From assembly GCF_024300825.1 (NCBI RefSeq), contig NZ_CP101323.1, forward strand, positions 3,038,001-3,102,000: a stretch of DNA of 64,000 bases. Reading direction: 5' to 3'. A model generated the notes under the pieces. The model did no database searches. It was not told the origin of the DNA and worked only from the letters and a program-made list of their open reading frames with translations. This DNA comes from Natronomonas gomsonensis. Lineage in GTDB: Archaea; Halobacteriota; Halobacteria; Halobacteriales; Haloarculaceae. Below, in pieces: positions 1 to 64,000 of this stretch. The stretch's first letter is position 1. Each line of letters begins with the position of its first letter. The position numbers were made by a program, and so were the translations under genes.

Positions 1-669
1 CCTGTTGCCGGACGCGGACTGCACCTCGTAGCAGCCACCTTTCGAGAGGAGTGAGACGTCCATCGCTTCGGCGACGGCACGCTTCGTGCGGGGCTCGAGA
101 TCGTCCTTCGACTGTTCGTTCGCGTCGACGACCAGTCGGTCGCGAACGTCGCCCGTTCGGCCACCGTCGGGAGCGACGGCTTCCGCAGGCCCCTTGAGCC
201 GCTCGTGGAGCACTTCCTCCACCGGATGGTCTTCCGGCCACAGGTAGTGGACCTCGCGGCGCTCGCGATGGTCGTAGGAGCCGCACGCGGCTGCGCACCC
301 AGTCCAGACGCGCCAGGCACCCAGCGCAGCCATCACGTCGACGATGTCACGGGGAACTGTCTGGTGGTCGTCCGGGAAGAACACCCGGAAGCGGGTACAC
401 GCCTCCTGCGGCGGGACGGTCTCCCACCAGTCTTCGCTGGAGCTCCAGCTGTCGTACATCGCCTCGTCGCTCCCGTAGCCGACGGTCACGCCGTTGATCG
501 GTGTCCAGTCTGCTGGGAGGTGGTCCGCCTCGCCTTCAAGCACCCGAAGAACGGCGTATCGGAGGTACTCGTGGGCTTGGTTGTCTGTCGTTCGAGCGAC
601 CTGGTCGTGCTGCTCGGCAACGTGCTCGGCTTCCTCAAGGACCGTCGTGAGATATGGTTCAGTCATCAT
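1..669 (-). CDS. SWIM-zinc-finger-like protein, 3' end cut by window edge
   Basis: An open frame runs leftward from tandem ATG codons at 669/666 to position 1 without a stop, giving about 223 residues with the C-terminus missing. The visible part has an N-terminal helical stretch, a central segment rich in W and acidic residues, and a final stretch (ETKR-like 'EPRTKRAVAEAM', then 'YEVQSASGN') that resembles the lead-in to the SWIM zinc finger (CxCx-n-CxH) of haloarchaeal proteins found on plasmids and integrated elements. The zinc ligands themselves would lie beyond the edge, so the family call is an inference from memory. The neighbouring ArdC/ImmA-like gene is also typical of mobile haloarchaeal DNA. 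Existence of the gene is well supported; function is unknown. Confidence 0.6.
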   Translation of the reverse strand, partial: MMTEPYLTTVLEEAEHVAEQHDQVARTTDNQAHEYLRYAVLRVLEGEADHLPADWTPINGVTVGYGSDEAMYDSWSSSEDWWETVPPQEACTRFRVFFPDDHQTVPRDIVDVMAALGAWRVWTGCAAACGSYDHRERREVHYLWPEDHPVEEVLHERLKGPAEAVAPDGGRTGDVRDRLVVDANEQSKDDLEPRTKRAVAEAMDVSLLSKGGCYEVQSASGNR

Positions 670-792
670 TCGACGGAGGTTAGAACGCGCCTCCGCCCCT
701 CGGCGGGCGCAGAAAAACTACGTCTGGTATCGAAGACACCGAGTTTACATGAGACACGAAAGAGATTTCCTGAATAGAAACTATTCTGTCGT

Positions 793-1284
793 ATGAACGG
801 TGTTGGGACTGTCAAACGCATCTTTACGGCCCCAGAGGCCGAGGTCGAGATGGTCGAGCAGAGTGATGTCAAAGCCGTCGCTGGCAGTGGTCTTGAAGGC
901 GACCGCTATTTTAGCGAAATTGAGACGGGGACCTTCGTCACGTGGGGTCCGGATGAGGAACGGCCCAATGGCTATGACGTAACGCTCATCGAGCGAGAAG
1001 CAATCGATGGTATTGAGCGCGAGGCAGATGTCGAACTCAGTCCCGGCGAACATCGGCGGAATATCATCACTCGTGATGCCGCACTCAACCATCTTGTCGG
1101 CAAGCGTTTTCGTGTCGGAGACGCCATCTTTCAAGGCGACCGACTCTGTGAACCCTGCGGGTATCTCCAAGATCTCATCGAGAAGGATGTATTGGAGCCG
1201 CTGGCTCACCGGGGCGGGCTTCGGGCAGACATTCTCGAAAGCGGGCGTATTCGCTCGAATGACGAGATAGAACCGCTCGAATAG
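793..1284 (+). CDS. MOSC domain protein
   Basis: The 163-residue product fits a stand-alone MOSC domain (molybdenum cofactor sulfurase C-terminal domain). Visible hallmarks are the N-terminal strand 'VGTVKRIF', the 'GLEGDRYF' loop, the 'GEHRRNI' segment, and the conserved 'LCEPC' motif with Cys119 and Cys122. Proteins of this family bind or transfer sulfur on molybdenum cofactor, or help molybdoenzymes reduce N-hydroxylated compounds; which applies here cannot be told. The ATG at 793 gives the full domain. It is a single gene, convergent with the next gene, and no molybdoenzyme lies nearby in the window. Confidence 0.85.
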   Translation: MNGVGTVKRIFTAPEAEVEMVEQSDVKAVAGSGLEGDRYFSEIETGTFVTWGPDEERPNGYDVTLIEREAIDGIEREADVELSPGEHRRNIITRDAALNHLVGKRFRVGDAIFQGDRLCEPCGYLQDLIEKDVLEPLAHRGGLRADILESGRIRSNDEIEPLE

Positions 1285-1341
1285 GACAGCGCCACGCCAC
1301 TATCGGATCGGCATCTCTGGAGGTTACCGGCCTTCGATGAC

Positions 1342-1662
1342 CTAATTGGGAGGGTCTGCGTCGTCATTGAATCCGCTTCCGTACCGTTCGAGTACTTCTG
1401 TAACGGTGACTTCGTATGCGTCGTACCATTCAGTCCACCGTTGCTTTGCTTGCTTGTGGTCTGGATCCGCTCCAAACGATTCGAGTGCGTCTAGTGATTC
1501 CCAGTAGTAGACAACGAGAACCTCGTCACTTTCGAGGTCGTTCCACGTGCGTTTACCGAGGAACCCGTCTGTCTCCTCGGCAGCTACCTGTATCTTGTCG
1601 TTCAGTTCGTGGAATTCCTCGTCGTATTCTCCCGGATCAAGACGAAACGTGACGAGATACAT
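1342..1662 (-). CDS. Antibiotic-biosynthesis-monooxygenase-like (ABM) protein
   Basis: The 106-residue product starts 'MYLVTFRLDPGEYDEEF' and shows the alternating ferredoxin-like pattern of the ABM/dimeric alpha-beta barrel superfamily, with 'GFLGKRTW' and 'VLVVYYWESLDALESF' matching the strand-turn-strand region usually found in such proteins. These small dimers act as monooxygenases, haem-degrading enzymes or have no known reaction; nothing here singles out a substrate. The frame continues open upstream, but that part reads antisense into the next gene; ATG at 1662 gives the normal length. The gene is divergent from the cystathionine gamma-synthase-type gene, leaving a shared promoter gap of about 58 nt. 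Confidence 0.7.
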   Translation of the reverse strand: MYLVTFRLDPGEYDEEFHELNDKIQVAAEETDGFLGKRTWNDLESDEVLVVYYWESLDALESFGADPDHKQAKQRWTEWYDAYEVTVTEVLERYGSGFNDDADPPN

Positions 1663-1720
1663 CGACACCTGTTTGCTCTCGTAGATGGATAACCCAAACG
1701 AATTCACCGGCGATTTGTCT

Positions 1721-2905
1721 ATGACACGAGATACTAACCGTTCCCCCGAGCACCGATTCAGAACGCTCGCCGTCGGATCTGGTCCAAATGGGATTCGTCC
1801 CGTGGAAGGTGGACCGGACGATGTCATTCCGCCACTACACCTCTCGACCACCTTCGAGTGGGCTGGGTCTGACGAAATTACTGAACACGCGTACTCGCGC
1901 GAGAGCAATCCAACGCGGGTGGCCCTCGAAGACCAGATCGCCCGCCTCGAAGGAGGCGAGCATGGATTGGTGTTTGCTTCGGGGATGGCTGCTATCTCGA
2001 CGACGATGTTATCGCTGGTTCCGCCGGGGGGTCACATCGTGTCGTCGGACTCCGTCTATAGCGGTACTGAGAAGCTGCTCACAGAGATACTGGCGGGGCA
2101 CTTCGGTATCGACATAGACTTTATCGACGCCCGTGACCCCGAAAACGTTGCTGCGGTAGCTGATTCAGACACTGACTTGATCTGGGTAGAGACGCCGTCG
2201 AATCCATTGATACGTCTTTGTGATGTCCGCTCGATAGCCGACATCGCTCAGGATCACAATGCCGCGTTCGGAGTTGACAGCACCTTCGCAAGTCCATATT
2301 TCCAAGCGCCGCTCGACCTGGGTGCAGACGTCGTCGTCCACAGCACCACCAAGTACCTCAATGGCCACTCCGACTCGACTGGTGGCGCCGTAATCACGGA
2401 TGACGATGCAGCATTCGAGAACTTGGCGTTTTCCCAGCAGACCGGGCTCGGGAATATGCTTGCCCCGTTCGACTGCTATCTCGTTGCAAGAGGGATCAAG
2501 ACGTTACCGACACGGATGGAAGACCACGAGAAAAACGCGATGGCAGTGGCTCGATTTCTTGAGGACCACGACTGGGTCGATCGCGTTCACTACCCGGGAC
2601 TCGAAAGCCACCCCCAACACGATCTCGCCGCCGAACAGATGTCAGGGTATAGCGGGATGCTCTCCTTCGAGTTCGACGGCACGCTCGCCGAAATTGAAGC
2701 GTTCGTCGAGGGGCTCGATATATTCACTCCTGGAGCAAGCCTCGGTGGCGTAGAGAGTTTGATTGAGGTACCATCGCTGATGATTCCCGATGAGGTTGAT
2801 CACGGGCCAGCTACGGCTGAGGTCCCGGAAAACCTCGTACGGATGTCGGTCGGTATCGAAGATGTCGATGATCTTCGCGAAGACCTCCGGACAGCGCTCC
2901 CGTAA
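1721..2905 (+). CDS. Cystathionine gamma-synthase/lyase-type PLP enzyme
   Basis: The 394-residue protein belongs to the Cys/Met-metabolism PLP family (fold type I). From the chosen ATG, the PLP lysine is Lys211 in 'HSTTKYLNGHSD', the cofactor-stacking region is 'SGMAAISTTM' (about 87-96), and 'WVETPSNPL' (about 155-163) and 'GASLGGVESL' are family signatures. Members catalyse trans-sulfuration or gamma-elimination with homoserine esters, cystathionine or methionine; the exact reaction cannot be read by eye. An in-frame ATG at 1685 would add 12 residues without similarity, so 1721 is preferred. It is divergent from the ABM-like gene and has no Met-pathway neighbours. Confidence 0.88.
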   Translation: MTRDTNRSPEHRFRTLAVGSGPNGIRPVEGGPDDVIPPLHLSTTFEWAGSDEITEHAYSRESNPTRVALEDQIARLEGGEHGLVFASGMAAISTTMLSLVPPGGHIVSSDSVYSGTEKLLTEILAGHFGIDIDFIDARDPENVAAVADSDTDLIWVETPSNPLIRLCDVRSIADIAQDHNAAFGVDSTFASPYFQAPLDLGADVVVHSTTKYLNGHSDSTGGAVITDDDAAFENLAFSQQTGLGNMLAPFDCYLVARGIKTLPTRMEDHEKNAMAVARFLEDHDWVDRVHYPGLESHPQHDLAAEQMSGYSGMLSFEFDGTLAEIEAFVEGLDIFTPGASLGGVESLIEVPSLMIPDEVDHGPATAEVPENLVRMSVGIEDVDDLREDLRTALP

Positions 2906-3060
2906 ACGCCTCCACGACGCCTCTCGCTAAAGTGGAGCTAATCGATTTATGACCGAATTCTCTGTCTAAAGAGAGTGATTGACCGAAGAACCTACGCATC
3001 TGCTTATTAACCAACAAGGTGAAAGGCGACACTGCTATGTTGGTTAAGAACGCGCGAGAG

Positions 3061-3987
3061 TCAGTCCTCGAGAACGTCGATGAGCTCTTCTGCTGTGGAA
3101 CTGATCCGTCCGAGCCGCTCGCGAACGACCTCGAGGTTATCCGACTCCCACGCAGCGAGGTAGAACGCCGACCCGCTGGTGTCCAACCCACAGTAGCGCC
3201 CGACGACGTACGCGACGGCTTCGGCCTCGACTTCGCGTTTCGCCCGTTCGGTGTCGTCGTCGACGTTGAAGTGGAGCAGGGCGTGCGCGTACTCGTGAAT
3301 CAGCGTCCGCGCAAGGTCGGCCTCGTTCTCCCGATCACGTACCTCGACGAGCGGCTGAACGTCGACGAGACTCAGCTGCTCGCAGATGCCCTTCGTCTCG
3401 CCGTGGGTCCACTCCTCGGCTGGAACGATCCGCACCGTCACGCCGAGGTCGTCAGCGGCGCCAGTCAACTGTTCGACGAGGTCGCCGGCGTCGCCGGTCG
3501 CTTCTGTGTCCAGGTCGGGAAGCGGCTCACCTTCCGTCTGGGAGACGTCGAACACCGGCGCGGGCTTGAACCCCACTAGGCCCTCGGACCACTCCTCGGG
3601 GGGCGTCTCGTCGTACTCACAGTCACTGTCCTCGTGGTAGCTCGGCGAGTTCTCGCACTCCGGGCACTGCTTGGTGATGATCGGCGCCCAGATCCAGATG
3701 GCCGACTCACCCTCCTTGACGTGGCGGTCGAACTCCTCCTGCCACGTCCGGTAGCCAGCCACCCGGCTCGCCTCGGGACACTGTCGCTTGATGAGGAGCG
3801 TGTTCCGGTAGGAGTAGTCGTGGAAACGACTCTGGACATCGAGCCACTCTTGGAACTCCGCGCTGGCCTGCGCGTCGTCGACGCCGGCGACGAGGTCGTC
3901 GATCCACTGTTCGATGGTACTGTTCATCTCGTCCGATCGCGTGTCGGTCTGGTCGAACGAGACCGACGAGTCTCTGGTCGTAGACAT
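3061..3987 (-). CDS. ArdC-like N-terminal domain plus ImmA/IrrE-type metallopeptidase
   Basis: A 308-residue protein with two recognisable parts. Residues about 20-150 resemble the ArdC/DUF1738 single-strand DNA-binding domain ('YSYRNTLLI' and 'GYRTWQEEF'), interrupted by a Cys-rich insertion (C108, C111, then C123) that could bind zinc. Residues about 165-300 form a gluzincin-like peptidase of the ImmA/IrrE group with 'HEYAH' (His231, Glu232, His235) and a downstream 'EVEAEAVAY' helix that would supply the third ligand. Such proteins are common on plasmids and integrative elements, where ArdC protects incoming DNA from restriction. Start ATG 3987 avoids an unrelated N-terminal extension. The element context is inferred, not shown. 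Confidence 0.75.
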   Translation of the reverse strand: MSTTRDSSVSFDQTDTRSDEMNSTIEQWIDDLVAGVDDAQASAEFQEWLDVQSRFHDYSYRNTLLIKRQCPEASRVAGYRTWQEEFDRHVKEGESAIWIWAPIITKQCPECENSPSYHEDSDCEYDETPPEEWSEGLVGFKPAPVFDVSQTEGEPLPDLDTEATGDAGDLVEQLTGAADDLGVTVRIVPAEEWTHGETKGICEQLSLVDVQPLVEVRDRENEADLARTLIHEYAHALLHFNVDDDTERAKREVEAEAVAYVVGRYCGLDTSGSAFYLAAWESDNLEVVRERLGRISSTAEELIDVLED

Positions 3988-4574
3988 CGTGATCACCGAA
4001 TCGAATTCACGGCGACTGCGTCTGTTCAGACCGCGCCGCACCCCTCAGGGGCAAAGAAAAACCTCACAAGAGGGCTCACTCCAATAGTGGGCCCGTCTTA
4101 GACTCTAATCCTTGCTATCACCGAACGTGATTCATTAAACATCTCACAAATGCGCTAAAACACCACTGATGTATGGAAAGCCGCCTCTATCCGTCGTTTG
4201 AGGAGATCGCCAATTCTGCCCAAGAGTCACCCACCCGCCCCGGATCAACGATCCCTCAAAGGACTCTCTCCTGCTTACAGGATTCATTCCAACAGAACCT
4301 CTACGGAAGAGGGACTGAAGCCGCTAAATTGCGTCCGAAGGGGGATATAAACCATATATTGATATACCAATCATCAATATCTGGAAGTTGAGACTACACC
4401 GGATTTAGCGGGGCTGTAATGCGTGGTTTCGGGCGAATTGTCGAGGTGAAGATGCTTCGAATCTCCTCTCGATAGTCTTCTCGTGTCGTACTACCAACTA
4501 GACCGGTGAATTTCCAAGATCCCCGACAGCGTTGCCACTCAGGAATCCGTACTGGCCCAGGACAGAGTATCGCT
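3988..4574. other. Gene-poor gap before the transposase remnant
   Basis: About 590 nt without a convincing gene. It contains the promoter side of the ArdC/ImmA-like gene and a 72-codon frame (4173-4391, + strand) with no family resemblance and AT-rich codons that I do not accept as a gene. The right part, next to the transposase stop, may hold the original terminal sequence of the insertion element, but I could not identify paired terminal inverted repeats by eye. Confidence 0.4.
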
Positions 4575-5432
4575 CTATCCGATCCCGGTCTCCTTCTTCA
4601 GCAGCGTGAGCGTATTGTCAGCCGTCACAATGGGTGAGTGTTCGTACTCACCCGTCAACTCGACTTGAACGAGCAAATCGACCGCTCGCCAAATCGAGTA
4701 CAACAAACAGGCAAACGCGAAGTAGAAGAACCGCAACCCGAAGTCCTTCGATGTGGTGGCAGCCATGAACCGTTTGATCGATCTGTAGCCACTCTCGATT
4801 TCCCAACGGTAGCCGTACTCTGTGAGATGACCACTTCCGCCATTCGTCATAAACACCGAATACTGCCGGTGGTCGTCGTGCTCGGAGCTCTCTTTCCGAC
4901 GGTAGATCAGCGTCGTCTCGTGCCACTCGTTCTTGCCGAGATGCAACTTCCGGTCCGTCTCGTATCGGTCTTGGTCGCGCTGGAGCAACCGCTTCGCCTG
5001 GGCTTTCTCGCTGGTCTGCATTCGCTTCGGTACGACATACGACAGCCCACACTGGCTGATCATCTCCAGAACGTGCTGACTATCGAACTCCCGGTCCATC
5101 AGGACGTTATCGACGTGGACGAGCTCTTCAGCCGAATCCAGCAAGTCCTTGACGATCTCCTTGCGTGACTCGCCTTTCCGTACCGGGCGGACATCAAGGA
5201 CGAGCGGAACTGCGTTACCGACTAGCTGGACTGTCGCCCACTGGTAGGCGTACTCGTCGTTCCTCTCCTTTGTCCCAATAATCTCGTCCTCGTGGCCTGC
5301 GCGGTCGCCCGTGAAGGGGTCATCTTCGATAATGTCGATCGCGACGATCCCCGCTCGGAAGAACTCCTCCGTCTCCGCGAGCTCGTTCGCTGGAATCGTT
5401 TGAACTGCGCGACCGACTCGCGCGTTGTATCA
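4575..5432 (-). pseudogene. IS4-superfamily (ISH3/ISH8-like) transposase remnant
   Basis: The reading frame is open from 5429 down to the stop at 4575 (about 285 codons) and has the DDE catalytic triad: Asp in 'VAIDIIED', Asp in 'VLMDREFD', and Glu in 'YRWEIESGYRSIKRF' (the Y-R-E signature of IS4-type transposases), followed by a hydrophobic 'FYFAFACLLYSIW' helix. No ATG opens it; the frame is closed upstream by TGA at 5430-5432, although recognisable-looking codons continue beyond that stop. The N-terminal roughly 100-150 residues expected for the family are missing or scrambled. I therefore read it as a decayed insertion sequence that can no longer make a full transposase. Confidence 0.8.
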
Positions 5433-5795
5433 TTGCACGGCTATCAGAATATCTCTCTGAACTGGTACAAACTCCGATGGTCAATACGCACGCCTACCTA
5501 ACAGCAGTTTCATCAGATGAGATGTCTAACGAATAGGATTTCAACAGAGCCGCGGATGTGAAGCAAGCCGCCGGTTGGAACCCATGACACGAGTCGCGTT
5601 CCTGATGAAGTCGAAATCAATGGTGTCACATTTACTCCTGCAGAATCACACGCGGATGATTAACCTTCAACAGTTCTGAAATTTATTTTTGGGCCACTCA
5701 ATACGATGATGGCGATTTCGAAGACCTGTGCTGACTATGTATCCTGTACTTAGCGATTCTTCTCGGTCTATTTTAACCATTGTAGCGTGACCGAC
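5433..5795. other. Gap between two gene remnants
   Basis: About 360 nt, moderately AT-rich, lying between the transposase remnant and the kinase remnant. No frame of gene quality, no RNA gene and no clear repeat was seen. It is probably decayed former coding or insertion-sequence DNA. Confidence 0.4.
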
Positions 5796-6235
5796 TCAGA
5801 GCGTCAATCTATCAGTCTGGACACTAGTGATTTCGAATCGTGCGCCTCCCTCGTCGCTGTCGGTCACGGTGATCTCCCACCCGTGAGCGTCAACGAACTG
5901 CTTGACGATATACAGCCCAAGCCCAGGCCCTCACCGTTGGTTGAGTCCTCTGATTCAAACACCTGCTCACCTACGTCATCAGAGATACCCGGCCCATCGG
6001 CTGCCACGTAGAAGCCGTCCTCCAACTCACCAATCGTCACAGGCACGTCCGCAATCCCGTATTCGACCGCATTCCGAATCAAATTCTCCACTACTTGCCG
6101 GAGCCGACTCGCATCAGCCTGAATCGTTTGCCCTGTGTCGGTGACCAGCGTCGTATCGGCTGTTGGAATGGTCTGCCAGCACTCACTCACTGTCTCCGCA
6201 AGATCGATTGCCTCGACCTCGCTCCGCCTTATCCT
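5796..6235 (-). pseudogene. Histidine kinase fragment (HATPase only), frameshifted
   Basis: Two minus-strand frames together encode the C-terminal ATPase of a haloarchaeal sensor histidine kinase. The first gives 'EAIDLAETV', the N box 'VENLIRNAVEYG' and the G1 box 'DGPGISDD'; near 5928 the frame shifts by one base and the second frame continues 'LGLYIVKQF' (G2 box) to the stop at 5796. The sensor, PAS and His-phosphorylation domains are absent, because homology ends at about 6235, just before the bioB promoter. A frameshift plus a missing front half makes this a dead gene. Confidence 0.8.
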
Positions 6236-6276
6236 CCATCCTTATCTGAACACTGCCGTGAATGGAAACCCAAGAA

Positions 6277-6285
6277 TTATATATT
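6277..6285 (+). promoter_or_regulatory. TATA-like box for the biotin operon
   Basis: The AT run 'ttatatatt' is centred about 25 nt upstream of the GTG chosen as the bioB start. That spacing matches archaeal TATA-to-start distance, so the transcript would begin at or near the start codon (leaderless). This supports the GTG at 6306 over longer in-frame starts inside the kinase remnant. Confidence 0.6.
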
Positions 6286-6305
6286 CGTCAACTATCTTGG
6301 CTATT

Positions 6306-7421
6306 GTGGTTTACGAGACAGGAAATCGCACCGTCGACGACGCTGTCGCCCGCGTACTCGACGGCGAGACACTCGACCGCCGGGATGGACTCGCACTGAT
6401 TGCCCAGCCGGTCGAGCCCCTCGCCGAGGGAGCGGACTACGTCCGCTCCCAGCTCGGCGACGACACTGTCGACGCGTGTTCCATCGTGAATGCGAAGGCG
6501 GGAAATTGCGCAGAGGACTGTGGGTTCTGTGCGCAGTCAGTCCACTTCGACACTGGTATCGACACCTACGGCTTTCTTGACCCCGAAGAAATCCTCAAGG
6601 CGGCCAAGCAGGCCGAACGCGACGGCGCTCAGCGCTTTGGTGTCGTCGTGGCCGAGAAAGGCGTCTCCAAGGAAAATCGCCCCGACGAGTGGGACGACGT
6701 CATCCGCGCAATCCGCTTAGTACGAGACGAAACCGACGTCGAAGTCGACGCCTCCCTCGGGATTCTTACCGAAGAAGAGGCCGCGATTCTTGCGGACGAA
6801 GGGCTCAATCACTACAACCATAATATCGAAACCTCGCCGCGGTTCTTCCCCGAAATCGTCGGGACTCATGACTTCGAAGACCGCGTGAAGACGCTCGAAG
6901 TCGCCAAAGAAGCCGGCATGGACCTCTGTGCCGGCGTCATCCTAGGTATGGGCGAATCGCCCACCGACCGCGTGGATGCGGCCATCGCGCTCCAGGATAT
7001 CGGCGTCTCCTCGCTCCCCGTCAACATCCTCAATCCGGTCGCCGGGACAATGTTCGACGACCGAGAGGAAGCACTCATCTCCACGACGGAGACCATCAAG
7101 ACCATCGCGGTCTACCGGCTGCTCCACCCGCACGCGCGAGTGCGACTCACCGGCGGCCGCGAGGTCAACTTCGCTGAGGACGAGCAACACCTTCCCTTCG
7201 AGGCCGGCGCGGATGGCATCCTCACCGGGAACTACCTCACAACCGAGGGCCAGTCCCCCGGCGACGACATCGAGATGATGGAGCAGGCCGGCATGGAGCC
7301 CAATACCGAGGTCAACAATTTCGACCCGGAAGAAGTGAAATCCCGTGGCGACGATTCGGCCGACCCCGCGGACACGGCGGTCGGGACAGCCACGAGCAAG
7401 GCGGAACCGTCTGATGACTAA
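6306..7421 (+). CDS. bioB: Biotin synthase
   Basis: Radical-SAM enzyme that inserts sulfur into dethiobiotin, the last step of biotin synthesis. The 371-residue product has the radical-SAM cluster motif 'CAEDCGFC' preceded by 'NAKAGN', then 'YNHNIETS' and 'GMDLCAGVILGMGES', all BioB signatures. The last about 35 residues are an acidic, low-complexity tail. GTG at 6306 is chosen because of the TATA-like box 25 nt upstream and because upstream codons overlap the kinase remnant. The stop overlaps the ATG of the next gene, so this is the first gene of a four-gene biotin operon with bioF and bioD. Confidence 0.93.
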   Translation: MVYETGNRTVDDAVARVLDGETLDRRDGLALIAQPVEPLAEGADYVRSQLGDDTVDACSIVNAKAGNCAEDCGFCAQSVHFDTGIDTYGFLDPEEILKAAKQAERDGAQRFGVVVAEKGVSKENRPDEWDDVIRAIRLVRDETDVEVDASLGILTEEEAAILADEGLNHYNHNIETSPRFFPEIVGTHDFEDRVKTLEVAKEAGMDLCAGVILGMGESPTDRVDAAIALQDIGVSSLPVNILNPVAGTMFDDREEALISTTETIKTIAVYRLLHPHARVRLTGGREVNFAEDEQHLPFEAGADGILTGNYLTTEGQSPGDDIEMMEQAGMEPNTEVNNFDPEEVKSRGDDSADPADTAVGTATSKAEPSDD

Positions 7422-8487
7422 CAGAGATACAGCAACAGCTATGAACGACATCAACTTCGCCGTTATCGGCACTGGTGGTATCGGCCGTCGCGCACTCGAA
7501 GTCTCCGCGGACAAAGACGAACTCACCCCTATCGCAGCCTGCGACCGCCATGGGGTTGCCGTCAACCACGACGGCCTTGATGTGGACGAACTGCTGGCCG
7601 CGACGGAGGGGAACATCGCTTCCGACGGCGGGACTACCGTTGAATCCGGCGGTGGCGGCATCAAGGAACACGGCGACGACAAGGGCGTCGTCGCCTCCGC
7701 AGAGGCAGTGCCGACGGAGACGCCTATCGAGGCCATCATCGCGGAACACGAGGCCATCGACGCGGTACTCATCGCGCTGCCGAACCTCGAACACGACTTC
7801 ATCCCGAATGTCGCCGAGCGCTTCGCGAACGCAGGCTACGAGGGCGTCCTCGTCGACGTGCTCAAGCGTTCACGTGTCATCGGCATGCTCGACGACCGTG
7901 AGGAACAACTGGAAGAATCAGGCATCACATTTGTCTGCGGTGCGGGCGCGACACCCGGCCTCCTCACGGGCGCGGCGGCACTCGCCGCCCAGTCGTTCAT
8001 CGAGATCGAGGAGGTCGAAATCTGGTGGGGCGTCGGCCTCAAGTCCGGCTATGAAGACAACCGTGGCACCGTCCGCGAGGACATCGCCCATCTCCCCGAC
8101 TACGATATCGAATCGGCACGCGTCCTTTCGGACGAGGAGATCGAGGAAATCGTCGACGCTCACGACGGCGTCATCGAGTTCAACGACATGGAGCACGCCG
8201 ACGACGTGCTTCTCGAACGGGCGGGTATCTGCGACGCTGAGGACGTGACCGTCGGCGGCGTCCTTGACCTTCGCAACGACGAGAAGCCCACAACGACGAC
8301 CGTCAAAGTCACCGGTCGCACGTTCGATGGCGAGGTCGGTACCAACACGTTCGAACTCGACGACGACACGAGCATGGAAGCCAACGTGAACGGCCCTGCA
8401 CTCGGCTACCTGAAGGCTGCCGTCCGCCGCAACTGGACCGGCGATTACGGCGTCTACGGGCCTGCCGAGCTCATGCCCGGGTTCTGA
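7414..8487 (+). CDS. bioU: BioU-like (S)-8-amino-7-oxononanoate amination enzyme
   Basis: A 357-residue protein with an N-terminal Rossmann motif 'VIGTGGIGRRA', placed between bioB and bioF. No bioA is present in the operon, and in cyanobacteria and haloarchaea the bioA step (8-amino-7-oxononanoate to 7,8-diaminononanoate) is known to be done by BioU, an NAD(P)-dependent protein that in Synechocystis donates the amino group of its own lysine. Here Lys151 in 'DVLKRSRV' is the candidate lysine; that assignment is my inference from its place after the dinucleotide domain. ATG 7414 overlaps the bioB stop (translational coupling); ATG 7441 is an alternative. A saccharopine-dehydrogenase-like annotation would be the generic fallback. 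Confidence 0.72.
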   Translation: MTNRDTATAMNDINFAVIGTGGIGRRALEVSADKDELTPIAACDRHGVAVNHDGLDVDELLAATEGNIASDGGTTVESGGGGIKEHGDDKGVVASAEAVPTETPIEAIIAEHEAIDAVLIALPNLEHDFIPNVAERFANAGYEGVLVDVLKRSRVIGMLDDREEQLEESGITFVCGAGATPGLLTGAAALAAQSFIEIEEVEIWWGVGLKSGYEDNRGTVREDIAHLPDYDIESARVLSDEEIEEIVDAHDGVIEFNDMEHADDVLLERAGICDAEDVTVGGVLDLRNDEKPTTTTVKVTGRTFDGEVGTNTFELDDDTSMEANVNGPALGYLKAAVRRNWTGDYGVYGPAELMPGF

Positions 8488-8490
8488 ACC

Positions 8491-9705
8491 GTGCAGCAGC
8501 AGATGGATCGAGGGTTCGACCTCGAAGCACGCCTCCAGTCCCGGGAAGAGCGTGGGCTCCGTCGCGACCTCGCTCCTGTCGACCGTGTCGAGCCGAGGGC
8601 TCGCCGGGTGCCCGACCCCGGTGCCGACGTACCGGCCTTCGACGCCGATGCCGAGGAAATGCTGGTGTTCGCAGCCAACGACTACCTCGGGCTCGCGGGA
8701 AACGCCAGACTGGCCGAGGCAGCCGCCCGGACAGCCCATAAAGTCGGCACTGGCGCGGGCGCCAGCCGGCTCGTCGTAGGCGATACATCCGCTCACCGCG
8801 ACCTCGAACACGCATTGGTCAAATCGAAAGAAACCGAGCGTGCGCTGGCGTTCTCCTCGGGGTACGCCGCCAACGTCGGGACGATTACGGCGCTCGCCCC
8901 CGACGTGATCTTCTCCGACGAACTCAACCATGCCTCCATCATCGACGGCTGCCGGCTCTCCGGCGCCGATATCGAGGTGTACGACCACTGTGACGCCAGC
9001 GACCTCCGGGCGACCATGGATCGCCGTGCCCGCGAAGCAGATGGGGAGGAATCCTGGCTGGTCGTGACAGATTCGGTATTCAGCATGGATGGCGACATCG
9101 CTCCACTCAGAATGATATGTTCGGCCGCTGAGCGCCACGGCGCGTGGGTGATGGTCGACGAAGCCCACGCGACGGGCGTGTACGACGGCGGCGTGGTCGG
9201 TCAGCTGGGACTCGAAGACCGGATTCATGTCCAGTTGGGGACCCTCTCGAAGGCGCTCGGTGCCCAGGGCGGGTTCGTCGCCGGGAACGAGGTGCTCATC
9301 GAGTACCTGGCGAATGCGGCCCGTTCGTTCGTCTTCTCGACCGGGCTCTCCCCGCCTGCGGCGGGTGCCGCACAGGAGGCGCTACGTATCGCACGGGAGA
9401 CGGACCGCCCCCAGACGCTCCAGGATCACGCCGATTACCTCCGGTCGGGGTTTGAGGACCTCGGCTTCGAGGTGCTCGGTGAGACCCACATCCTGCCCGT
9501 GCTGGTCGGAGACCGGGAGGATGCGGTCGCGCTCGATGAAGCGCTCCGCGACCGCGGGGTGCTCGCCCCTGCCATCCGCCCGCCGACCGTTCCGGTGGGG
9601 ATGTCACGGCTGCGCGTCGCTCCCACAGCCGCTCACACGCGCGAGCAACTCGACCGCTGTCTCGACGCGTTCGAGGCCGCCGGTGAGGAGGTGGGGCTGC
9701 GATGA
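8491..9705 (+). CDS. bioF: 8-amino-7-oxononanoate synthase
   Basis: PLP-dependent alpha-oxoamine synthase that condenses pimeloyl thioester with alanine, the first committed ring step of biotin synthesis. The 404-residue product shows 'FAANDYLGL' near the N-terminus, 'GTGAGASRL' substrate loop, 'VDEAHATGVYD' cofactor site and the PLP lysine in 'GTLSKALGAQGG'. It begins with GTG at 8491, 3 nt after the BioU stop; ATG 8503 is a possible alternative. Its stop overlaps the bioD start by 4 nt. Confidence 0.93.
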   Translation: MQQQMDRGFDLEARLQSREERGLRRDLAPVDRVEPRARRVPDPGADVPAFDADAEEMLVFAANDYLGLAGNARLAEAAARTAHKVGTGAGASRLVVGDTSAHRDLEHALVKSKETERALAFSSGYAANVGTITALAPDVIFSDELNHASIIDGCRLSGADIEVYDHCDASDLRATMDRRAREADGEESWLVVTDSVFSMDGDIAPLRMICSAAERHGAWVMVDEAHATGVYDGGVVGQLGLEDRIHVQLGTLSKALGAQGGFVAGNEVLIEYLANAARSFVFSTGLSPPAAGAAQEALRIARETDRPQTLQDHADYLRSGFEDLGFEVLGETHILPVLVGDREDAVALDEALRDRGVLAPAIRPPTVPVGMSRLRVAPTAAHTREQLDRCLDAFEAAGEEVGLR

Positions 9706-10361
9706 GTCTCTTCGTGCTTGGCACCGGGACAGGTGTCGGCAAGACCGTCATCACCGCCGGCCTCGTGGGCTGGTTCCGCGACCGCGGCCGCGATGCGGTC
9801 GGTATCAAGCCCGCACAGACCGGCTTTCCACCGGACGACGACGCCGGCTTCGTCGCCGAAGCCGCGGGAAGCGAGGACGCCAGTATCTGCCCGCGCTATC
9901 TCGAACCCGCGCTTGCCCCGGCAGTTGCCGCAGATGTAGAAGATGTCGCCCTCTCTTACGACGAGATCCTACAGGGTTGTCGGCGCGAACTAGAGGCTGC
10001 CGACCCGGGTATCGTCGAAGGGATTGGCGGTCTCCGGGTGCCGCTCGCTGAGGGGATGGAGGTCGTCGACCTAGCCACCGATCTCGGATTACCGACGCTC
10101 GTAGTCGCACGCTCGGGACTCGGCACGCTCAATCACAGCGCGCTGACCGTCAAGGCTCTCGAACGGCGCGGTCTTGACGTGTGCGGTGTCGTCCTCAACG
10201 ATTACGCTGGCGAAACGCTCGCCGAGCGGACGAACCCCGACGTACTCGAATCGATGGTCGATCTGCCTGTGTACACAGTGCCGGGACTCGACCTGGACAC
10301 GCCGGGCGAAGCGGTGACAGCGGTAAAGGAAAACCTTCCGCTGAGCGTATTACCTGAATAG
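9702..10361 (+). CDS. bioD: Dethiobiotin synthetase
   Basis: ATP-dependent carboxylase that closes the ureido ring of dethiobiotin from 7,8-diaminononanoate and CO2. The 219-residue protein starts with the P-loop 'GTGTGVGKT' and contains 'IKPAQTG', 'VEGIGGLRVP' and 'GTLNHSALT', all BioD features. ATG overlaps the bioF stop (ATGA). It is the last gene of the operon; bioC/bioH, bioW or bioI for pimelate supply are not in the window. Confidence 0.93.
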   Translation: MSLFVLGTGTGVGKTVITAGLVGWFRDRGRDAVGIKPAQTGFPPDDDAGFVAEAAGSEDASICPRYLEPALAPAVAADVEDVALSYDEILQGCRRELEAADPGIVEGIGGLRVPLAEGMEVVDLATDLGLPTLVVARSGLGTLNHSALTVKALERRGLDVCGVVLNDYAGETLAERTNPDVLESMVDLPVYTVPGLDLDTPGEAVTAVKENLPLSVLPE

Positions 10362-10425
10362 CGCCTACGACGGACCCAGAGGAATTGATAGATTCCGGGA
10401 TTGATCCCTCTCAATGCCGTATGCA

Positions 10426-10444
10426 TTGAGACGACCAGTCTCAA
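10426..10444 (+). terminator. Inverted repeat downstream of bioD
   Basis: A 7-bp perfect stem (TTGAGAC/GTCTCAA) with a 5-nt loop lies 64 nt after the bioD stop. It could end the biotin operon transcript, but there is no strong T run after it, so the role is tentative. Confidence 0.35.
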
Positions 10445-10868
10445 CTTCTGTCAATATCGATTTACTTGCTTCACGAAGCGGAAGAGTAGGTTAGTTACAT
10501 TCGCCCTTTCGGCTTTACTTCCCCCTGACCGACGCGATCCTGTCGCGTTCTGTGGATTCAAAAGAGCAGTCTTACCAGTACAATCGCTGGTGGCTAGCAG
10601 CAAATATTAATTCAGATTATGGGGCCTTCCAACGGAATTGTGATATTGTGCGGGCCAGCTGGAGTCGTCTCAGCGACTGGAAAAGAGTCCAGTAATAATT
10701 GTTTGATACTCGTGGGGTCAGGCGAGCATCTCTGACCAGACGCGATAATGGTTAAGCTCAGGGGACACGATTAGTTGACCGCATCCGTTGTTTGCCAGAC
10801 TAACCCCAATAATAGGTAGTGGCATGATAGTACATAAAAACTTGGCTCTGTAGCCCCGCCACTACTGT
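10445..10868. other. Gene-free gap after the biotin operon
   Basis: About 420 nt with no accepted gene. A 69-codon frame at 10401-10610 has no family features. The DNA is mixed in composition and may be remnant accessory sequence; no terminal repeats, RNA gene or CRISPR-like repeats were seen. Confidence 0.4.
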
Positions 10869-11036
10869 TTAGAGGTGGGTGTCTGATGAATCGGTGTTAC
10901 CGCTTCGAATATTTGTCAGAGTGAGAGTCCAGACGGCACCACACTCCATACATTCAATGGTCGCAGATTTGGAGGCGCCCCCACGTGTAAAGTCCGTTAC
11001 ATCGTGTCCACAATCACATTCGAAATTCACTTCCAT
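10869..11036 (-). CDS. Small two-CxxC/CxC zinc-ribbon-like protein (55 aa)
   Basis: A minus-strand frame from ATG 11036 to TAA 10869 encodes 55 residues with 'CDCG' at residues 7-10 and 'CMECG' at residues 29-33, a pattern of paired cysteine knuckles expected to bind one zinc ion, like the many small zinc-finger micro-proteins of haloarchaea. The remainder is polar with a short beta-rich 'VWTLTLTNI' after the second knuckle. The function is unknown. It lies just downstream of, and in the same direction as, nothing else; the pnt operon ends upstream at 11123 and could read through into it. Confidence 0.65.
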   Translation of the reverse strand: MEVNFECDCGHDVTDFTRGGASKSATIECMECGAVWTLTLTNIRSGNTDSSDTHL

Positions 11037-11122
11037 ACCTGATAAACAAGAGCCAATCGATAAATAGTCTGATTATCTCCTTTCGAAGACTCACTGCATA
11101 CCTGAGAATATTCTCAGCTAAT

Positions 11123-12556
11123 TCATCTGTTCTCCTTGTACTCGGCAACGACCTCCTGCATCGACTGCTTGCCGTCGCCGAACAGCATTACCGTGTTGTC
11201 CCGGGCGAACAGGGGGTTCGGAATGCCCGAGAAGCCAGGGCTGAGACTCCGCTTGTTCACGACGACGGTGCCGGCTTCGTAGACGTTCAACACTGGCATC
11301 CCGGAGATGGGGCTGCCATCGGCCTCGTTGGCCCGCGGATTCACGACGTCGTTCGCGCCGATGACGATGACGACGTCCGTCTGGGAGAACGTCGGATTAA
11401 TCTCCTCGAGTTCCTTCATCTTGTCGTAGGGAACGTCCGCCTCGGCCAGCAGCACGTTCATGTGGCCAGGCATTCGGCCAGCGACGGGGTGAATGCCGAA
11501 CTCCACCTCGACGCCGTCCTCATCGAGCAGCTCGGCGAATTCGGCGACAGCGTGCTGGGCCTGCGCGACTGCCATCCCGTACCCGGGCACGATAACGACG
11601 CGGTTGGCCGTATCGAGCAGCATCTCGAGTTCCTCTGGGGACGTCTCGGTGATGTTGCCCTCGTAGATGTCGTCCATCTCCTCCGAGGTGGCCGTCTCGC
11701 CGAAGCCGCCGAACAGCACATTGGCGAGCGACCGGTTCATCGACTCACACATGATGACCGTGAGGATCATCCCGGCAGCGCCCACGAGCGTCCCGGCGAT
11801 GATCAGCGCGGTGTTACTCAAGACGAAACCGGTCCCTGCGGCAGCTAGCCCGGAGTAGGCGTTCAGCAACGCGATGACGACCGGCATGTCGGCGCCGCCG
11901 ATCGAGATGACGAGCATCACGCCGAGAATCGACGCAGCGGCGATAAGTACCCAGAACGCCGGGACGACCGCCCCTTGGAGGACGCCCGCCAGCAGATCGG
12001 GCTGGATGACGATGTAGGCGCCTGCGAGGACGGCAACCCCGAGTAACAGGGCCTTGACGACGTGTTCGCCGGTGTAGCGGATCGCCGATCCGGAGATCAG
12101 GCCGTGGAGTTTCCCAGCGGCGACCATACTCCCGGTGAACGTGACGGCCCCGATAATTCCCGAGGCGGCGGCCGCGATAGCCAGGTCGGCCGGGAACGCC
12201 CCAGCCGTCGTCGTCTGGAACTCGATCAGCTCGGCGCCAGCGACGAGTGCGGAGGCCCCGCCGCCGAAGCCGTTGAAGACGCCGACGAGTTGCGGCATTT
12301 CGGTCATCTCCACTTTGATCGCAAGGCCGGCACCGACGAGCCCACCGACCGCAAGCCCGCCGATTAGCACCGCCGGTGAGAGAATCTCGAACCACAGGAC
12401 CGTGGCGGCGACGGCGATTAGCATCCCGCCCGCCGAGGTGAGGTTCCCCCGGACCGCGGTCCTGGGGTGAGTCATGTCGCGAAGCCCCTGAATGAACAGG
12501 ATTGCCGCTAACAGGTAGATTAGCCGGAGGACCGAATCGGAGAATAACTCAACCAT
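11123..12556 (-). CDS. pntB: NAD(P)+ transhydrogenase subunit beta
   Basis: Membrane and NADP(H)-binding subunit of proton-translocating transhydrogenase, which makes NADPH from NADH at the expense of the proton gradient. The 477-residue protein has about eight hydrophobic helices in the first 280 residues, then the soluble domain III with 'VVIVPGYGMAVAQAQH' (NADP site), 'FGIHPVAGRMPGHMNVLLAEA' region and 'VVIVIGANDVVNP'. It is the last gene of the operon pntAa-pntAb-pntB; its ATG is 1 nt after the pntAb stop. Confidence 0.95.
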   Translation of the reverse strand: MVELFSDSVLRLIYLLAAILFIQGLRDMTHPRTAVRGNLTSAGGMLIAVAATVLWFEILSPAVLIGGLAVGGLVGAGLAIKVEMTEMPQLVGVFNGFGGGASALVAGAELIEFQTTTAGAFPADLAIAAAASGIIGAVTFTGSMVAAGKLHGLISGSAIRYTGEHVVKALLLGVAVLAGAYIVIQPDLLAGVLQGAVVPAFWVLIAAASILGVMLVISIGGADMPVVIALLNAYSGLAAAGTGFVLSNTALIIAGTLVGAAGMILTVIMCESMNRSLANVLFGGFGETATSEEMDDIYEGNITETSPEELEMLLDTANRVVIVPGYGMAVAQAQHAVAEFAELLDEDGVEVEFGIHPVAGRMPGHMNVLLAEADVPYDKMKELEEINPTFSQTDVVIVIGANDVVNPRANEADGSPISGMPVLNVYEAGTVVVNKRSLSPGFSGIPNPLFARDNTVMLFGDGKQSMQEVVAEYKENR

Positions 12557-12557
12557 C

Positions 12558-12842
12558 TTACCGACCCCCTCCGTGGAAGTCTTCGAGCATGAAGTGACTC
12601 ACGAGGTAACCGCCGACGACGTTGATTGTCGCCATGACGACCGCCAGGAACCCCAGCACCGTTGCCACTGTCGTGGAGCCGGAGCCGGCGACTACGACCG
12701 CGCCGACGAGCGTAATCCCCGTGATGGCGTTGGCTCCAGACATCAGCGGCGTGTGCAGCGTCGCCGGAATCTTCGTTATGACCGAGTAGCCGAGGAACGC
12801 CGCCAAGACGAACAGCGTCAGGTGGGTAATGATGTCGGCCAC
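12558..12842 (-). CDS. pntAb: NAD(P)+ transhydrogenase subunit alpha 2 (membrane part)
   Basis: A 94-residue membrane protein corresponding to the C-terminal membrane segment of the alpha subunit in organisms with a three-subunit enzyme. It has three hydrophobic helices and the typical 'TPLMSGANAITGI' loop. The start is GTG at 12842, preceded by a strong Shine-Dalgarno-like GGAGG about 9-14 nt upstream, which is unusual among the leaderless-style genes here and supports internal initiation in the operon. Small size is normal for this family. Confidence 0.92.
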   Translation of the reverse strand: MADIITHLTLFVLAAFLGYSVITKIPATLHTPLMSGANAITGITLVGAVVVAGSGSTTVATVLGFLAVVMATINVVGGYLVSHFMLEDFHGGGR

Positions 12843-12844
12843 GG

Positions 12845-12925
12845 CTACGCACCTCCCTCCAGGCGGACCGCTACATCCGCGGACGCATCACCACTCTCTG
12901 ACGCCGGTTTTCGGTTAATCTTCAT
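12845..12925 (-). CDS. Possible 26-codon bridging peptide in the pnt operon
   Basis: ATG at 12925 overlaps the end of pntAa (its last codons read ATGATGAAGATTAA), and the frame runs 26 codons to TAG at 12845, two bases before the pntAb GTG. The peptide is polar with no motif. Its translation could couple pntAa to pntAb, or the frame could be chance in a 70-nt gap. The Shine-Dalgarno for pntAb lies inside it. Confidence 0.25.
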   Translation of the reverse strand: MKINRKPASESGDASADVAVRLEGGA

Positions 12926-14132
12926 CATCGACCTCCACGTCGGCGGCCTCCTCGCCAGAACCGTCGTTCTGGTCATCTTCGGACGCCTCGTCCGGATCGG
13001 GTCGCTCCGCCGGGTGAGTCCACTGCACCTCCCCGGCGTGGGTGAGCATTGTCGAGTCCACGATCTCGTCATCAGTATCGATCTCGCCGGTGTCATCGTC
13101 GTAGAGATTCTCCAGGAAGTTCGCGATGTTGTTGCTGTATAGCTGGCTGGCGTGGTGGGAGACGGTCGCGGGCAAATTCGTCGGCCCGTGAATCGTGACG
13201 CCATCGTGTTCGACCGTCTCGTCTGGAACGGTAAGTTCGCAGTTCCCTCCCGTCGCCGCCGACAGGTCGATGATTACCGACCCGGGATCCATTCCCTCCA
13301 CCATCTCGGTCGTGACCAGTTCCGGGGCGGGCCGACCGGGGACGGCGGCGGTCGTGATGACGACGTCGGACTCTCCAACGACGCGGGTCAGTTCCTTGCG
13401 CTGTTGTTCGAGGAATTCGTCGTCCATTTCGCGGGCGTACCCTTCGTCGTCGCCGGATCCTTCGGTCTCGAGGTCGAGTTCGACGAAGTCAGCGCCGAGG
13501 CTTTCGACCTCTTGTTTGACCTCTAAGCGGATGTCGTAGCCGCGGACGGAGGCGCCGAGGCGGTCGGCGGTCGCGATGGCCTGCAGCCCGGCAACACCGG
13601 CGCCGACGACGAACACCTCCGACGGCTGGACGGTCCCGGCGGCCGTCATCTGCAGCGGGTACATCTTCGGGAGCGCCTCGGCGGCCACGATCGCCGACTT
13701 GTAGCCGCCGATGCTCGCTTGTGAAGTCAGAGCGTCCATGCTCTGGGCCCGGCTGATTCGCGGGATGAGTTCGAGGGCGAGAGCGGTGACACCACGGTCG
13801 GCCAGTAGCTCTAGCTCCTCATCGAGGTCATAGGGGCCGAGTTGGCCGACGACGACTTGCCCCTCCGTGTAGGGGTCGACATCGTCGCCCGGGGTGGCCC
13901 CGAGTGCTCGGACCTGCACAATGATATCTGCGCGTTCAAAAACGGTCTCGCGGTCCTCGAGGACATCACAACCGACCTCGCGGTAGTCGGCGTCGGCCCA
14001 GTCAGAGCCTTCGCCGGCAGTCGCAGCGACGCAGACCTCGTGACCGTCCTCGATTAGGTCTTTGGCGGCGGGGGGAACGAGCGCGACCCGCGTCTCGTCT
14101 TCAGCGGTCTCTCTGGGAATTCCGATTATCAC
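12915..14132 (-). CDS. pntAa: NAD(P)+ transhydrogenase subunit alpha 1
   Basis: Soluble NAD(H)-binding subunit of transhydrogenase, related to alanine dehydrogenase. The 405-residue product starts 'MIIGIPRETAEDETRVAL', contains the Rossmann motif 'VVGAGVAGLQAIATADRLGA' about residue 175-195 with 'RGYDIR', and 'DALTSQASIGGYK' and 'IIDLSAATGGNCE' that mark the PNT family over plain alanine dehydrogenase. The last about 35 residues are almost purely acidic with no homology, a haloarchaeal-style tail. First gene of the operon pntAa-pntAb-pntB. Confidence 0.95.
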   Translation of the reverse strand: MIIGIPRETAEDETRVALVPPAAKDLIEDGHEVCVAATAGEGSDWADADYREVGCDVLEDRETVFERADIIVQVRALGATPGDDVDPYTEGQVVVGQLGPYDLDEELELLADRGVTALALELIPRISRAQSMDALTSQASIGGYKSAIVAAEALPKMYPLQMTAAGTVQPSEVFVVGAGVAGLQAIATADRLGASVRGYDIRLEVKQEVESLGADFVELDLETEGSGDDEGYAREMDDEFLEQQRKELTRVVGESDVVITTAAVPGRPAPELVTTEMVEGMDPGSVIIDLSAATGGNCELTVPDETVEHDGVTIHGPTNLPATVSHHASQLYSNNIANFLENLYDDDTGEIDTDDEIVDSTMLTHAGEVQWTHPAERPDPDEASEDDQNDGSGEEAADVEVDDED

Positions 14133-14439
14133 GGCCCATCACCCGATAGAGGGATTTGATCGCGATCATCCGGAAAACATGTTTCATACATTTCACTTAT
14201 CATCTGTCTCCTTCATCTTTGTTTTGGACATATATTTTCTCCATCGAGAAATCTTACCATATCAAACTTAAATATTCAGGTAGAGGCGATATTACCGTAA
14301 CATTGTCCGCTTATCAGATTCGAGCGTAACTGAGATCGAAACGTTTGGAGATGCATCCGTGAGAGTTGTTGGTCGGACGGTAGACAGTGTTAATCGGTAG
14401 CATGACAATAAGCCCGAATAGAGCGGAGGCTGTAGTAAC
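14133..14439. other. AT-rich divergent promoter gap
   Basis: About 300 nt separating the pnt operon (minus) from the next plus-strand gene. It is clearly AT-rich with several TATA-like runs on both strands (for example around 14265-14275 for pnt). No gene or RNA was recognised. Confidence 0.5.
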
Positions 14440-15216
14440 ATGGCCACTATGGAGCGAGGAAATAACATATTGAAGCAAGCAATCACGCTTGTCAAACAAG
14501 AGCGTTCATCAATTAACGCAGAGCAATGTGCTTTCGAGGCGTTCCGCGAGTCGGTCAGCCGAGCCCGACCGGCCACTGCCGGCGGTGGAACACAGACCAG
14601 AAGCCTACTCGAAGCATACAAAGAGAGGGTTATGTCGACGCCGGATTTCGAATCTGCCTACGACGAACCGGTTTCTGAAAGTCTCGAAGCAGAGTTCTCG
14701 CCGTCGCTGGCGAGTGCGCTCCAAGAGAACGAACCAGTGACCCAGCAGTTCAAACGTAATCTACTGGTCGAGACGACCGCAGCTATCGATTCGCGAACCC
14801 GATTTCTCCAAGCGCTGGAGGCCGAACACGAATCGATTCGAACCGTTCAGAAGACCGTTATAGACATCGATGACACGCTTCAGGAACTGCCGGTCTGTTC
14901 GTTACAATGTCTCCAGTTCGAGCGGTTCGTCGATGTCTGGGAGACCTGTGAACAAGCTGTCGAGCGATGCGACAGACGTTCCGAACAGCGACAATGCCAC
15001 ATCGCCGACCGTCAGACCACCGACAATCGTACGAACATCGGGACACACGCGCTTAACGCCTACCTCTACGACGATATCGAAACTCGATTTCCAGCGTTGT
15101 ATGCCCTCGCCGAAACCCGACGATGTATCGAACAATATCGTGGTGGGGTGACCAGACCGGCTAGCCATACATCCGATGGCAACCGCGACTGTGGCTCCAG
15201 AATATTGTCGAATTGA
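14440..15216 (+). CDS. Haloarchaeal hypothetical protein (DUF7260-like)
   Basis: A 258-residue soluble protein without signal peptide or membrane segment. It is rich in Arg, Glu and Gln, largely helical in pattern ('TRFLQALEAEHESIRTVQ'), with several Cys in the second half (C154, C158 region) that are not in a clear zinc motif. The general layout recalls the DUF7260 group common in haloarchaeal accessory DNA, but this is a memory-based match. Start ATG 14440 is the first in frame; 14449 is also possible. It stands alone in an AT-rich neighbourhood. Confidence 0.6.
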   Translation: MATMERGNNILKQAITLVKQERSSINAEQCAFEAFRESVSRARPATAGGGTQTRSLLEAYKERVMSTPDFESAYDEPVSESLEAEFSPSLASALQENEPVTQQFKRNLLVETTAAIDSRTRFLQALEAEHESIRTVQKTVIDIDDTLQELPVCSLQCLQFERFVDVWETCEQAVERCDRRSEQRQCHIADRQTTDNRTNIGTHALNAYLYDDIETRFPALYALAETRRCIEQYRGGVTRPASHTSDGNRDCGSRILSN

Positions 15217-15585
15217 TATCTCTGCCAAGACCGTCCAGCCCTATCGTTCGGGCACCTTCTTGCGGACGAACTCGATGATATTCTGCATTACTACAAGTCG
15301 TAAAGGCCTCCCGAACGTTCACGGAGACGATACCGCCAAGACAATCGTGTCCTTGAAAAAGACATAAGTCCGCTAATCAAAAATCGAGAGGTCTGATTTA
15401 TTGATTATGCGTAGACTGATGAACCTAGATACCACCAATAATCGATGTGTAAACCGCTTTCTCATCAATTGAGCGCACGTCCCTCAACGTTGCGTGTGTG
15501 CGAGGATGTTCTAAGAATAATTGTATTAAAGTGTATTATTCTCAAAATTACACGAGAGTCTATCGAGCTAGTATAATAGTCACTT
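15217..15585. other. AT-rich gap without a gene
   Basis: About 370 nt between the hypothetical gene and the end of panB (convergent). A 63-codon frame here lies partly over the preceding gene and has no family features. No repeat or RNA gene was recognised. Confidence 0.45.
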
Positions 15586-16419
15586 TCAGTCTGACTTGTC
15601 AATTGGGTCATATACGTTTTCTCGAGCGGGGAAAGTCCCCTCTCGTACTTCCTTGGTATACGTCTTTACAGCTTCCTCGATAATTGAATCAAGATTCGCG
15701 TACTGTTTTGAAAGTTTGAGTGAGTCACCACCGAGACCTAAGACATCGGTGATGACCAGTACTTGACCGTCTACGTACCGTCCCGACCCGATTCCGATAG
15801 TAGGTACGTCTACCGCTTCAGTAACCTGTTTTCCTGTTTCCTCAGTGACTGCTTCGAGAACAATAGAGAAGACGCCGGCTTCTTCTAATTGAGTGGCTGT
15901 ATCCACGATCGCTTCTAGGGTTACTGATGTATCGTGTCCACGTCCCTGAACGTACCCTCCGCCGATCTGATTCATTCTCTGGGGGGTAAGGCCGATATGG
16001 CCTTGTACGGGTATTCCGAGTTCGGTGAGGCGGTCGATGATCTCGATTGTGGTTTCCCCGTATGGTGCTGTTTCTAACTTCACAGCATCGGCTCCTGCCT
16101 CTTTCAGAAATCGACCTGCATTCTTGACTGACTCTTCGATAGATGTTCCGTAGCTTAGAAATGGTAAATCACTAATAAGCATTGCATTTTCAACAGTACG
16201 GTTAACAGCTGCAGTCAACGACAGCGCCTCTTCTAGCGTCACCGGTAGTGTTGAGTCGTAGCCGAGGTGGTTGTCCCCTGCGGAATCGCCGACAAGAATC
16301 ATATCAATTCCACTAGTATCAACTTGACCTGCGATTGGAGCATCGTAGGCAGTCAGCATCGTCAATGGCTCATTACTTTCATACTTTTCGTACAGTTCTG
16401 GGATTGACAAACGCGACAT
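15586..16419 (-). CDS. panB: 3-methyl-2-oxobutanoate hydroxymethyltransferase
   Basis: Transfers a hydroxymethyl group from methylene-tetrahydrofolate (or the archaeal pterin) to ketoisovalerate, the first step to pantoate and coenzyme A. The 277-residue protein has 'MLTAYDAPIAGQVD', the metal-binding 'ILVGDSAGDNHLGYD' (Asp45-type and Asp84-type ligands), 'AVKLETAPYGE', 'VQGHIGLTPQ' and 'IGIGSGRYVDGQVLV', all PanB signatures. The codon use is strikingly AT-rich compared with the operons on either side, suggesting later arrival by transfer. The normal PanB H-G-loop sequence has 'S-A-G-D-N' here rather than 'S-L-G/A-M'. No other pantothenate genes are adjacent. Confidence 0.9.
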   Translation of the reverse strand: MSRLSIPELYEKYESNEPLTMLTAYDAPIAGQVDTSGIDMILVGDSAGDNHLGYDSTLPVTLEEALSLTAAVNRTVENAMLISDLPFLSYGTSIEESVKNAGRFLKEAGADAVKLETAPYGETTIEIIDRLTELGIPVQGHIGLTPQRMNQIGGGYVQGRGHDTSVTLEAIVDTATQLEEAGVFSIVLEAVTEETGKQVTEAVDVPTIGIGSGRYVDGQVLVITDVLGLGGDSLKLSKQYANLDSIIEEAVKTYTKEVREGTFPARENVYDPIDKSD

Positions 16420-17036
16420 AGTGCTTGTTTCTTGTTCCCAGTATTTAAATCTCTGTAAGGGCCCCTATATATCATGGTGAAGTAGTGTCCTTTCCCGTGG
16501 TGATACTCTAATTAGACGGATTCCAACCTCTGAAGACTGATTTGATCCGTTTTATGCAGATCTTCTAATTGACTATTTCCTCTCTTAATTTATCCTTTTT
16601 GACGGAGTAACAAGTCGTCTCTGCTTAAACCTAATGTTCAGAAAATGGCAGAGGAATCTTTCAATATTCAATCTACAGTCGCTCAATGAATTGTTATTAT
16701 TATGTTCCGCATTATCGAACTTCTTCGTGATATTTCGTATATACTTCCGCTGTATCAATTCTACTGACACTCAAATCCTCCACACCACTTGAAATTCAGT
16801 TCTTAAATAATAAAAACGTAGCTAAATCGCATCTTGCTCGCATTCGATACGCCCCGAAGACCCCGTGACTTTTGTTCTTCATTTTCGAACAACATTGAGC
16901 GGGTAACTCGTGATCTGGCTGGTTCATCACTAATACGGGGTGACGGACTTCTATGGCGTGGGAGTTACTGAAACGAGAGGAGTGTCCGTTGACGTAAATA
17001 TCTCATCAGCCCATTACAAATCTATGGTTGTAATAT
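16420..17036. other. 600-nt AT-rich intergenic region
   Basis: One of the longest gaps in the window, very AT-rich with runs such as 'taataaaaac'. It carries the panB promoter at its left end. A 61-codon minus-strand frame (16585-16770) is likely chance because AT-rich lysine/asparagine-rich codons and no motif are unlike haloarchaeal proteins. The segment around 16850-16990 is GC-richer and could be a fragment of a lost gene or insertion element. Confidence 0.45.
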
Positions 17037-17672
17037 CTAGCACTCACAACCCCCGCGGTTGAAAATTTCGCTCACGGTCAGCTGGGTCCCGCAATCACTG
17101 CACCGGATTTGGATATTGACGATCACATCAAAGTCCCCGAGTGTGATTCGTTCTTTCTCTCGGAGAGACCTGAGGCTATTGGCAGTGACAGCGACCATAC
17201 GGTTCTGGAGACGATGTATTGTATCTTGTTCCGTCTCGGGATTCTCCGAGACATTCGACTCTGGTGCAGACGCATCTCGATATTTCGTTAGGTAAGTGTG
17301 AATCGCTTGATGTGAGACAAAATCCGACGTGAGTGACTCGGTGTCGATCTCCTCGCGTTCGAGCCGCCGTTCGGCCCGCACACGACTGCCGGCACTCACC
17401 TCGTCGCTGGTCAGTAACTTGTATAGATTCTCAGCTTCGCCGTCGAGTACCTGCATCCCGGCGTTCTCCATCGCTTCATGTAAAACTCGTTGGTTAAAGA
17501 AATCTTCGAGTTCGCGAAGACTCATTCCCGCATTATCATCTGCAGTCCAGTGATGTTCAAGTTCCGATCCGATGTCACCCAATCCTCTGTCCACAATAAC
17601 TCTCTTAACCTTGCTCTGTTGGTGGTTTGCCTCGGAATCGTCGTTCACCTTTGATTTTTGTTTGCTAGTCAT
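17037..17672 (-). CDS. RdfA (rod-determining factor) family protein
   Basis: A 211-residue protein with the pattern of haloarchaeal RdfA: 'VDRGLGDIGSELEHHW', 'MSLRELEDFFNQRVL', 'NLYKLLTSDEVSAGSR', 'RLEREEIDTESLTSDFVSHQAIHTYL', and a C-terminal zinc-like pair 'CSDCG' (about residues 191-195) plus 'CEC' at the very end. RdfA was described in Haloferax as needed for rod-shaped cells; many genomes carry several paralogues and the role of each is not known. Composition is moderately AT-rich like its neighbours. It sits alone in the accessory region, divergent from the IclR regulator gene with about 190 nt between them. Confidence 0.75.
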   Translation of the reverse strand: MTSKQKSKVNDDSEANHQQSKVKRVIVDRGLGDIGSELEHHWTADDNAGMSLRELEDFFNQRVLHEAMENAGMQVLDGEAENLYKLLTSDEVSAGSRVRAERRLEREEIDTESLTSDFVSHQAIHTYLTKYRDASAPESNVSENPETEQDTIHRLQNRMVAVTANSLRSLREKERITLGDFDVIVNIQIRCSDCGTQLTVSEIFNRGGCEC

Positions 17673-17864
17673 CTCGCTAGTAAAACCGGGAGCCAGAGAA
17701 AAAACTGTTTCGCATACTCAAACCACTCGGCTCCCCGAAACCACTCCAATTCACTTGCCGACCGGTATTTCATACGTTATCTAGTTCGTCTCAACCCGTT
17801 CTAATAATAGGTGGTCGTTCGAGTAAGCGGAACCTTAATTATTGGTAAGTGATAACAGCAGTCT

Positions 17865-18635
17865 ATGGGGACAACAAACGATACCAAACGAACGGTCAAG
17901 GCGGCCGAGACCACGTTCACAATACTCGAAACACTGAAGCGGCACGATGGGATGCGGTTGACCGAACTCGCGTCCGAGTTAGGGATGGCAAAGAGCACCG
18001 TCCATCGATACCTGCAGACCCTCCTCCAGAAACAGTACTTGGTCAAGGACGCGAATATGTATCATGTTAGTCTTCGATTCTTGGATCTTGGAGAGTACGC
18101 TCGGAATAGACAGGAAGGGTACCAGATGGCGAAACAGAAGGTCGAGGAAGTTGCTGAAGAGACTCAAGAGCGTGCTCAGTTCATCGTCGAAGAACACGGT
18201 CAGGCGGTCTACGTCCACCGCAAAGCCGGCACCCATGCGGTCCAGACAGACCCAGGTATCGGGAAACGTATAGATCTCCATTCGACATCCGCCGGGAAAG
18301 CCATCATCGCAGAGTGGTCCGACGAAGAGATTCAGGCTTTCGTTGACCACTGGGGACTGCCCTCACGGACATCACATACTATCACTGATTTTGAAACGCT
18401 CATGGAGACAGTTGACGACATTCGTGACTGTGGGTACGCCGTGAACCGGCAAGAAAACATTGAAGGACTCTGTGCGATTGGTGTCTCTATCTGTGGCCCT
18501 GACGACGAGGTCATCGGTGCACTGAGCGTTTCCGCCCCCACGAACCGGATGAAGGGTGACTGGTTCGAGCAGGAACTCCCCGATATGCTCCTCGGAATTA
18601 CCAACGAGATCGAACTCAACATCCGGTACTCGTAA
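17865..18635 (+). CDS. IclR-family transcriptional regulator
   Basis: A 256-residue DNA-binding regulator. Residues about 10-75 form the winged helix ('TFTILETLKRHDGMRLTELASELGMAKSTVHRYLQTL'-type helix-turn-helix) and residues about 85-255 the ligand-binding IclR effector domain, with 'IDLHSTSAGKAIIAEW', 'YAVNRQENIEGLCAIGVSI' and 'GALSVSAP' signatures. IclR proteins usually control catabolic or intermediate-metabolism genes near them; here no enzyme gene is directly adjacent except the divergent RdfA homologue, so its target is unknown. Confidence 0.92.
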   Translation: MGTTNDTKRTVKAAETTFTILETLKRHDGMRLTELASELGMAKSTVHRYLQTLLQKQYLVKDANMYHVSLRFLDLGEYARNRQEGYQMAKQKVEEVAEETQERAQFIVEEHGQAVYVHRKAGTHAVQTDPGIGKRIDLHSTSAGKAIIAEWSDEEIQAFVDHWGLPSRTSHTITDFETLMETVDDIRDCGYAVNRQENIEGLCAIGVSICGPDDEVIGALSVSAPTNRMKGDWFEQELPDMLLGITNEIELNIRYS

Positions 18636-18943
18636 CCGACTCCTAATTAACGAGCAGTATGCGTTCTTCATTCTCGAACGACTACACGAGCCAAATATGT
18701 GATCTCCACTACGAATATATTTTCTACACGATATAATCGGCCTTTCGTGGCCATATAGAAATGCAAAAACTGTTCTATTCTTTAGAACGCTTTATTCTGT
18801 TGTTCTAGTGAAAGTTCCACGTATCATGGAGGCGGACAGTGGTACGCTCCGGGTTGATGCTCACACCTTTATTTACAAATTTCCATAGGCAAATTTATAA
18901 ATATAGATATTTTATTATACCTATATGTCCGCCGTCATTCTGT
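18636..18943. other. AT-rich border between accessory and core-like DNA
   Basis: About 300 nt, ending in a very AT-rich stretch (18880-18945) immediately before the GC-rich etfBA operon. It contains A/T runs and a 'ttagaac...gttcta' type inverted repeat near 18782-18808 with imperfect arms. No tRNA gene, integrase or attachment repeat was found, so integration at this border is not shown. Confidence 0.45.
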
Positions 18944-19912
18944 TTAAATATTGGGTGCTTCGCCGCCGAACTCCTCGATGAGTTCGGGGACGACCTCGAA
19001 GAGGTCGTCGACGATACCGTAGTCGGCGATGTCGTAGATGGGTGCGTTGGGGTCGGTGTTGATGGCGACGATGGTGTCGGCGCCCTTCATGCCGGCGACG
19101 TGCTGGACGGCCCCGGAGATACCGATGGCGATGTACACGTCGGGCGTGACGACCTTCCCGGACTGGCCGACCTGTCGGTTCTTCGGCAGCCAGCCGTTGT
19201 CGACGATGGGTCGCGACGAGGACAGCGTCGCGCCGAGGGTGTCGGCGAGTTCCTCGACGAGCGGGAGGTTCTCCTCCTCGTCGATACCGCGACCGATGGA
19301 GACGAGCACGTCAGCTTCGGTGATGTCGACGTCGCCGCCGCCGACCTCTTCGAAGCCGTTGACGGTCGTCCCGAGGGCGTCCTCGTCGATGTCGACGTCG
19401 AAGGCCTCGATTGCGGCGTCGCCGGCCGCTTCGGCCTTCGGCCACTCCGCCGGCCGGATGGTCAGCGCGTAGTCGTCGGCGTCGATGTCGTAGGTCGTCT
19501 CGACCTTGCCACCGTACTGTTCGCGGGTGACTTCGAGGTTGCCGTTCGTCTCGAAGTCGATGACGTCGGTGACGAGCGGAAGGTCGAGTTGCTCGGCGAC
19601 CGACGGTGCGTAGTCGAGACCGTTAACCGAGTTCGGCATCAACAGCGCCGTCGGCTCGACCTCTGTGGCCAACTGCTCGATGGCCTGGGTGTAGACGCCG
19701 TGGTTGAACTCCTCGCCCTCGTCGACGGTGTAGATGGTGTCGACGCCGTCGCGGTTTACGTCCTCGGCGAAGCCCTCGACGTCGCCGCCGATGACGGCGA
19801 GTTCGAGGTCGGTGCCGAGGTCGTCTGCCAGTTCGCGGCCGGCCGTGACGAGTTCGTAGGACACGTCACGAACCTCGCCGCGGCGGTGTTCGGTAATTGC
19901 GAGAACGGTCAT
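18944..19912 (-). CDS. etfA: Electron transfer flavoprotein alpha subunit
   Basis: FAD-binding subunit of the heterodimeric electron-transfer flavoprotein that accepts electrons from acyl-CoA and other dehydrogenases. The 322-residue protein has the C-terminal FAD domain with 'SSRPIVDNGWLPKNRQVGQSG', 'VTPDVYIAIGISGAVQH' and 'INTDPNAPIYDIADYGIV' (about residues 235-300). It overlaps etfB by 4 nt, downstream of it. The fixCX-type quinone oxidoreductase genes that sometimes follow are not present, because the next DNA is the AT-rich border. Confidence 0.95.
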   Translation of the reverse strand: MTVLAITEHRRGEVRDVSYELVTAGRELADDLGTDLELAVIGGDVEGFAEDVNRDGVDTIYTVDEGEEFNHGVYTQAIEQLATEVEPTALLMPNSVNGLDYAPSVAEQLDLPLVTDVIDFETNGNLEVTREQYGGKVETTYDIDADDYALTIRPAEWPKAEAAGDAAIEAFDVDIDEDALGTTVNGFEEVGGGDVDITEADVLVSIGRGIDEEENLPLVEELADTLGATLSSSRPIVDNGWLPKNRQVGQSGKVVTPDVYIAIGISGAVQHVAGMKGADTIVAINTDPNAPIYDIADYGIVDDLFEVVPELIEEFGGEAPNI

Positions 19913-20703
19913 CCTTCGACGACCCCCTTGTCGCGGAGGAACGTAGCCAGTTCCCCTGCGGTCTCCTCTGCGCTCCCCTCCCAGAGCGTCGCATCGCCCT
20001 CGGATTCCGGTTCGTACATGTCGGTTCGCTCGACCGGCGATTCGACGACGCTGTCGTCGAGACCGAGGTCATCGAGCGTGTGGACATCCAGCGGCTTGCG
20101 TTGGGCCTGCCGGATACCGCGGAGGCTCGCGTAGCGCGGCTCGTTGATACCGGTCTGGATGGTCAACACGGACGGGAGTTCGACGTCGGTGAGTTCCTCG
20201 ATGCCACCTTCGAGTTCGCGGTGGACGGAGGCGACGCCCGCCTCGATGTCGAGGTCGAGGGCGTTGACGACGGCGGCCCACTCGAATCCGATGCGGTCGG
20301 CGAGAGCGACGCCGGTCGCGCCGTTGGCGTCGTCGCCGGCCTGGACGCCGGAGAGGATGAAGTCGGGGTCTTCCTCTTCGACGACGGCGGCGAGGATGTC
20401 GGCTTTCGACTCGACGTCGAGGAACTGGGCGTTCTCGAGGGAGTCGTCCCACACGCGGAGCGCGCGGTCTGCGCCCTTCGCCAGCGCCATCCGAACGGTC
20501 TCCTCGGCGCGTTCGGGGCCGATGGTGACGGTGACGACTTCCACGTCGTCGTTCTCCTCCGAAATCTGTACGGCTTCCTCAACGGCGTAGTCGTCCCACT
20601 CGTTGAGATCATACTCGAGGGAGCCCTCGTCGATGTCGAGTCCCGAAATCTGGAACTCGTCGTCGACCTCGGCCACCTCTTTGACGGTGACGAGTATTTT
20701 CAT
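19909..20703 (-). CDS. etfB: Electron transfer flavoprotein beta subunit
   Basis: AMP-binding subunit partner of EtfA. The 264-residue protein begins 'MKILVTVKEVAEV' and has 'DYAVEEAVQI', 'VVTVTIGPERAEETVRMALAKGADRA' and 'LSGVQAGDDANGATGVALAD', typical of EtfB. It is the first gene of the etfBA pair; its promoter lies in the 116-nt gap to the next minus-strand gene, with TATA-like 'ttaa' runs near 20738-20745. Confidence 0.94.
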   Translation of the reverse strand: MKILVTVKEVAEVDDEFQISGLDIDEGSLEYDLNEWDDYAVEEAVQISEENDDVEVVTVTIGPERAEETVRMALAKGADRALRVWDDSLENAQFLDVESKADILAAVVEEEDPDFILSGVQAGDDANGATGVALADRIGFEWAAVVNALDLDIEAGVASVHRELEGGIEELTDVELPSVLTIQTGINEPRYASLRGIRQAQRKPLDVHTLDDLGLDDSVVESPVERTDMYEPESEGDATLWEGSAEETAGELATFLRDKGVVEG

Positions 20704-20819
20704 AGCGGCTAGTCACCGGATATGACGACTGTCCGTGGTTAAACGTTTCCGAATCGTACGGCGTTTGTCACAGGTTAAGAATCCGCTGAACAGTGTTTAA
20801 CCGCACGACGACGTGGTGG

Positions 20820-21983
20820 TCACTCCTCGTCGTCGAACTCGCCGAGTTGTTCGTCGGGGAAACTGATGAGGTTCTCCCGCCCAATTCGGAGTTTTTCGAT
20901 GCGGTCGGCCTCGTCCATCGACGACAGCAGTTGTGACACCTTCGCGTTCGACCAGCCGGTCTCCTTGACGATGTTGGCCTGCTTCATCCGCCCCCCGTTC
21001 CGTTCGAGCAGTTGTTCGACCCGCTCCTCGTCGGAGAGGAGTTCGGGGTCGGTCGCCGGCTCGGGTTCGTCCTCACCGGCCGCTACGGGTTCGGTGTCCG
21101 TTCCGACGCCCGCTGTTTCGTCGCTCTCGGTGGCCGTCGGCGCCGACGGGTCGTCGGTTGCCGACGGTGTCGCCTCGGTGCCGCCGTCGGTTTCACCGTC
21201 CTGACGCTGCCACAGCAGGTACAGTCCCAGCAGCAACGCGGCGGCGCTCAACACCACGGCGCCGAGGAGCAGCAGCGTCGACAGTTGGGTTCCGCCCGGT
21301 CCCGCTGGCGTCCCGGTGTCCGTACTGCCAGGGCCACCGTTTCCGGGCTCGTAGACGATGTCGAAGTACCCCGGGTCGAACGTTTGCGGTCCCTCCCACC
21401 GGAGGTCACCGTCCCGCGGGGCGATTGGGGAGGTGCTCGGGCCGCCGTACCCCGGTGGGGATTTCAACACGAGCGTCTGTCCGTCGCTCAGTCCCGGGAG
21501 CCACGTCCCGTTGGTGGTGTTGAACGAATCTTGGAGGTACAGCGTCCCACTCGCGTCCTGCCGAGCGAACGATGTCCAGGTGAACGAGAGTCGGAACTCA
21601 CCGTGTTGGCCGACGACCTCTCCGTCCTCGGTTTCGTTGACGATGACCGCGTTCCGGTCGGTGGAGTCCTGTGGAATCCGCATCTCTCGGTCGGTCGTTG
21701 CCGACGTCTCTTCGGCGGCGCGTCGGAAGGTCTCGATGCCGAGGTCGAAGTCGCGTTCGCCGCTCTCAAAGGCGGTGGCGAATGCCTGGAAATCCTCTAT
21801 GTCTTCCTCGTCTTCCAGCGGAACGACAGCGACGACGTTCCAGCGAGCGTCGCCGTCGTCCTGCAGTTGTGCCTCCAGGCGGGTCTCTTCGGTCGTGTCC
21901 GGTTGTGCGACTGCAGGTGTGGCACCGACCACCAGCGCGGTCACGAGGAGGGCACACAGCAAAGCGAGGACCCGGCACCGCAT
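20820..21983 (-). CDS. Membrane-tethered winged-helix regulator with extracellular domain
   Basis: The 387-residue protein has a signal-peptide-like N-terminus (hydrophobic 8-26), an extracytoplasmic domain of about 200 residues, one strong transmembrane helix ('LLLLGAVVLSAAALLLGLYLLW', about 237-260), an acidic Thr/Ser-rich linker and a C-terminal winged helix ('RVEQLLERNGGRMKQANIVKETGWSNAKVSQLLSSM', about 318-365). The layout is that of haloarchaeal membrane-anchored helix-turn-helix proteins (DUF7343/DUF7345 type). It could sense an outside signal and act on DNA while membrane-bound. It is divergent from a secreted protein and a pilin, which are its natural candidate targets. Confidence 0.8.
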   Translation of the reverse strand: MRCRVLALLCALLVTALVVGATPAVAQPDTTEETRLEAQLQDDGDARWNVVAVVPLEDEEDIEDFQAFATAFESGERDFDLGIETFRRAAEETSATTDREMRIPQDSTDRNAVIVNETEDGEVVGQHGEFRLSFTWTSFARQDASGTLYLQDSFNTTNGTWLPGLSDGQTLVLKSPPGYGGPSTSPIAPRDGDLRWEGPQTFDPGYFDIVYEPGNGGPGSTDTGTPAGPGGTQLSTLLLLGAVVLSAAALLLGLYLLWQRQDGETDGGTEATPSATDDPSAPTATESDETAGVGTDTEPVAAGEDEPEPATDPELLSDEERVEQLLERNGGRMKQANIVKETGWSNAKVSQLLSSMDEADRIEKLRIGRENLISFPDEQLGEFDDEE

Positions 21984-22137
21984 ATTAGGGTGGATGCACG
22001 CCCACGCGGGAAAACGCTTTCCATCACGAGATAAAACGTCTCCGGGGCGGATGAAGCGTTTCGAGCGCTCTGCGCTCCGTACAGCCGTCGGTGTCGAGTG
22101 GGCTGGATTTTTACTCGCCGGCGCCGAGGGCCCGAGT

Positions 22138-23340
22138 ATGAACGGTTCCCGCGCCGTCGTGTTCGCCCTCCTCTGCTGTTTCGCCTTGGTGTCCGGCGTC
22201 GCCGTTCACGCCCAAACGGGTGGCGAGTCGACGATGTCGGTCACCGGGGACAACGGCACTGCGGAGTATCTGGCTCCGCCGCCGTCTGCTGTCGACCGAA
22301 GCGAGAGTGCAACGGCGACGCTTGACGTTGCGGGTGCAGTCGGCGACAACGCCATCGAACTCCAGACCACCTATCAGCGGGTCAACTTCCAGCGGGCGTA
22401 TCGGAACGCCGAATCTGACACCGAACGCCGCATGGTCCTTCGGAACGCCGCCACGTGGTATTCGGAGCGGACCGACCGGCTAGAACGCCGACAGCGAACG
22501 GCGATACGGCAGTACGGCGACGGCGAAATCGGCTCCCAAGAGCTGTTTCGAACGCTGGCCGCCGTCGACCGGGGCGCCGCCGCGATGGAGTCGAACGTCG
22601 GCTGGTTCGAAAACAACGCCGACGACCTCGGGATGAGCGGCGTCCGGACGCAACTGAACACCGACCGCGTTCGGCTGCTCACCCTCCAGAGTCCGCTCGG
22701 GGGCGCCCTTGAGTCAGCGTTCGAAGGCAAACGGACACTCACCGTTCACACCGAAGTGAGCGACAACGCGACGGTGCTCGCGACGGTCGAAACCGACACG
22801 AACGGGGGGCAGACGTACCTCCGTGAAGCGCATGACCCCTCGGCGCGGTCCATCGGTGTCCCCGACACCTACGACGGTGACCTTTCGCCGGCTCTCGACC
22901 GAATCGAGACGCTGTATCCGTGGGTGACCGACAACGGGTCGCCGACGGTCGATTTCCTCGGCCCCGACCGGGCCCGACTCTACCGCTTCGAGTACGACCA
23001 CCCACACGGAACCCTCCGGACGTATCTCGACGGTGGTTCCGAGGACATCGTCACGGAAATCCAGCGCAACGACCCCGAAGCGGTGCCGACCGACACCGTC
23101 GAAACGGTCGACGGAGACCTCCTACTCCGGGTCAACACGACCCGCGCTGGTGGCCCGCTCGGCGTGACGGTACTGAATGAGACGAGCGGTGAACCGGTCG
23201 CCGCAGCCATCGGGGTCAATGGCCGAGAGGTGGGCAACACCGACGGCGGACGGGTCTGGACCGTCGGTCCGCGAGGCACCGTGACGGTCAACGCCACCCA
23301 CGACGGCCGGTCGCTGTCCATCACGACGACCCTCCAGTAG
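22138..23340 (+). CDS. Secreted haloarchaeal protein (DUF7096/DUF7094-like)
   Basis: The chosen ATG at 22138 gives 400 residues beginning with a signal peptide ('VVFALLCCFALVSGVAVHAQ'). The mature part has a helical Arg-rich section (about 70-160) with 'QRVNFQRAYRNAESDTERRM', followed by a beta-rich C-terminal section, and no C-terminal membrane anchor. Functions in this group are unknown. Longer in-frame starts fall inside the divergent regulator gene and are rejected. It lies 37 nt upstream of the pilin gene in the same direction, so the two are probably co-transcribed. Confidence 0.75.
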   Translation: MNGSRAVVFALLCCFALVSGVAVHAQTGGESTMSVTGDNGTAEYLAPPPSAVDRSESATATLDVAGAVGDNAIELQTTYQRVNFQRAYRNAESDTERRMVLRNAATWYSERTDRLERRQRTAIRQYGDGEIGSQELFRTLAAVDRGAAAMESNVGWFENNADDLGMSGVRTQLNTDRVRLLTLQSPLGGALESAFEGKRTLTVHTEVSDNATVLATVETDTNGGQTYLREAHDPSARSIGVPDTYDGDLSPALDRIETLYPWVTDNGSPTVDFLGPDRARLYRFEYDHPHGTLRTYLDGGSEDIVTEIQRNDPEAVPTDTVETVDGDLLLRVNTTRAGGPLGVTVLNETSGEPVAAAIGVNGREVGNTDGGRVWTVGPRGTVTVNATHDGRSLSITTTLQ

Positions 23341-23377
23341 CGAACGTTCTTATCCGAAGCCGAGGCCACGGACGTGT

Positions 23378-23911
23378 ATGTCCGACCGCGCCGCCGCTCC
23401 CGTCGTCGGAGTCGTCCTCCTGGTCGCGGTGACCGTCCTCGCGGCGACGGCCGTCGGGACGGCCCTCCCCTCGGAACTCTCCGACCCCGCTCGCACGGCC
23501 GCCTTCGACGTGGCGGCCGACGACACCGGTCGAGTGACCGTCACCCATCTCGGTGGTGACGCCGTCGACCCCGCCGAACTTCGAATCCGAATCCTCGTCG
23601 ACGGCGAACGGCTTTCCGAACAGCCGCCGGTCCCCTTCTTTTCGGCGCGGGGGTTCGAAAGCGGGCCGACGGGACCGTTCAACAGCGCCACGCACGGCCC
23701 GTGGCGTGCCGGCCAATCCGCGAGTCTCCGCGTGGCAGGGACGAATTCACCGACGTTGCGTGTCGGTGCGACCGTGGAGGTGCGCCTCTACACCGACGGG
23801 ACGCAAATCGCCGTCCAGACGGCGACCGTTCAGGCGGCTTCGACTGGGTCGCTGTCGACGGTCGTCTCCTCTTCGGTTTCGGGGGCGTCCTCGTCGTCGT
23901 CAGGCACGTAG
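23378..23911 (+). CDS. Type IV pilin-like protein
   Basis: A 177-residue protein with the archaeal type III signal peptide and pilin helix: 'RAAAPVVGVVLLVAVTVLAATAVG' right after a five-residue positive leader, where PibD-type prepilin peptidase would cut just before the hydrophobic helix. The remainder is a beta-rich head ending in a Ser-rich tail. Such pilins build adhesion pili in haloarchaea. The last 82 nt overlap the convergent methyltransferase gene on the other strand; the overlapping C-terminal tails of both proteins are low-complexity. Confidence 0.85.
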   Translation: MSDRAAAPVVGVVLLVAVTVLAATAVGTALPSELSDPARTAAFDVAADDTGRVTVTHLGGDAVDPAELRIRILVDGERLSEQPPVPFFSARGFESGPTGPFNSATHGPWRAGQSASLRVAGTNSPTLRVGATVEVRLYTDGTQIAVQTATVQAASTGSLSTVVSSSVSGASSSSSGT

Positions 23912-24516
23912 GCGACGGTCGTAATCGCCCGCGGGGTTCCCGGTGCACGCTGTTGGATGTGGTGTTCGAACTCCTCGAAGCCGGCTTCGGCGAACATCCG
24001 GTCGGCCTCCGACTCGTCGTAAAACAGCATGATGGTGTCGGCGAGTTTCTGGAACAGCGTCGAGTTGGGATAGTCCGGGCCGACGACGAGAACCGGCTGG
24101 CCGGGCTTGGTGACGCGGCGGGCCTCCCGCAGCGCCGCGACGGGGTCGGGCCAGTACTCGATGGAACCGGACGACCAGTAGGCGTCGAAGCTGTCGTCGG
24201 CAAAGGGGAGCCGTTCGGCGTCGCCACGGTGGAACTTCACGTCACCGCGCTTGCCGAACTTCGCGAACGCCTTCTCCAGTTGGTGGGCCGACTGGTCGAG
24301 TCCCCACACGTCGTCGGTGTAGCCGAGAAGTCCCTCGGTCGCGAAACCGGTGCCACAACCCACGTCGAGGACGCGGTCTCCCGAATCGAGGTCGAGCCAC
24401 TCTAAGGCCTCATCGCGCATCTCCTCGTTCCAGATGAACGGGTTGATGGTGTCGTACACCTGCGAGAGGTACTTGTAGAAGAGCCGCGCACGCGATTTGT
24501 CTTCGAGGAGTCCCAT
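23830..24516 (-). CDS. UbiE/MenG-like SAM methyltransferase
   Basis: A 228-residue class I methyltransferase with motif I 'VLDVGCGTGFAT' (about residues 49-60), 'LDQSAHQLEKAF', 'GDAERLPFADDSFDAYWSSGSIEYWPDP' and 'VGPDYPNSTLFQKLADTIMLFY'. This pattern is close to archaeal and plant-type quinol (MPBQ/MSBQ, demethylmenaquinone) methyltransferases, so a role in menaquinone synthesis is likely but not proved. The last about 25 residues are an acidic tail with no homology and overlap the pilin gene antisense. Its start (24516) faces the ATP synthase operon. Confidence 0.8.
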   Translation of the reverse strand: MGLLEDKSRARLFYKYLSQVYDTINPFIWNEEMRDEALEWLDLDSGDRVLDVGCGTGFATEGLLGYTDDVWGLDQSAHQLEKAFAKFGKRGDVKFHRGDAERLPFADDSFDAYWSSGSIEYWPDPVAALREARRVTKPGQPVLVVGPDYPNSTLFQKLADTIMLFYDESEADRMFAEAGFEEFEHHIQQRAPGTPRAITTVAYVPDDDEDAPETEEETTVDSDPVEAA

Positions 24517-24665
24517 TGACTGCCTGTTGGGGTGGTTCGGTCATAATTCCCTTGTTTCCAGCCGTCGTCGCCTCCACGCGTTCGAAGACGACCCTGTCGA
24601 ACCGCGCGAAAAGCCGTTTCGCAACTACCAAATAGGCGCTTTCCGAAGCATCCGATGATATAATC

Positions 24666-24998
24666 ATGGCCAGGCCAGAGGTTCTTGACCGAATCAAGGA
24701 GGCCGAGCGGGAGGCTGACGAAATCGTCGCCGACGCGAAGGATGCGCGAGAGGAGCGCATCGCGGAGGCGCGCGAGGAAGCCGACCGTATTCGCGAGCAA
24801 GCCCGCGAGGACGCCGCCGACCACAAGGAGGCGGAACTCGCCGAGGCGCGTGAGGAAATCGAGGCCGAACGCGAGGAACTCCTCGCCGAAGGCGAAACCG
24901 ACCGCGAGGCTCTCGAAGCGCGCGCCGACGAACAGCGCGACGAGGTGGTCGAATACACCGTGGAACTGTTCACGGAGGCGGTGAATGCTCAGACCTAA
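24666..24998 (+). CDS. atpH: A-type ATP synthase subunit H
   Basis: Peripheral-stalk subunit of the archaeal A1A0 ATP synthase. The 110-residue protein is almost entirely one coiled coil of Glu, Arg and Ala ('AEREADEIVADAKDAREERIAEA'-like heptads), as expected for the long stator helix, with a short C-terminal 'YTVELFTEAV'. It is the first gene of the operon; the ATG follows an AT-rich promoter stretch (24640-24655). It overlaps the start of atpI by 14 nt. Confidence 0.9.
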   Translation: MARPEVLDRIKEAEREADEIVADAKDAREERIAEAREEADRIREQAREDAADHKEAELAEAREEIEAEREELLAEGETDREALEARADEQRDEVVEYTVELFTEAVNAQT

Positions 24999-27234
24999 GC
25001 AAATGAGTCGGGTCTCGGTGACGGGATCCAAGCGCGTAATGGACGACGCCGTCGAGGCCGTCCACGACCTGAACCTGTTGCACGTCACCGAGTACGACGG
25101 CGGCTGGGAGGGGTTCGAACCCGGCGACCCGGTCGAGGGCGCCGAAGACGCCGCCGAGAAACTCGTCACCGTCCGCTCGCTTGAGAGCATTCTCGACATC
25201 ACCGAGGAGGATGCCGGTCGGACGCGAATCATCGACGACGACGAACTCGACGAGGAACTCGAGGCGACCCGAACTCGAATCAACGAACTCGACGACCGTC
25301 GCTCCGAACTGGAGGACGAACTGCGAGAAATCGACGAGAAAGTCGACGCCGCACGTCCCTTCGCCGAGTTGGGCATCGATCTCGACTTACTCGCCGGCTA
25401 CGACTCACTGACGGCCACCGTCGGCGAGGGCGACACCGAGACCATCCGTCGGACGCTCCTTGACGCCGACGAGGTCAACGGCTTCGAGATATTCGAGGAA
25501 GGCGGCTACGTCGCCGTCTTCGTCTACCCTGATGTCGACATCGAGGACGTGCTGGTCGGCGCGGCGTTCACCCGATACGAGGTGCCGGAGTTGGGTGACG
25601 GCGACGAGGCGACGAGTCCCGAGAAGTACATCGAGGACCTCGAACACCGCCGACAGAAGGTCGAGTCGAAGCTCGAAACTGTCGGGAACGAACTCGAAGA
25701 CGCCAAACACGAGGTTGCCGGCTTCCTGTTGGCCGCCGAGGAGAAACTCTCAATCGAGGTCCAAAAGCGGGAGGCACCGCTGACCTTCGCGACGACGGAG
25801 AACGCCTTCGTCGCCGAGGGGTGGATTCCGAGCGACCGATACGCCGACCTCGCCGAGACGCTGCAGTCGGCCGTCGGCGACCACGTCGATGTCGAGGAGC
25901 TCGAACAGGCGGAGTACGGCGACGACGGTCACGCCCACGAACGCGAGAGCGTCGGTGGCTCCGGCTCTGCCGGCTCCGAAAGCGGCGAGACGGTCGCGGC
26001 CGACGGCGGCACCGCAATGAGCGGTGGCGACCCGCCGGTCGTCCAGGACAACAACGGGGCGGTGAAACCGTTCGAGGCGCTCATCGAGGTCATCAACCGG
26101 CCGAAATACTCCGAACTCGACCCGACGTTCATCCTGTTCCTGACGTTCCCGCTGTTCTTCGGGTTCATGATCGGTGATCTCGGCTACGGGTTGCTGTACG
26201 CCGGGATGGGTTACCTGCTGATGAGTCGGTTCGAATCCGATACGATTCGCTCGCTGGGTGGCGTCGGTATCTACGCGGGTGTGTTCACGGCTATCTTCGG
26301 TATCCTGTACGGGGAGTTCTTCGGACTCCACCAGCTCGGTGGCATCATCTGGGACGGCCACCCGCCGATTCACAAGGGGCTCCAGCCGCACTACATCTAC
26401 TACGCTTACGCGTGGCTGCTGGCCAGCGTCATCGCCGGCGTGTTCCACCTCGTGGTGGGCCGCGTGTTCGACTTCGTTAACAACCTCGAACACGGCTTCG
26501 GCGAGGCGTTCATGGAGAGTGGGTCGTGGATTATCCTCACCCTCGGCGTCTGGTGGTGGGTGTTCACCACGTCCGCGCTCGGTCCGAAACCGAACTTCAT
26601 GTTCAGCGTCTTTGCCGCCGAAGGGATGACCAATCCCGCGACGGGCGAGGTCATAAGCGAGGGCGTCGCCTTGCCGCTCGGATTCAACGGCTTTGCGCCG
26701 GTCGAACTCGTGACGCTGCCGGTCGTCGGGACGCTGACGCTGCAGGTCCTCGCCATCCTCGTCGGACTGGCGATGGTGTTGAAAGTCGAGGGCGGTATCG
26801 GCCTCGTCGAGTCGATTACTCAGGCGTTCGGGCACGTCGTCTCCTATACGCGTATCGCCGCGGTCCTTCTGGCGAAGGCCGGCATGGCGCTTGCGGTGAA
26901 CCTGCTCGTCTTCGGTGCGTACCTCCACGACGGTGAGTTCCACCTCATCTTCTTCGCCGAGGCGGCCGAGGTCGCGGAGGCGGAAGCCGCAGGGGAGGTC
27001 ATCTTCGGTGGACTCCTCAACGCGGAGGGCGGCGCGATGCTCGTCCTCGGCATCATCTTCGGCATCGTCGTGCTCGTCCTCGGACACCTGCTCGTGTTGA
27101 TTCTGGGCATCACGTCCGCGGGCCTGCAGGCGGTCCGTCTCGAGTACGTCGAGTTCTTCGGGAAGTTCTACGAGGGCGGCGGCAAGAAGTACACGCCGTT
27201 CGGCTACGACCGGACCTACACGACCGAGGACTGA
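24985..27234 (+). CDS. atpI: A-type ATP synthase subunit I (a)
   Basis: Membrane stator subunit that carries the proton half-channels next to the c ring. The 749-residue protein has a cytoplasmic N-terminal half with coiled-coil arms (about residues 90-130 and 215-250), an unusual Gly/Ser/Asp-rich insertion at about 312-350, and a C-terminal half with about eight membrane helices including 'FFGFMIGDLGYGLLYA' and 'AFGHVVSYTRIAAVLLAKAGMA', whose Arg is the essential channel residue. Its stop is followed by a 177-nt gap before atpK. Confidence 0.94.
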   Translation: MLRPKQMSRVSVTGSKRVMDDAVEAVHDLNLLHVTEYDGGWEGFEPGDPVEGAEDAAEKLVTVRSLESILDITEEDAGRTRIIDDDELDEELEATRTRINELDDRRSELEDELREIDEKVDAARPFAELGIDLDLLAGYDSLTATVGEGDTETIRRTLLDADEVNGFEIFEEGGYVAVFVYPDVDIEDVLVGAAFTRYEVPELGDGDEATSPEKYIEDLEHRRQKVESKLETVGNELEDAKHEVAGFLLAAEEKLSIEVQKREAPLTFATTENAFVAEGWIPSDRYADLAETLQSAVGDHVDVEELEQAEYGDDGHAHERESVGGSGSAGSESGETVAADGGTAMSGGDPPVVQDNNGAVKPFEALIEVINRPKYSELDPTFILFLTFPLFFGFMIGDLGYGLLYAGMGYLLMSRFESDTIRSLGGVGIYAGVFTAIFGILYGEFFGLHQLGGIIWDGHPPIHKGLQPHYIYYAYAWLLASVIAGVFHLVVGRVFDFVNNLEHGFGEAFMESGSWIILTLGVWWWVFTTSALGPKPNFMFSVFAAEGMTNPATGEVISEGVALPLGFNGFAPVELVTLPVVGTLTLQVLAILVGLAMVLKVEGGIGLVESITQAFGHVVSYTRIAAVLLAKAGMALAVNLLVFGAYLHDGEFHLIFFAEAAEVAEAEAAGEVIFGGLLNAEGGAMLVLGIIFGIVVLVLGHLLVLILGITSAGLQAVRLEYVEFFGKFYEGGGKKYTPFGYDRTYTTED

Positions 27235-27298
27235 CGCCTCGGTTGCCGCTGCTGTCGCTGTGTTGAGACATCGCATAGCGTTCAGATTGTGTACCGTT

Positions 27299-27316
27299 CT
27301 CACACGTGAGTGTGGG
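27299..27316 (+). terminator. Hairpin between atpI and atpK
   Basis: A 7-bp stem (one G-U pair) with a GTGA loop lies 65 nt after the atpI stop and about 25 nt before an AT-rich promoter-like box. It could weaken read-through from atpI or mark an RNA processing site. No long T tract follows. Confidence 0.35.
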
Positions 27317-27338
27317 ACCGTCTCCGTGTCGTTTGGGA

Positions 27339-27346
27339 AGTTTTAT
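27339..27346 (+). promoter_or_regulatory. TATA-like box for an internal atpK promoter
   Basis: The run 'agttttat' is placed so that transcription would start near 27368, at a small 6-bp hairpin (TATCCG/CGGATA, 27363-27380), giving a leader of about 45 nt for atpK. The 177-nt gap is exceptional in this otherwise tightly packed operon, which argues for a regulatory purpose. Confidence 0.45.
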
Positions 27347-27411
27347 GAACTCAGTACGAACATATCCGTCTGTTCGGATAGCAGTCAATCCACCCGACGG
27401 AAAATCAAACC

Positions 27412-27684
27412 ATGTTTGAACTTGCTACGGTCTTGGGCAGTGTTGCACCGGTTCTTCAGAGTGGAGCAGAAGCAGGCGGTCCCGCACTTGACGCGACAGG
27501 GGCAGCGGCGCTTGCAGTAGGCCTCGCAGCGCTCGGTGCCGGTATCGCCGAGCGAGGTATCGGCGCGGCGGCGATGGGCGCCATCGCGGAGAACGAGGAC
27601 CTGTTCGGTCGCGGGCTCATCCTGACGGTGCTGCCCGAGACGCTCGTCATTCTGGCGCTGGTCGTCGTGTTCCTCACGCTGTAA
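27412..27684 (+). CDS. atpK: A-type ATP synthase subunit K (c, proteolipid)
   Basis: The 90-residue proteolipid forms the rotating c ring. It has two clear membrane helices ('ALAVGLAALGAGIAERGIGAAAMGA' and 'LILTVLPETLVILALVVVFLTL') with the ion-carrying Glu76 in 'LPETLVIL', plus a short hydrophobic N-terminal segment that may be a leader. No sodium-type extra ligands are obvious, so proton coupling is expected. It may have its own promoter, which would help make the many c copies needed per enzyme. Confidence 0.94.
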   Translation: MFELATVLGSVAPVLQSGAEAGGPALDATGAAALAVGLAALGAGIAERGIGAAAMGAIAENEDLFGRGLILTVLPETLVILALVVVFLTL

Positions 27685-27706
27685 ACCGCACCCGATTTTT
27701 AAACCA

Positions 27707-28288
27707 ATGAGCCTTGATACGGTCGTAGAGGACATCCGAGACGAAGCCCGCGCGCGTGCGGAGGACATCCGTTCGGAGGGCGAAGAGCGTGCCGAGGAGA
27801 TAGTCTCCGAGGCAGAGCGCGACGCCGAGGAAATCCGAGAGGAGGCCGAACGCGACGTCAAACGCACTATCGAACAGGAGCGCGAGCAGAAGCTCTCTAG
27901 TGCGAAACTCGAGGCCAAACAGAAGCGCCTTGAGGCTCGCCGCGAGGTTCTCGAGGAGGTCCGCGACGACGTAGAAGCACAGATCGCCGCCATCGATGGT
28001 GACGAACGCGAAGAACTGACGCGAGCGTTGCTGGACGCCGCGGCCGAGGAGTTCGAGGACGCCGACACCGTCGTCGTTCACGGCCGAGCGGACGACGAGG
28101 AACTGCTCGAGACAGTCGTCGAAGACTACGACGGCTTCGACGTGGGCGAACCGACCGACTGTCTCGGCGGTGTCGTCGTCGACGCCGAGGAGTCCCGCGT
28201 TCGTGTGAACAACACGTTCGACTCCGTCCTCGAAGAAGTCTGGGACGACAACCTGCGTGACATCAGCGCACGGCTCTTCGAAGAATGA
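27707..28288 (+). CDS. atpE: A-type ATP synthase subunit E
   Basis: Peripheral-stalk subunit, partner of subunit H. The 193-residue protein has a long charged coiled-coil N-terminal half (about 5-110, 'EERAEEIVSEAERDAEEIREEAE') and a globular C-terminal half with 'GFDVGEPTDCLGGVVVDAEESRVRVNNTFDSVLEE', the usual subunit E signature that binds the A/B head. It overlaps atpC by 4 nt. Confidence 0.93.
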   Translation: MSLDTVVEDIRDEARARAEDIRSEGEERAEEIVSEAERDAEEIREEAERDVKRTIEQEREQKLSSAKLEAKQKRLEARREVLEEVRDDVEAQIAAIDGDEREELTRALLDAAAEEFEDADTVVVHGRADDEELLETVVEDYDGFDVGEPTDCLGGVVVDAEESRVRVNNTFDSVLEEVWDDNLRDISARLFEE

Positions 28289-29346
28289 GCGTCAAAACCG
28301 AAGGGAGTTCGAACTACGAATACGTCACGGCACGAGTGCGCGCTCGCCGGGCGAAACTGTTCGGCGACGACGACTACCGGAAACTGGTCCGGATGGGCCC
28401 CGGCGAGATAGCCCGCTTCATGGAGGAGACGGAGTACGAAACCGAGATGAACGCCTTGGGTGCACGACACTCGGGCGTCGACTTGGTCGAGTACGCGCTG
28501 AACCGGAACCTCGCGAAGCACTTCGAGGACCTGCTGCGGTGGTCCGAGGGGAGTCTGTACGGCTACATCGCCCGCTACCTCCGGAAGTTCGACGCGTGGA
28601 ACGTGAAGACGGTCATCCGGGGCATCTACACGGAGTCCGACCGGAGCGACATCGAGGACGACCTCATTCGCACCGGCGAGTTCTCCGAGCGTCTGCTCGA
28701 CCGTCTCGTCGACGCATCGAGCATCGAGGAGGCCATCGAACTGTTGGACACCACCATCTTCGGCGGGCCGCTCGAAGATGCCTACAGCGACTTCGAGCGC
28801 GACGGCGTGTTGGTGCCGCTGGAGAACGCGGTCGACCGCGCCTTCTACGGACACCTGCTCGACGACTTGCCGAGCGCCGAACCGGACTCGCCGACGGCGC
28901 TGGTTCGTGAGTTCCTCGAAGCGGAAATCGACTTCCGGAACCTCCGGAACGGCCTGCGTATCGCACGTAGTGGTGCCGACATCGACCCCGCCGCGTACTT
29001 CATCGACGGCGGTCGACTGTTCGACCCCGAGGAACTCCGACAGTTGGCGAGCAACGACGAGGAGCTCGTCGCCCGCATCCGGGAGGGTCCCTACGGGGAC
29101 GACCTCGATGTGGCACTCGAGGAACTGGAGGACGCCGACAGTCTCATCCAGTTCGAACACGCCCTCGACGCGGCGCTGTTGGAGTACTCCGGGAAGCTCT
29201 CGAATCGCTACCCGCTGTCGGTGTGCCCGGTGCTCTCGTACATCCTCGCAAAGGAGCGCGAGGTCGAGAACATCCGTGCCGTCGCCCGAGGGCGGGAGGC
29301 TGGTCTCTCCGTCGAGGAAATCGAGGAGGAACTGGTGATACAATGA
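28285..29346 (+). CDS. atpC: A-type ATP synthase subunit C
   Basis: Central-stalk subunit (related to V-ATPase d) that sits as a socket between rotor axle and c ring. The 353-residue product has the three repeat helical bundles typical of subunit C ('YEYVTARVRARRAKLF', 'NLAKHFEDLLRWSEGSLYGYIARYLRKFDAWNVKTVIRG', 'CPVLSYILAKEREVENIRAVARG'). Start overlaps the atpE stop and its stop overlaps atpF, showing translational coupling along the operon. Confidence 0.94.
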   Translation: MSVKTEGSSNYEYVTARVRARRAKLFGDDDYRKLVRMGPGEIARFMEETEYETEMNALGARHSGVDLVEYALNRNLAKHFEDLLRWSEGSLYGYIARYLRKFDAWNVKTVIRGIYTESDRSDIEDDLIRTGEFSERLLDRLVDASSIEEAIELLDTTIFGGPLEDAYSDFERDGVLVPLENAVDRAFYGHLLDDLPSAEPDSPTALVREFLEAEIDFRNLRNGLRIARSGADIDPAAYFIDGGRLFDPEELRQLASNDEELVARIREGPYGDDLDVALEELEDADSLIQFEHALDAALLEYSGKLSNRYPLSVCPVLSYILAKEREVENIRAVARGREAGLSVEEIEEELVIQ

Positions 29347-29663
29347 GTCAGGAAATCGCCGTCGTCGGCAGTCCGGACTTCACGACGGGGTTCCGACTGG
29401 CCGGCGTTCGTCGCTTCGAGAGCATCACCGACGACGAGAAAGACGAGCGCCTTGACGACGCCGTCGAGGAGGTACTCGACGACGAAGGCGTCGGCATCGT
29501 CGTGATGCACGACGACGACGTTGCGGACCTCTCACGTACAGTTCGACAGCGAGTCGAAACGAGTGTCGAACCGGTCGTGGTCACCCTGGGTGGCGGCACC
29601 GGTTCGGGCAATCTGCGCGAGCAGATCAAACGCGCCATCGGCATCGACCTGATGGAAGAATAA
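29343..29663 (+). CDS. atpF: A-type ATP synthase subunit F
   Basis: Small central-stalk subunit (106 residues) with the family pattern '[20 protein letters not shown]' at the N-terminus, '[12 protein letters not shown]' and 'VVVTLGGG' in the middle, and a C-terminal amphipathic helix '[14 protein letters not shown]'. ATG 29343 is chosen because it overlaps the atpC stop and starts exactly at the family N-terminus; the longer in-frame extension runs antisense-like through atpC coding sequence. Confidence 0.93.
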
Positions 29664-29664
29664 T

Positions 29665-31422
29665 ATGAGCCAAGCTACTGCAACTGAAACCACGAGTGAG
29701 GGCGTCATCGAGAGCGTCAGCGGTCCGGTCGTGACCGCTGTCGACCTCGACGCCCGCATGAACGACGTCGTCTACGTCGGCGAAGAGGGCCTGATGGGCG
29801 AGGTCATCGAAATCGAGGGGAACCTCACCACCATCCAGGTGTACGAGGAGACCTCCGACGTCGCCCCCGGCGAACCGGTCGCCAACACGGGCGAACCGCT
29901 GTCCGTCGACCTCGGACCCGGCATGATGGACAGTATTTACGACGGTGTCCAGCGTCCGCTGGACGTCCTCGAAGAGCAGATGGGGGCGTTCCTCGACCGC
30001 GGCGTCGACGCACCCGGCATCGACCTCGAGAAGACCTGGGAGTTCACTCCCGAGGTCGAGGAGGGTGACGAGGTATCCTCCGGCGACGTCGTCGGCATCG
30101 TTCCCGAAACCGAGAGCATCGACCACAAGGTGCTCGTCCCGCCGGACTACGAGGGTGGCGAAGTGACGTCCATCGAGTCGGGTAACTTCACCGTCGACGA
30201 GACGGTCGCCGAACTCGACAACGGCGAGGAGATTCAGATGCGACAGGAGTGGCCGGTCCGAGAGCCGCGCCCCACCGTCGAAAAGGAGACGCCGACGACC
30301 CCCCTCGTCTCGGGTCAGCGCGTCCTTGACGGCCTGTTCCCCATCGCGAAAGGTGGGACGGCCGCCATTCCGGGTCCGTTCGGGTCCGGGAAGACGGTCA
30401 CCCAGCACCAACTCGCCAAGTGGGCCGATGCGGACATCGTCGTCTACGTCGGCTGTGGCGAGCGTGGCAACGAGATGACGGAAGTCATCGAGGACTTCCC
30501 GGAACTGGAAGACCCCAAGACCGGCAAGCCGCTCATGTCCCGGACGTGTCTCATTGCGAACACGTCCAACATGCCCGTCGCGGCGCGTGAGTCCTGTGTG
30601 TACACGGGCATCACCATCGCCGAGTACTACCGCGACATGGGCTACGACGTGGCGCTGATGGCCGACTCCACCTCGCGGTGGGCCGAGGCCATGCGTGAAA
30701 TCTCCTCGCGGCTGGAGGAGATGCCCGGTGAGGAGGGCTACCCCGCTTATCTCGCCGCGCGCCTCTCGGAGTTCTACGAGCGGGCCGGCAAGTTCCAGAA
30801 CATCAACGGCAGCGAGGGCTCGATTTCGGTTATTGGGGCCGTCTCGCCGCCGGGCGGTGACTTCTCGGAGCCGGTCACCCAGAACACCCTGCGTATCGTG
30901 AAGTGCTTCTGGGCGCTGGACGCCGACCTCGCGGAACGTCGGCACTTCCCGTCTATCAACTGGAACGAGTCGTACTCGCTGTACAAAGAACAGCTCGACC
31001 CGTGGTGGCGGGAGAACGTCCACGAGGAGTTCCCCGAAGTGCGACAGTGGGCCGTCGACGTCCTCGACGAGGAGGCCGAACTGCAGGAAATCGTCCAACT
31101 CGTCGGGAAGGACGCCCTGCCGGAAGACCAACAGCTCACGCTTGAGGTCGCCCGCTACATCCGAGAGGGGTGGCTCCAGCAGAACGCCTTCCACGACGTG
31201 GACACCTACTGTGAGCCCGAGAAGACCTACCTCATGCTGACGGCGATTCAGCACTTCAACGACGAGGCCTTCGACGCGCTCGAAGCCGGCGTCCCCGTCG
31301 AGGAAATCATCGACGTCGACGCCGTGCCGAAGTTGAACCGCATGAACACCCAAGAGGACTTCGAAGCCTACATCAGCGAGCTGAAAGACGACCTCAGCGA
31401 CCAGCTTCGGGAGAAGTACTGA
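29665..31422 (+). CDS. atpA: A-type ATP synthase catalytic subunit A
   Basis: Catalytic subunit, 585 residues. It has the P-loop '[11 protein letters not shown]' at about residue 235, the extra non-homologous bulge of archaeal A subunits at about 110-200, '[14 protein letters not shown]' and '[38 protein letters not shown]'. No intein interrupts the P-loop, unlike in some other archaea. It follows atpF by 1 nt. Confidence 0.96.
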
Positions 31423-31424
31423 CA

Positions 31425-32837
31425 ATGCAGAAGGAATACAAAACTATCACGGAGATTAGCGGCCCGCTGGTGTTCGCCGAAATCGACGAGCCCGTCGGCT
31501 ACGACGAAATCGTCGAAATCGAGACGCCGAGCGGCGAGACGCGACGCGGACAGGTCCTCGAGACCACGTCCGAATACGTCGCGATTCAGGTGTTCGAGGG
31601 TACCTCGGGCATCGACCGCAACTCGTCGGTTCGGTTCCTCGGCGAGACCCTGCAGATGCCGCTGACCGAGGAGTTGCTCGGTCGCGTGCTGTCGGGGTCC
31701 GGCGAACCCATCGACGGCGGTCCGGAAATCGAACCCGACGAGGAACGACCAATCGTCGGTGCTGCGATTAACCCGACTGCTCGGGAGTATCCCGAGGAGT
31801 TCATTCAGACGGGTGTCTCTGCCGTCGACGGCATGAACACGCTGGTCCGCGGTCAGAAACTCCCCATCTTCTCTGGGTCGGGCCTGCCGCACAACGACCT
31901 CGCACTCCAGATTGCCCGACAGGCGACCGTCCCCGAAGAGGAAGACGGTGGCGACGACGAGGGCTCGGAGTTCGCAGTCATCTTCGGTGCGATGGGCATC
32001 ACCGCCGAGGAGGCAAACGAGTTCATGGACGACTTCGAGCGCACCGGCGCGCTGGAGCGGTCGGTCGTCTTCATGAACCTCGCGGACGACCCCGCAGTCG
32101 AGCGGACGGTCACGCCGCGACTGGCGCTGACGACCGCCGAGTACCTCGCCTTCGACAAGGGGTATCACGTGCTCGTCATCCTGACGGACATGACCAACTA
32201 CTGTGAGGCGCTGCGAGAAATCGGCGCCGCACGTGAGGAGGTCCCGGGCCGCCGTGGCTACCCCGGATACATGTACACGGACCTGGCCCAACTCTACGAG
32301 CGGGCCGGCCGCATCGAGGGGCGGGAGGGTTCGGTCACCCAGATTCCCATCCTCACGATGCCGGGCGACGACGACACTCACCCGATTCCGGACCTCACCG
32401 GGTACATCACCGAGGGCCAGATTTACATCGATCGTGACCTGAACAGTCAGGGTATCGAGCCGCCGGTGAACGTCTTGCCCAGCCTCTCGCGGCTGATGGA
32501 CGACGGTATCGGCGAGGGCCTCACCCGCGAGGACCACGCCGACGTCTCCGACCAGCTGTATGCCGCTTACGCGGAGGGTGAGGACCTCCGTGACCTCGTG
32601 AACATCGTCGGTCGCGAGGCACTCAGCGAGCGTGACAACAAGTACCTCGACTTCGCGGACGCCTTCGAGACGGAGTTCGTCCAGCAGGGGTACGACACGA
32701 ACCGCGACATCGACGAGACGCTCGACCTCGGCTGGGAACTCCTCAGCGAACTGCCGAAAGAGGAGCTCAACCGTATCGACGAGGAACTCATCGAGAAGTA
32801 CTACGTCGAGACGGAAGCGGCCCAGACAGCCGACTGA
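31425..32837 (+). CDS. atpB: A-type ATP synthase regulatory subunit B
   Basis: Nucleotide-binding but non-catalytic subunit, 470 residues. The position of the P-loop is replaced by '[21 protein letters not shown]', the B-subunit signature; '[25 protein letters not shown]' and '[21 protein letters not shown]' are also typical. An acidic insertion '[12 protein letters not shown]' near residue 165-175 is haloarchaeal in style. It starts 2 nt after the atpA stop. Confidence 0.96.
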
Positions 32838-32883
32838 TTCGGTCAGTCAACGACTTCTTTACAGGGTGGGTTGAAGGATTGGT

Positions 32884-33411
32884 ATGTCGGATAGCCGCCT
32901 CCAGCGGGTGCCGGATGACGCCTCGACGGTTCTCGTTCGGTCACCCTCCATAGAGGGGGTCACGTCCGCCTGCACCGGCCTGTCGGGGCGGTCCGAGCGC
33001 GTTCTGCTCGTCGGGTATGCGGGTTCGAACGTCGAGGGGCTTCGAACGCGGTTGGCTGAACGTGACGCCGACCCGCCGCCGGTCCGGGAACTCGATGTCG
33101 GAACTGACGTCGAACCGGGCGATTTGACGGGGTTGGGAATCGCCATCGCCGAATCGTTGGGGCCGGACACTGCGGTGTGTTTCGACTCGCTGACGGCGAT
33201 GTTGCAGTACGCCGACCGCGAGCGGTCGTTTCAGTTCCTTCACGCCCTCGGCGAGCGGTGTGCGTCCGCGGGCGCGACGGCGCATTACCATCTCGACCCC
33301 GAGGCGACCGACGAGACGACCGTGGCGGCGCTGTCGACGCTCGTGGACGCGGTCGTCGACACCGGGGCGGGAACGGTCTCGGTTCGGCCCGAACTAACTG
33401 AAAAAGATTAA
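32884..33411 (+). CDS. RecA/KaiC-like hypothetical protein inside the atp operon (DUF7504-like)
   Basis: A 175-residue protein between atpB and atpD. The sequence '[18 protein letters not shown]', '[10 protein letters not shown]', '[13 protein letters not shown]' and '[31 protein letters not shown]' has the strand-helix alternation and Walker-B-like 'VCFDSLT' of haloarchaeal RecA/KaiC-like proteins, but no P-loop lysine is visible, so ATP hydrolysis is unlikely. The position inside the ATP synthase operon may be just co-transcription or a link to energy state. Gaps on both sides are under 50 nt. Confidence 0.65.
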
Positions 33412-33440
33412 CCCGGTCGGGACACAAGCCCTCGACAAGA

Positions 33441-34130
33441 ATGGCCAAGGACGTCAAACCGACGCGGAAGAACCTCATGGCTATCGAGGACCGCATCGAA
33501 CTCTCCGAGCGGGGCCACGACACCCTCGAGAAGAAGCGAGACGGCCTCATCATGGAGTTCATGGACATCCTCGACCAGGCACAGGACGTCCGGTCGGACC
33601 TCGACGACAACTACGAGCGCGCCCAGCGGAACATCAACATGGCGCGGGCGATGGAGGGCGACGTGGCGGTTCGCGGCGCCGCCGCGGCGCTGAAGGAACA
33701 CCCCGAAATCACTTCTCAGTCGAAGAACATCATGGGCGTCGTCGTCCCGCAAATCGAGTCGACGAAAGTGAAAAAGAGCCTCGACCAGCGTGGCTACGGA
33801 CTCGTCGGTACGTCGGCGCGTATCGACGAGGCTGCCGACGCCTACGAGGAACTGCTGGAGACGATTATCCTCGCCGCCGAGGTCGAGACGGCGATGAAGA
33901 AGATGCTCGACGAAATCGAGAAGACCAAGCGTCGTGTCAACGCCCTCGAGTTCAAACTCCTCCCGGAACTGCACGGCGCCCAGGAGTACATCGAGCAGAA
34001 ACTCGAAGAGCAGGAGCGCGAGGAAATCTTCCGGATGAAGAAAATCAAGGCGAAAAAGGAAGAGAGCGAAGCCGAAGAGGCCGCCGAAGCGGCTGAAGCC
34101 GAGACCGAACCGGTCACCGCAGACGACTGA
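33441..34130 (+). CDS. atpD: A-type ATP synthase subunit D
   Basis: Central rotor axle of the A1 part, 229 residues. Family features are '[37 protein letters not shown]' at the N-terminus and the long antiparallel coiled coil near both ends, with '[40 protein letters not shown]' at about 155-195. The C-terminus is an acidic Ala/Glu tail. It is the last gene of the ATP synthase operon. Confidence 0.95.
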
Positions 34131-34299
34131 CGCAGTTGCTTTCGTCTCTGTTTTCAGCGTGGTAGCCACGCCGACGGTCGGCGGCAGATTCATTGACCCC
34201 CTCTTCGAAGCCCGTTTCAGATGACACGTTCGAGGCTCGCGACGGACGCCCCACGAGTGACGAACCAGGCGGGAACGACCGGGGGGCTCGGCGGTATCG

Positions 34300-35715
34300 A
34301 TGACTGAACGGGAACCGATTTCGGGCGCGGACAACGCCTGGCGGCGCATCGGGTCGGTGACCAACCTGACGACGATAACTGGCGTGTTGTGGTTCGACGA
34401 CGCCATCACCTACGAGGAACTGTGTGACCGCCTCGAGGAGCGACTGCTTCGTTTCGACCGGTTCACCCAACGTATCGCCGGCACCGACCGCCCGATGCGG
34501 CGGCCCTACTGGGAAACACTCGAGGACTTCGACATCGAGACGCACATCACTCACGTCGCGCTCCCGGAGCCACAGGACAAGGCGGCGTTTCAGCGCTTCG
34601 TCAGTGGACTGATGAGCCATCCTCTCGAGGAGTCTCGACCGCTGTGGGAGGCGTATCTCATCGACGGGGCCGGTGGCGATGACGGCAACGCCGTCGCGTT
34701 CCGAATCAATCACAGCATCGGCGACGGGTTCGCGCTGATGTACGTGCTGTTCGGGCTGGTCGACGACCCTGATTCGGTCGAGATGCCGATGGGTATCATG
34801 CCCGACCCGCCGAGTGCGGACGCTTTCTCCGAGGAATCCGACGACGCAGTCCCGAACGACTCGACAGGGGACGCGTCTGCTGGGTCGAAAGAACGGGGAG
34901 AGAAGGAAGGCGACGAGGACGGTTCGGGGCTCTCACTCGGTCCCGACGGCCCTCTCCAGGCGGCCCAACTCGCGGGGAAAGCCGTCAAGACTGGGTGGAA
35001 CCTCCTGACACAGGACGACGAGGCTGAGACGTCACTTCGCGGTGACATCGGGACGGCCAAGCGGGCGGGATGGACCGAGGAAATCGACCTCGAAACGGTC
35101 CGTGCCATCGGCCGGGCCAACGACGCGACCATCAACGACGTGCTGTTGGCCGCACTCGCCGGGGCGTTCCGACGACTCTTGCAGGAACGCGGTGAGGGGG
35201 TCGACGGGCTCGAACTCCGGACGACGGTGCCGGTCAACCTCAAGCCGTTGGACGAGCGGGACGCCTCGCTGGGGAACTACTTCGGACTCGCCTTCGTTCC
35301 GATTCCGGTCGGCACCGCGGACTTGAACGAGCGGATTCGCATCATCCACGAGCGAATGGACGCCCAGAAGGCGGGTCTGGAGGCGCTCATGATGTACCTG
35401 ACGCTGTCTCTCGGCGGGCACTCGCCGGACCCCGTGTTGGACTGGCTGATGAAGCAGTTTGAAAACCGCGCGACGGGCGTGGTGACGAACGTCCCCGGAC
35501 CGGTCGACACCGTCGAGTTCGCCGGCAAGGAAGTGACTGACGTGATGTTCTGGGTCCCACAGGCCAACGACCAGGGCATCGGTATCAGTATCTTCAGCTA
35601 CGATGGCGGCGTCCGCGTCGGCATCGCGGCCGACGAGAACCTCCTCCCGGAGCCGTCGAAACTCGGGGACGCTTTCGAGCGGGAAATCGAGTCGCTCGTC
35701 GCCGATATCGAGTAA
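34300..35715 (+). CDS. Wax ester synthase/diacylglycerol acyltransferase (WS/DGAT)-like protein
   Basis: A 471-residue member of the WS/DGAT O-acyltransferase family. The N-terminal condensation-like domain has the catalytic HxxxDG as 'HSIGDG' (His138, Asp142); after an acidic Ser/Gly-rich insert (about 170-225) come 'ATINDVLLAALAGAFRR', 'RTTVPVNLK' and 'LGNYFGLAFVPIPV', and the DUF1298 C-terminus has 'TGVVTNVPGPV'. In bacteria these enzymes make wax esters or triacylglycerol from acyl-CoA; the substrate in an archaeon with ether lipids is uncertain. An upstream 28-codon frame (34221-34307) overlaps the ATG and may couple translation. Confidence 0.82.
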   Translation: MTEREPISGADNAWRRIGSVTNLTTITGVLWFDDAITYEELCDRLEERLLRFDRFTQRIAGTDRPMRRPYWETLEDFDIETHITHVALPEPQDKAAFQRFVSGLMSHPLEESRPLWEAYLIDGAGGDDGNAVAFRINHSIGDGFALMYVLFGLVDDPDSVEMPMGIMPDPPSADAFSEESDDAVPNDSTGDASAGSKERGEKEGDEDGSGLSLGPDGPLQAAQLAGKAVKTGWNLLTQDDEAETSLRGDIGTAKRAGWTEEIDLETVRAIGRANDATINDVLLAALAGAFRRLLQERGEGVDGLELRTTVPVNLKPLDERDASLGNYFGLAFVPIPVGTADLNERIRIIHERMDAQKAGLEALMMYLTLSLGGHSPDPVLDWLMKQFENRATGVVTNVPGPVDTVEFAGKEVTDVMFWVPQANDQGIGISIFSYDGGVRVGIAADENLLPEPSKLGDAFEREIESLVADIE

Positions 35716-35753
35716 ACCGGCACACACTACTGTGCTTTTCCCCTACGTCGGGT

Positions 35754-36143
35754 ATGGAGTGTCCTGCATGCCGAGCGCGGATGGTGACGTTTCCCGTCCC
35801 GTTGGAGTATCGCGAACACGTTCCGGAGTCTTCGGACTGTGCGGCGCTGTGTCCCGAGTGTCTGACGCTCGTGGCGGCAAACAGCGCCAGTGACGACCCG
35901 CGGTTCGACCGCATCTCCAGTGCCTTTCCCGACAACGAGGCGGCGGTTCCACTGGCGCTGGCGGTCGGATTGCTCGACTCGCTTGCGCTCCACCGGACGG
36001 CGCTACAGGAGTTGCTTCCCGCGGTCGAAGCCGCAGGCGTCGACCCGCTTCTCGTTCTCGACCGACTGGACGCACAGGGCGGCGTCCAACCGGAGTTCGA
36101 CCTCAGCAGGCGCCGGCATCAACTCCAGCAACTGCTGGATTGA
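35754..36143 (+). CDS. Haloarchaeal DUF6276-like zinc protein
   Basis: A 129-residue protein beginning 'MECPACRARM' (Cys3, Cys6) with a second pair 'CPECLTL' at about residues 33-36, likely one zinc ribbon, followed by an all-helical part with 'NEAAVPLALAVGLLDSLALHR' and 'GVDPLLVLDRLDAQG'. The layout matches what I recall as DUF6276. Its function is unknown. It follows the WS/DGAT-like gene by 38 nt in the same direction. Confidence 0.7.
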   Translation: MECPACRARMVTFPVPLEYREHVPESSDCAALCPECLTLVAANSASDDPRFDRISSAFPDNEAAVPLALAVGLLDSLALHRTALQELLPAVEAAGVDPLLVLDRLDAQGGVQPEFDLSRRRHQLQQLLD

Positions 36144-36320
36144 GGAAAATAGTTAAATATTTGTTTTCGCCTCCTGGGAGGGTACGTCACGCGATGACGT
36201 AATGAACTCGAACGGCTAATCTTCGATGGGGTGGGGTGCACCCTCTCTTCGGGGTGGGGGGAATCCACCGACGCGCGAGCGGCCACGGGGGAAGATTCCG
36301 CGTCGGTCGAATGTGGGGTC
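36144..36320 (+). other. Structured convergent gap, possible small RNA
   Basis: This 177-nt gap between two convergent genes holds a TATA-like 'gttaaatattt' (36152-36162) and then several inverted repeats: TACGTCA/TGACGTA with 5-nt loop (36183-36201), the self-complementary GGGTGCACCC (36235-36244), and CCGACGCG/CGCGTCGG spanning 36268-36306. Either it is a two-way terminator region or it encodes a small non-coding RNA starting near 36178. No known RNA family was recognised. Confidence 0.35.
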
Positions 36321-37562
36321 TTAGACGCCCGTCGAATAGCGGAGAATGCCGGCGATACCACCGAACGCCGTGAGCAGTTGTTCGCCTTTCTCGAAGTCGG
36401 TGGAGATGAACTTCGCATCCGACCCGCGCTGTTCGGCGAGGTCCATCAGGTGGTCGATGACGTCCTCACGCTCTTGGACCTCGCCCTCGGTTCCGTCCTC
36501 GCAGGTGTGACTCGGCGTCCCCGCTTTTCGGTCGACGACCTCGAACTCCTCGCGGCCGCCACATTCGTAGACGACCACGTCCTTCCGGAGGTCCTCGCTG
36601 ATGAGCAGTCGGTCGACCGCTCCCATCATGAGGTTCTGTCGGGTGGCCTCGAAGCCGTAGGTGGCCTTCTGGCCGTCGTGGAGTTGCTCGAAGAACTCCT
36701 CCATCTCGGATTTGTCCTTCATCACCTCGGTTTCGGCCAGCACGTCCTGGGCGGCGTCGACGAGGTCGTACAGCCCGGATTCGTCGGTGTAGGAGACGTC
36801 GAACTTCCCCAACACACTGTCCTGCAGTTCGTGGTGCAGGTAGTCGCCGTCGAGGAACTCGTCTTTCGTCGGCGAGGGGCCACCGACTAGGATGCCGTCC
36901 ATCTCGTGGCGCTTGGGAACGAAGAGGTCGTCGGCCATGCCGGCGACTTCCTGATAGAAGTTGTCGATGGCTTCCAGTCGCAGGCGGGCGAATCGCTGGG
37001 CGGACTGGCCACCTTTTCGCTGCTTCCCCGGCACCAGCGAGGAGGCTGACTTGACGGGTTCGACGCGTTTGCCTTTCAGCCACCCGACGTTTGCCTCCCG
37101 TCGGTCCAGGACGATGAGGCCGTACAGGCCCTTGTCGCCGAGCATCTCCGCAAGCGGTTCGGTGAGGAAGTGTGAGTCACAGTGATACCGGAACGACTCG
37201 ATGGGGTCCGGCGGCGATTCGAGCACCTCGGTGACCATATCCGTTTGGCCGCCCCCGGCGTCGACGGCTCCCGAAAAGATGACCATCCCGTTTTCCGGTG
37301 GATGGACATCGTAGTACTTCAGGCGGTCCTTGATGCTGGTGAGAGCGTCCTGTACGGCGGTTCGGGTCTGTTTGGACTTGATGTTGGACGCTTCGCTGTG
37401 CTCTTGGGTGACGTGGGCGACCACGTCGCTAATTAGCCTGTCTTCGGGGATGTAGATGGAGACGAGTTGGGTTCCGGAACCCGAGTAGTCGTCGAGTTCC
37501 TCGATTACCTTCTGAAACTCGTATTTCTGTTTGTCCGAGGGGTCCCCCTCGCTTTCGCTCAT
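36321..37562 (-). CDS. prf1: Peptide chain release factor aRF1
   Basis: Class 1 release factor that recognises all three stop codons, 413 residues. The codon-recognition loop 'NIKSKQTRTAV' (NIKS) is at about residues 58-68, the GGQ motif that triggers peptide release is 'RKGGQSAQRFARLR' at about 183-196, and the C-terminal domain carries zinc-like 'CGGREEF' and 'HTCEDG' segments. ATG 37562 starts the family N-terminus; the longer in-frame extension upstream is in non-coding DNA. Confidence 0.95.
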   Translation of the reverse strand: MSESEGDPSDKQKYEFQKVIEELDDYSGSGTQLVSIYIPEDRLISDVVAHVTQEHSEASNIKSKQTRTAVQDALTSIKDRLKYYDVHPPENGMVIFSGAVDAGGGQTDMVTEVLESPPDPIESFRYHCDSHFLTEPLAEMLGDKGLYGLIVLDRREANVGWLKGKRVEPVKSASSLVPGKQRKGGQSAQRFARLRLEAIDNFYQEVAGMADDLFVPKRHEMDGILVGGPSPTKDEFLDGDYLHHELQDSVLGKFDVSYTDESGLYDLVDAAQDVLAETEVMKDKSEMEEFFEQLHDGQKATYGFEATRQNLMMGAVDRLLISEDLRKDVVVYECGGREEFEVVDRKAGTPSHTCEDGTEGEVQEREDVIDHLMDLAEQRGSDAKFISTDFEKGEQLLTAFGGIAGILRYSTGV

Positions 37563-37652
37563 TGTGGTTGGTTTGCGCCCCCGGAAATAAAACTCCGTCC
37601 TTTGTGAGAGCAGAGAGTAAGGCCTATCAGGCCACTCCGCACACATCCCGCT

Positions 37653-37787
37653 ATGTCACAGAGCGAGGAGAGTTCGGTTCGACTGTCATGGATTGCTATC
37701 TTCCTGCTGCTCGCGCTCGGCCTCGGGGCGGCCGCCGTCCTCGCCGTCGGGGGCAGCATCCTGCCGACGGTCGCGCCGCTGGTCTGA
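37653..37787 (+). CDS. Small single-helix membrane protein (44 aa)
   Basis: ATG 37653 to TGA 37787 encodes 44 residues: a polar start 'MSQSEESSVR', one hydrophobic helix 'WIAIFLLLALGLGAAAVLAVGG' and a short tail. GC-rich codons with strong third-position GC and the neat membrane layout support a real gene. The function is unknown. It is divergent from prf1, with its start about 90 nt from the prf1 start. Confidence 0.55.
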   Translation: MSQSEESSVRLSWIAIFLLLALGLGAAAVLAVGGSILPTVAPLV

Positions 37788-37845
37788 GGAGACATCTGCC
37801 GTACTGATTGCGGAGTGCGGTATACTCACAATACTGTCGTAGCAT

Positions 37846-38022
37846 ACGGCGCACGAAGCGCGCCGTTTTGGTCCGAGAGAGCAGAGCTCTCTCGTCATCA
37901 CGAAAGACCGCGCTGTGCGCGGTCTTTCGAACGACACCGCCGACGAGCGCCTGCGGCGCGAGTCGGCGGCCTTTTTCATCGAACGTTTTGCGCCTCGGGG
38001 TCGCCGAAGCGCAAAACGTTCG
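37846..38022. repeat. Array of five consecutive stem-loops
   Basis: Five inverted repeats lie one after another in the gap between the small membrane protein gene and argS: (1) ACGGCGC/GCGCCGT 37846-37866; (2) CGAGAGAGC/GCTCTCTCG 37874-37894, loop AGA; (3) CGAAAGACCGCGC/GCGCGGTCTTTCG 37901-37929, 13 bp, loop TGT; (4) CCGCCGAC/GTCGGCGG with an inner GCGCC/GGCGC stem 37937-37969; (5) CGAACGTTTTGCGC/GCGCAAAACGTTCG 37980-38022, 14 bp. Stems differ in sequence, so this is not a simple tandem repeat. Possible roles are multi-hairpin terminator, structured RNA, or a nest of palindromic elements. Confidence 0.85.
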
Positions 38023-38024
38023 GG

Positions 38025-39767
38025 TTACATCGATTCGGGCGCTTCCACACCCAAGATATCGAGCGCGTTGGCGACGGCGTGTTTCGAGGCGGCGACGAGC
38101 GCGAGTCGTGCGGCACGAGTCTCGTCGTCGTCGGCGGTGAGGACGGGACACTCCCGATAGAAGGCGTTGAACCGGTCGGCGAGTTCGCGGGTGTACGTGG
38201 CGACTTGATGGGGTTCGAGGTCCGAGGCCGCCGCGTCGACGACGCCGGGGAACCGCGCGAGCGAGCGGATGAGGTCGCGTTCGGCACCGGTGGTGAGATA
38301 CGACGTGTCGGCGACTGCTTCGAGTTGGTCGGCCTCATCGAGAATGCCACAACAGCGCGCGTGAACGTACTGGACGTAGGGCGCCGACTGGGCTTCGAAG
38401 TCCAGGGCGCGCTCCCACTCGAAGGTGATGCCCTTCGTCGGCTGTTTCGAGACGATGTCGTAGCGGACGGCGCCGATACCGACCTGCCGAGCGATGCGTT
38501 CGACGTCGGCTTCGTCGAGGTCGTCGTCGCGGAGGCGTTCGTCCATGCGGTCTTCGACCTCCTCGCGTGCGCGGTCGATGGCTTCGTCCAGCAGGTCGTC
38601 CAGTTGGACGCCCGTGCCGCGACGGGTCGACATCTTGCCCTCGGGAAGGTTGACGTAGGAGTAGATGACGTTCTTCAGTCGGTCGGTGTCGTTGCCGAGA
38701 AGTGACAGCGTCGTCGAGAGCTGTTCGGCCTGCAGTTTGTGGTCCTCGCCCAACACGGTGACTGCGCGGTCGTAGTTGTCGAACTTCCACTCGTGGTGGG
38801 CCAAATCGCGGGTCGTGTACAGCGAGGTATCGTCGGCTCGGAGGAAGACGAGGTTCTTCTCGATGTCGTCGAAGGTGAGTTGCCAGGCGTCGTCCTCGTA
38901 GACGGCGCCGTCGAGTTCCTTTAGACGGGCGATGACGTCGTCGGTCGAGCCGTCGCGCATGAACTTGGTCTCCTTGACGAACTCGTCGAACTCCGCGGGG
39001 AGGCGGGCGAGACATTCCTTCATCCCGCCGAGGACGGTGTCGACGACCTCGCCGACCCGCTCGTAGGTCTCCTCGTCGCCGGCTTCCAGTCCCTGAAGGA
39101 TGGCCTCGATTTCGGCTTCGGCCTCCTCGACCTCTTCGGGGTCGGCCTCCTCGAGGAAGGCGTTGCCCTTCCGGTAGTAGCGAACCATCCGGTACTCCGC
39201 GCGGTCCCGTGCCGGTTCGGGGAGGTCCGACTCGTCGAAGCGTTCGTAGGCCCACGTGAAGACGGCCATCTGTCGGCCGGCGTCGTTGACGTAGTAGTGG
39301 CGGTCGACGTCGTAGCCGGCGTAATCGAGGGCGTTCGCGACGGCGTCGCCGATGATGGGGTTGCGCGCGCGCCCGACGTGGACGGGACCGGTCGGGTTCG
39401 CGGAGGTGTGTTCGACGACGATGGAGGTGTCGCGGTCGGGGAGTCGGCCGAAGGCGGCGTCCCCGCCGGCCTCCAGCGTGTCGGCGAAGTACGACTCGTC
39501 GGGCAGGAAGTTCAGATACGGCCCCTGAACGTCGACGCGGTCGAGGTAGTCGTAGTCGTCGGCGTCGATGGCGTCGGCGAGTTCGGCGGCCACCTTCGGC
39601 GGCGGTGCTTCGGCCTGTTCTGCCAGTCGGAAGGCGACGCTGGAGGCGAAGACCGCCTCGACGTCTTCCGGTGGCTCCTCGATACCGAGGTCGTCGGTTG
39701 GGTAGTCGTTGGCCGCAAGCGCCGTCTCCAGCGCCGTCGCGACCGACTCCCGGAACGCAAGGAACAT
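38025..39767 (-). CDS. argS: Arginyl-tRNA synthetase
   Basis: Class I aminoacyl-tRNA synthetase, 580 residues. It shows the N-terminal tRNA D-loop-binding Add-1 domain, the HIGH-type motif as '[23 protein letters not shown]' (about residues 119-140), '[17 protein letters not shown]', and the class-specific 'KMST' as '[21 protein letters not shown]', with a helical DALR anticodon-binding end. Its stop lies only 3 nt beyond the hairpin array, so the array would be in the 3' untranslated region. Confidence 0.96.
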
Positions 39768-39818
39768 ACCCGACGGTTGACGAGCGGCCGATAAAGGGGT
39801 TTCCGAACGGACCCGTGG

Positions 39819-40316
39819 TCAGGGTCGGACGTTCTCGACGAGGTCCCCGGATGCGAGTGCGTTCAGGCAGTCCTCGATGCTCTCGTGGGTACCGTCGTTC
39901 CACCGGGGGTAGAGTCCGGTCAACTCGCCCGCCTCGCGGAGGGCGACGGAAACCGGCGGGAACGTGACCACCCGGTCGACGCCGTCGGAACCGGGCCGCG
40001 TCTTGAAGAACGGGTCCAGCGACTCCCAGCCGACTGCCTCGACGAACTCGTCGTAGACGGCGGTGGGTGTGTCCCGGTCGGTTTCGTTCCCCGTTGGCTG
40101 CTTGGACACCGTCTCGACTCGGCGGTCGGTCACCACGCCTGCCTGCTCCAGCAGTTCGAACCCCTCGAGGGCACTCGAAACCCTGTCGGAGGCAGCGTCC
40201 GGAACGGTCTCGCGGACGTAGAGGGTCAACTCCGCCGACAGTGGCTCCCGGTCGGCTATCCTGATTATCATGGGCTCTCCGCCGGATTTTCCACCCATAT
40301 CGAGTCCTCTGAGCAT
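39819..40316 (-). CDS. Haloarchaeal HTH-like small protein, copy 1
   Basis: A 165-residue soluble protein, paralogue of the next minus-strand gene. Both start 'MLRGLD', share an internal Met in 'EPMII', 'DRV/ERF..a..gFd.LE.AgV' in the middle, 'YDEFVE.VG.....L.PFF' and end 'ELTGLYP' and 'EDCL.ALA.GD.VENV'. The overall layout resembles small haloarchaeal proteins with an annotated HTH domain near residues 40-70, but no clear DNA-recognition helix is visible, so the function is unknown. The start could be the internal Met (MIIRIADRE). Codon use is core-like. Confidence 0.65.
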   Translation of the reverse strand: MLRGLDMGGKSGGEPMIIRIADREPLSAELTLYVRETVPDAASDRVSSALEGFELLEQAGVVTDRRVETVSKQPTGNETDRDTPTAVYDEFVEAVGWESLDPFFKTRPGSDGVDRVVTFPPVSVALREAGELTGLYPRWNDGTHESIEDCLNALASGDLVENVRP

Positions 40317-40541
40317 ATCTCTACATCAGCCGACCAACGGAAAAACATTCTTCACCAAGAAGTAAAGAAATAGGTGGAAATAACGATTCAAACGTTTTCA
40401 AATACTGGTTAGAAGTTGTGGGTGGGCTCCACTCGATATTAGAAATAAACGTTCGGATTCGGAGGTGTGGATTGTGCGTCGGCGTGTACTGGAGCAATCG
40501 GAACGAACGAAAAGATACGTCGGGGCTCGAAACGGTGGGCT

Positions 40542-41039
40542 TCAGGCGACGTTCTCGACGCGGTCGCCCATCGCGAGGGCGGCCAGACAGTCCTCGACCG
40601 ACTGGGTTGTGCTGCCATCGCGCTTCGGGTAGAGGCCCGTCAGTTCTCCCTCGTCGCGAACCGTGATGCAGATATCGGGCATGGAGACGACGCGCTCGTG
40701 GTCGTCGTCACCGGTTTCGGCCTCGAAGAACGGTTCGAGGGCGTCGGTGCCGACCGACTCGACGAACTCGTCGTAGGTGGCGACGACCTCGTTTTCGGGG
40801 CCGTCGGTCGGCGCGTCGATTTCGGTGGGCCACGTCACGACGGTGACGCCGTCGATGACCTCGGCGGCCTCCAGTCGGTCGAAGCCGTCGCGGACGGCGC
40901 GGAACCGCTCGTGGCTCTCCGACGACAGGGATTCGGCGACGTAAATAGTCACATCGCCGTCGAACGCCTCGCGTCCGGCGGCTTTGATTATCATCGGTTC
41001 GTCGTTGCTTTCGCCCCACGTGTCGAGCCCTCTGAGCAT
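40542..41039 (-). CDS. Haloarchaeal HTH-like small protein, copy 2
   Basis: A 165-residue paralogue of the gene at 39819-40316, about 35-40 percent identical by eye, with the same length and same conserved ends ('MLRGLD' start, 'GELTGLYP' and 'VENVA' at the end). The central part 'VIDGVTVVTWPTEIDAP' differs from copy 1. The two genes are separated by 225 nt of less GC-rich DNA, so each may have its own promoter. A tandem duplication followed by divergence is the simplest explanation. Confidence 0.65.
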   Translation of the reverse strand: MLRGLDTWGESNDEPMIIKAAGREAFDGDVTIYVAESLSSESHERFRAVRDGFDRLEAAEVIDGVTVVTWPTEIDAPTDGPENEVVATYDEFVESVGTDALEPFFEAETGDDDHERVVSMPDICITVRDEGELTGLYPKRDGSTTQSVEDCLAALAMGDRVENVA

Positions 41040-41240
41040 GTCTATTCGTTCCCATCACCACTCAAAAGGGTTCTGTGGAAAGCATACAAATTGTATTAGG
41101 AGTTCGTGTGAACACTGACCAAAGAGCGGCTGCAGTGAACGAACGTATCACGACTCGAGGGAACGCGTGTCGAGTGTCACGCCATCTCTTGACACGCGAC
41201 GAACCACGGCCTTTAGGCCTTCGTCGCTGTATGGGCGGGT

Positions 41241-42212
41241 ATGCCCAAGCAGGTCAGCGACCCTGACTATCACTCGGAGAACCACACCGCCGCCCAGACC
41301 TGCGGGTGGACGGCAAACGCCTTGCGGGGAGAGGGCCGCTGTTACAAGAACCATTTCTACGGCATCCAGAGCCACCGCTGTATCCAGATGACGCCGGTCG
41401 TCAAGTGCAACGAGCGCTGTGTGTTCTGTTGGCGCGACCACGCCGGCCACGCCTACGAACTCGGCGACGTGGAGTGGGACGACCCCGAGGCGGTCGTCGA
41501 CGCCTCCATCGACCTCCAGCGGAAACTCCTCTCCGGCTTCGGCGGCAACGACGACGTACCCGAGAAAGTGTTCGAGGAGGCGATGGAACCGCGACACGTC
41601 GCCATCTCGCTGGACGGCGAACCGACGCTGTATCCCTACCTGCCGGAACTCATCGAAGCGTTCCACGACCGCGGTATCACGACGTTCCTCGTCTCCAACG
41701 GCACTCGCCCGGAGGTGCTCGCGGAGTGTGACCCCACACAGCTGTACGTCAGCGTCGACGCCCCTGACCGGAAGACCTTCGGCGAGGTCGTCAAGGCTGT
41801 CGAGGACGACGCGTGGGATAGCCTCATCGAGACGCTGGACGTACTCGCCGAAAAGGACGAAACCCGGACCGTCCTGCGGACGACGCTTCTGAACGGCTAC
41901 AACATGTCCCACCCCGAGTGGTACGCGGGGATGTTCGACCGTGCCGACGCCGACTTCGTCGAAATGAAGGCGTTCATGCACGTCGGCAACTCCCGGGACC
42001 GACTGGACCGCGATGTGATGCCCGACCACGAGGCCGTCGTCGCCTTCACCGAAGCGGTCGGCGAGTACATGCCCGACCATCCGGTCGTCCGCGACGTACC
42101 GGCCTCCCGAGTTGCCCTCCTCGCACGCGACGAGGACACGTGGGTGCCGGAACTGAAAGGCGGCTCGGACTTTTGGACCGAGGGGACCTACGCGAAAGGG
42201 ACCAGCGACTGA
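41241..42212 (+). CDS. twy1: tRNA 4-demethylwyosine synthase
   Basis: Radical-SAM enzyme that forms the tricyclic base of wyosine at position 37 of tRNA-Phe, using pyruvate. The 323-residue protein has the cluster motif 'CNERCVFC' at about residues 57-64, preceded by '[12 protein letters not shown]', '[20 protein letters not shown]' and '[12 protein letters not shown]'-type substrate segment ('[11 protein letters not shown]'). Short archaeal form without the flavodoxin domain of yeast TYW1. It is a single gene upstream of ribK. Confidence 0.94.
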
Positions 42213-42358
42213 CAGCAACTGCCACCGGCCTCGTCACGTATTTACGTCGCGGACTCCGAATTAACGCTGTAAACCGTTCTCGGCGTGCGTACCGTTCCAA
42301 TTCTGTTATGCATGCCATTTCCGTTACGGTTAAGGGGCAATACTCCCTACCGGGTGGT

Positions 42359-43060
42359 ATGTCACAGACGACCGAGCGCGTGGGACACGACGAGTTGGCG
42401 ACGCTGAAACTCGTCGCCCTCGACGGCGCGCTCGAGGGTCGGGCGACGGTGACCTGTGCGGCGCTCGCCGACCGTCTCGACGCATCTAACCAGACCGCCT
42501 CCCGGCGGCTCCAGCGACTCGAAGACGCCGAGTTCATCGAACGCAACATGACCGGTGACGGCCAGCGAATCGCCGTCACCGAAGTCGGCGAGCGGGCCCT
42601 CCAGCGGGAGTACGCCGACTACCGCCGACTGTTCGAGGGCGACGCCGACGTGGACCTCTCCGGCGTCGTCACGAGCGGGATGGGCGAGGGTCGCCACTAC
42701 ATCTCCCTGTCGGGGTACATGGAGCAGTTCCGCGACCGACTCGGCTACGAACCGTTCGCCGGCACGCTCAACGTCGAATTGGACGACGAGAGCGTCCGCG
42801 CTCGCGCCCGCATGGACGCTTTGGACCCAGTCGGCATCGACGGCTGGGAGGACGACGACCGAACCTACGGGCCGGCCTTCTGTTGGCCGGCGACCATCGA
42901 AACCGTCGACGGCACCCGCTACGAGGACGTTCACGTCATCGCCCCCGAGCGGACCCACCACGGCACCGACCAACTGGAACTCATCGCGCCCGACCGCCTC
43001 CGCGACGAACTGGGCCTGAACGACGACGACCACGTCACTATCCATGTCTCAGAGCAGTAA
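42359..43060 (+). CDS. ribK: CTP-dependent riboflavin kinase fused to winged helix (RbkR-type)
   Basis: A 233-residue protein with an N-terminal winged helix (about 15-85, '[28 protein letters not shown]') and a C-terminal archaeal riboflavin kinase ('[40 protein letters not shown]', 'PVGIDGW', 'CWPATIE', '[14 protein letters not shown]'). The kinase uses CTP to make FMN, and in archaea the fused form is known as a riboflavin-metabolism regulator (RbkR). ATG 42359 fits a TATA-like 'gttaagg' about 27 nt upstream (leaderless). The stop overlaps ribB by 17 nt, so it regulates and works in the same pathway as its neighbour. Confidence 0.9.
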
Positions 43061-43769
43061 CACCACGCACATCCGCCGCGGCGTCGATTCGGCCATCACC
43101 GCCTTCGCCGCCGGCGAGCCAGTGCTCGTCCACGACGCCGCCGACCGGGAGGGCGAGGTTGACCTCGTCTACCCGGCCGCTGCCGTCACCCCCGAAGCCG
43201 TCGCCCGGATGCGAAACGATGCGGGCGGCCTCATCTGTGTCGCGTTGGCCGACGACGTGTGTGCGGCCTGGGACCTCCCCTTCGCACAGGAACTCATCGA
43301 CCACCCGACAGCGGCCAGCCACGACCTCTCCTACGACGAGCGGTCGTCGTTCTCGCTGACGGTCAACCACCGCGACACCTTCACCGGCATCACCGACGAG
43401 GACCGCGCGCTCACCATCTCGGAACTCGGTGCGGCCGCGGGTGCGGTACGGCGTGCGACGACTGTCGCCGGAGACGGTGCCGAGGAGTCGGTCGCCGCCG
43501 ATGCCGAGGGATTCGCCGAATCGTTCCGCTCACCCGGCCACGTCCACCTGCTTCGGGCCGCACCGGGCCTCCTCAAAGACCGCGAGGGCCACACCGAACT
43601 CGGCATCGCGTTGGCCGACGCCGCCGGCGTCGAACCCGCCGTCGTCGTCTGTGAGATGATGGACGACGAATCCGGCGGGGCGCTGTCGCCGGCGGCCGCC
43701 CGTGCCTACGCCGACCGCAACGGCTTCGCCTACGTCGAGGGGGCCGAACTGCTGGCCCGACTCGGCTGA
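43044..43769 (+). CDS. ribB: 3,4-dihydroxy-2-butanone-4-phosphate synthase
   Basis: Makes the four-carbon unit of riboflavin from ribulose 5-phosphate. The 241-residue protein has '[16 protein letters not shown]' (the usual E-A-D pattern reads E-V-D here), '[13 protein letters not shown]', '[22 protein letters not shown]' and '[31 protein letters not shown]', the family signatures. The start lies inside the end of ribK, indicating translational coupling. Confidence 0.93.
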
Positions 43770-43845
43770 CGAGCGATGTCGGCGGCGTGACACACGCTGT
43801 CAGTAATCGTCAACACTCATTACGGGGGGCGCCCACAGACGGAGT

Positions 43846-44775
43846 ATGTCTTTCGAGGAGATGGACGTCGACACCATCTGGCAGAACGGGGAGTTCGTCG
43901 ACTGGGACGACGCACAGACACACATTCTGACCCACTCGCTGCACTACGGGACCGCTGTGTTCGAGGGTGCGCGGTGTTACGACACCGCTGATGGCCCGGC
44001 GCTGTTCCGCTGGGAGGAACACCTCGACCGCCTGTTCGACTCGGCGAAGGTGCTCGACCACGACATCGACCACACGCGCGAAGAGATTACCGAGGCGACG
44101 CTGGAACTCATCCGCCGACAGGACCTCCAGTCCTGTTACATCCGGCCGCTGGTGTACTACGGCTACAACTCCTTGGGCGTCTCGCCGAAGGACTGCCCGA
44201 CTGAGACGATGGTCGCCTGCTGGCCGTGGGGTGCGTATCTCGGCGAGGACGCCATCGAGAACGGCGTCGACGTGATGGTTTCCTCGTGGCGGAAACACGC
44301 CTCCAGTCAGATTCCGACGAACGTGAAGGCGACGGGGCCGTACGTCAACTCCATGCTGGCCGGCGAGGAGGCCCGCCGCAACGGCTACGTCGAGGCCATC
44401 GTCCTCAACAAGGAAGGCAAGGTCGCGGAGGGCCCCGGCGAGAACATCTTCATGGTCAACGACGGCGAGATTTACACGACCGGTCTCTCGGAGTCCATTC
44501 TCGACGGCATCACTCGCGAGACGGCCATCCAACTGGCCGAGGACCTCGGCTACACCGTCCACGACGAGGCGTCCATTGCCCGCGGACAGCTCTACACCGC
44601 CGACGAGCTGTTCTTCACCGGCACCGCCGCCGAGGTGACGCCCATCCGGAGCGTCGACGACAAGGAAATCGGCAACGGCTCTCGTGGCCCGATTACCGAG
44701 GAGATTCAACAGCGGTTCTTCGACCTCGTCAACGGCGAACTCGACGGCTACGACGAGTGGTTCCACTACGTCTGA
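43846..44775 (+). CDS. ilvE: Branched-chain amino acid aminotransferase
   Basis: Fold-type IV PLP aminotransferase for valine, leucine and isoleucine synthesis. The 309-residue product has 'TILTHSLHYGTAVFEGAR', 'SCYIRPLVYYGYNSLG', the PLP lysine in 'PTNVKATGPYVNSMLA' at about residue 163, 'EGPGENIFMVNDGEIYTT' and 'FFTGTAAEVTPI'. Single gene, tightly followed by the cupin gene. Confidence 0.94.
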   Translation: MSFEEMDVDTIWQNGEFVDWDDAQTHILTHSLHYGTAVFEGARCYDTADGPALFRWEEHLDRLFDSAKVLDHDIDHTREEITEATLELIRRQDLQSCYIRPLVYYGYNSLGVSPKDCPTETMVACWPWGAYLGEDAIENGVDVMVSSWRKHASSQIPTNVKATGPYVNSMLAGEEARRNGYVEAIVLNKEGKVAEGPGENIFMVNDGEIYTTGLSESILDGITRETAIQLAEDLGYTVHDEASIARGQLYTADELFFTGTAAEVTPIRSVDDKEIGNGSRGPITEEIQQRFFDLVNGELDGYDEWFHYV

Positions 44776-44784
44776 ACTCGACCG

Positions 44785-45264
44785 ATGGGTCCCATCAACG
44801 AAGCCGACCTGGAGTGGTCCGAGACCGACCGCGGTGAGACGCGGTTCAAGCGCAAGCAGTTGGCCGAGGCGGCCGACGGCGAGGACATCGGCTGTAGTCT
44901 GTACGAACTCCCGGCCGGTCACCGCTCGTGGCCGTATCACTACCACACCGGCAACGAGGAGGCGCTGTACGTGCTGTCCGGCACCGGCCGCCTCCGACTC
45001 GACGGCGAAAGCTACGAGTTGCAGGCGGGCGACTACGTCGCGTTTCCGGCCAACGAGTCCGGCGGCCACCGCGTCGTCAACGACTCCGAGGGGCCGCTTC
45101 GATACCTCGCGGTCTCGACGATGAACGAACCGGACGTGACAGTCTACCCGGACTCGGGGAAAATCGGCGTCTTCGCCGGGTCGCCGCCCGGCGGCCGCGA
45201 GGAGCGGTCGGTCCACGGCTACTACAACCGCGATGACGACGTCGACTACTGGGACGGCGAGTAG
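44785..45264 (+). CDS. Cupin-domain protein
   Basis: A 159-residue single-domain cupin. Motif 1 is 'PYHYHTGNEEALYVLSGTGRL' (metal ligands His and Glu) and motif 2 'GDYVAFPANESGGHRVVN', together the metal-binding double-stranded beta helix. The C-terminal tail 'GVFAGSPPGGREERSVHGYYNRDDDVDYWDGE' resembles cupins that act with sugar or polyketide-like ligands, but no substrate can be named. It is 9 nt after ilvE and probably co-transcribed. Confidence 0.8.
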   Translation: MGPINEADLEWSETDRGETRFKRKQLAEAADGEDIGCSLYELPAGHRSWPYHYHTGNEEALYVLSGTGRLRLDGESYELQAGDYVAFPANESGGHRVVNDSEGPLRYLAVSTMNEPDVTVYPDSGKIGVFAGSPPGGREERSVHGYYNRDDDVDYWDGE

Positions 45265-45309
45265 CCCGGCATCGAAGGCGGTATGTAAACGCCACCTCTT
45301 TGCCCGTGT

Positions 45310-46239
45310 ATGTCGCTGTGTGTGACGTTCCTCGGAACCGGCGGGGCCGTGCCGACGACCCAACGGAACACGAGTTCGGTGTTCTGTCGTCGGGAGGGCG
45401 AGCGGTTCCTCTTCGACTGCGGAGAGGGTACCCAGCGACAGATGATGCGGTTCGGAACCGGTTTCGGCGTCTCGCACATCTTCGTCTCCCATCTTCATGC
45501 CGACCACACCCTCGGGATTCCGGGGCTGTTGCAGACGATGGACTTCAACGAGCGGACCGAACCGCTTGCGATTCACGTCCCCTCGGGACAACAGCGCCGC
45601 ATCGAGCGGTTGGTCGGCGCAACGGGAACCGAACTCTCGTTTCCGATTCGCATCCACGGCGTCGACGACGGCGACGTGGCACTCGAGGCCGACGACTACG
45701 AAATCCGAGCGTTTGCGACCGACCACGACACGCCGTCGGTCGGCTACGCCCTCGTCGAGGACGACCGCAAGGGCCGATTCGACCGCGAGCGCGCCGAGGA
45801 GTTGGGCGTCCCCGTCGGCCCGAAGTTCCAGCGACTCCACGCCGGCGAGGACGTGGAACTGGACGACGGAACGGTCGTTCGCTCCGAGGAAGTCGTCGGC
45901 GACCCCCGGCCCGGTCGCACGCTCGTCTACACCGGCGACACGCGGCCGAGCGACCGGACGGCCGAGGTGGCCGCCGACGCCGACCTGTTGATACACGATG
46001 CGACCTTCGCCGCCGACAACGCCGAGCGCGCCGGGCGGACCGCCCACTCGACGGCCGCCCGCGCCGCAGAAATCGCCGCGGAGGCGGGAGCGAAACGGCT
46101 CGCGTTGGTCCACGTCTCCTCGCGGTACGCGGGCAACGTCTCACCCATCGAGCGAGAGGCCCGAGAGGTGTTCGGCGGCGAGGCGTTCGTTCCCGGCGAC
46201 GGCGACGAACTCGACGTGCCGTATCCGAACGCGGAGTAG
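45310..46239 (+). CDS. rnz: Ribonuclease Z
   Basis: Zinc phosphodiesterase that trims the 3' ends of tRNA precursors. The 309-residue protein has the metallo-beta-lactamase motifs 'SHLHADHTLGIPG' (motif II), 'YTGDTRPS' (Asp) and 'VHVSSRY' with the final His, plus the RNase Z-specific 'GTQRQMMR' and flexible arm region 'GRFDRERAEELGVPVGP'. A convergent MaoC-type gene begins 6 nt beyond its stop. Confidence 0.93.
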   Translation: MSLCVTFLGTGGAVPTTQRNTSSVFCRREGERFLFDCGEGTQRQMMRFGTGFGVSHIFVSHLHADHTLGIPGLLQTMDFNERTEPLAIHVPSGQQRRIERLVGATGTELSFPIRIHGVDDGDVALEADDYEIRAFATDHDTPSVGYALVEDDRKGRFDRERAEELGVPVGPKFQRLHAGEDVELDDGTVVRSEEVVGDPRPGRTLVYTGDTRPSDRTAEVAADADLLIHDATFAADNAERAGRTAHSTAARAAEIAAEAGAKRLALVHVSSRYAGNVSPIEREAREVFGGEAFVPGDGDELDVPYPNAE

Positions 46240-46245
46240 ACGCCG

Positions 46246-46701
46246 TTACTCGTCGGCCTCGCGGCGGCGGAACATCCCGTCGGCCTTCCACTCGATGACG
46301 GCTTCGCCGTCGTCGTTGTAGCCGGTCAACTTCGAGCGGACGTGGCCCATCCCGGGGCGGCTCTCGGAGACTCGTTTTTCGAGGATTTCCACGTCGACGC
46401 ACAGCGTGTCGCCCGGGTACACCGGCTGCTTCCACTGGAGGTCGTCGATGCCGCGGGCGCCCATCGACGTTTCGGCGTCGAGGAAGCCATCGACGAGCAG
46501 CCGCATGCATATCGAGGCGGTGTGCCACCCTGAAGCGGCCAGCGAGCCGAAGATTGAGTCTTTCGCCGCCTCCTTGTCGGTGTGGAACGGCTGGGGATCG
46601 TACTTCTCGGCGAACTCCAGTACCTCGTCTTCGGTGACTTCGTAGGTGCCGTCGAGTTCGTACGTCGCTCCGACTTCGATGTCCTCGAAATACCGTGGCA
46701 T
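46246..46701 (-). CDS. MaoC-family enoyl-CoA hydratase/dehydratase-like protein
   Basis: A 151-residue hot-dog fold protein. It has 'FEDIEVGATYELDGTYEVTEDEVLEFAEKYDPQPFHTD', 'SIFGSLAASGWHTASICMRL' with the hydratase His, and 'QPVYPGDTLCVDVEIL'. Members hydrate enoyl-CoA or dehydrate hydroxyacyl-CoA, often in polyhydroxyalkanoate or fatty-acid routes; the substrate here is not known. ATG 46701 is the family N-terminus; the longer in-frame extension is antisense to the DUF460 gene. Confidence 0.85.
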   Translation of the reverse strand: MPRYFEDIEVGATYELDGTYEVTEDEVLEFAEKYDPQPFHTDKEAAKDSIFGSLAASGWHTASICMRLLVDGFLDAETSMGARGIDDLQWKQPVYPGDTLCVDVEILEKRVSESRPGMGHVRSKLTGYNDDGEAVIEWKADGMFRRREADE

Positions 46702-46810
46702 TACCGGAGCGTCGGTTCGGGGGGACAAAAAGCCGTACCCCGTGGCGACGTGGCGGCGTTTCCTTGACTCCGGCACGGAGTTTATACTCGCTGCACCCCT
46801 ACACGCGGCC

Positions 46811-48793
46811 GTGAGCACGCGAACGAGTGCCCTCGACTCCCTCATCTTCGGCGTCGACATCCAGAGTGGCGACGTTCGAGGTGATGCCCCCTCGTATGCG
46901 GTGGTCGCCTTCGACGGCGAGTCCATCGAGCGCGACGTGGTGTCGGGCCGAAAGCTCCGGCGGCGAATCCAATCCGAAGAGCCGGCCATCGTCGCCACCG
47001 ACAACACCTACGAACTCGCCGAGGACAAGGGTGCACTCGTACACTTCCTCCGAGAGTTGCCTTCGGAGACGAAACTGGTGCAGGTGACCGGCGATGAACG
47101 ACCCGAACCGCTCTCCCGCGTCGCTGCCAGACACGGCGTCCCCTACGCGAAGCCGCCGATGAAGGAGGCCGAAGCGGCGGCGCGACTCGCCGCCCGCAAC
47201 GTCGGCTACGAGGTGTCGGCGTTCACCGACACGACGACGGTGAAGGTCGCCCGTGGGCGCTCGACGGGCGGCGGAGGTGGTTGGAGCGAGGACCGCTTCA
47301 CCCGCCGCATCCACGGGTCGGTGAAAACCGCCACCCGAGAGGTCGAATCGAAACTCGAAGACGCCGCCCTCGAGTTCGAAAAGGAGGTCACAGAGAAGTA
47401 CGGCGGCTACTCCCAGGCGCTGTTCGAAGTCGAGGCGACGCCCGCCGAGATTCCCGTTTCGTCGCGGCGTTCCGGCGATACCCGCATCGAAATCGAACGC
47501 GAGCGCCGCGACGGCATCGAGTATCGCCCGCTCGCAAAGCGACGGGATTTCGTCGTCGTCGGCATCGACCCCGGGACGACGACCGCGGTTGCGCTTTTGG
47601 ACCTCGACGGGATGGTACTCGACGTGTGGTCGACCCGGACCGCCGACACCGCCGAGGTCATCGAGTGGATTATCGAACACGGCCGACCGGTTATCGTCGC
47701 CGCCGACGTCGAACCGATGCCCGAGACCGTCGAGAAGATACGCCGCAGTTTCGACGCCGCGGGCTGGATTCCCGGGACCGATCTGCCGGTCGACCGCAAA
47801 CTCCACCGCACCCGTGAGGAGAGCTACGACAACGACCACGAACGGGACGCGATGGCGGCGGCGCTGTTCGCCTTCGACGCCCACGAAGACCAGTTCGACC
47901 GCATCGCCGAAAAGACGCCTGCCGGGTTCGACCGCGGGGAGGTGACCGCCCGCGTCGTCGCCGGCGAGGAGAGCGTCGAAGCCGTCCTCGATGACCTCTC
48001 CGAGGACGAGGAGTCCGACGAGGAGTCGACCGAACACGACCCACGAGAACTGACCGCCGAGGAGAAGGAAATCAAGCGACTGGAGGCTCGCATCGAGCGC
48101 CTCGAAGGTCACGTCGAGGACCTGAAAGACACCATCCAACAGAAGGACAGTCGAGTATCGGAACTGGAAGAGGAACTCTCCGAGGCACGCCGCGAGGAAC
48201 GTCGGGAGGCCCGCGAGCGCCGCGAAGTGACGCGGCTGGAGCGGGAGAACGAACGGCTGAAGCGCGAACTCGCCGAGGCCGAACAGGCAAACGAGGAACT
48301 CGACGGCAAACTCGAACGGCTCAAGGAACTGTGGAAACTCGACCACTCGAACTTCGCGGACGTGGCCGCCGAAAAACAGGGACTGGTCCCGGTCAAGCCC
48401 GTCGAGCAGTTCACGAAGGATGCAATCGGGGCCGCCGAGGAGAGCTACGGCCTCGCCCCCGACGACGTGGTGTATCTCCGGGATGCAAGCGGCGCCGGTC
48501 GGGCGACCGCCGAGCGACTGGCCGACCGCGATCCCCGGGTCGTCCTCCGTGATGGCCGGCTCTCGGAGCAGGCCGACGAGGTGCTGTTCGACCACGGGAT
48601 TCCCGTCGGGCCGGCCGACGACGTGACGATTCAGGAAATCGACGAACTCGCCGTCGCCCGCGAGAGCGAAGTCGAGTCGGTTATCGACGACTGGGAGGAC
48701 CGCGCCGAACAGCGTCGCCGCGAGAAGAAATCCGCGAAACTCGACGAGGTCATCAGCGAACACCGCGCGCGTGACCCTGCTGCCGACGGCTGA
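46811..48793 (+). CDS. DUF460 protein, predicted RNase H-like nuclease
   Basis: A 660-residue protein conserved across archaea. Residues about 240-400 have an RNase H-like fold with 'VVGIDPGTTTAVALLDLDG' (first Asp), 'PVIVAADVEPMP' (second Asp) and a later 'HERDAMAAALFAF' (Asp). A long charged coiled coil covers about 410-530, and a C-terminal domain 'VVYLRDASGAGRATAERLADRDPRVVL' follows. An N-terminal domain with 'IFGVDIQSGDVRGDAPSYAVV' looks like a second, less complete RNase H-type fold. Start GTG 46811 is chosen; longer ATG starts lie in DNA antisense to MaoC. Molecular role is not established. Confidence 0.85.
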   Translation: MSTRTSALDSLIFGVDIQSGDVRGDAPSYAVVAFDGESIERDVVSGRKLRRRIQSEEPAIVATDNTYELAEDKGALVHFLRELPSETKLVQVTGDERPEPLSRVAARHGVPYAKPPMKEAEAAARLAARNVGYEVSAFTDTTTVKVARGRSTGGGGGWSEDRFTRRIHGSVKTATREVESKLEDAALEFEKEVTEKYGGYSQALFEVEATPAEIPVSSRRSGDTRIEIERERRDGIEYRPLAKRRDFVVVGIDPGTTTAVALLDLDGMVLDVWSTRTADTAEVIEWIIEHGRPVIVAADVEPMPETVEKIRRSFDAAGWIPGTDLPVDRKLHRTREESYDNDHERDAMAAALFAFDAHEDQFDRIAEKTPAGFDRGEVTARVVAGEESVEAVLDDLSEDEESDEESTEHDPRELTAEEKEIKRLEARIERLEGHVEDLKDTIQQKDSRVSELEEELSEARREERREARERREVTRLERENERLKRELAEAEQANEELDGKLERLKELWKLDHSNFADVAAEKQGLVPVKPVEQFTKDAIGAAEESYGLAPDDVVYLRDASGAGRATAERLADRDPRVVLRDGRLSEQADEVLFDHGIPVGPADDVTIQEIDELAVARESEVESVIDDWEDRAEQRRREKKSAKLDEVISEHRARDPAADG

Positions 48794-48826
48794 CGGGGAT
48801 TTTTATCGGTGGCGGATGCAGTTCCG

Positions 48827-49054
48827 ATGATGTTCCCGCTTCAGTTCGGCCTTCCAGGCGGTCCGGAACTGCTGATATTCGGGTTGCTGTACCTCATCAT
48901 CCCGTTCGTATCGGCGTATTGGGTGTTCAACGATGCCGAGAGCCGCGGCAACGACAACGCGGCGCTGTGGGCGCTGGCCGTCGGCGGCCTGTTTTTCCTG
49001 ACGTTCTTCGGTGGGTTCCTCGCGTTGGCCGTCTACGTCTGGCAGCGCGATTAG
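48827..49054 (+). CDS. Small two-helix membrane protein
   Basis: About 75 residues with two or three membrane helices ('ELLIFGLLYLIIPFVSAYWVF' and 'AALWALAVGGLFFLTFFGGFLALAVYVW') separated by a short polar loop 'NDAESRGNDN'. This pattern is common among uncharacterised haloarchaeal proteins (phospholipase-D-nuclease-N-like layout without its motif). Start is uncertain among GTG 48809 and ATG 48827 or 48830. It overlaps the convergent next gene by 4 nt at the stop. Confidence 0.7.
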   Translation: MMFPLQFGLPGGPELLIFGLLYLIIPFVSAYWVFNDAESRGNDNAALWALAVGGLFFLTFFGGFLALAVYVWQRD

Positions 49055-49257
49055 AGGTCGTCGTAGCTCATCCCCATCGATTCGAGGAACGTACCGAGGA
49101 GGCCGTGACCGAGGAGAGCGCCACCTGCCATAACGACTGTCGCCGCGAAGGCTGCTCTGCGGTTCTCGCGGCCGAGTAGCACCATCCCTACGACGACGAG
49201 TACGGCCCCCGCGATGCCGGTATCTCCGAGTGCGTCCGTCAGTTCTTGGGTACTCAT
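49051..49257 (-). CDS. Small two-helix membrane protein (DUF7470-like)
   Basis: A 68-residue protein with two hydrophobic helices ('TGIAGAVLVVVGMVLL' and 'AAFAATVVMAGGALLGHGLLGTFL') and the pattern 'GRENRRAAFAATV' between them, a layout I associate with a small haloarchaeal membrane family. Function unknown. Its stop overlaps the stop of the plus-strand small membrane gene by 4 nt. Confidence 0.65.
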   Translation of the reverse strand: MSTQELTDALGDTGIAGAVLVVVGMVLLGRENRRAAFAATVVMAGGALLGHGLLGTFLESMGMSYDDL

Positions 49258-49311
49258 ACCAGTGGGTGTACACGGGTGGTACGTAAAGAGCCGGATTTCC
49301 CGACGGCGTGG

Positions 49312-49667
49312 TCACGACGGCACGACGAGCGCCAGCAGATAGAGGTTCCACCCCGTCACGGAGACGCCCAGAAGCGCCAGTCCGAGGGCACCCCGACGCG
49401 GTAGGGCCGCTGGACGACTCGCCAACAGAGAAAGCAGCCACCGAACATGAGGGCCTTCGACGCGACCATCCCCCCGAACCCGTACCGTTCGACGAACACC
49501 GAGGTGACTGGGCCGAGTTCGAACAGTCCCCCGATACCGAGACCGACGCTCGTCGTCACCACGTCGCCGACGCCGAAAAAGAGGACGGCGAGCGCCCACA
49601 GGGTCGGGTGACTCACGTCGGGACGTCCGACGGCCGGCGGAACCGAATGCGGGGGCATGGTCCCCAA
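49312..49667 (-). pseudogene. Membrane protein gene with one-base frameshift
   Basis: The minus-strand frame from ATG 49667 (or 49658) encodes three hydrophobic helices ('LWALAVLFFGVGDVVTTSVGLGI', 'FGGMVASKALMFGGCFLCW') and then runs into a polar, helix-breaking end with a stop at 49356. In the neighbouring frame the same DNA gives 'LGLALLGVSVTGWNLYLLALVV' ending at 49312, an ideal last membrane helix. A one-base deletion, around 49385-49430, would join them. It is either a recently broken gene or a sequencing error. The intact product would be about 118 residues. Confidence 0.6.
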
Positions 49668-49784
49668 AGACGGCTGCGGTGGAGTTGGTAACCCGCTCCC
49701 TACGACCGGCGACCGAGCAGTAGTCGTATCTTAGAATCTCCGACTCGTCGTAAGCACACTCAAAAAACGGAACGGCGGGTTCGT

Positions 49785-50813
49785 TTAGAACTCGTTGCAG
49801 ACGGGGATGCCGACGGTATCGAAGTCGCCCATTGAGGCGATGGTGTCGGGGACTTCCTCCAGCGAGATGGTCTTCGAGACGATTTTGCCGGGGTCGATTT
49901 TGCCCTGCTCCATCATCGAGAAGATTTCCTCGTACTCGTGGGGCGGCATGCCGAAGGAACCGATGAACTCCCGTTCGTCCATCACGATGCTGTCGACGGG
50001 GAGGGAGACCTCGCCTTCCTCCTCGCTGGTCGTGAGACCAATTTGGAGGTTCTGCCCGCCTTTCGCCAGCGAGTTCACGGAGTTACGGCAGGTCTCTGCG
50101 ATGCCGAGGGCGTCGACGCTGACGTCGGCGCCGAGTTCCTCGGCTTTCAGCAGTTTGTCCTCCGAGAGGTCGACGGCGATGACGTTCGCACCGAGGGCGT
50201 CGGCGATGTGGACCGCGGAGAGGCCGACGCCGCCACAGCCGTGGACGGCGACCCAGTCGCCGGCCGTCACGTCGACGCGGTGGACGAGTCCGTGGAACGC
50301 CGTCGCGAACCGACAGCCGAGGCCGGCGACCTCGACGGGGTCGACGCCGTCGGGGAGTTTGATGACGTTGTGGTCGGCGTTCCGAACCGGGAACTCCTCG
50401 GCGAAGGCCCCCGGCTGGAAGGAGACGAATCCGAGCGGGATGACCCGTTCGCAGATGTTCGCCCGACCCTGCTTGCAGAACCGGCAGGTGCCGTCAGAGA
50501 GGTTGAACGGGACGCACACCCGGTCGCCCTCGCTGAAGTTCTCGACGTCTTCGCCGACGTCCTTGACGATACCGACGGGTTCGTGCCCGAAAATAAGGCC
50601 CGGCGTCGGCATGACGCCGACCCAGTCCCAGTCGCCCTGCCAGGCGTGCCAGTCGGACCGGCAGACGCCGCAGGCCTCCGTCTCCACGACGATGCCGTCC
50701 GGGTCGGGTTCCGGTCGGTCGACCTCCTCTACCTCCATCGGCTCCTGTGGTTCCTGAAAGACCACGGCACGCATCGACTCCGCCTCCTGCTCCGCGTCTG
50801 CGGATTTGCTCAT
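49785..50813 (-). CDS. Zinc-dependent alcohol dehydrogenase
   Basis: Medium-chain dehydrogenase, 342 residues. Catalytic zinc site 'CGVCRSDWHAW' and 'GHEPVGIV', the structural zinc lobe 'DGTCRFCKQGRANIC' in which the first of the four usual Cys is Asp, and the NAD motif 'VAVHGCGGVGLSAVHIA' with 'VDLSEDKL' (NAD preference by the Asp). Substrate unknown; the family includes ethanol, sorbitol and glucose dehydrogenases. The promoter is in the 225-nt gap to aIF1A, where 'ttaatata' lies on the minus strand near 50860. Two starts are possible (50813 or the Met at 'MRAVVFQ'). Confidence 0.9.
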   Translation of the reverse strand: MSKSADAEQEAESMRAVVFQEPQEPMEVEEVDRPEPDPDGIVVETEACGVCRSDWHAWQGDWDWVGVMPTPGLIFGHEPVGIVKDVGEDVENFSEGDRVCVPFNLSDGTCRFCKQGRANICERVIPLGFVSFQPGAFAEEFPVRNADHNVIKLPDGVDPVEVAGLGCRFATAFHGLVHRVDVTAGDWVAVHGCGGVGLSAVHIADALGANVIAVDLSEDKLLKAEELGADVSVDALGIAETCRNSVNSLAKGGQNLQIGLTTSEEEGEVSLPVDSIVMDEREFIGSFGMPPHEYEEIFSMMEQGKIDPGKIVSKTISLEEVPDTIASMGDFDTVGIPVCNEF

Positions 50814-51039
50814 GACGCGCGAACACTACCCCTCCACCGATTTAATCCTTGCCACCGTATATTAACGGGCCACGATTGGGAGGGCGCGGTGTTATGTGGG
50901 GAACGGTGACGGTGTCGATAATGTGGCAATAGTTGCCGAAAACGGACGATTTCGTGGTTCGGTAGCGGTTGGCGCGCGGACCGAGCGGGAAAGCGCTTCG
51001 CTTGAAAGAATTAAAGGGCTCCCTATCCAACCGACGGGT

Positions 51040-51333
51040 ATGAGCGACAACGAGGGACGCAAGAACCTCAGGATGCCCGACGACGACGAGGTGTTCGCCG
51101 TCGTCACGAACATGCTCGGTGCCAACCGAGTGAAGGTCCGCTGTATGGACGGCACGGAGCGAACTGCACGCATCCCCGGCCGGATGCAGAAGCGCATCTG
51201 GATTCGCGAAGACGACGTGGTGTTGGTCGAACCGTGGGACTGGCAGGACGAGAAGGCCGACGTGGTGTGGCGCTACGAGAAACAGGACGCAGACCAGTTG
51301 CGCGAGGAAGGCCACATCACCGACAGCGTCTGA
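51040..51333 (+). CDS. eif1A: Translation initiation factor aIF1A
   Basis: The 97-residue protein is an S1/OB-fold initiation factor. Family sequence: '[73 protein letters not shown]'-type segments (only short parts quoted here: '[12 protein letters not shown]', '[12 protein letters not shown]', '[12 protein letters not shown]'). ATG 51040 is preferred over the in-frame ATG at 50896 because a TATA-like 'gaattaaagg' sits about 25 nt upstream, giving a leaderless message, and the family has no long N-terminus. Confidence 0.94.
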
Positions 51334-51385
51334 CTGCGCTCCCGTCGCCGAGGGAACTTTTGTCGCCGGCGTCCGTTCGGTCGGT

Positions 51386-51772
51386 ATGTCCGAATTAAAC
51401 GTCCTCGGCGAACCGCTCGAACCGTGTAGCACCGACCCCGAGACGGGGTTCCAGCGGGACGGTCGCTGTTCGTGTCACGATACGGATATGGGCCGGCACG
51501 AACTGTGTGCCGTCATGACCGACGCGTTTCTTGAATTCAGCCGCGAACAGGGCAACGACCTCGTGACGCCGCGGCCGGAACTCGACTTTCCGGGCCTCTC
51601 GCCGGGGGACCGCTGGTGTGTCTGTGTGCCTCGCTGGGTCGAGACGCTAGAGGCGGTTCGAACCCAACACATCCCCGAGACGACGGTGCCGCCGGTCGTT
51701 CTGGAAGCGACGAACGAGGCGGTGTTGGACACGGTGCCGATGGAGACGCTTGAAGCCCACGCCTACGACTGA
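51386..51772 (+). CDS. DUF2237 family protein
   Basis: A 128-residue protein with the DUF2237 pattern: 'NVLGEPLEPCSTDPETGFQRDGRC' near the N-terminus, 'HELCAVMTDAFLEFSREQGNDL' and 'PGLSPGDRWCVCVPRW'. Six conserved Cys/His may bind metal. The family is found in bacteria and archaea with unknown function. It follows aIF1A by 52 nt in the same direction. Confidence 0.88.
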   Translation: MSELNVLGEPLEPCSTDPETGFQRDGRCSCHDTDMGRHELCAVMTDAFLEFSREQGNDLVTPRPELDFPGLSPGDRWCVCVPRWVETLEAVRTQHIPETTVPPVVLEATNEAVLDTVPMETLEAHAYD

Positions 51773-51787
51773 CCCGGGGATGGGAGG

Positions 51788-52657
51788 TTACTCCTCGTCG
51801 CCATCCGGCTCCGGTTCGGCCTCGGTGACGTACTCCAGTAAGTCGTCATCGGTGACCTCCAGCCCCTGCCGGCGGAAGAACGCGGCGACGTTGTGACAGT
51901 CCCGTTCGAGGAACTCTTGGGCGTTGGGGTGGTGGACGGTGACGGCTTGGCCCAGATCCAGCAGACACAACTCGCCGTCGTGGACGACGATGTTGTACTC
52001 CGAGAGGTCGCCGTGGACGAGACCCGCACGATACAGCCGTCGGGTGTATTCCCGGACGACCTCGTAGGCCGTCTCGGGGTTCTCGACGTGGACCTCGTTG
52101 AGGCGCTTGGCGCGGTCGTCCTCTCCGCCGAGATACTCCATCACGAGGACGTTCCGCTCGACGGCCAGCGGTTCGGGCACGCGGACGCCAGCCGCGCGTG
52201 CACGGGAGAGATTCGCAAACTCCTTTTTCGTCCAGGCGACGACGACTTTCTTCTTGTCCGAGCCGATGCCCTCGAAGCGGGGGTCGCCGTCGAGGTAGTC
52301 CCGCATCTGCCGGAAGTCGGAGGCGTTGATGCGGTAGACCTTCACCGCCACCTCGCCGTCCGGTGCGAGGGCGGTGTAGACGTTGGCCTCCTTGCCGGTC
52401 GAGATTGGGCCGCCGAAGGCGTCGATGTAGCCGTCCTGAACCAGTTTGTACAGCGCACCGAGCGTGGCGTCGTCGAACACCGACGCCTCGACTTTGAACT
52501 GTTCCGTGTTCTTGATTCGCTTGCGGAACTCGAGGAACTCACGGTCCTGCTTTCTGGCGATGCGGTCGGCTTCCGTGTCCGACACGTCGAGTTCTTCCCA
52601 CTCGTCGCCGAGCCCCTCGGACTCTTCGGGCTCTAACAGGCCGTACTCCTCTGTCAT
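51788..52657 (-). CDS. rio1: RIO1-family atypical serine kinase
   Basis: A 289-residue kinase of the Rio1 group needed for small-subunit ribosome maturation in archaea and eukaryotes. Visible: 'GPISTGKEANVYTA' (flexible P-loop), the catalytic 'LVHGDLSEYNIVVHDGELCLLDLGQAV' (Asp-Asn and D-L-G), and 'RFEGIGSDKKKVVVAWTKKEFANLSRARAAGVRVP'-type RIO-specific loop. A short acidic C-terminus ends the protein. Convergent with DUF2237 gene, 15 nt apart. Confidence 0.94.
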   Translation of the reverse strand: MTEEYGLLEPEESEGLGDEWEELDVSDTEADRIARKQDREFLEFRKRIKNTEQFKVEASVFDDATLGALYKLVQDGYIDAFGGPISTGKEANVYTALAPDGEVAVKVYRINASDFRQMRDYLDGDPRFEGIGSDKKKVVVAWTKKEFANLSRARAAGVRVPEPLAVERNVLVMEYLGGEDDRAKRLNEVHVENPETAYEVVREYTRRLYRAGLVHGDLSEYNIVVHDGELCLLDLGQAVTVHHPNAQEFLERDCHNVAAFFRRQGLEVTDDDLLEYVTEAEPEPDGDEE

Positions 52658-52777
52658 TCGTCTCGGGGTACGCCGCCCCGACGGAAAGCGTCACCGGTCG
52701 TCGCGGTCGTGGGTTCGGTGGGCGACGAACCCTCGGTCCCCGGTGGCTTCTTTTCGGCGTGTGCCGAACGGTCGTCC

Positions 52778-53290
52778 ATGTACGTCGGCATCATCTCCGA
52801 TACCCACGACAACGTCCCGGCGGCCGACGCCGCGATGGACGCCTTCGTCGAGCGGGGCGTCGAGACCGTGATTCACTGCGGGGACTTCGTCGCCCCGCCG
52901 CTGATTCCGCATCTCGACCGTGCGGGAATCGAGGTACACGCCGTCCGCGGCAACAACGACGGCGAACGCGAGGGTCTCGTCGACGCCTTCGAGAACCTCG
53001 ACGGCGGCACGTTGCACGGCCGCTTCGCGGAACTGTCCTTCGACGGCCGGGCGTTCGCGGTCCTCCACGGCGAACAGCGGCCGGTCATCGACGCTTTGGC
53101 GTCCTCGGAGGAGTACGACTACGTCTGTCACGGCCACTGGCACGTTCGCGAAGAGCGCACCGTCGGCGAGACGACGGTCATCAACCCCGGCGCACAGTTC
53201 CCGACGGTCCCCGACGAACACCGCACGGTGGCCGTCGTCGACACCGAAGACGACACAGTCGAGTTCCTCGACGTGACGGAGTCGATATGA
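52778..53290 (+). CDS. YfcE-type metallophosphoesterase
   Basis: A 170-residue calcineurin-like phosphodiesterase with all five metal motifs in order: 'SDTHDN' (Asp8, His10), 'CGDF', 'GNND', 'LHGEQ' and 'GHWHVR'. YfcE-like enzymes act on phosphodiesters such as bis-p-nitrophenyl phosphate or cyclic nucleotides in vitro; the natural substrate is unknown. The ATG overlaps nothing upstream; its stop overlaps the next start by 4 nt (ATGA). Confidence 0.9.
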   Translation: MYVGIISDTHDNVPAADAAMDAFVERGVETVIHCGDFVAPPLIPHLDRAGIEVHAVRGNNDGEREGLVDAFENLDGGTLHGRFAELSFDGRAFAVLHGEQRPVIDALASSEEYDYVCHGHWHVREERTVGETTVINPGAQFPTVPDEHRTVAVVDTEDDTVEFLDVTESI

Positions 53291-53781
53291 GCGTCGAGAT
53301 ACGCGAGGCGACGGCCGACGACGTGGCGGCCATCCGCGATGTCGCGAGGGACTCGTGGTATGCGGCCTACGGCGGCGTCCTCGACCCCTCGACGGTCGAG
53401 GGCGCACTCGGGGAGTACTACGCACCCGACCTCATCGAGGCGGGCGTCGACCACGACGACATCGCTTTCTTCGTCGCCGAAAGCGAAGACGGCGTGGTCG
53501 GCTTCGCCAGCGCCGAACAGACGTGGGCCGACGAGGTAGAGTTACACACCATCTACGTCCACCCCGACCGCTGGGGGGAGGGCGTCGGGGCAGCGCTGCT
53601 CGACCGCGTCCAGCGGTGGGCGACCGAGCAGGGCGTCGACCGCATCGCGTGTTCGGTGCTCGCCGACAACGCCATCGGTATCGGGTTCTTTGAGGCCTCG
53701 GGGTTCCGCCGCGGCGCCGCAGCGAAGGGCGAAATCGCCGGCGAACTCCACGACGAATACGAGTTCGAACTCGACCTCTGA
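53287..53781 (+). CDS. GNAT-family N-acetyltransferase
   Basis: A 164-residue acetyltransferase. Motif A region 'YVHPDRWGEGVGAALLDRVQRWATEQGV' (about residues 87-114) is the acetyl-CoA binding site, preceded by strand 'DIAFFVAESEDGVVGFASA'. RimI-like layout; the acetyl acceptor is unknown. It is coupled to the YfcE gene by ATGA overlap. Confidence 0.9.
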   Translation: MSVEIREATADDVAAIRDVARDSWYAAYGGVLDPSTVEGALGEYYAPDLIEAGVDHDDIAFFVAESEDGVVGFASAEQTWADEVELHTIYVHPDRWGEGVGAALLDRVQRWATEQGVDRIACSVLADNAIGIGFFEASGFRRGAAAKGEIAGELHDEYEFELDL

Positions 53782-53791
53782 GCGGCGGGGG

Positions 53792-55135
53792 TTACTCTTC
53801 GACCCGTTGTCGGACCGATTTTGCCAGTTCGGTAGCCTCCTGTGGCGTCTTCGCTTCGGCGTACACTCGGACGTACGGTTCGGTTCCGCTCGGTCGGACG
53901 AGCGCCCACGATTCCTCGAAGTCAACGCGGTAGCCGTCCAGCGTGGTGTGTTCGCCGTCGGCACTCGCCGCCCACGCCTCTGCCCGCTCCATGATGGCCT
54001 CCCGATTGCTCTCGCCGTCGTAGGGAACGTTCTCCCGCTCGAAACTGTACCCCCGGTGCGGTTCGAGGAGGTCACTCGCCGAGCGGTCGGCGAGTAACTC
54101 GAGGAACCGGGCCGCCACGTGGCCGCCGTCGCGGCCCAACCGGTGGGCTGGGTACACGATACCGCCGTTGCCCTCGCCGGCTATCGGCACCGAGACGCCG
54201 GCCTCGCGGAGTTCGCGTGTCCGACTGAGGACGTAGGTGTTCCCGATGGGTGTGTATTCGACGGTGCCACCTGCGGCCTCGGCGACATCGCGGAGTCGCA
54301 ACGACGCGTTACACGTGGTCACGACCGTCTCGCCGTCGTCCAGTTCCGCGGCGGCGAGTGCCGCAAACGCCGCGTTACCGTCGACAAACGCGCCGGACTC
54401 GTCGACGAACACCACGCGGTCGGCGTCGCCGTCGTGGGCGATACCGAGGTCGGCGTCGGAGGTCGCGACGAACGACAGCAACTCCGACAGTTCGGCTTCG
54501 ACCGGTTCGGGGTCGCGGCTGGGAAAGGCCCCGTCGGGGTTGGCGTTGAGCGTCTTTACCTGACAGCCGAGACGCCGGAACAGCGCCGGCGAGGTGAGCG
54601 AGCCAGCGCCGTTTCCGGGGTCAACGACGACGGTTGGTGCGGCCTCGCGTATCGCCTCTCTGTCGACCGATTCGACGACGCTTTCGACGTACTCGTCGTT
54701 GGCTCCCTCCACGGTCCGCGATTGGCCCGTTGACTCCGGAGGCGCCGTCAGGGCACCCTCCTCGGCCAACGACGCGACTGCATCGACAGCTGTCGGTTCG
54801 AGAACAGAGCCATCACGACCGACCAGTTTCACGCCGTTGTGGTCGGGTGGGTTGTGTGAGGCCGTAATCTGAAGCCCCGGTATCGACCGCGTTTCGACGT
54901 ATCGCTGTAACGCTGGCGTGGGGACGACGCCGAGGCGGTCGACCTCCGTGCCAGCGTTTTCGACACCGGCGGTCGCGACGTGGTCGAACATCTCCCCGGT
55001 CGTTCGGGTGTCGCGGCCGACGGCGACGCGGTCGGCCTCCCAATAAACCGTTGCAGCGCGTGCGAGTTCGAAGACGCGTTCGGCCGTGACCGTCACGTTG
55101 GCCCCCCCTCTGATACCCATTCGTCCGAAACTCAT
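53792..55135 (-). CDS. glmM: GlmM-like phosphohexomutase
   Basis: A 447-residue alpha-phosphohexomutase. The phosphoserine loop is 'ITASHNPPDHNG' at about residues 88-99, the metal loop 'IAHDGDADRVVFVDE', the sugar loop 'GEGNGGIVYP' and the C-terminal phosphate-binding 'LVRPSGTEPYVRVYAEA'. The order fits GlmM/phosphomannomutase; glucosamine 1-phosphate would feed UDP-sugars for glycans. The usual 'FGTSGxRG' start reads 'FGRMGIRGG', which may affect specificity. ATG 55135 gives the family length; the frame upstream is in non-coding orientation. Confidence 0.85.
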   Translation of the reverse strand: MSFGRMGIRGGANVTVTAERVFELARAATVYWEADRVAVGRDTRTTGEMFDHVATAGVENAGTEVDRLGVVPTPALQRYVETRSIPGLQITASHNPPDHNGVKLVGRDGSVLEPTAVDAVASLAEEGALTAPPESTGQSRTVEGANDEYVESVVESVDREAIREAAPTVVVDPGNGAGSLTSPALFRRLGCQVKTLNANPDGAFPSRDPEPVEAELSELLSFVATSDADLGIAHDGDADRVVFVDESGAFVDGNAAFAALAAAELDDGETVVTTCNASLRLRDVAEAAGGTVEYTPIGNTYVLSRTRELREAGVSVPIAGEGNGGIVYPAHRLGRDGGHVAARFLELLADRSASDLLEPHRGYSFERENVPYDGESNREAIMERAEAWAASADGEHTTLDGYRVDFEESWALVRPSGTEPYVRVYAEAKTPQEATELAKSVRQRVEE

Positions 55136-55181
55136 CGACGGCGCTACGCGGAGCACCCACTTGGGTGTCCGGTTCGGTCGG

Positions 55182-56447
55182 TCAGGCGTTCTCGTCGAGC
55201 CACGTCTGCATGGCCTCGTAATCCCCCGACTGGTCGCTGACGACGCGGTGAACGTCGTCGTCGGTGATGCCCGCGAGCGTCGCGTCGATGGCTTCCCGAC
55301 AGGCGCGTACGCCGCCACCGACCGACGAGAGCAGGTCGTCGCTCGGATACGAGTAGATGGCCGACCCGACGACGAACAGCTGCTCCGTGTCGTAGTCGGG
55401 TTCGTCGACACTCCCCGTCCCGATTTGCATGTTCCGGTGGATGTTTTCGGGGCTGACCTGGTGGGAGACGACGGGGAGCGTCCGCTTGAACTCGCTTCCC
55501 AACCGCCGTCGATTGCCGCGAAGGACGCTCTTGCAGGTGTAGATGTGGCTCCGCGAGCGGGAGTGGTCGCCGGCGACGTTGCCGGTGTGGGCGGAGTCGG
55601 CGCCGCTGAGTCGGAAGAGTTTCTCGAGGACGTCCAGCGCGATGCCGTGATTCGTCTGTGTGTAGACGCCGTGGCCGGCCCAGTGTGCGTGAATCGGGTA
55701 CTGGAACTCGTCGTCGTCGGCGATTCGTTCCATGTGGTCGAACCCCGAGGAAACCGGTGACTGCATCAGGACTATCGACTCCTTCACGTCCGAGAGGTCG
55801 ATTTCGGGGTCCGGACCGCTCGTAAGGCGTCGAAACCGACGGGTTTCGCCAGTGACGTTGAGGACGTACAGCGGGCGCCGTCCGGTTTCGGATTCGATTT
55901 CGCGGAGCGCGGAGACGATGGCTCGGATGCGGTCCGCCAGCGGACAGTACGCCGGCGAGACGAACTTGATGTCCTCTTTGACGACGTCGACGCCGTTGAT
56001 GCCCGCGGTCACGGCGATGTCGTGCATCCGTTCGGGCGTCAGTCCGGCTGGTTTGAGGATGAGCCCGAGCATCGGGCGGTCGTCGACGCCGGCACGCTCT
56101 CTGAGGGTTTCGATGCCGTACTGAGGTCCGGGGAACCGCTTTACGAACTCCGGCGGGAAATCGATGCCAGTAATCTTTATTTCGGAGACGTAGCCGGCGT
56201 CGAAGAGGTCTCCCCCGATGTAGTTGAGGAGCTGTGACGTACTCGCGGTGATGTTTTCGGCCGGGAAGGCCACCTCGACGGTCCGGTCGCCGTATCTCGT
56301 GACGCTCGCCTCGTAGTCGCCGTCGACTTTGTCGCCGAATCCCCAGCGGTAGTTGCCGAGCGACTGTGATTTCGCGATTTTCTCGCCGATTCGGTGAATG
56401 TTCGCGTCGTCGTCCCCGATACGGTATTCGACCAGTATGTCGCTCAT
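55182..56447 (-). CDS. RuBisCO-like protein (form IV-type, non-canonical active site)
   Basis: A 421-residue protein with the RuBisCO large-chain fold: 'DFPPEFVKRFPGPQYGIETLRE' and 'RPMLGLILKPAGLTPERM' at the start of the barrel. Aligned by eye to RuBisCO: Lys175-equivalent is Lys132 (kept); carbamylated Lys201-equivalent is Lys157 in 'VVKED' (kept), Asp203 kept as Asp159, but Glu204 becomes Ile; His294 kept (His255), Arg295 is Trp; His327 kept (His287); loop-6 Lys334 lost ('VAGDHS'); the P2 phosphate loop 'ASGGIH' reads 'VVSHQV' and 'GGGTLGHP' reads 'VGSAIYSYP'. It therefore should not fix CO2 and is a RuBisCO-like protein of unknown reaction. It overlaps the membrane-protein gene by 4 nt. 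Confidence 0.85.
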   Translation of the reverse strand: MSDILVEYRIGDDDANIHRIGEKIAKSQSLGNYRWGFGDKVDGDYEASVTRYGDRTVEVAFPAENITASTSQLLNYIGGDLFDAGYVSEIKITGIDFPPEFVKRFPGPQYGIETLRERAGVDDRPMLGLILKPAGLTPERMHDIAVTAGINGVDVVKEDIKFVSPAYCPLADRIRAIVSALREIESETGRRPLYVLNVTGETRRFRRLTSGPDPEIDLSDVKESIVLMQSPVSSGFDHMERIADDDEFQYPIHAHWAGHGVYTQTNHGIALDVLEKLFRLSGADSAHTGNVAGDHSRSRSHIYTCKSVLRGNRRRLGSEFKRTLPVVSHQVSPENIHRNMQIGTGSVDEPDYDTEQLFVVGSAIYSYPSDDLLSSVGGGVRACREAIDATLAGITDDDVHRVVSDQSGDYEAMQTWLDENA

Positions 56448-56920
56448 AGGCGCTCGACCACCTCGTCGATGCGCGCTTCGAGCGACTGAATCTCGTTGCG
56501 GAAGTTCCCGACGCGGCTTCGGTCGATGTCGGCGCGGTCGGTCGCTATCAGTTGCTCTCTGAGGAATCGCTGCTGTGTGCTGATGCGCTCGATGTCGTCG
56601 TACACCGCGTTGAGTTCCCGCTGGAGGTCCTCGGAGAGCAGCGAGAACGTCCCGCTCGAAACCCCGGACTCGTAGCTGCCGGTCGGAAAGGCTATCGTCG
56701 GCGGTACTTCCCCCTCCCAGTTGCCGATGTTCTCGCTGATTCCCCCGAGTTCGCCGGCGATGGAGTCACGAAGCCGCTGCCGGTCGTCTCGTTCGCGCTC
56801 CGCCTGCAGGTGCCGTTCGCGCCGCGCGGAGAGTTGATGCCCCAACAGCGCCCCCATCCCGACCGCGAGGAAGTCGGCGATGTACACCGGTGATATCAGC
56901 CAGTCCACCACGATGTCCAT
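56444..56920 (-). CDS. Membrane-anchored coiled-coil protein, partner of the RuBisCO-like gene
   Basis: A 158-residue protein with one N-terminal membrane helix ('WLISPVYIADFLAVGMGALLG', about 6-26), a positively charged stretch ('SARRERHLQAERERDDRQRL') and a long helical, coiled-coil-like part to the C-terminus ('QRELNAVYDDIERISTQQRFLREQL' and 'NEIQSLEARIDEVVERL'). Its ATG at 56920 comes after a divergent promoter gap with the KH gene. Its stop overlaps the RuBisCO-like start (TATGA), so both are made together. The role is unknown; it could bring the enzyme to the membrane. Confidence 0.7.
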   Translation of the reverse strand: MDIVVDWLISPVYIADFLAVGMGALLGHQLSARRERHLQAERERDDRQRLRDSIAGELGGISENIGNWEGEVPPTIAFPTGSYESGVSSGTFSLLSEDLQRELNAVYDDIERISTQQRFLREQLIATDRADIDRSRVGNFRNEIQSLEARIDEVVERL

Positions 56921-57019
56921 TACCGAACACGGTAGTAAAACAGTTTCCTGCGAACTCCGTGTGATGCGACAACGTCCGAACCGGCGAACGCTTAAAAACC
57001 GCCACCTCCAATCGGAAGT

Positions 57020-57568
57020 ATGAAACACGTCAGGATTCCGGAGGACCGCATCGGCGTTCTCATCGGCGAAGGAGGTGCGACCATGCGGGAAATCGAGTCC
57101 CGCGCCGAGGTCCGTCTGGACATCGACTCCGAGACGGGGTCGGTGAAAGTCGAGACCGTCGGCGACCCGATACTCGGTCTGAAGGGGCCGGACATCGTCA
57201 AGGCCATCGGCCGCGGATTCGCCCCCGAGGACGCTATGCGCCTGCTGGACGACGACATGCAGTTGTTCGAACTCATCGACATCGAGGCCGCCACCCGGAA
57301 CAAGAAAGACCTCCGCCGGAAGAAGGGACGACTCATCGGCGAGGGCGGTCGGACCCGAGAACTCATGGCCGAACTCTCCGGCGCCGACGTGGTCATCTAC
57401 GGGTCGACGCTGGGCATCATCGGTAAACCCCAGCAGGTCGACGCCGTCCGCAGCGCCGCCGAGATGATTCTCGACGGCGCGCCTCACGGTGCCGTCTACT
57501 CCTTCCTCGAACGGCGCCACAACGAGATGAAGTCCAACGACATCGAGTACCACCAGTTCACGGGCTGA
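57020..57568 (+). CDS. KH-domain RNA-processing protein (Pno1/Dim2-like)
   Basis: A 182-residue protein with two KH domains: 'IPEDRIGVLIGEGGATMREIESRAEVRLDID' (KH1, GxxG at about 14-18) and 'RLIGEGGRTRELMAELSGADVVIYGSTLGIIG' (KH2). The linker has 'KGPDIVKAIGRGFAPEDAMRLL', characteristic of the archaeal relatives of Pno1/Dim2, which help make the small ribosomal subunit and act with Nob1 and Rio. TATA-like 'cttaaaaac' (56990-56998) is about 25 nt from the ATG, suggesting a leaderless message. Confidence 0.9.
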   Translation: MKHVRIPEDRIGVLIGEGGATMREIESRAEVRLDIDSETGSVKVETVGDPILGLKGPDIVKAIGRGFAPEDAMRLLDDDMQLFELIDIEAATRNKKDLRRKKGRLIGEGGRTRELMAELSGADVVIYGSTLGIIGKPQQVDAVRSAAEMILDGAPHGAVYSFLERRHNEMKSNDIEYHQFTG

Positions 57569-57583
57569 GACGGCCCCCTCGAT

Positions 57584-59170
57584 TTACTCCGAGCGAATCA
57601 TATCCACGGCTTTCTCCGCTATCATCATCGTGGGTGCGTTGGTGTTGCCGCCGACGAGCGTCGGCATCACCGAGGCGTCGACGACCCGAAGCCCCTCGAC
57701 GCCGTGGACGCGGAGTTCTTCGTCGACGACCGCATCGTCGCCGTCGCCCATCTTGCACGTTCCGACGGGGTGATACACCGTGTGGGCCGTCTCACGGACG
57801 TGCTCGCGCAGTTCGGCGTCGGTGGTCGCCTCCTCGCCGGGCCAGATTTCCTCGCCGCGTACGTCGTCGAAGGGCTCTGCCTGCAGGATTTCGCGTGCCC
57901 GACGGATGCCCTCGACTAACACTTCCATGTCCCGTTCGTCGTCGAGGTAGTTCGGGTCGATGACGGGGTCGGCGAAGGGGTCGTCGGAGGCCAGCGAAAT
58001 CGACCCGCGACTCTCCGGGCGGAGTTGGGTCGCACCGACCGAGAGGCCGTGGCCCTCCTCGGGGTTCTCGAAGCCGTGTTCCATGAAGTAGCCGGGCGCG
58101 AAGTGGAACTGCAAATCCGGCGCGTCGAGGTCGTCGTCGGTCCTGATGAAGCCGCCCGCTTCGCCGACGTTGGAGGTGAGATGCCCTCGCTTCAACAGGA
58201 AGTACTTCGCGAGGTCCCGGATTCGGCCGGCGTCGTCGAGCGTCCCGGGTTCGGTACACTCGTAGACGGTAAAGGCAAAGAGGTGGTCTTGGAGGTTCGC
58301 TCCGACGCCCGGCAGTTCGGCGCGGACATCGATGCCGTGGTCGGTGAGGTGTTCCGGGTCGCCGAGTCCCGACAGCATGAGCAGTTGCGGGGAGTTGATG
58401 GCACCGCCGGAGACGAGTACCTCCTCGACTGCTTCGGCCCGGAGGCGCGTGCCGTCCTGTTCGTACTCGACGCCCGAGGCGCGGTCACCGTCGAAGGCGA
58501 TTTCGGTGGCGTGGGCGCCGGTCTCGACGGTGAGGTTCGGCCGGTCGAGATGCGGCGTCAGGTAGGCTTTCGCGGCGCTGTGGCGTTTGCCCTTCTTTTG
58601 GGTGAGGTGATAGAGGCCGATGCCTTCCTGTCGGGCGCCGTTGAAGTCGGCGTTCCGTGGGTGGCCGACATCGGTTGCGGCTTCGACGAACGTCCGGGAG
58701 AGGTCGTTCGGTGACCGGGGGTTCGAGACGCACAGCGGGCCGTCGGTGCCGTGGTAGTCGCCGTCGCCGGGTTCGAACGTCTCGTTGCGCTTGAAGTAGG
58801 GAAGGGCGTCCTCGTAGGCCCACCCGTCGTTGCCGCGGTCGGCCCACTCGTCGTAGTCGTTGGGATGGCCCCGGATGTAAATCATCGCGTTGATTGAACT
58901 GGACCCGCCGAGGGTCTTCCCGCGTGGCCAGTACAACTCGCGGTCGGCCAGACCGGACTGGGGTTCGGTGTAGTACTCCCAGTCCACGTCGGTTTTGAAC
59001 AGTTCCGGGAACGCCGCTGGGATGTGAACCTCGCGTTTCTCGTCTGGTTCGCCGGCCTCCAGTAGGAGGACGGAAGTGTCTGGGTCCTCGCTGAGACGGG
59101 AGGCGAGGACACAGCCGGCGGAGCCGGCGCCGACGACGACGTAGTCGTAGGCCGCTGTCTTGGTTGCCAT
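57584..59170 (-). CDS. GMC-family oxidoreductase (choline dehydrogenase-like)
   Basis: A 528-residue flavoprotein. It has the N-terminal FAD motif 'YVVVGAGSAGCVLASRLSEDP', 'YWPRGKTLGGSSSINAMIYIRGHPNDYDEW' and 'SGGAINSPQLLMLSGLGDPEHL', and near the C-terminus 'TVYHPVGTCKMGDGDDAVVD' with catalytic His and 'VVDASVMPTLVGGNTNAPTMMIAEKA'. The family oxidises alcohols such as choline or glucose; the substrate is not shown. ATG 59170 marks the family N-terminus; the longer extension is from upstream non-coding DNA. Confidence 0.9.
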   Translation of the reverse strand: MATKTAAYDYVVVGAGSAGCVLASRLSEDPDTSVLLLEAGEPDEKREVHIPAAFPELFKTDVDWEYYTEPQSGLADRELYWPRGKTLGGSSSINAMIYIRGHPNDYDEWADRGNDGWAYEDALPYFKRNETFEPGDGDYHGTDGPLCVSNPRSPNDLSRTFVEAATDVGHPRNADFNGARQEGIGLYHLTQKKGKRHSAAKAYLTPHLDRPNLTVETGAHATEIAFDGDRASGVEYEQDGTRLRAEAVEEVLVSGGAINSPQLLMLSGLGDPEHLTDHGIDVRAELPGVGANLQDHLFAFTVYECTEPGTLDDAGRIRDLAKYFLLKRGHLTSNVGEAGGFIRTDDDLDAPDLQFHFAPGYFMEHGFENPEEGHGLSVGATQLRPESRGSISLASDDPFADPVIDPNYLDDERDMEVLVEGIRRAREILQAEPFDDVRGEEIWPGEEATTDAELREHVRETAHTVYHPVGTCKMGDGDDAVVDEELRVHGVEGLRVVDASVMPTLVGGNTNAPTMMIAEKAVDMIRSE

Positions 59171-59238
59171 ACACTGCCACACTCGTGGGCGCATCATAAA
59201 CCGTCGGACAGCGGCACGCCCCGCGGAACCGCTTCGAA

Positions 59239-59250
59239 GTGTTATATAAA
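59239..59250 (-). promoter_or_regulatory. TATA-like palindrome near the GMC oxidoreductase gene
   Basis: The sequence 'gtgttatataaaac' contains TTATATAA, which reads the same on both strands. On the minus strand it sits about 70 nt from the oxidoreductase ATG and could drive it with a leader of about 45 nt. It could in principle also fire rightward. Confidence 0.4.
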
Positions 59251-59284
59251 ACTTCTCCGTCACCTCTTCACACACCCCGTCCGC

Positions 59285-59298
59285 CCCCCGTACGGGGG
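59285..59298. repeat. Perfect 14-nt palindrome upstream of the thermosome gene
   Basis: CCCCCGTACGGGGG is fully self-complementary and lies about 30 nt upstream of the thermosome TATA box and about 115 nt from the divergent oxidoreductase start. Position and symmetry suggest an operator for a dimeric regulator of one or both promoters. Confidence 0.45.
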
Positions 59299-59322
59299 TT
59301 TTCCGCCTCCATTTCAGCAACT

Positions 59323-59330
59323 TTTATATA
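59323..59330 (+). promoter_or_regulatory. TATA box of the thermosome gene
   Basis: 'tttatata' is centred about 31 nt from the ATG, fitting a very short or no leader. The preceding 'cagcaac' may be the BRE. Thermosome genes are heat-shock induced in haloarchaea, with control acting at this type of core promoter. Confidence 0.65.
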
Positions 59331-59357
59331 GAACCACAGACAATCATTCGGACGACT

Positions 59358-61049
59358 ATGGCACAACAGATGGGCAACCAGCCGATGATAGTTCTTTCCG
59401 AGGAGAGCCAGCGTACCTCCGGAAAGGACGCACAGTCGATGAACATCACCGCCGGGAAGGCGGTCGCCGAGTCGGTACGCACCACACTCGGCCCGAAAGG
59501 GATGGACAAGATGCTCGTCGACTCGACGGGCAACGTCGTCGTCACGAACGACGGCGTCACCATCCTCAAAGAGATGGACATTGAGCACCCGGCTGCGAAC
59601 ATGATTGTCGAGGTCGCCGAAACGCAGGAAGAGGAAGTCGGCGACGGCACGACCACGAGCGTCGTCATCGCCGGTGAACTCCTCTCGAAGGCCGAGGACC
59701 TCCTGGACCAGGACATCCACGCGACTATCCTCGCACAGGGGTACCGACAGGCCGCCGCCGAGGCCAAGGAAATCCTCGAGGACATCGCCATCGATGTCGA
59801 CGCCGACGACAGCGAAGTCCTAGAGTCTATCGCTGCGACCGCGATGACCGGCAAGGGCGCCGAGGCATCGAAGGACCTGCTGGCCGAACTCGTCGTCGAC
59901 GGGGTACAGGCCGTCGCCGACGGCGACGACATCGACACGGACAACATCAAAGTCGAGAAGGTCGTCGGCGGTGCCGTCGACGAGTCCGAACTCGTCGAGG
60001 GCGTCATCGTGGGCAAAGAGCGCGTCCACGACAACATGCCGTACTTCGCCGATGACGCAAACATCGCGCTGCTGTCGACGCCCATCGAGGTCAAGGAGAC
60101 CGAAATCGACGCCGAGGTCAACGTCACCGACCCCGACCAGCTCCAGCAGTTCCTCGACCAAGAGGAACAGCAGCTCCGCCAGATGGTCGACCAGCTGAAA
60201 GAGGTCGGCGCCGACGTCGTCTTCTGTCAGAAGGGTATCGACGACATGGCCCAACACTACCTCGCACAGGAGGGCATCATCGCCGTCCGCCGTGCGAAGA
60301 AGTCCGACATGAAGGCGCTGGCCCGCGCGACGGGCGGCCGCGTCATCTCCAACATCGACGACATCACCGAGGACGACCTCGGCTTCGCCGGCAGCGTCGC
60401 CCAGAAGGACATCGCTGGCGACGAGAAAATCTTCGTCGAGGACGTCGAGGAGGCCAAAGCGGTCACGCTCATCCTCCGCGGCGGCACCGAACACGTCGTC
60501 GACGAAATCGAGCGCGCCATCGAGGACTCCCTCGGTGTCGTCCGCACCACGCTGGAGGAGGGCAAGGTCCTCCCCGGCGGCGGTGCCCCCGAAATCGCGC
60601 TGGCGCTCGGCCTGCGCGACTACGCCGACTCCGTCGGCGGCCGCGAGCAGCTCGCCGTCGAGGCCTTCGCTGACGCCGTCGACGTGATTCCGCGCACGCT
60701 CGCCGAGAACGCCGGTCTCGACCCCATCGACTCTCTTGTCGATCTCCGCAGCCAGCACGCCGACGGCGCCGACGCCGCCGGCCTCGACGCCTACACGGGC
60801 GAGGTCATCGACATGGAAGACGAGGGCGTCGTCGAACCGCTCCGAGTCAAGACCCAGGCCATCGAGTCCGCCACCGAGGCAGCCGTGATGATTCTCCGCA
60901 TCGACGACGTCATCGCCGCGGGCGACCTCAAGGGTGGCTCCAGCGACGACGGCGACGACGACGAGATGCCCGGCGGCCCCGGCGGCGGTATGGGCGGCGG
61001 CATGGGCGGCATGGGCGGTATGGGCGGCGGCATGGGCGGCATGATGTAA
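59358..61049 (+). CDS. Thermosome (group II chaperonin) subunit
   Basis: ATP-driven folding chaperonin, 563 residues. Visible: '[15 protein letters not shown]' (ATP loop), 'VTNDGVTIL', '[17 protein letters not shown]' (catalytic Asp), '[10 protein letters not shown]' and '[34 protein letters not shown]'. The C-terminal end is the GGM-repeat tail of CCT/thermosome (repeated 'GGMGG'), which lines the inner chamber. Haloarchaea carry several paralogues (cct1-3); which this is cannot be said. Confidence 0.95.
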
Positions 61050-61119
61050 TTCAGTCGGATTACAACAGCCTACCCCACGCCCGACCCGTCTCGAACCGCC
61101 TTCCGAACGCTTCTTCCTT

Positions 61120-62364
61120 TTATTTCCCGTCCAGCGATGCCTCCGTCTCCCGTTCGACGTGGACCCGTCGGATGCGGTTGTCACCGACGGTCCGGACCGT
61201 GAGTCGGGCGTCGGCCACCTCGATTACGTCGCCCGGTTCTGCCGGCCGGTCCAACCGCTCGGCGAGTAGGCCGGCGACCGTCTCGCCTGCTTCCGGCAAG
61301 TGTGTCCCGATTTCGTCGTTGATAGACCGGGTCGAGGCCGTCCCGCGGGCGGTCGCGGTTGTCGGCGAGAGGGCGACGACCGCCGCCTCCTCACCGATAT
61401 CGAATATCTCGCCGACGATCTCCTCGACGATGTCTTCGGTGGTCACCAGTCCCTCGACGGCACCGAACTCGTCGTAGACGATGGCCACCTCGGTTCGGCT
61501 CGCTTGCAGTTCGGCCAACACCTCGTCTATCTCTTGGCCCTCGAAGACGTGGAGTGCGGGGTTGGTCAACGACTGAAGCGAGGTGTCTGCCGGCGCGTCG
61601 ACGAGGTCGCGGATGTCGACGTAGCCGAGGACGCGGTCCATATCGCCCTCGTACACCGGGAGGCGAGTGACCCGGCCCGAGCGACACGCGTCGATGGCGT
61701 CTTCGACGCTCGCGGCGGCGTCGACGGCGACCACGTCGGCCCGTGGCACCATCACGCTCCCGACGGCCGTCGTGTTGAACCGAAAGACCTGCTCTATCAT
61801 CGCCTGCTCGTCGCCCCCGACGATGCCGAGTTCCTCGGCGGTCTCGACCAACGCGACGATTTCCTCCCGGGTTATGTAGGGGCGTTCGATGTCGCGGCCG
61901 CCGCCCGTGAGGCGGTTGATGCCGTCGGTAACCGTCTCGAAGACGACCACGACGGGGTACAGCGCCGTCTGGACCACCTTGACCGGTCGGGCGACGCGGA
62001 GCGCCACGGATTCGGGGTTGCCGACGCCGTAGGATTTCGGGACGACTTCGCCGAAGACGAGGACGACCGTACTGGCGAAAAGCGTCGCGAGCAGGACGCC
62101 GAGACCGCCGGGGAAGCGGTCGACGAGAAGCGCCGTCGCCAGCGAGGCGATGGCGACGTTGACGACGTTGTTGCCGACGAGAATCGTGACGAGAAGTCTG
62201 TGGGGGTCCTCCCGGAGCGCGACCAGCACGTCGCCGCCCGGTTCCGTCGCGAGCGTTCCGAGTCGGTGTTCCTCCAGCGAGAACAGCGCGATTTCGCTGG
62301 AGGAGAAGAAGGCACTCACTGCGACGAGGCCGACGATTGCGAGGAGTCCCGCAGTCAGGAACAT
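61120..62364 (-). CDS. CNNM/CorC-type transporter-like membrane protein (DUF21-CBS)
   Basis: A 414-residue protein with the N-terminal DUF21 membrane domain (four helices, with 'FFSSSEIALFSLEEHRL' and 'GNNVVNVAIASLATALLV'), then a CBS pair ('GSVMVPRADVVAVDAAASVEDAIDACRSG', 'VLGYVDIRDL') and a C-terminal CorC/HlyC domain ('ADARLTVRTVGDNRIRRVHV'). Members transport or regulate Mg2+/Co2+ or Na+. Single gene, its stop 70 nt from the thermosome stop (convergent). Confidence 0.9.
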   Translation of the reverse strand: MFLTAGLLAIVGLVAVSAFFSSSEIALFSLEEHRLGTLATEPGGDVLVALREDPHRLLVTILVGNNVVNVAIASLATALLVDRFPGGLGVLLATLFASTVVLVFGEVVPKSYGVGNPESVALRVARPVKVVQTALYPVVVVFETVTDGINRLTGGGRDIERPYITREEIVALVETAEELGIVGGDEQAMIEQVFRFNTTAVGSVMVPRADVVAVDAAASVEDAIDACRSGRVTRLPVYEGDMDRVLGYVDIRDLVDAPADTSLQSLTNPALHVFEGQEIDEVLAELQASRTEVAIVYDEFGAVEGLVTTEDIVEEIVGEIFDIGEEAAVVALSPTTATARGTASTRSINDEIGTHLPEAGETVAGLLAERLDRPAEPGDVIEVADARLTVRTVGDNRIRRVHVERETEASLDGK

Positions 62365-62405
62365 ACCTCACGGTGCGTGTCCGTCCACATAACCCCGCCG
62401 CCGCC

Positions 62406-63503
62406 TTAGATTCTTGACAACAGCGACCGCCGGCCCCGCTCTAAGGCGACGCCGGCGGCCAAAAGCAGCAGGCCGGCGACGACGAGCGCGACCGACCCCG
62501 ACAGCGCATCGACGACCGTCGCCTCGACAAACGACAGCGACTGCAACAGTGCGCCGACGACGGCGAGGTCGATGTACGCCCGCGAGCGACGCAGGTATCC
62601 GAGGTAGCCAGTCGAGGCGACCCCGGCCAAGGCGACGGTGTGTAACCCGACGAAGGCGGCCAGTTCGGGAACGGTGTCCGGCGCCGTCACCGCGAGGCCA
62701 GTCGCGAGAGCGAGGGCGACGACGGTGAGTGCGGCCCAGCCGCCGGATTCCCGGTCGCCGTCGGCGAAGAGCCACCCGATGCCGAGGAGTGTGCCGACTG
62801 CTGTTGCACCCACGACGGCCGACGGTCCGAAGGTGTACAGTTCGAACTGTCCTTCGAGGACGGTCATCATCACAAGCGTCCCGATGGCGAGTGCGACGCC
62901 GCCGACGCGGTAGGTCCACTGGACTGCACCCTCGCGGGTGTGGCCGAGTGCGAACAGCGCGACGCCGAGGAGGCCGACTGCGGGAACGGGGTCGTCCGGC
63001 GAGGACAGCAAGAGGACCAACGCGACGACGACCGCGAGGCCGAAGCCTGCGGCGACCCGCGACCCCAGTGCATGGGCTGTCGGCAGGATGGCGACGGTCC
63101 ACGCCAACAGCAGCCACTCCGGGTCGACACCGAGCGTTAGCAGGTCCTCGAAGAGGAACAGCGACGGCCCGACCAACACGGCCCCGAGGACACAGAGCGC
63201 GTGGCCGATTCGGGGGACTGACCGGTCGTAGGCGACGATGCCCGCGACGTACGCAAGCGTCGGTCCCGCGATGAGAACCGCCATCCGCGCCGCGCGCGGC
63301 AGGTCCGCCCAGTTCGTCGCGAGAAACAGGACGACACCGGCGAACACGAGGGCGGCGCCGACGAGCGACAGCGCGACGACGACCCGCGAACGCCCGGACG
63401 ATTCGTCCTCGTAGCGTGCCAGTATCGCCTCGGCCTGAGACTCGCTGATGATTCCCTCGCGGACCCACTCATCGACTTCCTCTTGGAGGGCGTCAGGGTC
63501 CAT
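62406..63503 (-). CDS. DUF2157 membrane protein
   Basis: A 365-residue integral membrane protein. The N-terminal about 40 residues are soluble with 'LQEEVDEWVREGIISESQAEAILARYE', typical of DUF2157, followed by about ten hydrophobic helices with small loops ('LVGAALVFAGVVLFLATNWADLPRAARM'). Function unknown. It is upstream of the CNNM-like gene and 41 nt away in the same direction, so the two may form an operon. Confidence 0.88.
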   Translation of the reverse strand: MDPDALQEEVDEWVREGIISESQAEAILARYEDESSGRSRVVVALSLVGAALVFAGVVLFLATNWADLPRAARMAVLIAGPTLAYVAGIVAYDRSVPRIGHALCVLGAVLVGPSLFLFEDLLTLGVDPEWLLLAWTVAILPTAHALGSRVAAGFGLAVVVALVLLLSSPDDPVPAVGLLGVALFALGHTREGAVQWTYRVGGVALAIGTLVMMTVLEGQFELYTFGPSAVVGATAVGTLLGIGWLFADGDRESGGWAALTVVALALATGLAVTAPDTVPELAAFVGLHTVALAGVASTGYLGYLRRSRAYIDLAVVGALLQSLSFVEATVVDALSGSVALVVAGLLLLAAGVALERGRRSLLSRI

Positions 63504-63606
63504 GTCGCGAGTTCACACGACCGATTGTGATAAATCCGGGGCCAAAACGTGAGCAGATACGATTTGCGTGGGGAACCATCCAAATCGCCTCCTTGATAAC
63601 TGACGG

Positions 63607-63738
63607 ATGACTCTCCAGAGGAAAGACGAGATGGATTCCGAAGAAAACACCCACGTCATCCTGTTGCTCATCTATATTGGCGTTGGCATTGCCTTCCTGC
63701 TGTTCTCGCTTCTCATCATCGAGAGTATCGTATTCTGA
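63607..63738 (+). CDS. Small single-helix membrane protein (43 aa)
   Basis: ATG 63607 to TGA 63738 encodes 43 residues: polar 'MTLQRKDEMDSEENTH' then one hydrophobic helix 'VILLLIYIGVGIAFLLFSLLIIESIVF' to the end. Codons are less GC-biased than the surroundings. No motif; function unknown. The convergent carS gene ends 30 nt away. Confidence 0.5.
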   Translation: MTLQRKDEMDSEENTHVILLLIYIGVGIAFLLFSLLIIESIVF

Positions 63739-63767
63739 TACGTTCGCGGCCGATTACTACCGGCAGG

Positions 63768-64000
63768 CTACCACGGTTCGTCTTTCAGGCCGAACGCGTA
63801 GGCGATGGCGTTCGTCCCGACGTGGAGAATCGGTGTCAGAACGATGACCGCGACGATGACGGCCAGCGTGAACGTCTCGCGGAACCAGCCAAACGAGAGG
63901 ATGGCGGTCAATAGCAGTGCGACCACGACGAAGTCGAGTTGGTCGACGACGGGGAAGACGGCGCCGCGCTTTCGGCCGGTCCGGCGCTTGGCGAACGACG
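63768..64000 (-). CDS. carS: CDP-archaeol synthase (CarS), C-terminal part
   Basis: The reading frame enters from the right edge and ends with TAG at 63768; 77 residues are seen. They match the end of CarS: 'AKRRTGRKRGAVFPVVDQLDFVVVALLL', 'VLTPILHVGTNAIAYAFGLKDEPW', with membrane helices and the conserved 'DQLDF' and final 'LKDxPW'. CarS activates unsaturated archaetidic acid with CTP in archaeal membrane-lipid synthesis. The N-terminal half lies outside the window. Confidence 0.9.
   Translation of the reverse strand, partial: SFAKRRTGRKRGAVFPVVDQLDFVVVALLLTAILSFGWFRETFTLAVIVAVIVLTPILHVGTNAIAYAFGLKDEPW

Follow-up and report, generated by a model that had tools for sequence, protein, structure and literature searches.

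We suggest that the gap beside argS is an end-of-gene terminator cassette, A-C-D, into which a non-autonomous mobile element, B, was inserted at the junction of modules A and C, and we consider this reading likely. The gap (37788-38024, 237 bp) lies between two convergent genes, a 44-aa ORF on the left and argS on the right (Table 1), and is a mosaic of two dispersed hairpin repeat families, A-C-D and B, one inserted in the other, and not a row of five elements of one kind. The initial annotation had located five stem-loops in the 3' region of argS; they are indeed downstream of argS but are not in the gene, since all belong to the convergent gap. Orthologous sequence of the 44-aa ORF is kept in sister species (L002, L006, L197), and the Pfam search returned no match for it.

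Table 1. Genes, modules and hairpins at the argS gap (positions in the window)
Feature	Position	Strand	Description
44-aa ORF	37653..37787	+	upstream + gene of the convergent pair; one hydrophobic segment
argS, arginyl-tRNA synthetase	38025..39767	-	Pfam DALR_1, tRNA-synt_1d, Arg_tRNA_synt_N
Module A	37841..37868	+	AGCATACGGCGC..GCGCCGTTT, contains hairpin 1
Element B	37869..37934	+	66 bp; hairpins 2 and 3, covariance model R1
Module C	37935..37977	+	CACCG, hairpin 4 and T5C tract (37972-37977)
Module D	37978..38024	+	hairpin 5
Hairpin 1	37846-37866		stem 7 bp, loop 7
Hairpin 2	37874-37894		stem 9 bp, loop 3
Hairpin 3	37901-37929		stem 13 bp, loop 3
Hairpin 4	37937-37969		15-nt arms, 87% paired; the '8+5' stem
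Hairpin 5	37980-38022		19-nt arms, 95% paired

Hairpins and modules of the gap

Hairpin inspection reproduced all five stem-loops with the stems and positions first reported, and the three stems described as beginning with CGA and ending with TCG are those of hairpins 2, 3 and 5. RNA folding of 37820-38040, a check the initial annotation had proposed, gave -120.1 kcal/mol on the + strand (z = -8.2) and -126.8 kcal/mol on the - strand (z = -9.7), and none of 200 shuffles equalled the native energy. Hairpins with perfect stems of at least 7 bp and short loops comprise 29 bp of the gap; 1000 dinucleotide shuffles averaged 1.2 bp and never exceeded 16 bp. The gap ranks first in hairpin density among the 180-nt stretches of the window, the whole 64-kb stretch of DNA analysed (99th percentile 15 bp), and perfect stems of at least 11 bp with loops of at most 8 nt occur in the window only here. 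The second rank in hairpin density belongs to 23641-23860, with 21 bp of short-loop stems per 180 nt. No tRNA genes were found near the gap, within 33000-43000, and Rfam detected nothing in it above the gathering threshold (best 24.4 bits versus 47), nor at 10 related loci.

Of 60 relatives searched by BLAST with the gap, 41 gave some match, mainly to query positions 82-148, which correspond to B and are dispersed over many genomes. The remaining matches are other loci, mostly of the same genus, with the order A, C, D, and reading of the matched loci detected the modules also singly and in different combinations. The idea of nested palindromic repeats spread through the genome was therefore correct, with two dispersed families, one within the other. 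The annotation had named absence from related strains, with no transcripts or further copies in the genome, as the outcome that would speak against it. This was not the outcome: sister species do have A, C and D, and numerous further genomic copies of B were found.

The A-C-D cassette and gene ends

A-C-D is a probable repeated end-of-gene cassette of Natronomonas genomes; the stretch was matched about 40 times over ten sister genomes. Module A, with the family form AGCATCCG, hairpin and CGGTT, recurs where A meets C at other loci and in other genera, and the A-C-D architecture was found with other sequences at four loci of other genera (L026, L030, L098, L253). The hairpin of module D is opened by CGAACGTTTTGCGC on both strands. 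The covariance model of D (R2, 15 aligned copies) has compensatory change in 12 of 19 pairs; it detected 21 loci in the own genome, including 37969-38025, and at the same threshold is largely restricted to the genus. In about half of the own-genome copies, the right edge of D falls -7 to +10 nt from an opposing stop codon, and in several further ones it falls 35-49 nt before a start codon; at argS, the TAA (38025-38027) adjoins the module. In another Natronomonas (G002), the argS gap (L196) has another twin-hairpin variant where D and C meet, and an additional hairpin pair within hairpin D.

T-tracts of the cassette are present on both strands. The + strand has TTTTTC, in the 3' intergenic region after hairpin C, and four T in hairpin D, and the sole T-tract of the argS strand is four T inside D, just past the stop codon. 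The paired signature T5C..GTTTT was detected 15 times in the own genome versus 3 times for its reversed form as control. In Haloferax, T5C has been tested as a terminator motif and gave 95% termination, and hairpins were found there upstream of 503 mapped termini (PMC7237163). The terminator scan detected no bacterial-type terminator. The Haloferax results make it reasonable to predict that A-C-D terminates the convergent transcripts of the 44-aa gene and argS. The multi-hairpin termination site of the initial annotation is thus plausible for A-C-D, with its T5C tract and the position of D at stop codons, as a prediction from sequence. The transcript of the 44-aa gene would stop, on the + strand, at the T5C tract after hairpin C and the T4 in hairpin D. 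For argS, on the - strand, the T4 and hairpin of D, just past the stop codon, may end or protect the transcript. Termination on both strands would keep the convergent genes from transcribing into each other, and A-C-D copies are testable candidates for bidirectional archaeal terminators.

Element B and its insertion sites

B has the consensus TGGTTCGARAG-hairpin-CTYTCGTCATCACGARAG-hairpin-CTYTCGAACGA (about 58-68 bp), and its two hairpins are joined by the near-invariant linker TCATCA. The feet and linker (TGGTTCGA / TCGTCATCACGA / TCGAACGA) are nearly invariant, the stem interiors vary, and the ends are inverted only in part (TGGTTCGAGAG / CTTTCGAACGA). In 24 aligned copies, 97.6% of the pair cells were paired and 11 of 19 pairs were changed on both sides, with covariation of 0.26, above every control (0.076 shuffled, at most 0.08 slid). 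Template switching can keep the stems of palindromes perfect without selection on the fold, so the covariation supports a real hairpin unit and is by itself no proof of function. Other adjacent-hairpin pairs with recurring linkers, for instance GGCTGCCCGT, TGAGCCAATC, GCTGACCATGCGAAC and CGCAGCCCATCA, were observed at six loci and are possibly sister families of B.

In the own genome, the B model gave matches at about nine places; the weakest of these are degenerate, and several were matched on both strands because B is nearly symmetrical. In the phylum sample, B was found in 33 of the 33 Halobacteriales genomes drawn and no match was found in the other Halobacteriota genomes, the match table being read as kinship-sorted among the genomes without a match. 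Match counts per genome are lower bounds that include both-strand double matches, and reach at least 26 in each of three genomes of the sample. The exact B pattern was detected in at least 120 stretches over 84,980 GTDB genomes, haloarchaeal in all matches listed, and B is present on 33 haloarchaeal plasmids. Viral or phage carriage was rejected, with 0 matches to the exact pattern in IMG/VR and 0 in the phages searched.

Nearly all exact copies (132 of 134) are intergenic, and the gaps holding B are long (median 560 bp versus 108). Relative to tandem neighbour genes, 29 copies have the same strand and 32 the opposite one. Convergent gaps are somewhat enriched for B (22 of 100 classed versus 49 of 415 background gaps) and divergent gaps are depleted (17 of 100 versus 128 of 415), with gap classes based on gene calls of a simple codon-usage script; this skew is as expected for insertions tolerated away from promoters. 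Two B copies (L077, L189) were observed in short tRNA-3'-end-like sequence beside apparent tRNA genes, and another, on a Salinirubellus plasmid (L297:2500-2570), is within a hairpin at the tnpB 3' end, overlapping the annotated gene end.

The insertion of B is precise and without target duplication. In the argS gap of the sister species G001, modules A and C meet directly (+ strand, GCCGTTT followed by CACCG); in G000 they are separated by exactly 66 bp, TGG...CGA. The argS gaps of G015 and G018 are also without B. At a second site (L032, G000:C1:1516739), G000 carries a 63-bp B between CGCCTCG and CTTCGCTCGG, the right flank beginning with CTTCG, and in G001 CGCCTCG is followed directly by CTTCGCTCGG. 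The two empty sites agree in the B ends and in the absence of a target duplication. The insertion consensus, CG^CNNCG, was obtained from 129 distinct copies (left flank C 0.73, G 0.94; right flank C 1.00, fourth base C 0.81, fifth base G 0.85). In other haloarchaea, B is often inserted in one large host element, GAAAGGGGC...GGGGCTTTC, whose length without an insert is about 90-110 nt, with the target point GGAGCG^CAGCGAG; empty forms occur.

A conserved structured element of about 90-110 nt, GAAAGGGGC-stem-..GACGTAAGCACCGCAG..GGAGCGCAGCGAG..-stem-GGGGCTTTC, was observed at six loci (L055, L107, L143, L154, L159, L188). It is common in haloarchaea, is host to B and other hairpin pairs, and has no Rfam match. 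Several copies had suggested that B favours apical hairpin loops, but this idea was dropped because complementarity was no higher in the real B flanks than in re-paired ones (mean 3.6 versus 3.8).

According to the proposed mechanism, B would have jumped in this lineage to the point where A and C meet (GTTT^CACCG), with precise ends and no duplication of the target. A transposase or recombinase acting in trans probably reads the constant feet and linker of B, and the stems would be free to change provided that pairing persists. Our search for an enzyme moving B found no candidate.

Alternative readings and related systems

Copying of whole A-B-C-D arrays among terminator regions by ectopic gene conversion, with B not freshly transposed here, is rather unlikely. 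In another species, G016, a D-C-B-A array at a different locus (L003) is 94% identical to the window over 72 nt, which indicates that arrays may be copied whole, so a gain of B by gene conversion is possible at the argS site, and A-B-C arrays recur (L005, L164, L184); however, at the other empty site, L032/L285, a 63-bp B was cleanly inserted in a place that is no A/C junction, and B is present in many unrelated contexts. We consider it very unlikely that the hairpins are one structured regulatory or non-coding RNA across the gap, kept for its fold, as had also been proposed initially. B has no consistent orientation to neighbour genes (29/32) and no Rfam match reaches the gathering score, so a single structured RNA is not supported; the orthologous gap of the sister species is without B, and the modules are separable and found in other combinations. 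Random orientation, separable modules and the Rfam result removed this option as the main reading, even with the strong folding of both strands and the compensatory changes of B and D in its favour.

Two further explanations address the origin of B. A 'terminal-only' IS605 derivative (PATE), in which the left and right end hairpins of an IS605-type transposon are fused, would account for the two hairpins as the two transposon ends, and Haloquadratum has 52-bp terminal-only PATEs without target duplication (PMC3119063). We regard this origin as improbable: the feet and linker of B were not enriched over the window background at the 16 tnpA loci of six genomes that were sampled. No pair of half-B elements convincingly flanks a gene, the half-element cases being two short-range ones (L169 and L187), and one 'transposase' match (H25) proved to be a complete B at the 3' end of a tnpB gene. 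Mobilization of B as a REP/REPIN by a Y1 TnpA (RAYT) in the bacterial style is quite improbable and was rejected as the source of B, since PF01797 (Y1_Tnp) is absent from four B-rich genomes, about 99% complete, with at least 26 (G137), 19 (G125), 15 (G226) and 15 (G038) matches, both-strand double matches included. Only true IS200 TnpA (subclass 1.1) has been reported in archaea (PMC6006769). The two palindromes forming one dispersed, intergenic, multicopy unit and the missing target duplication at the two empty sites are features that B shares with the RAYT-driven repeats.

Beyond the preferred reading of an A-C-D cassette interrupted by B, we tentatively propose that haloarchaea may carry an order-wide class of miniature twin-hairpin mobile DNA (B and sister families with other fixed linkers), a possibility to which we give somewhat less than even weight. 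Their movement would need no complete terminal inverted repeats, no target duplication and no Y1 transposase, and the machinery would read the constant feet and linker that flank freely varying stems. Repetitive extragenic palindromes that have a partner transposase are a bacterial story, and archaea were reported to be without the partner enzyme; order-wide haloarchaeal twin hairpins with precise insertion and no duplication raise the question of what moves them. The empty sites and the insertion consensus are material for finding the mover of B, and the family would explain much unannotated haloarchaeal intergenic DNA. No description of B or A-C-D was found in the open-access literature searched, and the B family appears undescribed there, with the Haloquadratum SMRs compared by description.

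Like the haloarchaeal T-stretch terminators, which at times have an upstream hairpin, A-C-D has T5C downstream of the gene; unlike them, its T-tracts are part of a hairpin cassette that is dispersed, covaries and can be read on both strands (PMC7237163). The repeats of the gap resemble bacterial REP/BIME/REPIN with TnpA_REP (RAYT), which are short paired palindromes between genes, often in mosaics, with hypothesised roles in termination and mRNA stabilisation (PMC3116915, PMC2817692, PMC3733652). B shares with REP/REPIN the dispersed, multicopy, intergenic palindromes, but is archaeal, consists of two different hairpins with a fixed linker and hypervariable stems, has the feet TGGTTCGA and TCGAACGA and not GTAG/CGTC (CGTC being only at the hairpin 2/linker junction), and is found in some genomes that are missing the Y1 transposase (PF01797). 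MITEs have terminal inverted repeats and a target site duplication, whereas the ends of B are partly inverted and two sites have no duplication. The PATEs and terminal-only IS605 derivatives share with B the palindromes near both ends and the absence of target duplication, and can be about 52 bp (PMC3119063), but the B feet were not found at the IS605 ends sampled (16 tnpA loci). The SMR-A and SMR-B of Haloquadratum walsbyi (80-110 bp, transposase-free, with an enigmatic mode of movement) are, like B, haloarchaeal, without target duplication and inserted in other repeats; unlike the SMRs, compared here by description, B is 60-66 bp, order-wide and built of two hairpins (PMC3119063). SMR-A inserts in the near-terminal palindromes of IS605/PATE; one B is in the hairpin at a tnpB 3' end (L297), but the flank comparison showed no general preference of B for hairpin loops. 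Taken together, B belongs in kind among the miniature non-autonomous mobile repeats, and the best reading of the gap is a REP/BIME-like mosaic in which B resembles the Haloquadratum SMRs and the bacterial REPINs and stands outside the REP/REPIN-RAYT system.
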